Shown here piece after piece: positions 1-64,000 of a stretch of 64,000 bases of DNA. Positions within the stretch are counted from its first letter, which is position 1, and each line of letters starts with the position of its first letter. The stretch covers positions 4,270,886-4,334,885 of the forward strand of contig NC_088789.1 of assembly GCF_949628265.1 (NCBI RefSeq), in the 5' to 3' direction. Source of the stretch: Cloeon dipterum. Its lineage: Eukaryota; Arthropoda; Insecta; Ephemeroptera; Baetidae. The notes under the pieces were generated by a model, which was not told the DNA's origin, did not search any database, and saw nothing but the letters and a program-made list of their open reading frames with translations. A program made the position numbers and the translations under genes.

Positions 1-3000
1 TCGCAGTATTACCACGCCTCGCCAGGCTCTTCAGGGGATTCCTCCTCGGGCTCGAACGAAAGTTGCTCGTCCCCGCAGCGGCCGACCCTTCTGAACTCGG
101 TAGACGAGCGCCTTTTCCAGCTCTGCAGGGAGGAGGGCACGACCAAAAAGGTTCGTACTCGCTGCACGTAACACCTCTAATGCAGAATTCACCTGGCCCT
201 CGCAGTCCAACGTGACCGCTTTTCGCGGTCACGTAAGTACCGATTCGCCAGCTTTTGCCCTCATTCGAGGTTAAGGCCCGATGAATTTCAAATAGATTGT
301 TTTTTTAATTTTTAATGATTTTTTTTCGTTTTACACATGAAATCACAAATACATTCAAAGTTTAAGCTTGGTTTGTTGTTTTTGTTTACAACTCGAGACT
401 ACGCTTGAAAAATCGCCTCTGCTTTACTCACCACGACGCTTAAGAGATCTCTCTAAATGAAAATTCATTGAGATAAAAATTGATGGAAAATAATTGCAGT
501 CTTATTTCATCTTCAGGATTTACTATTTATGCATAGGAAAATTTAAATATTTATTCAGATTAACCACGTGCACACGTGCAGGTTTCCCTATAAAAGAGAA
601 TAATAGATTATTGAATAGTCTAATGTATGGATCTGATAATTAATTTTAATTGTTATAATTGGTTGTTGATCTGCACTTTATTAGTAATTCCTTGAGTTTG
701 GCTTAATTATGAAGCGTTAATTATTTTGGAAAGTGCCTCCTTTGTGTTAAGACTAAGTTTTAAGTCAAATATTTTATTTCTCTCTGAAATATATTTAAAT
801 TTAACTTTACCCAAGGTTAAAAGGACACGATTAAGCAGAAGATATGATAAAATTGTTATTTACCTTACCTGTAGCTGATGCAAACAAAACATTTTTCTGC
901 AGCCATGCCCGTCTCGGCTGTTAAAGAAGCTAGTAGCGCGGGAGGGATTGGGCACTTTGTTGGTGCGGCTTTTCCCTGGCGACCAGGGCTATAAGGTGTC
1001 CATCAAGGATGCCAGCGGCCGCAATTCAGCCTACCCTTCAGGCGAAACCAAGGTGTCACCCACGATCGTGTCAACTTATGACGAGGATGAGCTGCTGCCA
1101 TACATAGACCGAGAGGAGTTGCCCCCGGCCATTGCAGATCTGCTTGAGGACAGTTCAGTGCCTTTGTTCTACGCAGGCTGCGTCGTGGCTGAGATAATGG
1201 ACATGAGGCACTGCCCAGCGGGACACGCCCGATTTGTTCTTTTGAAGCCTACTGATCAGGTTATTGTGGCCCATCCCTGTGCCAAATTTTTCTCTTCAAC
1301 ATTTAATTCGTAGAGCTTGCTGTGTGATATCAACCAGCTGACAAGCGAGGGCAACTGGACTGCGCAGGAGAAGATGGAGATCGAGAGCCAGTTGATATTG
1401 GCCACTCAGGGTCCCCTTTGTCTTGATCCATCTCCTTCAGTGGCTGTTCGAAATGCTAGAGCTCATTACCAAGGCCTTGATCTTAGTTCGCCACCACTGC
1501 GAAGACTCGTTCGAAAATACTCTCAGGTATGTTGTGTTCTCTTATGCACAGTAACATGATTCTAATGAGCTTGATGCAGACTGCGATAAATAAGCGAAGA
1601 AGGTTGAGTCAGTATCTGAATTCATGCAGCACACCCTTATTGCGTCACTTGGAGAAGCGGCCTCGAAACAGACCAACGCAGCCTGTCAAATTGCCCCCAC
1701 AGGTTAGTTGTTATTATCCTGATCATTCCAGGGTAGGACTAAATCATTGCTGAAAAGCGTGTGTTTCAAACACCTCTTTGAGTATCAATACCATCATTAA
1801 TTTGGAAGAAGAAACTTGATTTTAAACTACTGCGCTCATGTAAAGAAAAGTAGAGATTTGGAGCCGACTATTCTGTTCACCCCAGCGCTCTTTGTGGTTG
1901 AATATATTTATTGAAAATTCACAATTCACAGAAATTAGGCATTTTACTTGTGTAAACCAGAGTCCAAAGTTAGGCTAGTAAAAACTTGTGTTTCTTAATT
2001 GCAACCCTGGTTTTTGTCACGTCAAGATTTGGATTTTGCAGAAAAACCCTGGATTCAGCAGATTTTGATTAAAAGAAAAGTTTTTCTCTTAAATTTTATT
2101 TCTGAAAGACGTGTAAACCAACCAGACTCTGCATGGGGCTTAAAGGTTTTTGGACTTCATATGCAAACTACACTGATCTTCCTTTAAATCAGCCACTTTT
2201 CTCTTCCAGATGTCCAATGGTTATGTCGCGCCACCAGACCCAGCAGAAGTGCTTCGCCTGGCAGATAAAATATTGGAAGGGCCTCCCCAGTCCAGCGAAT
2301 GTCTGCCACAACTGGTTGAAGAATATATTCTCCAGACAGAAAGAGCTCAAGGCAGAGTTTATCACATAAAACTGAGTTTGCTGCAGAGACCGTCGACAAC
2401 GGAATATTTTGGAGAGCTGTATGTCGATCGCGATTTCAAAGAGGGTCAGAAAAATGGAGCGTCATGCAGGTCAGCCCTAGATTATTGCCTGCCAATTGAA
2501 GCACTCACCAGTTTTTTATTGCAGATTTTCTTTGGGAACACAGTGGCACGCCAAAAAGTATATAGACCAATTTTGTGAAATTTTCACTGAGGAAGGGAGA
2601 AAATTAGTAACTATCACTCACATTGTGCCGGGAATGCCTCCCACTGTGACTAATACATGGGAAAAGAAGGAAGAAGAGAATAAATTAGAGGAAATGGCAA
2701 TAAACCCGCTTGCCATGCACAAACCTTCTGCGTTGAGTAATCCTATTCTAGGGGTAAATACTGTCAAGTATATATTTGCTTCAACCATTAGTTTCCATTT
2801 AAAAAGGTGCCTCTATCACTGGTGCAACAGCAGCAAGCACTTCAACAACAACAGCAGCCGCCGCCGCCGCCAATAGTCCGAGTTCAAACGAGTCCAACGA
2901 AACCTGTGTCTCCCACTAGGCACAACAACGCAACCAGTGCTGCCATAAGTGCTTTGGCCACAAGTCTGATGAATTCTGCGCAGCAGTTTCAACAACAGGC

Positions 3001-6000
3001 AGCAGGTAAAACAGTCTTGTTTAGAGACGAGCGTTTGTTTACATTACTCTGATTGCCGAATAATTGTGAGACATACCACATAGTGGATTAGTATTGAAAA
3101 GTCGGGCTGACAACGGCCAGTTAGGTAGCTTGGTGGGATTTTGCCTGGCCTAAATTAAAAAAATCCTTCTAAATTGAAAGTAAATGTTTGAAAATGCCAA
3201 TAATGGAACCTTATTTTATTTCAGCGGCAAATGCAGTGCCACAACAAATCGCCCAAAAGGGCCGCAGGCCCAGCAATACCCTGCTTACTGCCCGGTTGAA
3301 TGCACCGGTGCAGCAGATCACCCCTCAAGCATCTCCTCAACAAAGTCTGCTCTCTCCTCAACCAGCGCGAATGTCAGCGTTGACTTCGCAACTAAATGCT
3401 CCTCCGGTGATCGCCCCTGCTCAGCCTTTTGTTAACTTTTCTTATGCGGTGCCTAACAAAATGGTTGCCACCCTACGCCCTGCCTTCACTCAGAACAGCC
3501 CGCAGCACAGACAGATGTCGCCTCAACAAACTCAGCAAATCAGCCAACCACTAACGCCTCAGCAACAACAATCTCCTCAAGTTCAAGTACAGCAGGAATC
3601 CAACCTGGGCATGGCCATGCCTGGGCTCTCTGCGCTCTTAGCAGGTAAATTGCTCGGTTTGTACAGCTCTCCATACTGTTATCAAATTTTTTCCTTAAAA
3701 ACAATATCAATTTTATTGTCTTGAAATTACTAGCGAAACAGTGCCAATGAAAATTAAATTGAACTAGAGGTGCTAGATGCATAATTTGAGGCGGCTAGCT
3801 GTCTTGCTGAGGCCGAATTTTAGCCTGGTGGCTGAGCAAATTCAAATTCAAATTTTGCTTTATTCATTAAGTCGGAATATTTACAATGACTTTTGAATAG
3901 TTGTCAAGATCAAATTAAAAATACATCATCACATTTTTGCAGCATTTTTGCTGGCATGGCTGACAGTTTTAAATAGATGAATAAAAAGAAAGAAATACAC
4001 ACGCGCAGGTTAATCTTTAAGTTTAAAAAAGCGAAAGACTGCTATACGCGGAAAATTAATTCTGGATGATTTAGAATCCTCTGCAGCTAATATTGTGATT
4101 GCGAATTTTGTTTTGGAGGTAAAGTACTACTTATGAGGTCTGTGGGTCAGAAGCAGCAGCTGTTCAGTGCGATAACGTTTTATTTAATTTTTCCTGGTAG
4201 AATTTTCACAAATAGCTAACCTTGCTGAATTATTTTTCTGCCCAGAGTGGAGCCATAACGTTAATTAAATTTTAAAAGTGAAGTTTGATGGTGTCAAAGA
4301 CCAATTAGCCACATGTATAGATTTAACCGTTTTTACTACATAATGAAATAAAATTTAATTAGTAGTTGTGGGCAGTTAATTTGTGACATCTGATTGTGAG
4401 CCAGGAAAAGTCAATTCTCTAGCATCTACAATTGATTCCTATTGCCAGGATGGTAAGGCAAAATGAAACATTCAGCACTGGGTTTCCTTTCAAAATTATT
4501 TTATGAAAATATGAAAGCCTGAAAATTGCGTGGAGAGCGCTAAAACTTCTATAAATATTATAAAATTGTGCGTATAAAATTCGTCTTTGACTTTAAATCG
4601 ATCCTCGTGCCAATTCAGGTACCCCATCTGCTGATAATCCGATGCCTAGTTCCACAAACAACACATCAGTGCTTCTTGAGAAACTCACAAGCCCAACTGT
4701 TGTTCCTGCTTACGTGGGACCTGCGCCCACTCCTCCGTCGCCAGTGGCTACCTCTCAAAGTCCTAAGCCAATCACCCCATCACCTATGTCAAGTCCCTCA
4801 ACCCTTTCGGTGTCATCAGTGTCAAACTTAAATTTGCACCTAGCCAGTCTGCAGGAAGCTATGGCGCGCGTTCCAGCTTTTCAGAATGTTCAGGTGAGTT
4901 TGCAAATCTACTCAATCAAAAACAGAAGTTGATCGCTCTTGTTTAATGGCAGGAGACTGAAATTATGGATGCATGGGAATTTGTGAGTTCTTGATTTCCT
5001 CTTTTGTTTGGCTTTTTTGAAATGATTGCTTAATCTGATATTTGGAAGCAGGTCGAATAATATGGTTTCCTTGCTTGCAGGTTTCCATACCAGGATTGCC
5101 AAATCCCATATCTCTCTCCCTTAATGTTTCTCAAAATGCTGTGCAACCTTCTGGTGTGATTGTCCCCACCTTGCCAATAGCAAACACGGCCACGCTGACC
5201 TCTCCCTCAGTGGTAGCGCCGGCTCCCTCTCCCCAGCCCATCACTACCCAACTCGGCACCTTGAATGTCAGCCCTGCCAACCATACCATGCTGCTAACAG
5301 CCAACACAATGGCTGGGACTGGTCAAGTTTTGTCTCTTCCTGTTGGTGAGTTCACTTATATACTTCATCTGACATGAATCCAATCTAATTCCATCGTGTT
5401 TCGTCTAATAGCTCAAGTTATGGCGCCAGCTGGAGTAAAGACTGCTCTAAGTCAAGGACTTAGGCCTACCAGTCCAATGGCTATCCCTCAGGTACATAAT
5501 TGAAAGTTTTGATTCTAATTGGTCTTGTTAGCAAAGGGAATGTAGCCAAAAATAAGAAAATTTATTAAAAAAATCTGGAATTTAAAATATATTCACTGTC
5601 TACAGATTTCAAATTTCAAAGTTCTTAAATGCGAAAACCGGGATATAAATATTGGCTAGATTTTAAAAATTTCTTTGGTTGTCCTAGAAAAACTTGGATG
5701 TCTTTATACAAAGCGTGTAATAATATGATAGTCAACATTTTAAACGCTATTTAAATTGATAAACTAATGCTATTACTCTACCTACCTTCTTGTATTAACA
5801 GCAGTGAGCAGTTATATTGTTGTTTATTCTTGCCAAAGTCATACATTTAAGATCAGAAAATAAAAATTACAGCAGCTAAAAATTCATAGCTAATAATTTA
5901 TTTTGAAGTTATTTGTCACACAAATAGTATTCCTTTGATTTAAGTTAACAGTTGTAACTGCTACATAAAATTTAGAATAAAAATCCGCTTAATGAGCTGT

Positions 6001-6572
6001 TAATTATTAATTTATGTCTACGAGTGAAAATCTGTGAGAAATTTGCATACCTAAAAATCGTAACTTTAATGCCATTCTGTTCACCAGTGGCTCATCTTAC
6101 TAAAATTAATTAGGGTGTTTTTTACATTCTCTTATCCCATTTTTCACTCACTGTCAGCTAGAATTGGTTGATATTTTTGCTTAACGCAATTAAGCTCTCA
6201 TTGCTAAATTTTTTATCTCATTTAGCTCACCCAAACCAACCCACAACCTATCCAGTTGCTGGGAGCAATACCAGGACAAGTTCAACGCAGTAGGCTCATT
6301 CAAAGGAGTCCCACAAACACTACCACTGTGAAGTTGCAGGGGCAAACCCCCCAATCAAGCTTGCAAGCTGCGCTTGGACAGCCAGTTATGGCTCTGACGC
6401 CACAGCAGCAGGTACTTGCAATCATGATACTATCTGCCTTGGTTTTGCTAACTGACTTTTTTGCATTCAGCTGCAGTTGACTTTACAAAAGCACCCTCAG
6501 CTGCAGCAGTGTTTGAACCAGAAGGTGAATGTGAAGCCCCGACGCCGCTCCAGTGCTGCTGAGCCTAAATGA
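1..6572 (+). CDS. Spt20: Spt20 / SUPT20H, SAGA complex subunit (5' end outside window)
   Basis: Exons: <1-150, 903-1259, 1314-1526, 1580-1702, 2210-2469, 2525-2753, 2807-3005, 3225-3644, 4619-4893, 5081-5345, 5412-5491, 6226-6411, 6471-6572. Phases agree at all junctions and give 952 visible codons ending in TGA. Spt20 is a structural subunit of the SAGA histone acetyltransferase coactivator in the nucleus (family knowledge; the human homologue is also called p38IP). The Spt20 domain is clear in exons 2-6: LFPGDQGY, then ELPPAIADLLE, FYAGCVVAEI and ESQLILATQGPLCLDPS, each matching the human protein closely. From exon 7 the protein becomes low-complexity and rich in Q, P, S and T, as in the family. 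The start codon lies left of the window; position 1 is already coding in frame 1. Exon limits were chosen by eye on consensus splice sites. Identity is very likely; individual small exons in the low-complexity half are less certain. Confidence 0.9.
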
Positions 6573-6632
6573 CCGACTGTTTGCGATACTAACAAAAAAA
6601 CGTTCTTTTTACTCGTCGACAGTGCATTTGTA

Positions 6633-6695
6633 TTTATTATTAGTTGATATTTTATTAAAACCCGCCACATTGATGAAGAAATTGGATGTTTTATT
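6633..6695. terminator. Convergent polyadenylation region shared by Spt20 and EXOSC8
   Basis: Between the Spt20 stop (6570-6572, +) and the EXOSC8 stop (6715-6717, -) lie poly(A) signals for both strands: ATTAAA at 6654-6659 on the plus strand, and TTTATT (AATAAA on the minus strand) at 6633-6638, 6650-6655 and 6690-6695. A further plus-strand AATAAA sits at 6832-6837, beyond the last EXOSC8 exon. Which signals are used cannot be told from sequence. Confidence 0.5.
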
Positions 6696-6714
6696 AATTT
6701 GCTGCTTAACAATT

Positions 6715-8028
6715 TCAACTCTTGATAGACTCCATAGACTTTTCCACCATCCCTCTCAAGGTTAGAGACCGCTTCTGTGCTTTACTAATGCACTCACTCA
6801 GACGATTTTCACTGAGCTGACAGCCACCTAAAATAAATCGTCATGATTTTTCTACAGACTATTGGCGATCTTTTAGTACCTGGTTTATGAACAGAGTACA
6901 AGCTATCTCCAGATGTTACAATTGATATCGTCCCAGAACATAAGGACTCCTCTTCCTCCGATGGGTCCGCAAGAATGGAATTCCTGTTAATGCGCAACGA
7001 AATTAATGCCTGATAATCTTTAACTATGATATCATACTCATCAAAAGTGGCGAAAGTACTGGCAAACGGGAAACATATCAGGGTCAGCGGTCTCCGCTTT
7101 TCCAACTCCACTGTTTTGTTTTTGGTGATGGCGTCAAATTTAACTTCTGGCAGAGTGACTAAAGAGGGAAACACACTGCTGAAAACCTATGTTGGTATAT
7201 AAAATTTACTTCTATACCTGTACACAGAGCAGATACAAGAGCTGCTACGCAAGCGTCCAGGACGCTGCCATCATGATCAAGGCAAATGAGGTCACAGTAG
7301 AGGACCCACGCGAGCTTATCTGGCATAATGCAGAGGGACTGTAGATCCACGCACTTGGAGTTCACCAAGATATCAGCCAAGAATTGACTGCTGACTTGTG
7401 CTGTCTCTCCTGGGGGCCCACTCTTGAATTGAGGAGAGCAGAGAGGAGGTAACTCTACGTTTGGAATGACGAACCCTTCATTGGGATTCTCAGCATTAGG
7501 TACAGTCAGTTCCTAAAAAGTAATCAATTTAATTCTTCCATCTAAATAAATATGACATGATGTGCAATAAAATTTTTAGATAGATTACAATGTTTTGCTC
7601 TAGAATATTTTTAGTTTATAGAGAGAACAAGCTTTGAAATAAGAATTCCTCATAGAAAAATATCAAGCGTAACTTAATCCTTACAGCTTTAATTCCGCAT
7701 ATCACTACAGTGTTTCCGATCTTTACAAGAGCAGACCCATCAGCAGTGCTTATGGAACCGACGTTTATAGCTGTGGGACGAACCTCGGACAATTTTCTCC
7801 CGTCAGGCCGTATGTTTCGGGCCTAAATCCAAACAAAAACAGAATTATTTATTTATTTATAGTGTAAAGAGGTGACAAAAGGGATTTGTGTGCAACTAGA
7901 TATGATTTACCAAAAAGTCCCGCATGTATTTCATGGGATGGATAGTCCTAAAGAATGATAGATAGATATTAATATTTTGGAATTAATAAGTAAATTAATT
8001 ATTCTCCATACTTGATGTGGACCGACAT
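6715..8028 (-). CDS. EXOSC8: Exosome complex component EXOSC8 (Rrp43/OIP2)
   Basis: Minus-strand exons in transcript order: 8028-8012, 7947-7911, 7822-7685, 7512-7226, 7178-7038, 6983-6880, 6827-6715; 278 codons plus stop, against 276 in human. It is an RNase PH-like ring subunit of the RNA exosome, which degrades and processes RNA in nucleus and cytoplasm; the metazoan ring subunits are catalytically inactive (family knowledge). Diagnostic stretches are [48 protein letters not shown] and SVHKPGG, all close to human EXOSC8. The first coding exon is only 17 nt and the second 37 nt. The start ATG gives [18 protein letters not shown], matching the family N-terminus. The exon 4/5 junction is the least certain: the donor GTGTAC is weak and two acceptors three bases apart fit. 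The gene is head to head with cyclin A and tail to tail with Spt20. Confidence 0.92.
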
Positions 8029-9410
8029 ATGTGGTTTGCGGCAAATATTATTTGCTCAACCTTTCAATATCTGGTCAATATTAAACTTTTAAGAACACAA
8101 ACAGATCACAAATTGCAACTTAAGAGGTAGCGCCACGTGTGTTTGTACTGTTTGTTTATTTCGTGTTCATCCTGTTGGTGTTTGGTGTGTGACAGCCTGT
8201 GAGTGTGTGGTACGTCACTGGGCGGGGTTGCTCCAAAGCAATCTTATTGTTGAATCTGACTGGCTAGTTTGTTGTACATTACCAACCATTCGAATTTCAA
8301 TGCGGTCTTCCAACAATCAAATTGTTTAAACTCCGCCCTCACCGACTGGTTTTCGTTCCTTCCGAATTTTTATCTTGATCCAAACCTAATAATAATTTAA
8401 GCTAAGACGTGGGTATGTATGTATTAAAATTTTCTATAATTTTGGTTTTTCATTGAATTTTATGTTTGACGTTATTAAGATAATTAAATTTTGGGAAAAA
8501 TTAATTTAAATTTGCAATCTAACGTTCGTTGAGAATTAGTAAGGCAAAATCGCTCCTGGACCAACCGGAACAGAAATCCTCCTTCCACGGGTTTTTTGCA
8601 CCAATGAAAATGAAAATCAACGAATGCACTGAACGTTAATAATGACGATTCAGCACTCAGCGCGCTTGTTGGTTTGAATTTAAAGAAGACGACCTGCGAT
8701 TGGTGGTTACGCCGCACGGCGCAAACAATTTGAACTGAGCTCAGTTTACGCAAGCTAAATCACAAGCTCAAGCTGTTGAACCAAAGCAACATCAACGGGC
8801 TTCATGGCGCTTCTGTTACTTTAGAATCATTAAAAACTAAAGTAAAGGCAGCCGTAAGCCAAGCAGCTCAGATCTCAAACCATTATCCCATCGCCCTTCT
8901 CCTGGTTGGTATAATTTCTAGTGTGATAATTGTGGTATCTATATAATTTTAGTTCAAGTTATTGAAGTTATTGTTCAACAGCTCCGTTACCGCTAAAAAT
9001 TTTACTCGCTGATAAAGAGAAACACGCGTTGAAAATCCAAGGTTCTCTTAAGTTTCTTTGTCCAAACACAATTTCTTCATTGTTCACTTCTATTAGGGTT
9101 AGTTTTGATAATGCTTTAATTCAAAAATACATATCTTAATTTTGTGATGTTTTATACCGGATGCCTGATGCCTGCCTTAAAATTCCATTCCTGGTTATAT
9201 TTTTGCACTTTTTGTCCATGGCCAAACATAACGTGGCAAAATCTGTTGATGTAGTTGAACAAAATGATTCAATGTGCTAAAATGTTACAGATAAATTAGA
9301 AGCAAAATAGAAAGTTAACTGTACATGCTTAATTAAATTTGTGGACCTAGAACAGGAACTTTTGAATGAAAACTTGACTAATAAAATAATCTATTTTTCA
9401 GTCCAGCACC
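8029..9410. promoter_or_regulatory. Divergent promoter region between EXOSC8 and cyclin A, including cyclin A 5' UTR intron
   Basis: No coding exon is seen here. GC boxes occur in both orientations (GGGCGG near 8220, CCGCCC near 8333). A splice acceptor ending at 9401 lies just before the cyclin A ATG (9411), so the cyclin A 5' UTR is split and a non-coding first exon must lie upstream, probably within about 8735-9000. The EXOSC8 start at 8028 faces the other way. The division of elements between the two genes is inference. Confidence 0.55.
8601..8734 (+). promoter_or_regulatory. CCAAT boxes and CDE/CHR-like element upstream of cyclin A
   Basis: Seen: CCAAT at 8601-8605, inverted CCAAT (ATTGG) at 8699-8703, TTTGAA at 8673-8678, and GGCGC at 8718-8722 followed six bases later by TTTGAA at 8729-8734. 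Mitotic cyclin promoters in animals combine NF-Y-bound CCAAT boxes with CDE/CHR elements (CHR consensus TTTGAA or TTCGAA) bound by DREAM/MuvB complexes (established knowledge). The arrangement and position suit the cyclin A core promoter. The spacing between the G+C half and the CHR is six rather than the usual four bases. Confidence 0.5.
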
Positions 9411-11996
9411 ATGAGTTCCACCAATTTCTCGATTTTTCAAGATACAGAGAATCGCGATGCTATTCGCAAGGGCAGAAACCAAAAGCCGAAACCGGTGGAC
9501 CAAAAGCGTCTTCCGTTAGGCATGGTAAATGAAAACACATCTTTGCGTGTGCAACAACCGCGTGGAGCTAAACAAGTACGTACACGAATCAGCAATTATT
9601 TCTCTTGGAATTCCAAGCTTAGAGGCTTGCTACCCTTGCTACTTTCGCATTCCTAACATTGCCTAAATATTCACTTTGGACGAGTAAAATATATTAAAAC
9701 CATGCTAACTTTGAGATAACAAGTCAGCTGATATGAAAGTTTTATCGCGTTGCTAGCCCTTCAGTTGTGTCTAAAGTTTCTATGTGAAAGATAGAATATT
9801 AAATTATTATTTTTTTTTTAACTTCAAGAACTACTAGAATCTTAAAAACACTTTACTCAAATATATTTTAAGACGTTTTTCATCGCCTGTGGCTTGTGTT
9901 AACATAAAAGAACTACTAATGTATCCAGCAAAACTATTCTATAAAAATCAATATATTCATCCCCCTCCAGTGCTCTAGAGAATAGGTGAAATTTCGTAAT
10001 TGTGGTTGTTAGGTCATGCGTAACTATAAAGAAATCTCCACTCTTGTGTTTCAGCAACGGCCTGGCTTGAAGACCAATGATGAAAATACAGTCGCTTCAA
10101 AAAAAATTAGCTCGCCACGTGCGAAAGTTTTGGCAGCATGTAAAGAAGAAAGAACAAAGAAAGAAGTATGTGCAACTCTCAAGCAGCTGGACCAAATTAT
10201 TTCTAAAGATGTCACGAAGAGCAAGATTGATAGTGCAAGCGAGGCCAGAAGAAAGGTTGCAGAAGCCGCCAGGATTGAGGAAAGAAAGGTGGAAGAGGTG
10301 GCTGTCATTGCAAGAGAGATTGAAATAGTTGACCTTGAAGTTGAAGATGTCGTTACCCTGGAATTTGAAGATCCAGAGCTTATTGCCACTTCCACAAGCA
10401 AATCGGATAGCATTATTGGATCGCCCATGTCAGTTGATCGCAGCATTGTCAATTTAGATGGAAAAACTGAGCAGCAACTGGCCGAAGAACAGTTCTACCA
10501 AGTTACTGAGTACCAGCAAGACATTTACGTTTACATGATTAAAGCACAAGTATGTCTTTATCCACCAAATGTCCTTAATGTTTCTTAAATTTCGCTTATA
10601 GGATAAATTCCGGCCCAAGGCAGGCTACATGCGGAAACAGCCTGACATCACATTCACCATGCGTTCCATTTTGGTGGACTGGCTGGTCGAGGTTGCTGAC
10701 GAGTACAACTTGCATTCCGAGACCCTTTTTTTGGCTGTGTCTTACATAGACAGATTCCTGAGCTACATGTCAGTTGTCAGGGGCAAACTTCAGCTAGTGG
10801 GCACAGCTGCAATGTTCATCGCATCGTAAGAACCAACTGGAAAATATCGTGCAATTACTGACCTTCTTTTTTGCTTACAGCAAATTTGAGGAGATTTACC
10901 CTCCAGATGTTAATGAGTTTGTTTACATCACTGATGACACCTATACCAAGAAGCAAGTTCTTCGCATGGAGCATTTGATTCTGAAGGTGCTTGGCTTTGA
11001 AATGGCCAACCCAACCATTCTGAGATTTGCCACCAAATTCAATTTGGCAGCAAACAGCTCTGAGTCTATCTGCCACCTAACGCAGGTAAATTCACATTTT
11101 TAACTATTGCGTTTTGCCAGAATATTTCATGGAATTAATTTTTGGGGTGTGAATGTCATATTTTATCAGTTAAAATTAGAGGTATTAGCCAGCCTGCTAA
11201 TTTTGTGTTGCGTGGTCAGCCGCTGTGACTTTGGCTAAGCTGCCCCTAACCACGCCAGCTGCTGGTTAAAAAGTAGAGATGCTTGAAAAGTGCAGCAGAA
11301 AAAATAGTCTCCAGCTCCTTGGGGTCGTTAATCGCTATCAATTTAAACTTTAAAAATTGGCAGCCGCGCCAGGTTCCGCCTAAAATCACAGTTAATACAA
11401 AATGCAGATTCCTCATAATTTTTTTCTTTGTATTTTAGCTGCATGATCTTACAATTTTTCATTTCATTTCATCAATTCACACCATAAAAAATGTGTTCTT
11501 CAAAGTTTTGAATTGAATGCATCTCAGAATCAACAGCGTGGATTTAACATGGACTATTGACTGCTTTTTCCAGTACCTTTGCGAACTGAGCCTCCTGGAC
11601 GGTGAAAAGTACATGAACTTCCTGCCCTCTGAAATGGCGGCCGCGGCCACTGCCCTGGCCAGACACACCTTGGGTTCTGAGGCGTGGCCAAGGGCTCTAC
11701 AAGACCTCACTGGCTATAGCCTAGCACAGCTGGGCAGCTGCCTTGACCCTCTGACAATCACCTTTGCAGATGCGGCCAGTTATCCCCAACAGGCCGTCAG
11801 GGAAAAATTCAAGCTTGCAAAGTGAGTTACTTGATGCCTCTGCCGCACTGTTTGGTTGTAACATGCAATCGTTTCTCTTTGTTCCAGGTGGAACTGCGTT
11901 GGTTTGCTTACTCCTCTTGAGCCCACATTAGTCTCACTGTTGCCCAAGCCAGCTGCAGAGATCACCCCTAAGAAGGAATGTGCAAAGAATCAGTGA
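9411..11996 (+). CDS. CycA: Cyclin A
   Basis: Exons 9411-9575, 10055-10549, 10602-10825, 10881-11085, 11574-11821, 11888-11996; 481 codons plus stop, near Drosophila CycA in length. Cyclin A binds and activates CDK1/CDK2 in S phase and G2/M (family knowledge). The N-terminal cyclin box starts near residue 221 and carries the signature [12 protein letters not shown] (from residue 240) and the cyclin A type block [20 protein letters not shown], which separates it from cyclin B. The second fold follows in exon 5 ([20 protein letters not shown]). The N-terminal half is lysine- and glutamate-rich and has two destruction-box-like motifs, residues 33-42 ([10 protein letters not shown]) and 57-66 ([10 protein letters not shown]), both RxxL with Asn six residues after the Leu. 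The start is the first ATG after a clear acceptor. No exact AATAAA was found just 3' of the stop; ATAAAT at about 12103 is a possible variant. Confidence 0.96.
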
Positions 11997-13136
11997 TGAG
12001 TGGCTAGACTGAGCTACGTGATGGACCACTCTTTGCATGTATTTTGTAGGGTTTTATTTGTGACCATTCGTGTTTCATCTTAAGAACGCGTTTTAGCATT
12101 CCATAAATAATATAAGTTGTTCAGAAAGCAGCTTCAATAACAAAGTCTCATGTGTGCTTAAGTGAGCGGCTATGCAGAGTCCCAGTTCTCAACTAGCTTT
12201 TTTATTAAAATTTTTAAAAAAGGAAAATTCATTCACATGCCTAAAAGTTGATGTTTATATATATGAGAAATGGGCTTGCCGCTCATTCATCGCGCGTGAG
12301 AGACTGCTCATATTGGGGGGCATTTCTGTAGATAATATTGCCATTTGTGCCTTTATAAAAAACGGCTGCTTAGCCAATTTCAACCTAAATAATTCATGTC
12401 AATATTTCAGAATTATTGTTACAAAAGGTCTCAAAGCAATTTTCACGCCTATGAAAATAAACGCACTAATCATAAATTACCAGGATGTACTATGAAATAA
12501 CCTCATCTCCCGTGGGGGCAAATAGTTTTTTAAAGTTCTTTGGATTTTCATGTCATGGTGCGTGTTACAAACAAACTCTCATGGAAACAATGACTGATGC
12601 AATGCAGGGTTCACAATTGATTTGGAAAGGGAGCGAAAGCATTGTCATAGTAAAAGGAAAGGGGGCAGGTGCAAATGGCTTATCGTTGAATGAGAGGAAC
12701 TAACAAACCCTCTGAGAAAATCGCGGCTGACAACGGCGATGCAGTACAGCTGCTTTCAAACAGGGGAAGTTCGCTTGGGAATCATTTTTTCTTGCGAACG
12801 GAACTAGTAGACCTTTATTTAAATTTGAAGAAAATCGGTCGCGGTTAGCAGCTGTGGGCATACGCACGAAAACGCATATTATATGCAATACACTAAACAG
12901 TTAAAAACTCAGTAATTCCAATCTGGGAGGGAAAGTTAAATCGCATATTACCTCTATTTCTGATTTATCTGTTGCAAGGATAAGAGGCGATGGATTTATT
13001 TGATTTATTAGTGACACTTCATCCGATTCTAAGAACATAATACGCGTTTTTCAGAACATACCGATAACAATTTTTGATAAATGCGACCACTCGAGGTTGT
13101 TTCCATGTTCAATCTAATTAAAAATTAATTAATTTA
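11997..13136. other. Intergenic DNA: cyclin A 3' UTR and unassigned AT-rich sequence
   Basis: The first 150 bases are probably the cyclin A 3' UTR. Beyond that I see no exon-like structure, RNA gene or recognisable repeat; the short open frames here lack splice context and homology. Confidence 0.5.
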
Positions 13137-13485
13137 AAAATTCGATAGGCGGATGATATTTTTAACAAAATGCCTCTCTGATCGAACGTCCCTCATTAGC
13201 ACTCCTCATATCACATTTAAGGAGTAGTACTCAAGAAAAAGTATTCAACTGATTGCGGTATGTTCAAAATAATTAAAAACAGGCTTCATCCTCGTTGTCA
13301 AAAGAATTCGTCGTTTTTAATCCTCGACTAGGATGAAGCCTGTTTTTAATTATATTGAACATACCGCAAACAGTTGAATACTTTTTCTTGAGTACTACTC
13401 CTTGAATGTGATATGAGGCGTGCTAATGAGGGACGTTCGATGAGAGAGGCATTTTGTTGAAAATATCAACCGCCTATCGAATTTT
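13137..13485. repeat. 349 bp foldback element with 158 bp inverted arms
   Basis: The left arm (13137-13294) and right arm (13328-13485) are reverse complements over 158 bases with no gaps and about eight mismatches by eye (roughly 95%). They enclose a 33-base loop. The arms begin with AAAATTCGATAGGCGG and end at the loop with GGCTTCATCCT. No open frame of note is present, so this is a non-autonomous foldback or MITE-type element. I could not define a target-site duplication: the flanks are AT-rich and do not match cleanly. Transcription would give a long, near-perfect RNA hairpin. Confidence 0.9.
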
Positions 13486-14409
13486 GAAATACCTGTTCCC
13501 CTTAAGGCTCCATTCATGCTAGAGAAAATCTATTAGACATTTCAGCAACTATTTCAAAAGGACACATGCTTAATCAAGGCTGCAACCAGACTTCCCTTTT
13601 TATAATTTAATTAAATATCATATGAAGATGCCCATTGGTAAAATATCAATTGTAAATCTTAGTCATGCGTTTTGAATAATCGCAAATTTAAACTTAAAAT
13701 TATTTTTTCTGTTAAGTGTGATATGATTTTTCAAAATGGTAACGAACAAACGGGTGCCGTAACCTACATTGGTGTAAAACCTGTTCTTCGTGTTCGTTGT
13801 TACTTGTACCCGCTGGTAAAAAGTCTTAGGAGACCATTCATTCTTTTTATATCAAGTAGGATTGGTGGTGTGGGTACGTGGAGCCGCGACAGAAATGCGT
13901 CTTTTGGTAGTGAACGTCTTTTATTCATGTCTCGTGGTTGAAGTATTAGTAATCAAGATCAAGACTGTGAAATTACATTAATAATTAAAATCACATTTAC
14001 AGTAAATAATTATCACAATAAAAACATCACATTCGAAATACAAACAATTATGACAACTTACCCCGTAGTGCGGGTCTAATAAGAAATAGTTTTTATGGAA
14101 TTTTCTCGCACCTAATCTCATCCCAGCCAGAGAGAGAATATTGTGTTGCGACTGCTGTCGTGCGAGGCTTAAGGTGCAGTGGGGGAGAAGGTGCAGTTAG
14201 GGTGCACTGATTGTCGCATACCTTAATACTGCCACCTGGCGATACAGGTTAAATGCAAAATAGTTATTAGGAAAGTAGTAGGACAGTAGTGGCGAGAAGG
14301 CGCCACAGTGGTTTTGCTTTTTATTACAAAAAGTTGAGTGCCAGCCAAAATCCCTTTCTAACTTGTTGATTTTGGGAATGAACCGTGATGCTAAGAGCAA
14401 ACGAGTGAG
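13486..14409. other. Unassigned intergenic DNA in repeat nest
   Basis: The stretch near 13780-13940 is richer in G+C, and 14170-14210 repeats GGTGCAGT-like words three times. I see no complete gene. The composition shift suggests decayed mobile-element sequence, but nothing I can name. Confidence 0.35.
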
Positions 14410-14478
14410 TTTTTTTTAGGAAAATATTTATTTTGGAGACGACAGAAGTCCAGCCAATTCCGGAGAATTAACGGCTGG
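14410..14478 (-). mobile_element. Retroposon-tail-like module, copy A: hairpin, AATAAA, A-tract
   Basis: Read on the minus strand: an imperfect hairpin at 14478-14450 (arms CCAGCCGTTAATTC and GGAATTGGCTGG), an AATAAA signal 17 nt further on (14432-14427), then eight A residues (14417-14410). The same layout recurs twice within 1.8 kb. A hairpin followed by a poly(A) signal and A-tract is what the 3' end of a polyadenylated retroposon looks like; the family is not recognised. Confidence 0.5.
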
Positions 14479-14600
14479 TAGTGTTTCTCTTAGTTTAGTA
14501 ATTGCGATAGTGATAAAATAAATATAGTTAATTTTATAATCGAATTTGTAAATAAGGTTATAAATTAGGTTAAAAATATATTTTTGAAATTACCAATGGG

Positions 14601-14765
14601 CTACTTCTGTCTAACTCTCTTGCGACGACTCGCTACTTGTCTTGCTGGTTTGTACCTTTCCAGCATGCGTGATTTGGCTTCACGGGACGTTTCAATGCAG
14701 TCCTCGGTGCGGAGGCAAGTGGCCCTTAAGTGGGCTGGGTCCCTGTGCGGCCTGGTGCGCCCATG
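14601..14765 (-). pseudogene. Decayed basic reading-frame fragment, possible retroelement ORF end
   Basis: On the minus strand an open frame of 54 codons runs from just after an in-frame stop at 14768-14766 to TAG at 14603-14601. It ends in a strongly basic stretch (RYKPARQVASRRKRVRQK). About 120 bases further along the same strand lie the hairpin, AATAAA and A-tract of copy A, so this could be the last part of a 5'-truncated non-LTR element's ORF plus its 3' UTR. The region is clearly G+C-richer than its surroundings. I do not recognise the protein family and the upstream frame is broken. Confidence 0.3.
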
Positions 14766-15066
14766 TTAACAGTTCGCGGTGTTATTGGGACCCGGATTTC
14801 AGCATTCGTGCTAGTGCAGTGCGCGCCCTTCCCGGTCCAAGAGGACAGGGATAAAAAGAGCAACCAAAAAACGGTCATTAAGCTGATATTATCTATTGAA
14901 TTAATGCGTATTTAATCCATCTTTTGAATTGGTGATAATATTCCAAGTTTACCTGTTCGCGTGGAAAGTTTTGGAATTTCACCAAACGTTTACTCTCTAA
15001 CATGCATGGGAACCGAGCTGTTGCTAGTTTTTCGTTTTCTGGAAAATATATAATATTATGTTCTGA

Positions 15067-15138
15067 TTTTTTTTTAAATCATATTTATTGGAAAAAAACA
15101 TTACAAGACCAGCCAATTCAGGACGAATTGACGGCTGG
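15067..15138 (-). mobile_element. Retroposon-tail-like module, copy B
   Basis: Same organisation as copy A on the minus strand: hairpin at 15138-15109 (CCAGCCGTCAATTC paired with GAATTGGCTGG), AATAAA at 15089-15084, then nine A residues at 15075-15067. The hairpin arms are nearly identical to copy A while the spacer to the poly(A) signal differs. This suggests a shared structural 3' end rather than a recent local duplication. Confidence 0.5.
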
Positions 15139-15498
15139 TGCTCGCAGCAGCTGCTAACAAAATAAAAGTGCAAAAACATTATTGTGTTTACAAAATAGTG
15201 TGCGAAAAGAAGAACAAAAATTAGTCACACGATAACATCCAATCATTCACTTTTTTTTAACTGCATTATTATCTCTCAGGTTTTTCAATTCGCGTGGCAG
15301 TTGGTTCCACAGTCTCAGTAACGCAGAATATGATGTTCGATTTACCATCAATTATTGGTTCTATGACAGGGTTTGGTTGAATTAGTCTTGTACAATATTG
15401 GTGCGTTCGCTCAGTGCCAAAGTCACCATCAAAATATTTCATATTTAACAAGCAGGAAAAATTTAACTCAACTAATAATGTTATCGATTCCAACAAAA

Positions 15499-15691
15499 AG
15501 TGTTCCGAAAAAGCCGGCTTAATCCGTTTTTTTTTTGCTTTTTTTGGCTGCAACAAAAATTTTTTTTTTAAACTAACTTATGGATTTTTGACAAGCTGTA
15601 AAAAAAATCAAAAAAGCCAGAATAAAGCCGGCTCAAATAGGGTGGTTTAAACCACCATGGATTAAACCGGCTGGATAAAACTCGGAACACT
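15499..15691. mobile_element. 193 bp MITE with 10 bp perfect terminal inverted repeats
   Basis: The ends are AGTGTTCCGA (15499-15508) and its exact reverse complement TCGGAACACT (15682-15691). Internal repeats extend the symmetry: GCCGGCTTAATCC near the left end and GGATTAAACCGGC near the right. A 16 bp perfect palindrome, GGTGGTTTAAACCACC, lies at 15641-15656. There is no coding capacity. The ends resemble the CAGTGTTCC type seen in some hAT-family transposons, but no 8 bp target duplication is visible, so family assignment is open. Confidence 0.75.
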
Positions 15692-16645
15692 GAAAAATTT
15701 GAGCTCTAAAATTTCGTTTCAAAATTTTTTAAATTACAACATTACAGTCCCTCACAAGACTTTGCTATTTTTGTAAAAAAAAGAACATATATGCTGCTTT
15801 GTACATCTGAGTCACTCGGGATTATGTACAACAATTTTGGGTTTTATTGGTATGCTAACCGTGTTCAGTTAATTGTAGTTCATGGTTGACAAAGCTCAGC
15901 TGAACTGTGTGTGAGCAGCGAGACAAAAACTGGTATTAATCAATAAAAGAAGCCTTATTGCCCAGTCTGTCATAGGCTTGGATAATTTGGCTTCTCAGGA
16001 TAAACTTATGCTTTTCAATCTATGCCGATCCTTTTCCCTTCAATCTTTTTTCTAGAGAATCTGACTAAACAATATCAAGATGAAGCTTGTGGTTTCTCAA
16101 AACGATTTGCATTGCTATGAATGTTTTACCTAGTATCTGCAGGATTAAATAATATTTTGATGACATAAGTTTTATTAAGAATTATATGTTTTGAACCACA
16201 AAATTCGAGCCAATTCCTGAGAATTATTGGCTGGCGCTTCTTCAGCCGCACAGTAATTAATACATAAGATTTGTCGCGAATAAACCCATTTTCATTATTT
16301 TCGTGTGTGATTGGTATTTGTCACTTAATTATTTGCTGATATATTGAAAATGTTACTACCTGTACAGTGTGCTAAGTTTTGAATAAAAAAACATTCTCTG
16401 ATATTAAACAAACTTATTTTATTTCCGTATTAAATTACACATTCCTTTTAAAATCACAATGAAAACGCGAGGAACTCCTCGCAACCAAATGCAATGATTT
16501 CAGAAAAAAGTGGAATGTTCACTGGTTTTATTTTTCTGATTATTTCAAAGCTCATACAAACCTATGCAAGAAACTTTGAAATAAATGCTGTTGCACTTAA
16601 GGAACTTGCAAAATAAATGCCTTAGTAACAGAACACGACTGCGAC
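15692..16645. other. Intergenic DNA and likely exportin-6 3' flank, containing module copy C
   Basis: No gene is visible. It includes hairpin copy C (listed separately) and, at the right end, the probable 3' UTR of the minus-strand exportin-6 gene. Confidence 0.45.
16171..16234 (-). mobile_element. Retroposon-tail-like module, copy C (degenerate)
   Basis: On the minus strand the hairpin lies at 16234-16207 (CCAGCCAATAATTC paired with GGAATTGGCTC), followed after 30 nt by AATAAA at 16176-16171. The A-tract is lost. The hairpin family is clear from AATTGGCT in all three copies, but this copy is older or from another subfamily. Confidence 0.4.
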
Positions 16646-19600
16646 CTACAACCTGATGGTCCCTTCAGGCAGACTCGCGTTGCACAGCTGATAACAGTGG
16701 AGGTCGTTGACCAGCCTAAGAACACATTGACTGAAGGAAGGTAGATCCTACAAATTCGGATTAGAGTTAAAATACACCAATACACTTCAGTAGGAATAAA
16801 CTGACCGATTCAAGCTTTAAGTTCGTTGCCAAAGACTGCTTCTGAGAATTGTCAAGGCTGGTGTTTGCAGCTAAAAAGCTGGGGATGAACCTCATGTAGA
16901 AATATTCAAAATCCACCGCCGCCATTGAGTACAGAGCGCCTATCACTTCATCTTGCAAAAGTCCATGGTTCTTTTCCACAAGGCATTGCAAGAGGACAGT
17001 TAAAAAGTGAGGAAGAAGCTCTTCTTTGAAAATGGTCTGCAAAAAGCAAGTGACAGTCAAAACAGCGCCCTGATTGTGATTCAAAGTTAGCTCACTTTTT
17101 GATACAGTTTGCATTTAGAGTGCAATTTTTCTAGACTCTCTAGGCTGACTTTGAAAGCAGCTGGATCAGTCTGTAAAAGGCACTGGCCAAACGCCCTTAA
17201 TATTCTGAGCAGTTGGTCTTTGTGTTCCACAGGGCCGCCCTCAGGGTCGTTGTTTTCCTTTCCCACAAGTGAACAACGCATGCTCCCTTTGAAAAAGAGA
17301 CGCCAGTTGTGGAGGACAAGTTCTGCAAGGAGTTCTAAAAGCGCCACTTTTATGTCGGGGCTGGAACGCTGTATTTTTTAATTAGTAAGGAATATAATTA
17401 TATGAACTATTTGATCATGACGCACTTCACAAACTAGAGGATAAATGTGGTCCATGCAGAGATTCATTGTGCTAGGTACAAATCTCTTAAAGGCCGGGCT
17501 GGGTTCTTGAATTATAAATTGTAAAATCCTCAAAAACCTGTAAAAATCTGGTTGGAAACAAAATTTTCAATCAAAATCGTGCATTACTTGTCAATTACGC
17601 ATGGTCCTGAGTCTGGCTGCAGCACTGCAACAGCGAGACGGTCTCCTGTAAACACCTCAAGAAACCCTTGAGCCATCCTCTCTGCAAATGGCGCACCTAA
17701 TTGTGCTTGCAGAGCTTTGAACACAGCCAGAAATATCTCCAGGAGGGCTTCACAGGCCTCTTAAATGACAATTTGTTTAATGGTAAATTTCCCTAGCCGG
17801 AATAAGTGACTAAAATACCTGGAATATTGACGTAGATAGGGAAAAGCTCAAGGCACTGACTGATGGGCGCTGCGACGCAAGCAGACAGAACCCTCTTTGT
17901 GACAGAACTTTCTCCACTCAAGTTCTCAACTTGATCAGCCAAGAGTTTGATACAGTTGACAAAATGGGAGACTGGAACAAAAATATTTAAAAGTTTTTAG
18001 CATAGAGCTACAAAATTAAACAAAGTTACCAAAACATTTAAATTATTAGACTTATTCATTGAAGATGTATAGTTTTGGAGGCCATGAAGAATTTACAACC
18101 GTTGATTATTTATAGCTGCTGAATTTTTTTTTATAATCTGAAGAGCGCGATCCATTCAATTTGTATTGTGAAATTCCCAAAAATTTTATATCAAACGTAA
18201 GTGGAATCAGCTAAGATTTCTTCAGAATTTGCCTAACTGTATTTTAAACCCACGCAGATTGAATATCGGCTAAAAAATGTCAAGCTCACCTTTCTCTGGG
18301 TTAACAATTCCATTGGGCAACCCTTGCATCTCAGCAGTAATGGCACTAATAAGACTCATGTAGACACTTTGGCGCTGGGGCCACTGTTGATCTATCACAT
18401 TTGTCCACGGAAGCAACAACGTGTTGGCAAGAGATCTGAGCACAAGTTTTTTGTCCTGAAAACACGGAACATAAAAAAATCAGTAAACATATAGCATTCA
18501 TTATTATTGAATGCTTACTTCGTGAGGCAGACTTGGGAAACAAGGTGCCTGCTGCATAAGAGCCTGCATTTCGGGCAAATTGCTCACATCAGGACTTCTC
18601 ACGGCAGCAGTCAAACTGACCAGAAGATGTGCGGCAGCGTGAGCCACCAAAGGAGGAGGATTTTCCGACAGCGAGTTCACGGCTGTCCTGGCACACTCGA
18701 GGGCCAGTTTGTGGCCCGCAGGAACCTCTCCCAACCAGGGAGCCCAGGCCTTCAAAGCGGCCAGCACTTGAGCATGTCTAAGAGCAAACCAACGATTAAT
18801 TCCATCAGTTGAAACTGATTTGGTCGTTAACTTACACAGTCAGCAAATCTGGCTTCAGGACCGGGCTGGGGCAGTGGGAGGTAAGGTACATTTTTGTCTG
18901 CGCACCAAACGCGGCTAGATTGACAAGTCTTTCGGCTACTGCGAGTGCAGCGCTTTGTTCAGTCTCCAAACCGTCGCAGAGGCGGCCAAGCGCCTGGCTC
19001 AGTGACGAGAGATCATGCAAAACGCAATGGAGTCGAGACGCTTCATGTTCCTGCAGGTTTGTTACAGTGTTTCCTAGGCGGAAGTACTCAACGGAACAAC
19101 TTTGCCAAGCCTCTAGCTGAATATTTTGAATTTAAATAGCTGAAAACTAGGAGAAAAATTTACTTGCCACCATGGAATATGTCTGAACAGGAAGTAGCTC
19201 TGCAATTTTGGCAACAGTCTCGACATGCTGGCACAGGTAGTGCTGCCACTCAGTTTGGTCCTTCATGCAACAGAGAAAATTTAATTATCACAAGATCCAG
19301 AGCAATTTAAAAATGACATTAATTAAAACACAAAACTCACATCTGAATCCATATTTTCATCATCTAACTCCTCCAACTTTGATTGATTGTACTTGAACTG
19401 AATGCTTGTTAAAACGTGTGAAAGCAAATTCAGGAGAGCCTCGCTGTACCTGTACACAGAATAAAAGTGAGACTTGCTGCTTTAAATATCAATTTGCCAA
19501 ATTACCATTCTAAAATATTATCACTGTGCATGGTGCGATCTTGTATTCGAGACGAAAGGTAGCTAATTAGTTGGAGCCACAACTCCAAGCAGATCAGCTG

Positions 19601-21658
19601 GCCCTCAAAGGTTGGTTGTTGGAACGTAAACCTCAAAAGCAGATTTAAGAACTCTGACATGGGAAATCTGCCGTTACCCTCAAACCGGTGCAAATGATTT
19701 GTAACAAAGACCCTGAGGAACTCGGAAAATTTCTCCAAATACCTGTAAAAATGTTTTAATTGCGTTAAATAAAAAAATTAAATTAATTTTACTGGAATTT
19801 AAAGACAAAAGACTATTTCATAATGTTTTGATTGCTGGATCTATCCAGAAAATTAAATTTACTGAATAGTTACTCATTTGGTTTTCATTGCATTTGAATG
19901 TTTTCCAAAGCAATTCAAATTTAATTTGATTTTTTTTACAATTTTAAAATACATAATTATATGCTTAATTATTCATGCAATCAATACTTTCAGTTAAGAA
20001 TGACAGGGAAGAGGGAAGTGCTAATTTTTTAAATATCATAGAGGAAAATGACGTTTAGAGTTGATAAGTAAAGCAAAAGTTAAACTAAAAAAATTGGCAC
20101 GAATATTTTTGTTATTTACAAAGAATAAAAAATTAAAATATATTTAAAAGTAACAACAGCAATAATAATAATTAATTCACTTAATTATTTCATGTTCATT
20201 GTAGAGAATAAAACCTGACATTTTTCCTCGTTAAAAACATGTTATTGCGTCTCAATACTCAGAGTTTAATAAGACGCATTTCTATCAAGGAAAAATGCCG
20301 AGAAACGATTTCCACAAGGAAAGTTAGTATTAATGGCAAAACATATTATTGAAATTCAATATTCATAATTTTCAAATTAAAACATTTCAACTTACGTTTC
20401 TTCAACTGATTCTAATCCACTAGAAAGAAGTTTTTGTAAGAGTGCGAAAACCGACCCAAACATTTCTAGCAACAAGTCATGCCACTCAGCAGGAACACAT
20501 TGTTTATAAAGAAGTTCGTTTATGGCACACATAGCCTGCACCCCAAGAGACAAGGAATCACCACTGCACACCTATAAAACACACTTGTAAGTTTCAAATT
20601 ACCAGTCAAATGAAATTAGCACATGCCTGAGCATTTTCAGGGAGGGCAGCATATAGGAAGAGAATTTTGATTAACTCTGGAGTCAGGTAACTGTCCAGTG
20701 GCACCCACGACAGGTACTGAGCCAGTGCTGTCAAGGCTAGAGAGCAGACCGCCTGGTCCTCTTCATCTGTCAAATTGGTCTTGCTCGGTCCTGGGGTTCC
20801 CAATTTAGCCGCTAACATGCCACTCAAAAGGAGTGATCCTAAGGCGAATTTAACAATTTAGATGGGAGGCGAAAAAAATTATTTATACAGTTTTACCAGA
20901 AGGGGAGGAGTTTTCTGCCGTGCAAGAGTCGATTTGGCCGTGCGTTGGCGATGGTGGTGGTGTGAATGTTTTGTTCTTTTGCCGGTCCAACTGCCTTTGC
21001 AGGACAGCTGTCAGTGCTCTAAAAAGATTTGGGACCTGTAGCAACAACAGTCGTCTCAGCTCGTCCTTCCTAGCAGAACTAAGATCTTCCCTAGGGGAGA
21101 CCAACTCCTCTGATGCAGTCAGAGCGAAAACTAGGCCAAGTGCAGTGTGGTCATGGCTGTGTACGAGCTGCAGGATGGTGTCAAAGAAGTCTGGGTAGAA
21201 GTGAGGCCAGTCGTGCCTCGCGATGTCCACAACAAGTTTGACAAGTTTGTTCCGCAGGAATGAAGGAAGTTGCTTGTGGTTTTGTAGAGTATACGCGTTG
21301 AGAGCACTTTTCAACTCTACTCGCTCTTCCCAGGGCAAGCCTTGCCACTGTCTATTGACCACAGTCTAAAATAAATGGCACATTAGCTGATTTACGAGGT
21401 ATTTTAAAGTGGATAACTTCTTTGGGGGCATAACATGATACACACCTCAATAGTTGTTAAACAGAACATGGAAACAAACTGATTAGTCGTCCTGGACAAG
21501 AAATTGAGGCAGTGGCTCCAGGAGCCCCGCTGAGATCCAAATCCCAGCAAAATCTGCTCGATTTCCCTTTGTCTATGTGCTGGAGCACCTGAGAAGAACT
21601 CGTCCAGCAGAGCCTCCAGAGTTTTTAAGTCGCTGTCGTTGTCTCCCTGTGTTTTCAT
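16646..21658 (-). CDS. XPO6: Exportin-6
   Basis: Sixteen minus-strand exons: 21658-21446, 21365-20897, 20838-20627, 20571-20396, 19742-19506, 19449-19341, 19260-19168, 19116-18836, 18777-18519, 18455-18290, 17971-17819, 17759-17588, 17537-17426, 17368-17096, 17036-16806, 16747-16646. Phases close throughout, giving 1085 codons plus stop (human 1125). Exportin-6 is the RanGTP-dependent importin-beta family receptor that exports profilin-actin from the nucleus; the Drosophila gene is ebo (family knowledge). Matches to human include RNKLVKLVVDIARHDWPHFY, TPPPSPT, LEELDDE, SVLKPDL-like SPVLKPDLLTV, LLLPW and the C-terminal LPSFSQCVLRLVNDL...YQLCNASLPEGTIRL. Exons 3 and 7 end at GC donors, the only way to keep phase. 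It is head to head with Bcat. No catalytic site is expected: the protein is a HEAT-repeat solenoid. Confidence 0.95.
20216..20300. repeat. Nested inverted repeat in exportin-6 intron 4
   Basis: The outer arms CATTTTTCCT (20219-20228) and AGGAAAAATG (20288-20297) and inner arms GCGTCT and AGACGC form a hairpin of about 80 nt within the 653-nt intron between exons 4 and 5. It resembles a small decayed MITE; no function can be assigned. Confidence 0.45.
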
Positions 21659-22532
21659 AACGTTAAAATCGGAGCTAAAAAGGATGAATCGTAATACTTG
21701 CCATTTTAGGAAGTGTTAAATCCTAATGATTAACTCGCAATTATCCTTAAAGTGCCCTATCTACTTAGGAAAACATAGTATAGTTGACGGTATCTATATC
21801 CATGTCAACCACAAGACAAAGACAAAAGCAGCGGAGCAGACTGGCGAACGGCGAACTGCACCGCCCCTTAGGCTGTCTTCTGATTGGTCAATGCCTGCCA
21901 ATGGCGCCGTCTCGCCTGGTCTCGCCGCATCAATCAAAACAAAACTTTCAGTTTCTCATTGACACTTTTTTAATGCAGCTGTGTTCAGCTTTGCTTTTGC
22001 TGTATCAAGGGTCAACTTAATTTAAACTAAGCTAATAATTCAAAACAAGGAGATTTCACATTTTGCAAGAAATATAGGCACCTAAATTTTTTCTACTAAT
22101 TTAAGTGGAAAACAACTAATATGCAATAGCCAAATTTAATTCAAGTTTTTAATTTTTTTCCTGATTTTTGTCTTCTTGAAATTTGCCGAGCCATCGCATC
22201 AGTGGTTCATTTTTTTATCTGATCAAACTGTCGTACGATCTGCCTCAAGGACACAGCGAAAATAAATACATAGTGCACTAATTCGAGTCCAGGCCAAGTG
22301 AAGTGGGGTAGAAAAATGGGAATGTTTCAGCATAACATTGAAATCCGATGAACATTTTTCCGTTTATTTCTATGGAACGAATCGATAAGGTTTGATAGAT
22401 CGATAGAAATCTCCCATCTCGTAACTCGCTTGTCGGCTCCGCCATCTGAGAGGCGACCTCGTGAACGAGCGAAAGTAAAATCGGAGACTCGCGATTCGCG
22501 AGTGTGCTGTGCTGCGACTGCTGCGAGTCGTG
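21659..22532. promoter_or_regulatory. Divergent promoter region between exportin-6 and Bcat
   Basis: The two start codons (21658 minus, 22533 plus) are 874 bases apart, head to head. A compact cluster at 21881-21908 has ATTGG (21883-21887), CCAAT (21898-21902) and GGCGCC overlapping the latter, suggesting NF-Y-type control of one or both genes. The right part (22430-22580) is G+C-rich and holds the Bcat 5' UTR. No TATA box stands out. Confidence 0.5.
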
Positions 22533-25500
22533 ATGGTCTTCGGTGGACAGATGCACCTGCGGCGAATTCTCCAGCAGCCACAGGTGAGCAACTGCGCGGG
22601 CGTTCTGCACGTCGAGGTGCGCTGCCCGGCGTGTCGAGTCTTCGGCCGAATTGGAGAGGTCGGCATTCGGCACGACCTTGGACAAAATACTTTTTTCACT
22701 TTGTCCGAGTTTAAACCGGACACACCTCCTGCTTATAACCAATGGCAGGTGCCCAAATTTTGAGACGTAAAAGCGGTCGGCGCTGACGTACGCGAATTTG
22801 CCCCCGGCTGTCCACATGTTGATATGCCGATGGCCGTAATTAAGGGATTTCCTTATAATTTGCAGATTGCTCGGCTATACCACATTAACGCCTCGAGATG
22901 GGTGTCCCAGCCGCCGTACCAGATTTTCAAGGTGGGTTTTTACTATTTGGCAAATACATAATATTTTGCAAGAAATATTTTTAAAATAAAAAATCTATTT
23001 TTTCAAAAGTACTCGGACACCGAGGTGACTTTGGCCGATCCAGAAAATCTGAAGCCGAAACCAGACGTGGGGTCGCTGCAGTTTGGCAAATTTTTCACCG
23101 ACCACATGATGCAGGTTGAGTTCAATAAGAAACAGGGTGGCTGGCAGACTCCAAAAATCATGCCTTTCCAAAGCATCGCACTGCATCCGGCTGCGAAGGT
23201 CTTCCACTATGCTGTTGAGGTATTTCGCATGCACATTATTTATATCTATGTCTCCAACGTGTCGTGTTTGTGCATATGATATGTTTAATATCAATGCGGT
23301 TTATTTATCCATTCGCCTTGAAGCGGTGGCTCTATTCTTCAGGGCTGCAAGCGTCAAGATGAATTATTGTGGCAGCAAAGAGACAGCTTGCTGTTACTCA
23401 ATCTGCAGCATTCGTTGCTCTGTTTCCTCTGTCTCGCTGCTCTCTCACACACACACGCACACTCGCTTTATTTTTAGAGCACCTTCGCGAATTAGCTGAC
23501 CCAACCGGCAGCTGTTTGCAAAACTGATTTGCAAAATCTTATTTTTATCTCTTTTGTGCATCTGCCAATGCCTCATGGGCGAATCGCAGTGCTCTGCTGT
23601 CCATACGACGCGGAATCAGGGCTATTTTTATGGTTGCATCTATTTTTGTTTCGGCGTAACCACGGTAACTGCAATGCGTACTAAGCTCTAATAGTCATCT
23701 CGTCTCACGTTGGTTGTCATTGCCAATTCAACTCGTGAAGACCATGAGGTCAAATCAATAGACGTGCAATCGCATCCATCATGAGCACTTGAAAATGCTT
23801 GAATGCAACCGACGTCATTAAATTTGCAGCACTCGCTCGTCGGCTATTGTTCCATAATTCCAGCCCCCTCATTATCAGTTACACACTCTACGTTTCCTCT
23901 GACGTTGCAATAATTCTTTTGAGTAAAGCTTTCGGCACACAAGTTGGTTTGTTCTGCGGTGGGTTATGGTTTTTCACGCAGCTCTGTTGTTTATTCTACA
24001 ATTACAGCAGATAATTAAATAGGCACACAAGTGACAAATTTCCTATAAATTTATTTTTGGTTGTTTTCTTATAACGTGTTGCATACGTTAATTGGCTGAA
24101 AACTGGATTTGACAGGTAAATTATAAAAAAAGGATATTTTACTTTTATTTTTGTAATTTAATTATTTGTTCCTTCTACTTTCTTTCTGTGCGAAATGAAG
24201 CGAAAGGAACGGAGCCGCGATTTGTACTATAGATTTGCGGGAATTAAATAATCTGTCATCATCCAAAAGTTATTTAAACATTATTCGTTCTTTATTAATC
24301 ACGCAATGTATTTTTAACTGCCTTAATTTTCACGCTTATTGTCTCTGTTCTAAATCTAAATCGGACTAAATGGAGATAGTAGAAGGAATAGATACGTATT
24401 ACAAAAAAAACATCCTTTCTTTTAATAATTTACGTTTCAAACCCAGTCTTCAGCCAATTAACTATTACATACAACGTCATACATGATAAATGTTGTGGTT
24501 AAGTTGTATGGAGTTTGCTTATCTTCATTTTGTATTGAAATTCCGGACATTTCCTTACACATTTGAATTTAATTTAAGTGAAGAACTAAATGAATCTACT
24601 TGGTGTGGATTTTTTTAATAGAAAAACTGTCTGGACAGCAGATATTTCGGCCCCTCAGGCCTCATCAGCAGCATTCGCCTTCTTAAACAAGAGTGCAGAA
24701 TTGACTTCAGGGGATTCTTTTAAACGATCGCCTGCAATCCTTGCTTTGCTCAGCACAAATCAAGAAAGTGACGAAATCTTGCGAAAGCCCGACATTTAAG
24801 AAGGCACTGCTGTTAAGGCCTTAAGGCGTTTTTTGCTTTACATGAACTTAAAGCTGCCAATCAAAAATCCGCAAAGAGTATATATAGCCATCGTGTCAAT
24901 TTTCACTTAGTATTATTAATTAATTTAAAATGGGGAAAATACTTAAATTGGCAAAGCAAATAATATGATTAAATTATTAATATACTTTCGTCCAGAGAGC
25001 TTGTAATATCAGTTGGACCCAGTTGAAGAGCTGGTGATTTTATTTCAGTGATAGAATTGTGACACTCATTCAAAAACTGCAACGATCAGCAGTGTGGCCT
25101 CTTCTATTCGCATCGTCTCGCGGAATTTGAGTTTGCGTCGACGTACTTTTTGATCCACGTTTCTTCAATGATATTGTGAGGTCTAAGGTGCATTATTTTT
25201 ATGAAGTTGAACAAAATAATCGCTTTTGATCTAATTGTCAATAGCAAAGTAAATATATCAAGAGGTGTCAATCCTGTGACCATGAAAAGAACGAATTCCG
25301 TTTATTATTTGCAACGGTTACATGAACTGTGACCCTTTATCTTAATTTATGCATGGAATATTGCATCGCGAGTTGTGTAATTTCTAACGTTTCAAAGATT
25401 GATAAATTTGGACTGTCACATCAGGGGTAATTCTCCAAATACTGAAAAATCGTTAGTTATTAATTGCTCTAGAGCTAATTTTTGAAGACTTTAGGAACTA

Positions 25501-27257
25501 TGTGCCACTATTTTAAAGAACTTAAACTTTTCAATTCTTGGTTCAAAATATTTTCCTTTAAAATTTGGCGAATCGTAAAAAATGCGTCGTCAGGAAGGTG
25601 TGAACATGAACACGCGATTTTTATCACAAAGATAAGGTTGTCGTTAAAGATGTAAAAGTGGATCGACCTTTTTATCAGGCCTATACGCTTAAGTATAATA
25701 AATTCTTAATCACCTCAATTAATACAATTGTTTGGTATATTCTGTTTTAACAGTTATTTGAAGGAATGAAAGCCTACAGAGGCAAAGACGACAAGATCCG
25801 CATTTTCCGTCCAGACCGTAACATGGAGCGCATGAACGTGTCCGCCATGAGGTCCGAGCTTCCCATTTTCGACGGGGAAGAGCTCACTAAGTGCATTTGC
25901 CGACTGATCCAAATCGACCAAGAGTGGGTGCCCCATTCTATGTCTTCCAGTCTCTACATCCGCCCCACCATGATCGGAATTGATGTGAGAAAGCCCCTGT
26001 GAAAAATGTTCACTTCACTGACTAAACCCTTCCGCAGCCCACCCTAGGAGTCTCGTCCTCCGACAACGCTCTGCTATTTGTGATTTTGTGCCCTGTTGGT
26101 CCATACTTCCCGGGCGGCTTCAAGCCGGTTTCGCTGCTGGCCGATCCCAGGTTCACGAGAGCTTGGCCAGGAGGATGCGGAGACCGGAAAATGGGCTCCA
26201 ATTATGCTCCCACCATCAGAGTACAGGTATGCAAATTGGGAAAGGAAATTAACAGGCTCTGATGATACCTCTCCGCAGGCTGAAGCTCTTGGCCTTGGTC
26301 TGCAACAGGTCTTGTGGCTCTTCGGCGATGATCATCAGCTTACAGAAGTAGGCACCATGAATATATTTGTTCTGATGTTGAATGAAAAAGGAGGTATGGC
26401 CAAAAATTATTTCTGCATGATCTTAAATTAATTGAATCTGTATAGTGCGAAAATTACTAAGTATTTTTTGTTCAAATGAATGGGTATTAATTTTTAAAGG
26501 CATGATAAAGAGCAGACTGTCTAAAATACCCAAAACTGTCTAATTTAACTGTGAAGACTTTTATGCGGCTAAAATTTTGAGCAACATTCTTCCATGATCC
26601 TTGAAATAAGCACTGAAATGTGCAAGACAAAAATTATTTCTTGTTAAGTTGTACCACAGAGTATATTGGGAAACACAATAGAAGTGCAATCACAGTGAAT
26701 TATACCTTCAACCTTTTGAACGCATTTCTTTGTCGGCTAAAAAAACTTTTTATCAATTTTTTATAAAAATTCGTTCCACTGGTATTTTATGAGTTCCAAT
26801 ATTTTTTGATACAAGTCCTTTTTAAATTAAATCCGAACAATATCTTGTCTACAGAAAAAGTACTGGTGACACCTCCGCTTGACGGCCTGATCTTGCCTGG
26901 AATCACGAGACAGTCAATTATTGAGCTTTCCCAGGAGTGGGGCGAATTCGCAGTTGAAGAGCGCAAAATCACAATGCCCGAAGTGCAGCAACTCCTGCAC
27001 GAAAAGAGAGTGAGTCCATTTAACAAATCAACGTGCAGTTGTAAACCTGGTCCTCTGTACAGTTGCTGGAGCTGTTCGGCGCTGGAACTGCTTGCGTGGT
27101 GTGTCCCGTGTCGTCGATTTTATACCAGGGGCAGACCCTCAAAATTCCGACCATGGCGCACAAATTGCCTGTGCATCAGCGCATCCTGAAAACGCTCACT
27201 GATATTCAGTACGGCGAAGTGGATCATCCGTGGGCCCTGCGAATCGACCAAGCCTAA
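22533..27257 (+). CDS. Bcat: Branched-chain amino acid aminotransferase, mitochondrial
   Basis: Exons 22533-22583, 22866-22931, 23010-23219, 25754-25984, 26038-26226, 26279-26393, 26855-27009, 27063-27257; 403 codons plus stop. It is a class IV PLP-dependent transaminase converting leucine, isoleucine and valine to their 2-oxo acids with 2-oxoglutarate (family knowledge). The catalytic lysine is residue 237 in [11 protein letters not shown]. The redox-sensitive CXXC of mammalian BCATs is present as CVVC (residues 350-353, in [14 protein letters not shown]). Also diagnostic are [22 protein letters not shown] and [11 protein letters not shown]. The N-terminus ([23 protein letters not shown]) is basic and free of acidic residues, as in a mitochondrial presequence; a second in-frame ATG six codons on could also serve. 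Intron 3 (23220-25753) is 2.5 kb and holds the ribozyme candidate. Confidence 0.95.
24615..24690 (-). ncRNA. Hammerhead ribozyme candidate (type I, short stem III)
   Basis: Read on the minus strand inside Bcat intron 3. The conserved core CUGAUGA is at 24668-24662. Stem II is GGCC (24661-24658), loop UGAGG, GGCC (24652-24649). GAAA follows at 24648-24645. A short stem III of three pairs (A24645-U24635, U24644-G24636, A24643-U24637) has a five-base loop. The canonical cleavage triplet GUC is at 24636-24634, cutting before C24633. Stem I starts with CAG (24633-24631) pairing with CUG (24671-24669); after an internal loop, AAGAA on the 5' side can pair with UUUUCU on the 3' side. All invariant core positions are intact. 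Minimal type I hammerheads with very short stem III are known from Penelope-like retroelements (established knowledge); assignment to them is inference. Confidence 0.6.
24788..24825 (+). repeat. Inverted, decayed partner of the hammerhead region
   Basis: The sequence at 24795-24825 on the plus strand repeats, in opposite orientation, the region around the hammerhead: an exact 11-base match TTTAAGAAGGC (24795-24805, against 24687-24677), then CTGCTG, GGCC and GGCG in the same order but without the intact CUGAUGA and GAAA. The two arms are about 110 bp apart. This suggests a mobile element flanked by two opposed hammerhead-like ends, one now dead. Confidence 0.45.
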
Positions 27258-29631
27258 ACACACAAGTCAGTGTTCACAAAATGCGACCCTCAGTGCAAGC
27301 ACAACATAAATCAAAGAAATGAAATATCCTAGGCTCAAATGACGTACATATTTTGCCAAGCAGCTCAAAGAACTCGTAGCATATTTTTCACAAGTTGAAG
27401 GTTATTGCCAACTTCTTAAGAGATGTCCCGAGAAGCTCAAACCACGTTTTAAAGTGTTGCAATCAAATCATAGCTCTCTTTCCGAGTTGTTTCCTTGTTG
27501 AATCATTATAATATCGCTCATATCCGGATTCTTAACAAGATTAAATTAAGAATCTCTCTCTGATGGTGCCATTATACTTAAAATAGAAAACAAATCAAAC
27601 GCAGCCAATAATTTATTGTTATGACACTCTGAAGAAATGATGGAGAACGAAGATGAAAATCTGATACCTAGATTATAATTGGGTACTTAAAATTCGGGAA
27701 TAATTCCTTGTGTTATTTATTTGTAAATGCAAGAAGCTAAATCAAGTGCCTTGAGTACAGTGGTTGGAAAGTATTTCCACTGGGTAGCAGTGAAATGCCT
27801 TTTAGATGCATCAACTATGACAATATACATGTGTAAAAGATCTTGGCTATTATCAAAAGCCTTGTAAGACATCTGCCGTGCCATTGTGTTATGCAAAGAT
27901 CTTTATTTTTGTACTTTGTAAAAAAAGAATTCTCTTGCCCAAAGGTAATGTTATCTCACTCTCTGAGAATGTTTTCATCGATCGGTTGATTTTAAATATT
28001 TTACTTTTACTAATAATGTAGATTTACTAGAGAAAAAAAATTATCGACGTGTATTTGTTTGAAAATGACGCTAATTTGACTTAAAGTTTTCAGATTTTTG
28101 TCAGGGTTTTACCTGACGATATTACGAGAAAATTGCAAACTGATTGACTAATTAATCTTCTATAGCTATTCCATGGCCAGCTATCGTGTTATTCCCCAAC
28201 TATTCGAACGTTTGAAACAACTGACTATGACCCCTAACGCGTCACAGACAATAATTAGGTAAAACCCTAACAATTTTCTAAAACTCAGGTAGTTTAAAAT
28301 TATTTTCCCATTTATATGTTTAGTTTTTAGTCAACTGGCAGCTATATATTCTGAGAGATTTATTCGTATTTTGCGCCTAGTTTGAGGGTTAGTCCCTCGG
28401 TCAAATACAAATTTTGTTCTTAAATAAAATTTCTAGTGTTGCACATGCAAACCTTCTTTATGATTACTACATCAACTTTTCCATCAGCTTTAGTGTAACG
28501 AGATTTCTTGATGTGTGTATAATTCGAGGTCTCAGCCGCGTGATTTTAGGCGCTGGCTTGCTGAACTGGCTTCAGCAGAATTTTGGCCTGCCGGCGACTG
28601 CCACTATTGATTTTGACAGCCTCATCTCTCTAACCCTTCAGAATTTTAAACGGATTTAATTTGTCGTTTCGCTTTTGTAATTAATTTATTTTTTACCAGA
28701 TTGCCAAGATTTCAGAATGAGCGAAGCTTTACTAGAGCCCCGATTCATATTGTTAAATTAATGATTACTATTCAAATTACACAAAAAATGAGGACAGGTC
28801 ATTAGCGCTCGGCGTGCTTTTGACTCATGCGATCTCTTTGATGAGTGTGGATGAGGGGTGACCTGCTGGGGTTTAATAAAGCTCTCAAAGCCTCGACGCC
28901 ATTCATTTGAGAGCAGATTGATGCACACGTCTCTGCTAGTCGAGTTTGAAAATGACTGTTGAAGCCGTTCAAGAAGCAAAATATTTTTTAATGGGATGTG
29001 TAGTATTGATGAATGAAATTTTCCTCGTCATTTTTACTTAATCCTTGATTTTGATTCCTCGCCCCGAGTGTAAGTTTTACTTTACGAATGCATGACTGCT
29101 GCGTTTTTCTTATTCTTCTTTTATTTAGTATGCTTTTCAGTTTCAAAATATTTGAAAAACATTTTACTTTATCTAAACAAAGCTACCATTTTATTAAATT
29201 TTAAAATAAGTTTTATTCTTTAATATGCACCTTTATTAACACTACTGGACAATAAAAATAGGTAAACATTCTATGTAGGGTCACAAATTTGTGAAATAAC
29301 TTGTCTTTCTGCGTTTTCTTGTCAAAAATAATTTTGTTCCAAAAACTGCGACGCAGTCCCGTATCCCGTATTTAAGCCACATCGTAAAACGCTTAAATTT
29401 TAGAAAATACGTATCAAACAATGCAGGTATAATATGTTTTATAAACATTCATTGGGATACTAAACATAGTTACCAAAGATTTTTGAAAAATTGAAACAAA
29501 GTTACGTTAAGAACATTTACACGACATCGTTTCATCAATTATGAAGTTAATAGACAGACAACATTGTTTGTTTTACTGGGGAAATTGGTTTCCACTAACA
29601 ATAAAAGGTCTACCAACAATAGCGATAAAAA
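27258..29631. other. Convergent intergenic region between Bcat and the DOMON gene
   Basis: It holds the Bcat 3' UTR and the 3' flank of the minus-strand DOMON gene. Two slightly G+C-richer patches (28520-28650 and 28790-28975) contain short open frames on one or other strand, but no homology or convincing splice borders. I see no RNA gene. Confidence 0.4.
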
Positions 29632-31418
29632 TTATCGTTTCATGAAAGACAAAAGTACAGGAACAGACATAAGAAAAAGTGCAGAGCTCGCAGCAGCCGA
29701 GCCATTTGAATCTCGGAGTAAATTGATCTTTCTAGCACCTCGTTGTTTGGTCCCATGATGCTCGAGTGCCCTCGCCTTGCCCCAGGCATAAATGATTTGC
29801 ACCGGTCCCTCCTGCAAAAGACGGCCGTTGTTTATGATAAAATCAATGAGCACAATTCGGGCGGTGATGTACATTGATGGGGAGATCATTGTCGTCATAA
29901 GCGGCCAGCCTTCTCGCCAGAGTCACTTGGAAGATGCCGGTTTTGCGATTGAAAGAACTGCCTTTGAGGTGCCAGTCGTTGTGAGCGTCTTGTCTCGGGA
30001 GGCCGTTCTGGCTCGCGTACATGTCCTGCCAGACAAAAGATTAATATCTCAATTGCAGCACACGGCGCCTTTTTTAATAAGCTCTGCGCGCCCGTATTTG
30101 GCTTTCAGCCTTTTTTATTTAACGAAGATCGATGCGTGCCTCTCGCGAGAGTCCGACAAGTACCCTCAAAACGCCCTGAATCAGCAATAACCGCGCGCTG
30201 CTGCTTCTGCTGCCACTGTATTTGGCCTTAAAGAAGGCAAAATATGCGCTGTCTCCATCTCTTTTCATTTTATTGAATGCATTGTTTTCAGAAAATCCTA
30301 CTAACAATTTATGTTTCAAGCTATTTTGTAATGGAAATATTGCAAACAATAACATAACTCAACGCCATAATACATGCTTATTATACAGTTTATGTAAATT
30401 TATCAGTTTTCTCTCTTTAAATGACAAAATACACTCCAACCTATTAAATGATTTTTTTATATTAAAATTTGCAATCAATTTTTGAAGATTCCACAGATAG
30501 GGACTTAATTAATCAATAAAGTTGCCCAACTCCGAGTGGCTCTTAACAAGAGTGGGTGGCTTTTAATAAGTTAAATGTTGAAAAATTACCCCGCATACGC
30601 TCTTGCACTGGTCTGCGGCTTTTGATGCAATTTTTAAATTCATTTTTATGCGTGTCATATGCAAAGGGTTCCTTTTTTAGTTTAGTTTTATCACTTTTAT
30701 TTTCTCAGAGCCAATATTTATAAGGGCGACTCATTAAGGGAAGGAGGCCCCCAAGAGACGCAATTTCACATGAAATTAATAAATTTGTTAAAGGTTAATT
30801 TGAACATGAAAATTTAATATTCAATAACACCTGCCTTATATAAAAATCAAGAATTTACGAGTTCCTCACAGAATTTTCCTCAGAAATTTAAATGGGTAAA
30901 TCTTGTCTCTCTCCCAGAGAATATTTAAGGTAAAAAGGCAAAAATTGTTTTTTCAATTCCGCATTAAATAATTACTTAAAAAATATAGTTAATATTACTT
31001 TCCGTAAAAAATTACAGAATGTACATTTAATATATTGATTAGTGCGATATTTGAGGAAAATGTTAGTTATAATCAGGTTTTCAAAATAAAATTAATCTAA
31101 ATTCAATTGGGATCTACTCACAAATAAAATGGAAATAATTACCATAACAGTGATGTTTCCATTCTTCTCGGGCCAAGCCACGACCAAATCGGACCCAGCC
31201 ATGGTGCCAGTGTCGGAAAGTCCGAATCCCAGGTAGCCTTTTGTGACGGCCCGCAGGCTAAAGTGGAAGTAGCCCTCGGCGTCCAACTTTGGATTCCACG
31301 AAAGAGTAAACTGAGAGTCATGGTCCAGAATTTCGTGCTTGCTCCAAATCCTTTCGGCAACGGAAAAATGGGCATGCAAGAGAATGAACGCCACGGCTGC
31401 CGACATCAACCCTTCCAT
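29632..31418 (-). CDS. Short DOMON-domain protein with signal peptide and predicted GPI anchor
   Basis: Minus-strand exons 31418-31143, 30025-29873, 29811-29632; all junctions in phase 0, 202 codons plus stop. Residues 1 to about 21 (MEGLMSAAVAFILLHAHFSVA) form a signal peptide. A DOMON domain follows (WNPKLDAEGYFHFSLRAVTKGYLGFGLS, GTMAGSDLVVAW, then QNGLPRQDAHNDWHL and VQIIYAWGK), most like the N-terminal domain of MOXD1/dopamine beta-hydroxylase-type monooxygenases. DOMON domains bind haem or sugars (family knowledge). The copper monooxygenase domains are absent: the frame stops after NGSAAASS plus a 13-residue hydrophobic tail (ALFLMSVPVLLSF), which reads as a GPI-attachment signal. Stand-alone DOMON proteins exist in insects (for example Drosophila CG14681). 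Intron 1 is 1.1 kb. Confidence 0.75.
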
Positions 31419-32741
31419 CGCTCCACCCTCACTGCCGCGGGCCACCGCTGCTCGTGGAGAGAGAAAAAAATACGGATTTGCATGTGCCAGCAGACCGCAG
31501 AAGTGAAGCGGGGATGCTGCGCATGCAGAAAATGTCAAATCGTTTTTATGACTAAACGATTAAGGGTTTTGCGTACGATTTCGTACGATAACTGACAATG
31601 ATGAGGGGTTTCTTCTTATTGTGCATCATTGAGTTCAGCTATTTTAATTTTTTATGAGAAATTTAAACATGTGTACTCTGCCAGAAAAATCATCAATATA
31701 CGAATATATAATACTAACTTAACTGTTGCGAATGAATAGTGCTTGCTATCAGTAGCAATTTATCCCAGATAATTCTCAGCCACGGATTTTCTCTCTCTAT
31801 TGATCATTCATTACATTCGACCCATCAAAGGCTAGAAAAAATGATAAGCAGTATGCTCGTTTTTAGGAGGAAGTAAAATCTCTTAGCGTATATGTCTTGG
31901 CTTTCCTTTACCTGACATTGTTTGCAGAATTTTATGCAACGATTATGAAAGAGGCTGCCACAGCACTTCCCCAGTACAAGCCACCGCATCATAATGGTTT
32001 CAACTTTTTATCTTCTTTTATTTTCAAAGATATTTTAACACCAAAAATATTACGGTGAAATGAATTTATTGACCGTACAATCTTAGGAAAAAAAATCTCA
32101 TTCCGTCTTGAGATTTTATGTTCCGAATTAACACCTTAACGCATTATAAAAATTATGCTACAGGCCTATAGTCATATATATTCCATAAAGTCCCTTGAGT
32201 GTTAAATTTGCATATTTCAGTATGATAAAACTATATGAATCTTAAATACATATGTTAGCAATCGCACTACCTTTTTTTAATCGTAACAAAAATATGACAT
32301 GTGTTAATGTTTAATTGTTTGAATGAGGTAATGTATGATAGAATAATTTTAGGGAAAAAATTACGTCAAAATGCGCATTGGCTTTTTGTTAAACAAAAAA
32401 GCTGTCATCGATTCCAAGGTGCAAATAGTTTCAAAAAATGCAACCGGCATGACGAGCTTGTCGAGCAGGTTGCATACGAGTCGAATCTGCAGGCGGCATC
32501 TAATTGCAAAGCTTTGAAAAACATTTCCTGATTCAGATCCTATAGCTTCAATGACACACTGAAATTGCTCTGTTTCAGTTTATCTTTTTCTATCAAACGC
32601 TATAAATCAGTGTGATAGACAGCTTATGGAGGCAATTGATAGAGATTCTACGTCAAAGCTGAAAGATTAGATAGTGAATATTTTATGGTGATTCAAGTGC
32701 CGCTGTTCAGAGATTTCGTGGATTTGATTTTGTTAGTGAAA
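31419..32741. other. Divergent intergenic region between DOMON gene and cysteine-rich gene
   Basis: AT-rich DNA without coding signal. It contains the presumed promoters of both flanking genes; only the TATA box of the right-hand gene is evident. Confidence 0.45.
32601..32606 (+). promoter_or_regulatory. TATA box of the EB/EGF-like protein gene
   Basis: TATAAA lies 136 bases before the next gene's ATG (32742). It predicts a start site near 32630 and a 5' UTR of about 110 bases. It is the only TATAAA just upstream of this gene. Confidence 0.4.
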
Positions 32742-34163
32742 ATGAAAGGAATTTTGCGACAGATGAGGCTTCTTTTGGTTCTCCTCTTTGTAGGTTCAGC
32801 CCTAACAGCAAGTAATGTTCAATTTTATTTAATGAGACGATGCTAGTTACTAACGCAATTGACATATTATAGGATTGAACGATCCTTGTGACATTAGTGC
32901 TGATCCTGACCCATGTGAATTCAACACCGAGTGCGTCCCTTCAGAAGAAAATCCTGCTAACGGTGTCTGCAAATGCAAACCAAGATACAGCCCAGAATCT
33001 TCATCAATCGGATGTGTTGCAGGTAAACCTTTCATATTAATTAATTTGGTAAGTTATTCTTTAAGGCTGAATGTCAGCATGTTATATCACACGTATTTTT
33101 AATGTTCATATAATTAATTGTTAATTAGTACAGTTCTAGTCAATTCCCTAAGAATATGCGGCTCTCATATATCTACTCCCATTTTTAAATTTTAATTGTA
33201 ATTATGATTTAAAAACGATAAAACACTAAATGAGCGCTTTTCTGCATTTTATTGTTTGTTAAAATCTGAATGTTCTTTGTATTTTAAAGCTTTGGATGCT
33301 TTATCTGCTACATGCCGAAAAGATGCTGAAGATGCTGATTTCGGTGCTGCGTGCAATGCGATTCCATTTGCCCTTTGTGAACCTGCAACCGGGCCTGTGG
33401 CGTGCACTTGCCTGAGGGGCTACAAACCTTCACAAGACGGCACAGTTTGCCTACTTAACAGTTTCATGGAGCGATGCCTGGAGAACGCTCAGTGTGCGGA
33501 TTTTGATGAAAAAGCTACTTGCCAAGCAGAGAGATGTGTATGTCCCGCAGGCTACGTTCAAGATACTAAAAATATGAAGTGCAAGAAGAGTGAGCAATTC
33601 CATTATTTAATTTAATCATATCAATTACGCGATTTTAATTTCCAGGCAATGGTTTGGGGGAGAGTTGCGAGATTGATGAACAGTGTCCAGAAAACGCAAA
33701 TTGCAAGAGTGCAAAATGTGAATGCAAAGAAAAATACTTTTTAGAAAGTGGTACTGTAGTCAAAAAATGCCTGCCAAGTGAGTTTTGTTTATATATAGCA
33801 ATTTTTTATATGATTGTTTTATATGTCTCCATAATATAGAGGTATATAAAGTTGGCGATAGATGTGAAGCAGCGGTTCAATGCAATGACCTCAACTTGGA
33901 TGGTGAGACTTTAGCTACTTGCGATGGCCAAAATATATGCGCGTGCCCTGCTGACTACGTTGCTTCCAACGATGGAACCAAATGCTTGCTGAGTACGAAT
34001 AATTTCCCTCATTTTAACACTTTTTCTTTTGCTAAACCATTGTAAAAAACGCGTTACAGAGGTGGCAGGGGATGATCCAAACGGCCTGTGTATCCAGGAT
34101 GTGCAATGTCTTGATGGCTACTACTGCGAATATCCGAATTGTGCTGCTATCGAAACACCGTAG
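32742..34163 (+). CDS. Secreted cysteine-rich protein with EB/EGF-like modules
   Basis: Exons 32742-32811, 32873-33022, 33290-33589, 33646-33777, 33840-33992, 34060-34163; 302 codons plus stop. A leucine-rich signal peptide (residues 1 to about 23) precedes repeated cysteine modules such as DPCDISADPDPCEF, CTCLRGYKPSQDGTVC, RCVCPAGYVQD, CECKEKYF and CACPADYVASNDGTKC. The pattern (paired CxC with following aromatic-Gly or Tyr) is typical of EB-module and EGF-like extracellular proteins of arthropods (family knowledge). All five introns are in phase 1, so each module exon can be added or removed without breaking the frame. No transmembrane segment is seen. The precise role is unknown; secreted binding or immune-type roles are only guesses. 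AATAAA follows at 34364. Confidence 0.75.
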
Positions 34164-34363
34164 AGCCTTTGATTATTGAAAAATGTTCAAAAAAGCTACT
34201 AATTCATCTATAAAACCTTAAATTATTTGTGGGGATTCACTTATTTAAACAAAAACTCGGTAAATGTGCCTAATTTTGTATTCTAGTGTTTTAGAAATTT
34301 TAATTGAAGAAAACCAATCAAACATTAAAAAAAATTCTGAGCGAATTTTGAATATCAGAGCTA

Positions 34364-34369
34364 AATAAA
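34364..34369 (+). terminator. Poly(A) signal of the EB/EGF-like gene
   Basis: AATAAA 201 bases after the stop codon, followed by a run of A. A second AATAAA lies near 34675. Confidence 0.45.
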
Positions 34370-34792
34370 AAAATATCCATCCCCATTTTTATAGCACACC
34401 AGCAATAAATTAGAACTGGTGGCTTCCCCATTGTAAAGATCGGTATATTTTTACTACTTGCATTCCATGGTTATCATTTCCTTACGTATAAAGACAAACG
34501 TTTCCATCTAGATATTACTGTCAATGCCAATTTTGTGAAGTAGAATGTTCATTTTTCTCAGTTATAAAAATAGTATTATTTTACATTATTCCAAGCTGCT
34601 AAATATAAAAAGCATCCCAACTTTATCAATTTCGTAATATGGCATAATTTTTGTGTTGCACACCGTCGGTGTCTAATAAATATTCTAATCTATAATCTAA
34701 AGATTCAAATGTGAAAGAAGAAAAGCAAAATGTGATTGAATCAATCATGTTTATTAATCAACAATTACATCGTCTTAGAGGATGATATTTGA

Positions 34793-36092
34793 TTTATTTG
34801 ACACTTTCGTCGCGTCTCGCGTGCACTAAAATCCGACAGACACAACATGCGCCCAACCAAATGCCACCTAGCGCAGCAAAACCGACACTCGCGACGCTAG
34901 TAGACTTTGCTCTGCTTACAATTCCGATCGAAAAGTTGGTCTACAGCCGACAGTAAAACAGTTGATCCAAAAAGGCGCCTTAATTAAAATAACAACATGT
35001 GTCTTAAAATGTATAAAGGGGTTGAGCATGTACGAGTGTGTGTGTAGCGTGTGTTTTTGTTTGCATACGTCATTTTTTCTTAGTGTGTGTATGTTTGTTT
35101 GCGTGTGTCGCGAGCGGCAGCGGCCTGGGGGCGGGCCGCCTCCGGTACCTGTGCTGCAGTCTTGAGGGTCGATGGTTGGCAACCTGAGGAAGAATTTCTT
35201 TCGTCGTCAGGAGCTGCGCTTGAGCTCGTTTAGATTTTTGTCGATGGCCGACGCAGAGTGCCGAAAATGCTAACCTAACTCTTTTGATCGGGTAATTTTC
35301 TACTTTTTCTCAGTGCGAATATGTTTTAATTTCTTCTGTTGCAACACGTGGAGCAGAGGGGTAGGCTTAAACACTACACTTGGCACAGTATAGTTGATCA
35401 TAAACTTTCGGAAACACTTGAGAGAATCAAAAAAGAGAAGACATCACATGGCAGACACTGATTATTTCCAACGTTTTTGGTCCAGGAACAAAAAAATCAT
35501 CCTCTTCGGCAAATCAGCGACTCGTTTTTCCATCTTGATTAATTAATTGCCTTGAGTCACATTTCGCTAGTCGCATTTCTTGCTTCGTTCACCGTTACAA
35601 AGAATAATTTGGAAGATATGACGCTTGGTGTATGTGTAAAAAATTATCGTAGGTACATGTATAAGCAACTGCAGGCGGAGGTTCACTCTTTTGGTTTACT
35701 TTTCATTTGGCACAAACACGTCAGCAGATAAAAATTAAACACTTAACACTACTGAAACGTAATAACAGGTGATTTTTCTCAACTAACTCAAGGCAACCCG
35801 AATTTGTGTTGAACAGAACTCGGGAAAGTGCAAGTCCCACGAGTCACGTCTAAATTGCTTCCTTAGTCTTGTAAACTAGCAACGACCGCGTTCAACGAAA
35901 GCGATAACTGATATGTCCACCTCGCACTGGAGGCCCCGGTGGAGCTTTCTTTCTCGTCGTCCAACAAATGTACAGCTAAGAAGTCTCAAACGATAACAAC
36001 GATAGTTATGAGTGTGTGTAAATCAGCGATGGCAGCGAGAGGAAGACACAAAACATTGAGGTACAAGTCAAAATCACTCTTTCGCGGGGGGC
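34793..36092 (-). other. shn: Probable schnurri 3' UTR
   Basis: No open frame of note continues after the schnurri stop (36095-36093). Minus-strand AATAAA signals at 34798-34793 and 34755-34750 are the first strong candidates downstream, giving a 3' UTR of about 1.3 kb. It includes a GT-rich block (plus-strand 35036-35108) and a short G+C-rich patch (35110-35160). Confidence 0.5.
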
Positions 36093-39000
36093 CTAGTTGG
36101 GGGCAGCCAGGGGGCCGTTGAAGGCCGCCCCTGCCTGGTGCAGGGCCAGATGCTGCATCAGGTGAGTCTTGGACGTGAAGCCGGCGTCGCAGTATTTGCA
36201 CACAAAAGGCCGTGGTTGAGAGTGTGACGCGACGTGCTGAAAACGTTAATGAGAAATTCAGACCTTTGTTTCAAGTTGCCACTAGCATAAATAAATTAAA
36301 AACTTTCCCAAGAGTTTTCCGTTCAAATAAATATTATAACCTAAATATATGACGAAAGTTCCTTTTTTAAATTGTCTAAACAATAAACAATTAACAAACA
36401 TCAGGATTATTTTCACAGGATTGTGACACATTCTTAAATCACCGTATCGGTAGACGGTAGGCTACTTTTTTGTAATTCCTTGATGGATTTTTAAAACAAA
36501 AATTGCGTCTAAAATTACAAAAAAATCAAACAATGATGGTAGAGCAAATAGGAAAAATAGGATGACAAGTGGTAAAAAAACCCTGGAGCAATAAAATATA
36601 AAATTAAATTAAGCCAAAATAGGAACCATAAGTATATAATATATACAAAAAAAATCTTTTTGTACCTCTTAGCGCTGGGAACAGACAACAATTAAACTTT
36701 CCAGATTAAATTAATTTTTCCTGGACTAAGAAACGCTTTTTAAAACCTTATTTAATCTATATTCAATAATTTTAGAAAGATAAACTGACCTTGTGGAGGG
36801 AGTCAAGAGTAGGAAGGATGATGCCACACAGGTCACACTTGAACATCTGACTAGGGCCTGAATCAATTTTGTTTCTGTATTTGTCCAGCTGCTCAACGGT
36901 AGCTTCGCCGTGCGAGCCGTGGTCCATGAAGATGTGCATGTTCAGCGAGTTGACAGCAGGGAAGGACTGCTCGCAGAAGGGACACTTGAAGTGCATCCCC
37001 TCGTGGCCGCCGTCCTGAGCACACACACACACACAAGATCAGACCATGCGCTGAGCACTAAAGGTAAGCGAACGCACCGGCTCGCCTTCAGAGCACTCAT
37101 CGTAGTCAGAGCCGGACATCAGTCTCTGCTTCATGACGCCGCCATCGGCCGCCGAAGAGCCGACCTGATTTGAGTGGCTCTGCCCAGGTCCCATGTAGCT
37201 CTCACCAGACTCCTCCATCATGTCTTCTGAGGACTCGCTGGTCGTCCTCCTGCGGTCCCACTGCTGCAGCTTGGACGGGTCCTTGTCGTAAATCTTTTGC
37301 GCCAAAATCTGAAAATAAAACATAAAACATTGTAGTTTCAGAACTTTTAAAGTGACCGTGGAGAAACTTTTGTTGCAAAAAGTGCGCCGAAGAAGTAGAT
37401 AAATTTTAATCTGGCTTCAGGAAAGGACGATAATTTCATAAAAATTATAAGAAAATTCTGATTCTAGATTTGTAAATATTTAACGTGTTTTTTTTCTGAA
37501 CAAAAAACGCCAGAACTGTGGCAAATGGCATTTTACATGAAAAGTTTTGTTGAAAAACTTTAAAATTTTCAGAAACAACGCTTTAAGGAAACATATTCTT
37601 TGAGAAAATCAATTTAAAAACATTATTAATTATCCAATCGCTAAAACAAAATTAATTAAAAAATAGGCAATTGACATTTTGTACTGGTCATTAACGTTAA
37701 AAATTTGGGACTTAAAATGTCCATTTAAATATTACCACATAAAATTTCTACCTGCAAACTTTCGAGTGAGTTGTCGCAATCTGTGGTGTCAATTTCGTTG
37801 AGGTTGATGCCTGAGCGCTCCATCTCAGCGTAGGTGCCGAACGGAAGTTTGCCCAGACATTCAAGCTTCATGATGTGCATTTTAGAGCGCAGGTGCTTGG
37901 CGAGGTGGCCGTGGATGCGGAAGGCGATTTTGCAGTCTTCGCATTTAAACGGCCGCGGATTCTCAGTTGTGGGCATGCCAAAGGTCGAATTCATGCTCAC
38001 CTGAAAATGTAACAATTTAGATAACTTACTCTCTAAGAGTCAAATCTGCACCCACCTTATTCTGATGACTGACGGAACGCTCGTGTTTTTGCAAGTGGCC
38101 TTTTGTTCGGAATGAAACAGCGCATGACTCGCATCTAAATGGCCTCTCGAAGTAGTGGATGTTCACGTGCAGACGCAGCTGACTTGGCTTTGAGAACACT
38201 TTGTTGCAGATCGCACACTGGCTCTTGCCATCTTCAGTCAAACTGTAACAAATCAATTGTTAATTAAATTCAGTTCTTGCTAATTTTGATTATCCTTTAA
38301 GTAAAAATTAAGCATACCACAAGTGTAAGAAAAAACCTTTGAGTTTTATTCAAGCTTGACTTGATTGCTTAGGAGTTTTAAGAATTGCAAAAAAATTATA
38401 ACCATTTTAACTGACAAGATATTACAAGCAAATGTCATACACTTAGGCTAAACTTTCCAATTTATTATATTTCTTAATGAATTGATACTTAAAAAAATAT
38501 TTTATTAGCTTTTTTTGAAAAGTATTGAAAGAAGAAGTAAAGTTACTTTTTGTCTAACCTTCCGTAATTGCTGCCAGGTCCACCAGCCGGCGGCATGAAC
38601 TCTGCCTTAGGCTTTCCTGGGCTTGCTGACTTTGGTGGAGAGCCCCTGGTCGCTGCGATGGCCGCGGCGGCGGCCATGTGCTGCTGGCCGATGGCGGCGG
38701 CCTTGTTGAGGTTCTCAGGCTTGACGGCTGCGAGCAGTGGTGGCGGCTGCTCGGGCTCCTTCATCGGAGAGTTGAGCAGCATGGCCGACAGGTTGGTTGC
38801 CAATGTCGGCGTGAGGAGGGAGGGGGCGGCCGCGGGCGAGGCCAGTGGCGTGGTCGGCGTGCCAGCGGTGGCGGCAGCGTTTGCGTCGCGCCACTTGTGC
38901 ACCTGGTGCTGCTTGATGCGCACGTCCTGCAGCGCTTTCTCGGTCAGGTACGCGTGCAGCATGTCAGGTGGTGCGGCCGTCGGACCATGACCCAGCCGGC

Positions 39001-42000
39001 CGGCTGGCAGTCGCTCCACTGTGCTGCAGAGGGCGGCCAGCAAGGCGGCCGAGTCAGGCACCGGCGTCACTGGGGCCGGCCTGCTCAGGTCCATCGGCGG
39101 TGGAGTGGCGCCTGGTGGTGACGCGGCTGCTGCCGCCGTCTCATCCCGTTTCGAAGGGAAGTAGTATCTGTCGCCGCCCCCTGAGGGTGCCGCAGTTCCT
39201 TTTAGGTCCAGAGTCAGCAGTCGCGTGTTGCGGCTCACCTTTTGAACATTAAAAACATACATCAGACTTGGAGAAGTCAACTTGTTAGTGGGTACTTCTA
39301 ATTTTTTATCAACAAAATAGACTTCATTCATAGACTCATTTTTATTTCTAGTAGGGCAGATTGTTTTTTATTTCGCTGACCACAATATTGGTAGTGATTA
39401 CCCTTGAGAAAAATAAAACTTCAAAATAAACATTTTGTTGGAGCTTTAAGTTAATTTTAGTACTTAATAGGTGGAATAACGTTTCATCATGCAACATAAG
39501 TAGAACGAGATAAAATGTGTGAAGTACCTTTTCTCGTTCTGAATGCGCGCTGACTGACGAAATTGTTGGCGTTCGTGCCGCAGTGGTGATGGTGGTGGTC
39601 GTGCAGGTTGGCCCGCTTGAGTAGGGGTATGTTGAGGGACGCGCTGAGATGGGGATGAGACCAACAGGCTGTTCGGCCAGGGACAGGAGACTGCACGCCG
39701 CCTCTCTTTGCCCTGCGTCAACTGAGGGGGGAGCGCGTTTAGAACCAAAGAATGCGTGAAAAGTGTACCACTTACTGTCACTGATTTGCATCACTTCATC
39801 GTCATCTTCGTCTTCATCGTCATCGTCGTCATCTTCATCCTCCTCAGATTCAGAGTCAGGTCCACCACCTCTCTCCACTCGCAGTTGTTGCTGCAAAATT
39901 AAGATGAGTTGTTTTTCCTCAAGTTTAGGTCTAGAAATATTACCTGTCTTAAGAGGAGCTCTTCATCAATGTTGCTGTCCTCAACAACAGTTGGTACTGG
40001 CATGATTCCCATTTCCATGCACTTTTTGTAGTGCGCCTTCGACTTCATATGTTTAGTCAGGTTTCCTTTAGTCTTGAAACTGCGAATTTTAATTTAATGT
40101 CACGCGAGAAAAATTAAATACCAAAATGTATGTACCTGAAGCTGCAGTGTTTACATGTGAACGGCCGCACGTCTGTGTGCGTTCTGATATGTTTCTTGAG
40201 CATGGATGGTTTTTTACATCTTATACCGCACTCTTCGCAAACGTACTTCCCTCGTCCTCTTCCTCTAACGTATGTGTACTCTTCATTTGATTCAAATCCT
40301 CCGGCAAAAATTTTAACTCGCTTAGGTTGCTGCTCGCCAGATATCGAATTTTGCTGAAATTAAATCAAAGTTATAGGGTCTTCCAATCAGATCTTCTGAC
40401 AAAATTCTTTTGGCAAATAAGCATAAATATTTTTGATGCGAGGCTAATACAAAAATAAACAAAGCAACAGCGAGCTATGGGAAGCTGAATTGCAGTGGAA
40501 TCTTATTGCTAGTTATGTTCAATTAGGACATTGGCTTTTGATAGTCTTTTACATTTTTTTCTAGTTATCATCATAGGACTAACTAACCTCTCTGCCTTGT
40601 TTCAGATCACCAGGTTTTGAAGAGTTGGCCTCCGCACTGTCAGTCTTCCTGCCAGCGTCCCACTGGGACGAGTGCGTGACCACGAGCGCCTGCGGCCTGG
40701 TGCTGGCGATCGAGTACTTGTTGGGCCTGTGCCTCGAGTCGTAGAGCGCCATGGCCTGCGCGGGGGCCATCTCGGGCGGGTCGGCCGACGGCGACAGCAC
40801 CCGCCAGTTGGAGTACATGGAGAGCTTGGGGTCGGTGCTCTGTGGCACGTACATGGGTTGCGGCTGCGTGAGGCAGCAGTAGAACACCCTGGTTGAACAC
40901 TTGAGGCCCAGGTAGGTGTACGCGTGGCCATTCAAATAGAGTTGGCCGTACGACTTGCGCGGCCGCGGCGTTTCGGGGCTGACCAGCGTGGTGCCCGCCA
41001 GAGAGGTCAGCAGGGGCCGCTTTGGCGCGAACGTGCCTGGCTTCAGGGGCAGCGAATTCGGCCGCAGGAACTTGGGCTTGGGGGCTTCCTCCTCCATCTC
41101 TACCTGGCTCTCCGAGGCCGGCGGAGGTGGTGGCAAAGGTGCGGCGGCAGGGGCGACGGAAACAACGGTCTTGATGGGCTGCAACGGCGGAGGCGTTGTT
41201 TGCGTCGCTCTGAAAACGAAATCAAGGTTGCAATCACTCTCCACCTGTTTTTGTTTTAAACCTCTGATTTTTACCAGCAAATTTCACCAATATCTTGCGC
41301 AGCAAATGCAAGGAACACAAAATGTTGTATTTTTACAGGCCAAAACAAAAATTTAGGGAGACTTTTCAGTACACTTAAATTATGTTAAAATATTTGTAAT
41401 CCACTTAAATTTGGTCAAATTTAAAAGAACCTCACATACGCTTAAAGGCCAATGAAATAAGAAACAAATAATTGAGAAAAATTCACAGCAACAAATGAAT
41501 ATTTAGAAATCTAGTTAAGGGGCTTGGTGGGGACACGTTAAAATGAGCAGTTTGATAATGTAGAACGGTCTAGACTTTGAAATGGAATATTTTGAGCACT
41601 CACTTAATAGGAATGTCTGGCTTGGCTGGTGGACCGCACACAAGGTCTAGGGGCCGCGTCTCCACTAGACTCTGTGGACCGGGCATGCCCGGGACGTAGG
41701 GAATCTCGCGGCCGCCGTGCAGAATGGTGACAACCCCAGCGTCTGATGACGAGGGTCGCCTGCTTGTGGAGTTTGCGGCTGCGGTCAATGTGAGGGGGTT
41801 GTAGGTGAGGAACGAAGTGTGCAGCGTCGGAGTGAGATTCGGGGCCGTGATCTTGGGCACAATGGGGCGCGACACGGCTGCCATGATCTGCTGGTCCGGC
41901 ACCAGCGTCATCGACGACGGATTGGGCGCTAACTGCTGCGGCGCGCTCGTTGACATTTGAACTATTGTGCCGCCGGAGTTGAGGTTGCACCGCGAAATGG

Positions 42001-45000
42001 TAATGCTGGTTGGCGAGCTGCGACCAGTAGAGCATGGCTGCTGATCAGGCAGCATGGACGCTCCTGAATTTGGTCTGCACGGGTCGATGATCATTGTTTT
42101 CTGCTCGTGACCGTCGTTAATGTGAACCTGGGAAGGAAACAGGTACTTCAGATACTGGTCAAATTCAATTTCTCCTCTAATTGCTAATTTTATATGACAT
42201 TTGTTAAGAATACCATCAATGTTCAAACGCAAAGTGAGTTCAAAGTTAAACCGCACATAAGATTCTATATAATATCGAGGCAATAGGCAGTCAGAATCTT
42301 ATTGAAACCTGGTGGTACTTTTTCAGCTAACATATTCAAATTGCAAATCAGAACTGGAAACAATTCGTGCAGTTTTTTTGATTAGGAACAGGTACATCAT
42401 ATTAATTTTCATTGATAGTTATTTAAATTATTCAAATTTATGAACTTGGATCCTTGTACCTTTCCTCCAAACATTTGCATAGGCCGGGGTGAGCGGGAGA
42501 GCTCCTCTAGGGAGCGTAAACTAGCAGTCGAGGGTGGCCTCTCTTCGTTTGATAGACGGGGCCTTTTGGTCGCCGGAGGTTCATTGTAGCCTCCAACCAG
42601 AGGAGTGGAGCCAAGCAAGGGGCCTGGTGAAGGAAAGGGAGGCGGAGTGGCCAAGGCGGCCAGTTCTAACGCAGCGACAAGTTTGGCAGCATCGTGGTGC
42701 AACTGGCTGTTCTTCCTGCTCGAATCGTGCAGGCGTTTGCAGTAAAAGCGCTGGTGGACCTCCATCGTTTCAGAGCTCCTGTTGGTCGGAAGGAGATTTT
42801 AAGATTTAAGAAGGTTGAAATATAAACACAAATGGAAAATTACCTGAAGGGTGTTCTGCAGAGGTCACAAAAATAAGCGGCAGCCGCCTCCGAGGCGCTG
42901 GCCGTCTCCATGAAGAGAGCCGGATTGGCATCGCCGCCAAGAAGCTCGGCCACTTCGGCACCCCGGCCGGTTTTCAGCAGCAGATCCTTGATGATGGATC
43001 CCTCAGGATTCTGGGGGTGGTGCTGACAATTGTCGAAAGCGAGGCGGGCTATTTTGGGGGCCGGACTTAAGAGGATCAAGCCGTTGTTGGCGGCACCGTC
43101 ACTGCGCCGCCTCTGGGGGCTGCTCACGCTCAGGTTCAGCGGCTCGGAACCCTCCTCCTTGGGCCGAGTCAGTGCGTGGGCCAGTCGGGGAGTTTTCGGG
43201 TTGTCCACGGTCCTCCTGAAAGCAGGCACAGACGTGCGCGTTTCGAGACGGGAGTCCTGCGAATTTGGGAAGAGGAAGTACCCGGCAGTCTTTTGTTCGG
43301 TAGCCGGACTGGACTGATTTCTGTGATAGCGTCGGGACCAGAGCGGATCCACGGTGTCCACGATGGCTTGGTTCTCACTGATTATCTTGCTGATGTGTCG
43401 CTGCAGGAACTCTGGACTGCCAGGGGGACACTGGCCCTGGAACTTGGGTTTGTACGGCCGCGGGTTGGGCTCGTCGTCCGAGTCGACCGGCTCCTCGACG
43501 TCCTCGTCCATCCCTTCCGGCTCGCCAGCCTTGATCGCGTGCGTCCGGGACCGACAGTGTTTGTACAGATTGCTCTTGGTCTTGAAGGCGAATCCGCAGG
43601 GTCTGCAAACGCGGTTCTAGTGAAGGAGAGAGAAAGAGCAGCGCAGTGGCCAGTGCGTGCGAAGCGGGGGAGAACGGGACACGGAAAATTAGCCTTTGGA
43701 AATTAAAATCAGAAGCCATGCAAAACTGAATTCGAAAATTAAGCTACAAAAAGAGATCGAGAGATAGAGAGAGCGACAACCAAAAATTAAGTGAAACATT
43801 TAATGGCTTTTTCTGCAGGGTTCGAGTACCTGCAAGGGAAGGGCCGCTCGTTGGTGTGCGCTCGGATGTGCTTTTGCAGCACACTGGGTTTGGCGCACGC
43901 CATCTGGCAGTACGGACACACGTACCGGCCGGACCCGTTCACTGGGCCCTCGTTGGCCGCCGCCACGGCGGCGGCTGGTGGCGGTGACGGCGACGCAGTG
44001 GCCATCTTTTTGAACTTCTTGTGCCGATACCTCAGATCCGATGCGTCGTGCGAAGCCGCGGAAGACTCTGTGCTCGGACCTGAAATATAACAAAAATCAA
44101 TTAGAGAAAAGTTGAAATAACCGAAGCTCGACTTTTAGTGCAGCCATTTTAAATAACAAAATCCGATTAGGAATTGAAATATCGAATTTAAATTAGCATC
44201 CCCTATTTGATTTATAAAGCAATTTGCATATCTGCTATTTCCTCCCACCTATACTATGCTCCAAATTCGATATAAACTTATAATGATTTGCATAAATGAG
44301 ATATTGGCATACTGGCTAGTCAAAGAGTGAGTAACCATATTAAAAATTAGTGGAAATAATAACCAAAATTAGTTAAAAATCTTCATAAATATATATGTTT
44401 GTTTTGATTAAAAATTGTAATTACTTTAAAGAGAATAAAAAGTATTTCTAAGCAAGGTTTGTTCGCGTTTCAAAGCAGAATTTCGGTTTCATTCTATTTG
44501 CAGAGCCGTAGAACGATTAGTCGAATTCTGTTTAAGCCTGACTCAGCAGCATCCTTGCTTTAAGTATCAATTTCCTTTCAATTAAGGTCAGAGCGCGTCT
44601 GCTGCGAAACGCGCGGCTAATTGCGCTAGGGTGTCGGCCGGAAAAATGCCCCCGGTGTTCGCATAGGCAGGGGAAAAACAAGCACATTCGCGAGTGGCGC
44701 GGCCCAAAATATTTGGACTTGGGTATGTCGGGCGGTCGGCGACGGCCGCGCAAGCAAGTGCGTCATTTGCTCTTGGGCCGCGCGAATGCCTTTCAACTTG
44801 GGCAGGTGTTGAGAGAGGAGCGCACACCAACCAAAATAGAGCACCAGGAGCAAGGTGAGTGAGTGAGCTGCGAGTGAGTGGGCTTGCTCGCGTACGCACT
44901 CAACTCGCCATTGAAAGCTGCTAATTGGGAAAGTTCACAGCTCATCTCGAGCATATCGGCCAATGAATTAATTTATTTTTAATTATTGCTTTTACGAAAA

Positions 45001-48000
45001 CGGCAGCTATTTGTAAACAAACTTCAGCCACTTTAATTAAATTTGTCTGAAAATTTTCTCAATTTAAACCCCCACAATTTTAGTTGCGTAGGTGAGAAAA
45101 GCAAACTTCTGAAATGTATCTCAATAAATGCTATTAATTAATTCGGGTCTCGCTTTGATCCTCGTTGAAGTTGGAAATTACGGTTTGTTTGTCACGCCAT
45201 CAACGTCAAAACCAAGGCACATTCAATCAAATTAACCGAAGCTTAGGTTTGAGAAGAACCCTATGACAACAACGTGATGTTGTCTCGCGTTTCAAGAAAA
45301 CCAATTTCAAGATCGATGAAGGTGCTCGTTGACGAAATGTAATGGATGCCCGCCAATTCTGCGAATCCATCTCAAACGAAATCGAGTCAGACTGCCGCGA
45401 TAAATCGTTGTTTGGCCGCTTTACAAGTGTCTAGCGGGTAAAAGTCTCAAGGCGAGACATTTTCGCGTGTGGCAAGCCTTGCACTCCAGATCTAAAATAA
45501 ACACTCCGCCGCTTCTAAAACGACTATTACGACAATTGCAATTCAGAAAGTCAGGTATACGCAGGTGTTTCTCTCAAAGGTGAAAAGTGTTCCGTCCGAG
45601 GGCCGATGAAGAGATAAAAAATAGCGTGTCGAACGCAACAATGGGCCCCCGCGCAACAAAATCAGCTGGCGGTTCCGAGAAGTGCGATAGAGTGGCACGA
45701 TTCGTGGTAACAAACTCACCTGGGTGCGAAGGTGGACCCTGAGGAGGCATCTGGTGGTCCAGGGCGGCGTCAGGTCCTCGCGGCGACTGCGAATCGCTGC
45801 CTGTAACAATCGCACCAGAAAGTGAGAAGAAGTTTTGAGTGGGTGTCGAGCAAAGTCTCAGATTCTATATCTGCTGATACGCGAAAGCGCGGATTGAGCT
45901 TGTAACTGGTAAATAGATTGCAAGTGTAATTACCGAAAGCATTTAACAATTATGATTTCATTGCAGCCATAAAAGAAGCTATGATCGATTTAGGTAAATT
46001 TTTCGAACTGATGATTACGACATACGAATGAATTTTTGTTCCGTTTCAGGGAAACACAAACTACGTAAAAAAGCAAATAATTGTCGTCTAACAACTTGTG
46101 TTTTGCACAGAAACGAATCACGCAGCCACAAAATTCCAGCTAGAGTCTAAATTTAGTTTTAGGAAAGAGCTTAATTAGAAAATTACACTTAATTAGCGAG
46201 TAACAGGTATCTTAAATTTAATTTCAGCCCCTCTGAAAATGAATTGTCGCCTGCTCGCGGATGTTCATTACGTCAATTGCATTGCAATTACCTGCGTCCA
46301 TAATTGCAAAGTCGGTTTCCTACGTAATTGGCTGATATTTCCAATGAACATGTGATACGCAAGCCAATTCGCAGAATTCCTGCAAAGACGCCTGATAAGT
46401 CGTTGGGGGTTTTGAGAAAAAAAAAATGAAATGATTAGGCTCCTCCATCTCGGGTGAGAGAGAGGGGAATCCTGCCAAGAGATAAGAGAGGCAGCCAAGT
46501 GACGCACTGTATCGAACTTATCGCTCGCTCATTATCATTCAACAAATACATGCATCTCGCGCGAATTCGCCAGCCTGTTTGGTATTATTTGCAAAGTAAA
46601 TTAATTATATGAAACGGCTTGCCCTGTTGTGGATTGCCAAAAAAGGTGTAATTCAATTGCAATATAAATGTGACTAAAATGTGATTTAGGCAGATAAAAT
46701 TAGGGTTTGGTAAAGGAGTTAAAATTGAATACTAAATTCTACATTTTACAATATGTCCATGTAAAAGAAAAAAGTTTAGATATGTTGGTTAAAATTCCTT
46801 ATAACCATTCATATATCGCGTGGGCGAAATTCATACTTCAGCTCGGGCTGCTATTTGAATCGCATTTGTTTCAATTGATTCCTATCACAACGTGCGCGGT
46901 TGTGCACGTGCGTCTGACAGTTAGCTGTGCACGAAGGGGAAAAATGACCTGTTGCGCTGAAAAACACCTTTCACGCGAGCGTAATACCAAGCATAAAAGA
47001 AATCCCCACTGCCCTTATGGCTTGCATAGAAAAGCCAGCGGAGTTTGTTTGACTCAACTCACAGTTTCTCGACTGTTGGAGAGTAAAGATCTGCATTCCC
47101 CCTCAGTGACCGCTGAATGCACTCTTGGAAATTTCACCAGACAAATAAACAGTGCACTCGAAAGTGATAAAGACGGCCGACTGAATACGGCACCTGATTT
47201 CTGATAGCTGCGCTCGCGGACCGATGATGATTGTAAATTGCAGTCCGATCGCGTCTTACTCGTTTTCTTGTTCTTTCTTATCTGGCGCGTAGCGACTGCA
47301 AATTATAAATAAATGACTCACATGCACCGACAAATAGCGCCGAGGCAGCGGAGAGAGACGCCGAAAGTGAAAGTCTGACGCCGCGCATCGAGTCTATTGA
47401 CCTGGCCAGATGTTTTACTATTTCCAGAGACAAACGAGGCAAAATCCTCCGCGGCACGAACTGCCGAGTGTTTTCCCGGAATCCCAGCCTTGGATTCGAC
47501 GGGGCTCGCCAATTTTGCAACTTTGGCGCCAGATAAGGCGCTTTACGGCCACGACTTCTTCGCGGCAACTTTTCTCAGGAATGCTGCTTTTGAAGTCACG
47601 TCGAATAAACTCTACTTCCGTTATTCTATTTGCGAAAAAAAGTTTTGAGCTGCTTGACTCGTGGAAAAAATAAACTTTGTTTGGTTGGAATAGTATCGGC
47701 GAAAGTCGTGAAAAAATGTGATTGTTTTTTATTTGGACGTTCAACTCCCGCATTTTTCTGCTTTTTTCATTTGTAATTTATTTTGAACACAGTTTGTTAT
47801 GTTTTGTTCATTTGTTGAATTTATAAACAAAAAGCGTGGGTTCAAAAGGCAATTTTCAAGTGTTTTCTTTTGTTTGCGAACGCAAAATTAAGGCTATTTC
47901 AGCCACAAAGAGACAGGTATTTATATGGCGTTTACATTATTTTTGCAGCGATAAAGAGTTTCGCCTGCGCGAGATAAAAGGACGAAGCAATGACGTCCCT

Positions 48001-51000
48001 CGCACAACTGGCCTTTGGAAGCTGCGGCGGCTGTTATCTTTAACCGATCTCGTCACTGACCTCTGTGCCACTTTTCTGAAAAATTAATTAAAAATGCGCA
48101 TGACCAACTCGCTAATGTGCGAGACAGCCAGCCAAATAGACATGTCAAGAACGTGTTCTGAGAACCTCGGAAAAGACCACGTCACCTAAAGCAAACCTAT
48201 TTTAAAATTAAAAATAATGAATTAAATTGGCTTAAAAAATAAATATGACAGACGTTATTTTCCTTTTCAATATAATTTGCAGTTAGACTGGAAACATAAT
48301 GCCATTTATTTTAATGAGCATCTTTGATTTTTTCAGGTTCAAAGGGTGGCATAAATATATCATTTTTTGTGTGACAATTATTAAAAATTATAACGAAGAG
48401 CTATATTTTTAAATTAAAAATAAAAACTAAGCAAGCTTGTTAGGCCTGGCTTGTTCATCAATCAACAAAGCATTTGGTTAAATTAGTTTCGGCGATTATT
48501 TTAGAGTGAGCTGTGTTAAGTAAAGATTGTACAAACTGACGTCATAATTCTCCATTTACGGGAACGCAGTCAGCGGTGAGTTTTGCTCATCAGATTGGCA
48601 GGCCAAGTCGCGAATTCCAGAAGGATGGCAACACACGTAGAGGGCGACGTGAATCGCACACGATTTTGGTGCCAACGAGCGCAAATTATGCAAATGGGCG
48701 GCGAGGGAGCAAATCTCCAGCAGCATCTGCGAGAGTGAGCAGTGTTTCTGCATGACGTAACGCGCGCGCGGCACCAAGGTTGAGTAATGAGAAGAACAAT
48801 AATTGAGCCGCCCACGGTGAAGTTCAATTGGCGAACCGCTTCACTGACTGACTGAGTCGTCCGCTTTTATTATTCCACGACGCCGCAATCAATTACAAAT
48901 AATGAGAGCAGACGACGGAGAACCACCCTACAAACGTCCCTGGCCTGTTCAGGACGCCGCTTCCATAAGAAAAAATTATGTCTGACCGGATATAAAGCAT
49001 TTCAATCCGAAATAGCTTCTCTTATTTTCTAATAGCATTCTTTATTTTGATTATTCCTGTACTTTTTCCACTGAATTTTCAAGAATATTAAATTAGGGAT
49101 TATTTAAATTTAATTTTTAAAAAATTTCAAAGTAATAAATGGACTTAAAGAATTTAACTTAAGTTGTTCACAGTTGACAATCCTGGTGTTTAATATTTTG
49201 TATCATTTTTAATCCCGAGACAAATACGCCAAATTTTCCAAGTATTAGCGGCCTAATTGTTCTAGGAAAATAATTATTTTTGTAAAACTGGTAGGACTGT
49301 AAACCCAGCTTTTTCTTAACTTATGCGCAAACTTGATTACCAATCATATTTAAATGATAATTTCGCCATTTTTTATGTATTTCATTGTTAAGACTTAAAT
49401 TTTCTCAAACAATTTGTTAAAACCAAAATTTACTGCCCTAGTTTACTAAATGTGGTTCGAAAAAATCCAAATCTAAATTTCTGCCTGTTAAACAAAGTGT
49501 TAAACACTTTCAAGCTGGCTGCCTTTGAAGATTTTACAGTCAATTAAAACGATAGCAAAGGCGTCTGAATCTACTGCGGCGTAGAGCGAAGGAGCAATTT
49601 TCAGTGTAATTTGTGGACCGCGATTGGGCTGCTGCCGATTCCGAAGAGTGTGTTTGTGTGCGTGAGTGGCGTTTCTGCCGATGCGCGGAGACACCGTCGT
49701 AGCACGAGAGAACGAAAATCCCTGCGTGGAATCTCACTTTTGGCAATGATGACGAGGGGCTGCACCGACCGAGTGTGCGAGAGAGAGAGAGGATATCTGG
49801 CTGGCGCCACGGCATCTCTCTCGCTGGCTCGGGCCAGACGCGCACACACACACAGGAGGGGAACCCTCGCTCGCTCGCTCGCTCATTTATTTTGCTTATT
49901 TGTCCCAATCACTTCTACACTGCTTCTCTCGAGTGAGCGGAAACCTCACTGATGCTGTTCCAGCAGAGAGTGGAAACTGCTGCTGCTTCGCGTCTGTAGC
50001 GAATGAGGCACTTTTTCGACCTTGTTTATCTAGCGAAATCCCGTGGTCGGCTTGGAAAAACACACAAACGAGTTTCCCATTGAGAAACCTTTCCGCGCGC
50101 GTGATTTAAAATTAAGGCATCCTCGTTTTTAGAGCACCGGCCTCGCCATCGATCTTTGCTTGTTTGTCAGTGTGCGACGCAAAGGAAGGACGCGATAATC
50201 AGTGCCGAATAACAAAAAAGAGTCTAATCTGGCGGCCGCACGCAAAACAAATTGGAAAAGCGGCGGCGACTCTGGTGAATGACGCACTCGCGGGTCGCAG
50301 CTCTCAGGCATCGGCTCGGCTGCATATGTATGGTACATCTGGTTACGTGGCTAAATGTGAGGCGTGACGTCACTCGAGGGGCGGGAGGGGATTCCAGGAA
50401 TTGTGATCAGTGTGGGGGATGCCCCAAGGTCAAGCCAGCATACCGATAGATACGCCGCCGACGCCGCGCACACTGCGCTGTGCCCGGCAGAAAAAAAAAG
50501 AAAATAACGCGGAGAGAGACGCAGCGAGCAGCTTTTTCTTCTCATTATTTTCGCCAGCAGCTCTCTCGCCTTTTCATTTCCTTCGCTCGCCTTCCAGCCC
50601 GGTCGCCGTGTGTCACCTATCAGATGTCTTTCTTCCTCGTCACTGCCCAATTCGTGCCAAGAGATGCAATATAATAATTGTGTTCTGTCTGCGGGCACAA
50701 CAGGATGCGAAAATTGACGCAATGACTCATTGGCCGACCGTGCGGTTATTCGTTTTAAATCGGCTCCGTTTATCTCGAATAGATATTATATTATTTGTTT
50801 GTCAAAAATTCTGAGAATCAGACGCAGTCTTTTAATTCGTCATAAAGACGTGGATTGTTTTTATCATTAACCATTTGTTTTGTTTATCATTCTTCTAGGG
50901 ATTTAACTGGTTATACTGAATGGATTTCAAATCATTACTCGCGATAAAACTGAAGAAAAATTAGCTACTCAGGTGTAAAGCCTCGAAAGTCGCAAAGAAA

Positions 51001-54000
51001 TCAATCAATGAATTCCTCCCAGTCGAAACGCAACCAAACATGACAGTTCAAATTTATTTTGTCTCCAATGTCACTGTTGAATAATGTGTTTCTAAACATT
51101 AAATGCCCAGACATAAACACAGAAACTGTGAAGACACACCAGTGGCGTCAAAACCAGGGGCGGCCCTGTCGAATTTCAACACTGAGGACTTTCCTAACAA
51201 GCAGTTCATTTCAGAAGTAACATTTTCATTTTGTTGATGACCACACGGAGATTTGGTTAACGTTCTAGTGCGTAATCGCAGCCTGGGGTGTGGAATTTCT
51301 TTCTGACAGCGGAACAACTATGCTGCGTAGTAAGCCGCGCGCGCGGAATCCCCATTGCAATGATTGAAAAACACGCGAGCAAGGCAAAAAATCTGCGCAT
51401 GGCATTTATACACGAGTGTTGTGGTGTAAACTGCCGCGTCGTGCCGAGAAGTGCGGCTGAATTATGGCTAATTTTGCCGGCGTCCTCGCCCGGCCGCGAG
51501 AGGAATTCGCGGAAATTGCCGGGTGACAAAACGAATTCGCGGTACTGTTTTCCAACTGGCCCCGCCGGAATTCGAGAGAACGTCGCGATTCGGCTAGGCT
51601 GGTTCCTGGCTGTGCGCGCAACAGGAGCACCGCTTGTTTTTGATAAACCGAAAAGAAACACCGAGCTGATTGGGCAATATTTACGGGACCAGAAAATGAG
51701 CAGTTCAGTTACGTAACAGCGGCTGATGATTTTCCACTAAAGTTAAATTAAGCAGCAGTATAAAATAGAGCATTGTTCAAAGTTTCATTAACAAACTCAT
51801 TTGACTTGATTAACTCTGGATCATTGAAATTATATTTTAACCATCATTTAAATCTACTTCTCTTAAAAATTCAAGACGAAAGGTGCTGAGCTAAGCACAA
51901 GGCTCGGCTTAAATAATAAGTAAATATAGGAGCTGACCTAAATAATCAGTAAATATTTTTACGAGTATACTTATAATAAAACCTTTTTATTATCAGGTAA
52001 GCTTTCAACAGGTTAAATTAAAACCTGACCCAAAAACAAAATTTGTCGCCTAGATTCAGCATAATTTAAGTCTACTATTGATATTCAATCTACCTTGACG
52101 CCAGGTCCTCAGTGTGTTTGTTTTGATTTACTATGGGGTTCGCGTCTATAATTAATTTAGGCCAATTTATTGAGCCAACAAAATACCTATGCACTTTCAT
52201 ATCTGTTTAAGTTAACTCTTTGCCTTCACTATCTCCGGGATTTGGCGTCTGATCAAAAGGTAGTTTTCTCTTTAACAATTGTAATCTGTTTAATAAAAGT
52301 GGCCAAAAATGCTAAGTAATTAATTTTTTTTAATCAAGGAAGAGCCACTCGTATTTCTAGACTAGATTATTTATCACGCTAATAACCGAATATTGCAGAA
52401 ATATAATAATAAGATCCAATCTATTTATAACTCGAGCAATGCAAAGTTTGGTAAATAAACAATCATTTCACGGATGTGTTGATGACTTAATCCAGAAAAT
52501 AGTCCAACTAGAGGAAGAAAGTCTAACGCGTTACGCGCATTTTTATAGGGACAAAAAAAGAGATTTATGAAGGGCAAGTCCTGGTGACGATGGCGAAAGC
52601 AGGCCGTCTATGCCTGGGGGCAGGTCCCGGGGGCGGCGATGTCGGCAGACCAGGTGCAGACTGCGCTCCAGCGGGGCAAGTGGGCCGACATTCCGAAAGC
52701 GCGCAGAGGGCCAAGTGACGTCACACGGCGAACCGCGAGCAAGAGAAAAAAGGCCTGGGTCGTCGACCAAGCGGCCGGCCTTGGCGAGGAGAACAACTGA
52801 CTCTCCTCAATTTCGATTTATTTTTATTTGCAGCCGACTAACTGGAAGTGAGCGAGTGAGAAAGAAAGAAAGAAACAAGTTCTCTCCTCGACAAAGAGTG
52901 CAGCCGTGGATAAATTTTGTGCGCGCGAAAACATACGCACGCGAGCTGTGGGCGAGCGCTCAAAATAGCTAAAATGCCTTCGTCGTCGTCTTCTTCGCAA
53001 CTGGAAAGTCAATTAATCGACCGTCAAGGGTTGCTTATGCTTGCTGTGCTTCTCGCCGGCAGACGTTATTCCGCGAACTGATTTCATCTCAACATATCTT
53101 CCGTTTGATTGCACTCCGAAGCCCTCTTTTTAACCCATTTAAATAAAAGAGGAATGCTTCTATAGAGTTCTAGGCAATGAACTGTGATGTGAACTGTTTT
53201 CGCTCCAGCAGGTGGTCGAATGCGTCTGTTTCCATTTTGTAAATCTAAATAAACCAGTTTCATCATGAATTACCCAATTCAATAAGACACAATGAATATT
53301 CAGACTTCGCACCTTTTCTAAAATAAGAGTTTTCCGAAAGCGCTTATTAAAGAAACGAACGTATTTATATCTAAACTGAAATAAATAGCAAGAGGCTGAA
53401 ATGTTTTTCCCCGGTTAAGAATTAATCTCTTGTGCAGGTGAATCCATACAATAACTGGCCTCAAAGGAAAAAGGCTCGACGTTGCCCACGCCCACCTCGT
53501 CGCCTCCCTGACTGGAAAAGATGATCCACCTGCGCCTGCGAGTTTCAAGCCTGCTGTGTTATTTTTCGCGCAGTTTGCGCGCCGAGCGTGGGCCGCGATT
53601 CCAGCAAGCAAACGCTTTCAAACTGGGCCTGGTTTTTCAGCGAAATTAGAGCTTTTTTACAATCCCATTCCCTGCAGGTTCCACTCGGGCTGTTGAAACA
53701 GCTAAAAGCTTTGAGTGTGCGAAACGTTTCGGCGAAACCACGCAGATTTTTCGAACAGGTTGAATTCCAACTATGTCGTTTGAAGTTGCGTAAACAGGCG
53801 GGGGCTTGGTTCAATTAATGAAATTGCTAATTAATTTGCTCCGATCCCAGGAATCCAAAATTTTTTAACTCCACTCGACGGACGAATCCAATTCAAACGG
53901 CGCTTGTAACAAATAAAAATGACCTAACGCTGCCAGGTTGGGCGAAGCGTCGGTTTGCCCGAGATTGGCATCGGCAGGCACCTCGTAGGGCAGGACAGGT

Positions 54001-57000
54001 GCAGAGTGCGGAGTCGACGTTTTCGCACTCACGCAGCAGGCGGAGCCGATTTGGCGGTGGCACCTGTTGGGACGCTATTTTTTCTTTCTCTCGCATTGTC
54101 ACCTGCGCACACGTGACCCTGCTGTGTCGAGCGGCCAGTTAGTTAGCTAGCCGTCCGTCCAGCCGTAATCGGGTCACATAAATCTCGAAGAAGACGAAGG
54201 ACGCCAAGTGGCACACAAATAGAGCGGCGACCCGTGCACTCGGTGCGCGAGATGCACTCGCCTGCTTGCTTCGCTCCTTCCCCGCTGCATCCATACACTC
54301 GCGTGCCCATTCATTCGCTCCATTCACGCTTTGTGAACTCGGTCGGGCGGTCGGTACATGCATGTGAGTGTGTGTATGTGTGTGTGTGTGTGAGACAGCT
54401 TCTTTCCATTCTACAATTATTTGCCGTGATTCCCCGATCAAGGTCTGCCGCATTTGATTCAAATAGAGGCAGTGGGCGACCTCTGACGCGTTGACATTAT
54501 AGATTTTTAGATGATACGCTGATGTTGTTTTAGGCTCACCGAAAGGGCTCAGGAAGAACAAGGGTTCGTTTATTTAGGGTTAAAATGCCTATTTCACTTT
54601 TCCACAAAGGTGATATTTTGTTAACCGATTGAATGATAAAATCTAGCCCAACGCATTATTTAAAGTATTGGGAGAGACCAAACTGAAGGGGGAAATTCGA
54701 GTTGTGGGGAAGAGTTATTTCCTGTACATATTATTGATCGGAACGGCTTTAGCCTGCAATTATGTCAGCACCCAACTCCAAAGCGGGCAGCATAGGTAAT
54801 GTTTTAAGCTTCTGTTCAATGATGGTTATGCGGTCAAGATACAATCACGTCCAAAAAACAGAAAAAGTTAATTTAGAAAGAAAAAATGAAAACAGTAGGA
54901 GCTTACCTACGCGGTCGCACAGATAAACTTTTGTCATTTTCTGCCAGAGCGTGTAACGTCATCGCTATTTCGTTTGTATTAATTAAGCAAGTAAAATTTA
55001 GCCAATTTAGCGACAGCAAATAATAAACCCACTTGAATTACGAGCACTCAAATTAAATGTCGTCCAAACTTTGGGCAATTATAGAGGAATAATTATGGAA
55101 TATTATTGCGCAGTGTGTATATGAAATGTACAAACGTGTGTATTTCTGGTTATGGTGACGAAGCGCTAAAATTATTGAGTCTTGACAATTCCAAGAAGTG
55201 CCAATTAATTCAAAGCTAAAAATGGCACGGCTTTGCCTCGGCACGGACTGTATCGAGAGAGGCAAAAAACGACGAGTGGCGCATTTAATTATCGGTACAG
55301 AAGGGAGCGAGAGAAAGAGGAGGCGTTTTGCGCTATGGCAACCGTCGTTCCTGGAACGGCCCTTGTGCCAGTCAGCTGGGCTCTTTCTCTCTTCTTGCCG
55401 GCTCGGTTCGCGGAATTCAATGTGCGCTATTTTGATTTTCGGGTGCAATCACTCCACTTGACGAGAGATCAAACAAACTTCCCACACACCAATTTCAATA
55501 ATAGACCGCAGAGTTTTTGCGTGAATCGATCCGCCGAGCACCGCGTTTTGTTGGCATTTCAGTTGGTACACGTATTTGCTTTTCCGCGAGTTCGCCTGAT
55601 GCTGATGCAAATTATTGTTTGCCTTTACCAAAGACGCAGCCAGCTTCTTGTTATTTGCCATCAAAGAATCTTCCCGGAAATTGCCTCGACTTGCTGAATC
55701 CGTACTTTTAGCTCGCAACGTGGAGTAATTAATGTTAGGATCGGATATTCGCAAATAAACGCAACAAGCTGTTTTGTTTGCTTTGAGGTGTGTTTTGCTC
55801 ATGTCTCAGGTTCTGAGAAGTTGCTTTCAACCTGATTCATGCCACCATTCTGTGAACTTTTTTGCCCAAGCTTATTTATGCGACTCTCGGGAAATACCTT
55901 CATTCAAAAACTTGATGATCAACGAGAAAGAGCATGGATTGATAAATAAACTTCACGACGAACTTCGCTTACATAAAAATAACGCCAATTTGGTGGAACC
56001 ATCAAACGTCCCTTCCATGTATAAATTTTTAAACGGTTGTGCAATTTTTTAAGCTCAATCCAGTCCAGAGTCAAAAAGTTATATATAATATGAATTAGTC
56101 CAGAATTTACAGCATTGAGAAAGTGAGTAGGATTTATAACTCGAAATAATTAACTTCGGGGAAATTTTATAGCCAAATCAGGTTCAGGATTTTCAAGAGT
56201 TGTCTTAGTGTTTTGCATAAGCAAATAAATTATAGATAAGCAAGGGGTTTACAACACTTTTGCAGGTTTGATCGGAATGTCTATTTCCGTGGTGGGAGGC
56301 TGGCAACTTTTCATCTCAAGTTTTCTACTTATAAAGCCGATTTTTACAACTCCATCCCGAAATAATCTCGCATTGGCATCATAAAAGAGCAGACGAGGCT
56401 GAAAAAAGGACGGTTGTGCTGCCGTGCGCGTCTTGCCGGGAATGCTGCTGTTGTATGTTGTTTGACGCGCGCGTGAGTCGTGAGTGTGTCTGTTTCTCGA
56501 ACGTAGCCGCGCTTCGCAGAAGTGGTCTCGAGCCCTTCTCGGAAGCCCGCCTCGGATGAAAAAGAAGCTGGACCGAAAGAGTTGAATCGAATTATGATGA
56601 TGTAGCAAACGAGCGGCCGACCGACACCTTCGAGAATGGAGGCAAAGCCGCCGGACGGCTGTTTATGAAGCGATTCCGCGGAAAATTTCCTCTATTGATC
56701 CGGCCGATTCCGAGAAGCCGGCTCCAGCGGCAGCGTCGTCGACTTTTCTGATCAATCTATGCTGCCTTACACGGAATAAAAATGTCATGCAGCTGACGCC
56801 CAATTCATTGAGGGGACGCGTGATTTTCGCCAGCACACGGCTGACGACGGACGACGACGACACACCGGTTTCGGTTTGACACAGCATTTTGTGCCCGCGC
56901 GAACCTGGCATTGCAGTGTCAGGTTTCAAGCCTGCACAAGGACTTTTACGGCGCAATTATTCGCAAGGCGAGCATTTTCTGCCGTGCCTCCTTCTAGAAA

Positions 57001-59569
57001 AACGAGCCCGACATCCCGGCTAAATAGTTAGATTTGTGCGTAGGTTTGGATTTCGCAGGGTTGCAAAAACAGCAGAATTTGCTTCCGATCGCATGACTTT
57101 TGCCTAGCTTTCTCAGCTGTGGTTGGGTTTGTTTTGGAAGTCACAAATTCGATAGCAGAACCCACTCTTTTTGATAATTTAGTTTTTTTATGACTACGGT
57201 GGATGAAAAATAAATCGGGCATCTGCTTCTTTCTCGAGAGCATCTGTTTTTCGTTATGATCCGTCATAAATATGCTCTTGGAAATGGAAGTAAGTTTAGT
57301 TTGAAAGCCTGGAATACGCTAAAATCGAGATTTAATGTGCATACCGAGCTGTATTATGTTTAAGATTAATACTTTTACAATAACTGGATTTCCAGGAAAA
57401 ATTGCTTCTCGGTGAAAGGTTTCAAGGCCAAATAATACGGACATAGACGACACCACAAGCCCGGGCATTGAAAAATACCTAACGGTTGAGGTAGGCAACG
57501 AGTAACATTATCTGTAGTGAAATCTGAAAAATTTATAATGTCTTTTTATCAATAAATAATTCAAATTTTTGCTATATTCAAGTGGTTCATGTTAAAAAAA
57601 AATTAAAATTAGACAATCATGACAGGTGAGGCTCCCGTTTTCCACGAAGATTCGTAATTAATTCTTTCCCTCATGGTGGCAATCGCTGAGATGAAAAATC
57701 GAACCGTTTCATCACGTTGGAGACCAAAGGTCGGTAGACGCAACAATGGCCGGTGCCGGGGGGCAACTCAGCGGCCGCGGTGGCCATGTGGCCGCTGCAT
57801 GGAGGGCGGGTTGCCTAGCGACGGTGGTGCAGTGCGTGGATCAATCAGATGCAGCGCGGGCTGCGCGCACTCCCCCTGCCGCGGGATGCATCCCTGTAGC
57901 CTACTTCTCTGGCCAGAGAGCGAGCCGAGCGCACCCCCTCTGCTCCAGCGGGCGGAGGGCGGAAGGGCGGCAGGGCGGGTGCGACCCACTCTCGCATTCC
58001 CTTTGATCCACTCGATCACGCACTTGCCCCTTTGCGAATCCACCAACACCGTTTACCATTTCAAAGAGCGCCAGCTCGCTGGTGAACGGCGCTCGATTTT
58101 TCGCCAGGAATTTGCACCGGTTTGATCTTGCGGAAAATGACGACTTATTTCGTAATAATTTCGCCCACCGGGGATTCATGAATTAGTCGATACTAATTTT
58201 TATATGCTAGCAAGACAGGAAATATTAAATGGAACTATTTACATGAGATATTTTCAACGGAAAGCAGCAGCAATATAGAAACGAAATTATTTCAACATTA
58301 TAGCTGATCGAGGAAAAATACTGATAAAATTACGATTTTGAGTTACACAGTTCCACTGTTGCTGTCATAAATCTTGCAACTGACCTTGCATCTTATCAAT
58401 TTAGTTGCTGGCGCATCGCCACATTTTAATTTTGTGATATGTGCATCAACAGCCTTGCTGCTGCAGGAATAAACTTAGATTATTTAATGAATGAATGGTT
58501 CAGAGTGAAATTCGTCGAAATTTAAGAATTCTTGCTCCACTCCAGAACTACGAAACAATCTAAATTACACACTGAATTGAGTTAACTTGAAAATATGTTT
58601 CTTAGCCAATTATTTCACTTTGGAAACCCAAAACATGTGTATTTCTTGGCCCAAAGTGACGCCTAATGGCAAATAAATTACAGTCAGGTGCATTGACAGG
58701 GAATTGATTGTCCTGGGAAGTGGCCTAGATGCGCGACCTTTGACCTGAGGGGCCAGCAGGCGGCGACTTTGTTCTGGGGAGGCGGCGACGACGGCGTCTG
58801 CCGAGTGGCTGGCCTTGGTGCTCACTGGATCACCTCTTTATCACCAGCAAAAACTTCTCGCTACGGCTTTCTGAATCGCGCACTCGACGAGCCGAAAGAA
58901 TCAAACTCAGTGCCCATATAGTTGAGCAGCAAAATACCGACGTGTTTGTCTGCGTGGGTTTTGGAAACAATAATGGTATTTGCGATTCTCGGATGGTAGC
59001 GAAAAAACTGTCGAGCCCAAAGGGATTACTTTACTCTTTACTCTCTTGTATTGATGCCAGAGTGGTCTTATTCATCGGCTTGGCGAATTGTTTTGCATGC
59101 TTGCAACAGCCAGAATGTAAATTTGGATGCTGTGTTTCTACTATTTCTTGTAAACAAACACAGCGCGGAGACGCTCATTAGACTTATTAGTCATTCCTTG
59201 AGGCGCATCAAGAAAAATAATAAAACCTGCGTGAATTGCCGCGAAATATGAGAAAATTGAAAAACACAATTTTTCTCCTTGACACAACACAATAAAAGTC
59301 TCATTATATCGGTTAGTCAGTGAAAAATTCTAAGGTAAGATTTTCCCTGAGGAGAATAAAAGGGGGATGGAATGCCATTCACCCTGCATCCGCTCGCGCT
59401 CGCACGTGTCGGCACAGATCAAGGTGGTAAACAGGGTGGCAGTTAGGGGAGGGAATGCAAGCTGCGCTTCCCCCCGCGTGCCGGGGGTTGCGGGCACCTG
59501 TCGGTCCCTACACCTGTTCTAAGGGAGGTCAGGTCACTCACCGTCGGCTGCCATCTTTTTGCGGGGCAT
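36093..59569 (-). CDS. shn: Schnurri, HIVEP-family large zinc-finger transcription factor
   Basis: Seventeen minus-strand coding exons: 59569-59542, 45800-45720, 44079-43830, 43602-42844, 42778-42460, 42127-41604, 41209-40588, 40353-40136, 40079-39944, 39890-39776, 39721-39528, 39238-38559, 38242-38056, 38000-37752, 37308-37078, 37014-36790, 36236-36093; phases close to 1653 codons plus stop. Schnurri is the nuclear cofactor that joins Mad/Medea on silencer elements to repress brinker in BMP signalling (established in Drosophila). Fingers: C2H2 pair near residues 89-141 ([21 protein letters not shown]), CCHC near 365-385 across exons 4/5, second pair near 905-957 ([21 protein letters not shown]) followed by an acidic tract, third pair 1315-1370, single 1394-1416, and three at the C-terminus. 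Exon 7 holds the HIVEP block [26 protein letters not shown] and PMDLS resemble CtBP-binding motifs. The start MPRKK gives the only in-phase join to exon 2. Confidence 0.94.
37020..37035. repeat. (CA)8 tract forming the acceptor of schnurri intron 15
   Basis: On the minus strand this is a (TG) run immediately before the acceptor CTCAG of exon 16 (exon starts 37014). The dinucleotide repeat therefore replaces a normal polypyrimidine tract in a 63-nt intron. Confidence 0.8.
49866..49884. repeat. (CTCG)n microsatellite
   Basis: Nearly five units of CTCG, next to a CA run (49840-49853) and a GA run (about 49781-49791), inside a schnurri intron island. Confidence 0.85.
52651..54115. promoter_or_regulatory. 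shn: E-box cluster in schnurri intron 1
   Basis: CAGGTG/CACCTG at 52651-52656, 53435-53440, 53528-53533, 53996-54001, 54061-54066 and 54100-54105, plus CACGTG at 54110-54115. Three CAGGTG-type boxes and the palindromic CACGTG fall within 120 bases (53996-54115). CAGGTG is bound by Snail-type repressors and by bHLH activators. Function is inferred only from clustering. Confidence 0.3.
54368..54392. repeat. (TG)n microsatellite
   Basis: A run of TG with a single interruption in the schnurri first intron. Confidence 0.85.
57950..57979 (+). promoter_or_regulatory. shn: G-quadruplex motif in a G+C-rich island of schnurri intron 1
   Basis: Five GGG runs (57950, 57957, 57965, 57973, 57977) separated by one to five bases, with embedded GGGCGG boxes, in the richest CpG island of the intron (57.7-58.1 kb), 1.5 kb downstream of the first coding exon. 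This fits a second promoter or enhancer, but no alternative first exon could be proved. Confidence 0.4.
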
Positions 59570-59577
59570 CTCGGGGC

Positions 59578-59640
59578 TCAGACGGAGACGGAGAAGCGGC
59601 CCCCACGGCCCCCGGCCGCCTCCAGGCTGGGCCTCGGCAT
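59578..59640 (-). CDS. Upstream ORF in the schnurri 5' UTR (20 codons)
   Basis: An ATG at 59640-59638 opens a frame of 20 codons (MPRPSLEAAGGRGGRFSVSV) that stops with TGA at 59580-59578, eight bases before the main schnurri ATG (59569). If the transcript starts upstream of 59640, this uORF would be met first by scanning ribosomes and could lower main-ORF translation. The peptide itself is low-complexity and probably not functional. Confidence 0.4.
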   Translation of the reverse strand: MPRPSLEAAGGRGGRFSVSV

Positions 59641-60474
59641 GGCCACTGGTCAAAACACTGCCAATCGAACCACCGACCTGCTCATAACTCTGCTCCAGAC
59701 CTGACTACGGCTCTGCCAGCAGCCGGTGACGTCACCCTCACCGCCGGAACTCTCCCGCAGCGCTCAACGGAGCTGCGATAAACGCTACGGCCATCTCTCA
59801 GCTTATGTGGGAACTCCGATTATTGTTGCGCAGGATGAGTCTGGCTACTCGCGGTTATCACGCGAATTTATGTCTTTGGTGATCGAAGGATTTTTCCTAA
59901 TTACCAGCATTTTTTTTTTAATTTATTGCGAATGGAGAATAACTTGCAATTGCATTTAATAAATAATGAATTGATTAATCCTCGTTGAATTAGGGCTATA
60001 TTAAAATTCATAATTATGTAGATCTGCATTCTTATCTCTTTTAGGCAACTTAGAAATTAAATGTTTTAGATTGGTTCGCTTTGCACGCAACATGATTTTC
60101 CCATTTTTTTCTTTCCTGCAATCCAATGGAGCTGATTTATTTTAACTATCCAATAAATTTGCATGCGAAAATTTCCGATTTCAATTTTTTGCTAGTTAGC
60201 AATTATATAACCACCATTTCCAAAACAAAATTGGGTCTATCTTTCAAAAATACAATAAAATACCTTGAATACAGAGTAAGAAATTAGTTTGATTGAGAAG
60301 GTGAACGTTGAAGAGCAGTGTATCATAAATTAAAACTGGAGAATGAATATTGCAAATTATTTTAATCAGTACTATCCACACACATATCGAAATAACTTAT
60401 ATTATGCTAGAGTTGAAGTTTTTTCAAATATCCATTCATCATCCTTGAAGATATAGTGGTCCGTTTCCTCTTCC
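59641..60474. other. Schnurri upstream region and POLR2K 3' flank
   Basis: The left 130 bases are G+C-rich and probably hold the schnurri transcription start. The rest is AT-rich, without coding signal, and includes the POLR2K 3' UTR on the minus strand. Confidence 0.45.
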
Positions 60475-60980
60475 TTAACGCGCATCAAAGACAACCACTG
60501 AAATGAAAATATCTAGAGCACTCATATACAAATTTTAGTTTCCTGACTCTAAAATTCGCGATTAGATTTTAAAACTACTGCAGAAATGCGTCAAAAACTA
60601 TCTTTATGAATTGATAATAAAATGTATGATTCGTAAATAAATCTTAAATTGAAAAATATTATTTCCTTTTGTGTTACATAGATACCGGCAGCGCAAAAAT
60701 ACTTACATCGCTTTGTCCTCCTCTTGTACATGATTCTGTAACCACATTCTCTGCATCGGATGGCGTCTTTTTGCCTCATCTCGTTTTCGTGGTGGCATTC
60801 TGCTTAAACAAAACCAGATATCTAATGTAAAAAAACAATTAAATACGATGAAGTCCTATCTTATTGAATCAAACTTTATGGTCGTTGAATTAAAGCGATT
60901 CCAAACTCACCGCCGCAAATGTACACCGTGGGCTGCTTGGGCTGAACTTGTTCTTTCGATGAGGTTGAGGTCTGGTCCAT
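60475..60980 (-). CDS. POLR2K: RNA polymerase I/II/III subunit RPABC4 (Rpb12)
   Basis: Minus-strand exons 60980-60911, 60799-60707, 60497-60475; both introns in phase 1, 61 codons plus stop (human 58). This smallest shared subunit of the three nuclear RNA polymerases binds one zinc ion through two CxxC pairs, seen here as C22-C25 (CGEC) and C39-C42 (CREC). The core [18 protein letters not shown] and the terminal LVVFDAR are almost identical to human. The last exon encodes only the final seven residues and stop. The N-terminus ([20 protein letters not shown]) is variable, as in the family. The start is the ATG at 60980-60978. Confidence 0.97.
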
Positions 60981-61819
60981 TTTTACCACTGGTAAAGATC
61001 AAATTGACCGGAAAACTAAAATTTGGTTACTAGTGAAGTTAGACGATTTAGACAGCGAGATCACGGTAAACACGAACACGTTTCTGATACTTCATATCAA
61101 CAAAGCAAGTTTACCGATGGAGCCACTAGGTAGTGCTGTCGTCGTTTTCAGTCGTTGGTCGCTGACTCAATATTGCGGGAAAGGGGAAAAATGAATATTT
61201 TATTTATATAATAATAATACATAATTATGTATTGAATGTATGAGAATCATTGCCGCTGAGATTTGCACAAACTACAAGGTGAAGATGCGGGAAATTCCAT
61301 TAATTTTTATGTGCCTCAAGATTTTGCCAAGTTATTCCCTTTATCGACTCAAGTTTAATGATTAAACAAACTTATTGTCGCTTCAAGTCTCCTTCAGCCT
61401 ATATTCTTTAAAAAATGATAGCTACATAATTTGTAAATAATGCTTAGCATTTTTATATCCAGCATTCAACATCACAAAATGGTACAGAATTTTTTTTACA
61501 AAATTTCATATTATCAGCAAATTAAATTATATCAATCATTTCATAAAAATATTCAGATTAATTTTGAAGGTGGTATTATCCCTCAAAGGTATTTTATGAA
61601 AATCAATAACATACAAATTATAGTTTTAAATCATTTATTCCATGACCTGGACAGAAAAATTCACTTTAGTCAAGAAAGAAAATAGTAAATCACTAGAGTA
61701 ATTTTTAAATAATGGAAAAATACAAACAGAAACCTGTTTCTCGTGAGATTTTCGCGCGCACACAACACATCCATTAATAATTCACTCATATTGGCAGTCT
61801 TTAATGTCTTAGTTAGTGA
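60981..61819. other. Intergenic region between POLR2K and PDIA6
   Basis: POLR2K promoter side at left, PDIA6 3' UTR at right. No further gene or repeat is recognised. Confidence 0.45.
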
Positions 61820-63908
61820 TTAGAGCTCATCCTTGTCATCAAGGCTGACGTCAGAAAGGTCAATGTCATCCTCAACAGGGAGAGCACCATCCTTTCCATC
61901 CCACGGCTCTGATTCCTCAATTTTGGGCAGCTCTGCACCTCTCAGAGGAGCAGTTGACCCTCTGCCGTAGCTAAGGTCACGGAGGAACTCGTTGATGCCG
62001 TCGGCACTGAAGGAGCCACGCAGAATGGAGAACTTCATCTTTTTGGCGTTGACTACTGCCATGGCTGGATAGCCGAATCCACCAATCTCCAAACCATCTT
62101 CCAGCGCCGGCTGCTTTCCAGCTTCAGTCCAAACCCATCTAAAACAAACAAAAGTTTTATTAGTCAACGAACATACTTTGCAAGCTCCAAATTACGTACC
62201 CCCACATCTTCTTCTTGTATTTATCACCCAAGTCTTTCAGCATGTCTATAAACTCATTCCTGCACTTCGACTGGCAGTCCAGGATGTGTGGAAGAACAGA
62301 AACCACACACAGCGGGTGCTCTCCGCAAGCCTCCTTCAGCACTTCATTGGAAGAAAGCTGTTTGAAACAAATAATATTAGAGCGTTGTTTTTTTTTACTT
62401 GAGAAAATCAGAAAAGCTAGGCAATTTTTATAGCATGTCAGAGGCCAATAAAGGAGAAAAGGTTTAAATTCAACCATATATTGCTACTGGATAGTTATCT
62501 AATCCATGAATGGCTTGATTTAACTCTAATTATTTGATTTTTCATTTGTATTTGTAGATTTCGTATCACCTTTTTCACCATTAAAATTTATGATTGCGTA
62601 GAAAGCACGAATAATGCTGAATAAAGAATCATATACCAGAGGAAAAATTTTGCTGCTGTAATCATACCTCCAGTTATGAATTTACAAAAGTGTCTAACAA
62701 GTAAGGAATGTGTAAGTTTGATAGATCAATTATTCCTCTCTACCCCAAGAATTTAAATTAATGAATTCTTTGATTTAATTTGACTATTCAAAACTGAAAA
62801 AACATTTTTTTATTTACCTCCTTAACCTCAGGAGGAGGGATATTTTCAGCCAGCTTGTCCAAGGCAAAGTTGACGATATCGCTGGCGGTGCGTCCACCGT
62901 TGTAATCTTCCACTGAGGAGCTGTCTTTCTTGCCTGCGTTGAAAATCTTGATAGTGGGATATCCTTGAACGCCGTATTTGCTGGCCATGTAAGTGTGAGC
63001 CGTGGCATCCAGGGCACCTACCTTGACCTGAAAGGACAAGAATCGCTTGCTAACATCACAAAAATCTTAATTAGGAAGCTTCAGCATTACTTTTCCCTTG
63101 AGCTCGGTAGCAGCCTTAGCCCAGTGTGGGGCCAGGTTCTTGCAGTGGCCACACCATGGAGCGAAAAACTCAACAAGCCAGAGATCTTCAGATTCCAGGA
63201 CTTTGGAGGCGAAATTGCTGTCGGTCAGCTCGATCACGTCTTTATCACTGCCCTGTGAGACAAATTTAATTGAAAAATCGCCTTAGAATGATTGAGCAAG
63301 GGCTTACTGAGCCACCGCTGCTTCCACCACCTCCAGATCGTTTTCCGCCCAGTCTGTCATCAACGGCGTCCCTCAGAGCTTTGAAGCCGGCGTCGACCAA
63401 GCCTTGCGCAGTTCTGGCGCCGCGGTAATCTTCGGGCTTGTTTTTATTGCTGCCGAATACTTTTAAGGTTGGAAAACCAGAGACACCAAATCTTGAGCCC
63501 AGAGATTTGTGCGCATCAGCGTCGACTGCACCCACTTTCACCACTCCCTGAGTATCAGACATGTCATGGCATGATGCAACATTATTTTTTAAACCCTCTA
63601 TGTATTTTTTACCTTTAGAGCTTTGGCAGCTTTGGAATATTCAGGTACAAGGGACTGACAGTGGCCACACCAGGGGGCAAAGAACTCTACGATCCACACA
63701 TCATCGCTTTGAACGACTAACTTGTCAAAATTTGACGGCGTAAGTTCAACGACTTCTGAGGAAGAAGGGTACAGTGCATTTGAAGTCGAAAAAATTGCAG
63801 CTGCCACTACGAATGCTGAAAATTCAAAAGATTCGGTTAGATTTGACACGTAGCGACCGGCGCTTTAAATAATGTGATGCGTGTACTCTACTCACCAAAT
63901 AGCAACAT
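61820..63908 (-). CDS. PDIA6: Protein disulfide-isomerase A6 (P5 / CaBP1)
   Basis: Seven minus-strand exons: 63908-63896, 63815-63613, 63547-63308, 63252-63091, 63027-62818, 62357-62200, 62138-61820; 434 codons plus stop (human 440). It catalyses disulfide formation and rearrangement in secretory proteins of the ER lumen (family knowledge). Features in order: signal peptide ([18 protein letters not shown]), first thioredoxin domain with CGHC at residues 54-57, a glycine/serine linker ([10 protein letters not shown]), second thioredoxin domain with CGHC at 186-189, the non-catalytic domain ([35 protein letters not shown]), an acidic tail and the KDEL retrieval signal. The first exon has just 13 coding bases. 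The start is the only ATG giving the signal peptide. Confidence 0.97.
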
Positions 63909-64000
63909 TTTATCACCAGATCTCTGCGATGAGGTATATTTAATCAAAACGCAACCAAGGCAGAGAATTCAAATTGATTTGTGCGAGCTGCTAGTAACAA

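What the first reader, a model, noticed from the sequence alone, without database searches (positions are those of the whole stretch)
24615..24690. Complete hammerhead ribozyme core antisense in a Bcat intron
Seen on the minus strand: CUGAUGA, a GGCC/GGCC stem II with five-base loop, GAAA, a three-pair stem III and a canonical GUC cleavage site, with stem I starting C-G, A-U, G-C. All invariant core bases are present in the right order within about 40 nt, which is unlikely by chance. Penelope-like retroelements carry minimal type I hammerheads with short stem III (established). Here no reverse transcriptase frame is visible nearby, so it is either a solo remnant or a small non-autonomous ribozyme element.
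Basis: partly seen in the sequence, partly recalled or inferred. Interest (0 to 1): 0.75.

Follow-up and report, generated by a model that had tools for sequence, protein, structure and literature searches.

The report
Dispersed ribozyme element, Penelope-like insertion pattern
The short self-cutting-RNA motif in this intron is a worn copy of a small repeat scattered through the genome, and that repeat often sits in the DNA as the same mirror-image pairs as a Penelope-like jumping gene of the same genome, which suggests that machinery of that kind spread it.

Summary
The motif is there as described: minus strand, C3 at 24668, cleavage site 24634|24633, invariant core complete, but stems I and III have only 3 pairs each. 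It is not isolated: the genome has at least 112 places within 3 mismatches of a 34-nt core pattern, against 0 for the reversed pattern. The consensus of the copies completes a type I hammerhead: stems of 6, 4 and 4 bp, cleavage triplet GUA. Two flank-defined subfamily consensuses differ at 0 of 47 ribozyme positions but 33 of 171 flank positions, though many copies were found through their core. Against it: no Rfam hammerhead hit, no covariation beyond shuffles, no activity test. The host repeat is non-coding. Its copies lie singly or as head-to-head pairs: 35 junctions, all different, 0 tail-to-tail. A Penelope-like element of the same genome shows 25 head-to-head pairs, 0 tail-to-tail and 0 tandem in 67 matches. 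Best reading: a decayed copy of a non-autonomous hammerhead retroelement, probably moved by Penelope-type machinery. The ribozyme ancestry is well supported; activity and mobilisation are inferred.

The parts
24631..24671 (-). Hammerhead core with stems I (3 bp), II (4 bp), III (3 bp)
   Evidence: sequence; descriptor match, C3 at 24668
24633..24634 (-). Predicted cleavage site, between C17 (24634) and C1.1 (24633), triplet GUC
   Evidence: position follows from the known hammerhead rule (recalled)
24562..24794 (-). Detected extent of the repeat copy that carries the motif (element model positions about 280-583)
   Evidence: a left inverted arm further upstream was not significant (29 of 500 shuffles as high)
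3986..4275 (+). Second copy of the same repeat in the window, a head-to-head pair (3986-4070 minus, 4066-4275 plus); its hammerhead core at 4124-4170 is degraded
22962..23276 (+). Open stretch with BCAT-like coding sequence, one side of the intron that holds the motif
   Evidence: motifs recognised by eye; limits are stop codons, not exon ends
25751..25999 (+). Open stretch with BCAT-like coding sequence, other side of the intron
   Evidence: same caution

Best explanation
The site is a worn copy of an old, dispersed, non-coding retroelement whose RNA carries a type I hammerhead ribozyme, most likely copied into the genome by Penelope-type machinery. Proposed cycle: the element is transcribed; its RNA folds at the hammerhead and can cut itself some 150-180 nt before its 3' end; a Penelope-like protein cuts both strands at a target and starts reverse transcription on both, so that two 5'-truncated copies meet head to head with their 3' ends outward, or a single copy results. 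Shown: the motif, the family, the consensus ribozyme, head-to-head pairs with a different junction each time, and the same pattern for a Penelope-like element of this genome. Inferred: cleavage, mobilisation by a Penelope-like protein, reverse transcription from both strands, and any role of cleavage in insertion. The copy in the window is probably inert or weakly active.
For: Core complete in the window copy. 112 against 0 matches of a 34-nt core pattern. Consensus of the copies adds pairs missing in the window copy: stems 6, 4, 4 bp; 23 of 54 gapless cores keep every invariant base. The element consensus meets a strict 5-4-3 bp descriptor, calculated expectation 0.0005 per Mb of consensus. 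Flank-defined subfamily consensuses: 0 of 47 differences in the ribozyme, 5 of 80 left, 28 of 91 right. Variable 5' ends. 35 head-to-head junctions, 35 distinct, 0 tail-to-tail. Penelope-like element: 25 head-to-head pairs, 0 tail-to-tail, 0 tandem in 67 matches. In print: head-to-head is called the most frequently observed inverted arrangement in rotifer Penelope elements (PMC3846280, passages); an Anolis Penelope protein cuts and extends both target strands (PMC11167929, passages).
Against: No Rfam hammerhead match in the window, in 20 copies at E up to 10 or in one core alone; a genome search with RF00163 found nothing, but its control rang nowhere, so it says little. Pair counts equal shuffles; RNAalifold predicts no pairs. 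The lowest-energy fold of the isolated consensus is not the hammerhead (-16.2 against -12.6 kcal/mol; window copy -11.3 against -3.5). In 39 rows not selected by core the ribozyme is no more conserved (0.883) than the 47 nt to its left (0.886). The repeat and the Penelope-like element share no detectable sequence; the repeat's copies are diverged, the Penelope copies partly identical. LINE families were not examined for the same arrangement. The rotifer paper favours self-priming rather than two-strand priming, and the Anolis element is reported in tandem arrays.
Confidence: 0.62

Rival explanations
1. The repeat is the 3' region of an extinct autonomous Penelope-like element; all copies are 5'-truncated pieces of it and there never was a separate non-autonomous element.
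For: Copies are 5'-truncated at many points; the apparent common 5' end may only be the truncation of the probe; one weak match to the Penelope protein's last residues lies near one copy (L003, E 0.02).
Against: No shared sequence upstream of the repeat among the long copies L049, L060 and L052, and no other Penelope protein match with E below 0.5 in the loci examined.
Confidence: 0.18
2. The hammerhead likeness is accidental: the conserved stretch serves something else in the repeat (for example binding or initiation), and the RNA does not cut itself.
For: No Rfam match, no covariation, conservation not confined to the ribozyme, alternative fold preferred for the isolated strand.
Against: All invariant positions and 14 of 14 pairs are met by the consensus, calculated expectation 0.0005 per Mb of consensus for a 5-4-3 descriptor; subfamily consensuses keep the ribozyme.
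Confidence: 0.12
3. It is a non-autonomous DNA transposon with inverted ends, the ribozyme lying near one end.
For: Many copies have inverted arms of about 50-200 nt.
Against: All 35 head-to-head junctions differ, whereas a transposon multiplying as a unit would repeat its junctions; 73 of 118 ribozyme-bearing matches have no inverted partner.
Confidence: 0.03
4. It is an animal retrozyme that spreads through small RNA circles.
For: Small, non-coding, with a type I hammerhead; retrozyme-like repeats are reported in insects and other invertebrates (PMC7229834, passages).
Against: Retrozymes are described as tandem repeats of about 300 bp with a hammerhead in each unit; the 4 of 118 matches scored as tandem are each one copy split by a gap, and copies are not bounded by the cleavage site.
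Confidence: 0.05

Closest known systems
Minimal type I hammerheads of Penelope-like elements and Terminons, and dispersed minimal hammerheads of animal genomes (reviewed in PMC7761336, passages seen; the primary 2014 paper is not held)
   Same: Type I order of parts, short closed stem III, dispersed in non-coding DNA; the review names Penelope-like elements as likely movers of non-autonomous ribozyme elements
   Different: Those are described as usually lacking a proper helix III; here the consensus helix III has 4 bp. Here one defined repeat family carries the motif, singly or head to head
Animal non-LTR retrozymes (PMC7229834, passages seen)
   Same: Small non-coding repeat with a type I hammerhead
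   Different: Retrozymes are tandem repeats with a hammerhead per unit; no tandem units were seen here
Penelope-like elements of Adineta vaga (PMC3846280) and Anolis (PMC11167929), passages seen
   Same: Head-to-head inverted copies (rotifer); a protein that cuts and extends both target strands and assists a hammerhead in its own RNA (Anolis)
   Different: Those encode reverse transcriptase and endonuclease; in Anolis the hammerhead overlaps the start codon and was not needed for insertion in vitro

Membership tests
Hammerhead ribozyme, type I | Invariant core bases in order, three helices, H at position 17 (rules recalled) | tested here: met
   Window copy; consensus
Hammerhead ribozyme, type I | Match to the Rfam hammerhead models | tested here: not met
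   uninformative because its control rang nowhere
Hammerhead ribozyme, type I | Paired changes in the stems between relatives | tested here: not met
   Counts equal shuffles on 54 cores; copies of one genome only
Hammerhead ribozyme, type I | Self-cleavage | not testable with these tools
   Needs a bench test
Animal retrozyme | Tandem units, each with a hammerhead | tested here: not met
Animal retrozyme | Small circular RNA | not testable with these tools
   No RNA data held
Penelope-like element | Reverse transcriptase with or without GIY-YIG frame in the element | tested here: not met
   Element model about 0.7 kb without such a frame; tblastn with the host's Penelope-like protein gave only L003, E 0.02
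Penelope-like element (as mover) | Head-to-head insertion pattern | tested here: met
   Repeat; Penelope-like element; LINEs not tested
Inverted-repeat DNA transposon | Copies share the same internal structure between inverted ends | tested here: not met
   35 of 35 junctions distinct
SINE | Head derived from tRNA, 7SL or 5S RNA | tested here: not met
   ARAGORN 0 genes in 6 loci with long copies; no such Rfam match in 20 loci

The most novel reading that the evidence does not exclude
A non-autonomous ribozyme element family that was copied by Penelope-type machinery through reverse transcription from both strands of the target, so that the genome itself records the partnership between ribozyme elements and Penelope elements that has so far been a proposal; some copies may even start at the ribozyme's own cut (8 of 70 junction ends lie within 5 nt of it, about 3 expected if even, with a biased choice of loci).
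Probability: 0.4. Interest if true: 0.68.

Novelty: new variant of a known kind. Interest (0 to 1): 0.5.

Why it matters
A review calls the in vivo role of hammerheads in Penelope elements a mystery and names Penelope elements as likely, unproven movers of animal ribozyme elements (PMC7761336, passages). A dispersed ribozyme family with the same head-to-head insertion pattern as a Penelope-like element of the same genome makes that testable: does a Penelope protein copy this RNA, does it assist the ribozyme as reported for Anolis (PMC11167929, passages), and does cleavage decide where copies begin? It also shows a hammerhead family with over a hundred close copies of its core that the Rfam models did not report in the loci examined.

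Tried and rejected
Inverted-repeat DNA transposon: first favoured, then rejected because every junction differs. Retrozyme in tandem: no tandem units. A peptide in the conserved stretch: read by eye only, not pursued. A common 5' end from the L060 probe: withdrawn, since it may be L060's own truncation; the long copies L049, L060 and L052 share nothing further upstream. Left arm of the window copy: not significant. Covariation as proof: absent. Insertions starting at the cleavage site: weak and biased, not claimed. Sequence shared upstream by L064 and L069: pieces at 80-91% identity, taken as an old duplication, no shared long frame recognised. Reverse transcriptase survey: 150 of 551 candidates scored, too many to single out a partner. 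The core in viral and prokaryote collections: 0 exact matches. Genome search with RF00163: nothing, control uninformative. The species was not identified.

Literature searches: hammerhead ribozyme with retrozyme and metazoan, MITE and transposon, terminal inverted repeat, short interspersed and insect; hammerhead with Penelope-like and inverted, with Penelope-like, non-autonomous and arthropod; Penelope-like with head-to-head; Penelope, inverted orientation, retroelement, truncated; one on head-to-head retrotransposition. I saw no listing that names such a family; only titles and starts of abstracts were seen there. Passages were read in four papers (abstract and outline of one); none was read whole.

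Full report
On the minus strand, 24671-24631 holds a full type I hammerhead core with triplet GUC and cleavage site 24634|24633. Stem I has 3 pairs; stem III has 3, one of them U-G. The motif lies antisense between two plus-strand stretches that read as BCAT (recognised by eye). A descriptor with stems of 3, 4 and 3 bp finds it alone in the window; that descriptor and a looser one found nothing in 40 Mb of simulated sequence. By calculation a 3-4-3 match is expected 0.0002 times in the window but 0.6 times in the whole genome. Rfam reports no hammerhead in the window.

It belongs to a family. In the host genome (190 Mb, 10 contigs) a search with 341 nt around the motif found 15 other places, 35-49 nt long, 88-95% identical. 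A loose core pattern gave 777 matches against 147 for the reversed pattern; a 34-nt pattern with up to 3 mismatches gave 112 against 0. Longer probes found copies over up to about 300 nt, 70-90% identical (lower bounds, 40 candidates scored each). Eighty more places were fetched as short stretches.

The copies point to a complete ribozyme. Their consensus is GUACUG CUGAUGA GGCC UGCGG GGCC GAA ACAG CUG CUGU A CAGUAC: stem I 6 bp, stem II 4 bp, stem III 4 bp with a 3-nt loop, triplet GUA. Pairs missing from the window copy are present. The element consensus meets a strict 5-4-3 descriptor, with a calculated expectation of 0.0005 per Mb of consensus, both strands. Of 134 aligned rows 54 have a gapless core; the other 80, the 24.6 kb window copy among them, were dropped. 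Of the 54, 23 keep every invariant base.

Was the ribozyme kept while the element evolved? Clustering 75 rows by flanks alone gave groups of 46 and 24 rows and 5 single rows. The two consensuses agree at all 47 ribozyme positions and differ at 5 of 80 on the left and 28 of 91 on the right. A third group was made by me from copies with A in loop II, with six members dropped because their flanks looked like the other groups; it has 16 sequences, the window copy among them, although the flank clustering had put the window copy with the 46. Its consensus differs from the 46-row group at 3 of 47 ribozyme positions (loop II, by definition; H17, A to C; the outermost stem I pair) and at 16 of 79 and 11 of 43 aligned flank positions. 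This fits selection on the ribozyme in the master copies. A caution: most of these copies were found through their core, which favours the result.

Among individual copies there is no such signal. Pair counts equal the shuffles (83.6% paired against 83.7%), and RNAalifold predicts no pairs. In 39 rows found with a whole-element probe the ribozyme is as conserved (0.883) as the 47 nt on its left (0.886) and slightly more than those on its right (0.856); invariant core bases stand at 0.908, stem bases at 0.883, loop bases at 0.856. That is what decay after insertion would give. Rfam misses 20 further loci at E up to 10 and one core alone. The isolated strand has a lower-energy fold than the hammerhead.

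The repeat looks non-coding and about 0.5-0.6 kb in its longest copies; its 5' end is not settled. It has no tRNA head (6 loci). Copies are 5'-truncated at many points. Of 118 ribozyme-bearing matches in 103 sources (the window copy counted twice, as L001), 73 are single and 41, in 29 loci, have a head-to-head partner with 3' ends outward; none is tail-to-tail; the 4 scored as tandem are each one copy split by a gap. Adding 20 loci picked with a 3'-arm probe, and so enriched for pairs, there are 35 abutting head-to-head junctions, all different, and 0 tail-to-tail. A DNA transposon multiplying as a unit would repeat its junctions, so these pairs form anew at insertion.

The same genome has a Penelope-like element: a 654-aa frame with a reverse transcriptase domain (E 2e-14) and, near its end, a weak GIY-YIG match (E 0.08 in this copy, scored over the family's cut-off). 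The name rests on that order of domains. Two copies span the whole 2.3 kb probe, and the seven longest matches are listed at 100% identity. Its 67 listed matches (40 of 360 candidates scored) make 25 head-to-head pairs, 17 unpaired matches, 0 tail-to-tail and 0 tandem; two of the pairs, on contig C1, have the same junction and are probably one duplicated locus. In 19 of 25 the arms overlap by 1-7 nt.

In print, head-to-head is called the most frequently observed inverted arrangement of rotifer Penelope elements, though the authors favour self-priming (PMC3846280, passages). An Anolis Penelope protein cuts and extends both target strands and assists its own hammerhead, which was not needed for insertion in vitro; that element lies in tandem arrays (PMC11167929, passages). 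The shared pattern is my ground for saying that Penelope-type machinery moved the ribozyme repeat. It is not proof: the two share no detectable sequence, the copies differ in age, and other retroelements were not examined for the same pattern.

Conclusion. The finding is real and not isolated: a decayed copy of an old, dispersed, non-autonomous hammerhead element with a Penelope-type insertion pattern. The kind is known: hammerheads in animal retroelements, and dispersed minimal ones, are in print. A defined family in the head-to-head form with a 4-bp helix III is a variant that I did not see in the searches listed. Catalysis, expression and the identity of the mover remain open.

Noticed in passing
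L161:972-2936 and places listed (C2, C3, C1 and others): A Penelope-like element with an open 654-aa frame and several copies at 100% identity, suggesting recent activity; nearly all its listed copies share one 3' end and many are head-to-head pairs.
   Followed up: partly
L161, about 3110-3150: By eye, a hammerhead-like stretch near the 3' end of the Penelope-like element whose core departs at two positions.
   Followed up: no
window 24087-24183 and 24374-24462: Inverted repeat with arms of about 90-100 nt, 72-78% complementary, in the same intron next to the motif.
   Followed up: no
L015:2733-2926: A palindromic stretch that scores with several microRNA precursor families below their cut-offs; probably another inverted-repeat element.
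   Followed up: no
L030, L043 and G000:C1:8017095-8017147: The loose core pattern also picks up another repeated sequence (CTGATGAATAGATCT-like) without a hammerhead stem II, part of the 777 matches.
   Followed up: no
L003:798-917, minus: Weak match to the last residues of the Penelope-like protein (37.5% over 40 aa, E 0.02) some 600 nt from a ribozyme copy.
   Followed up: no
L085 and L108 (C4, 5.6 kb apart): Two copies with nearly the same downstream sequence, so a local duplication.
   Followed up: no
L064 and L069: Share pieces at 80-91% identity over more than 1 kb upstream of the element, apparently an old duplication that carried the element along.
   Followed up: partly
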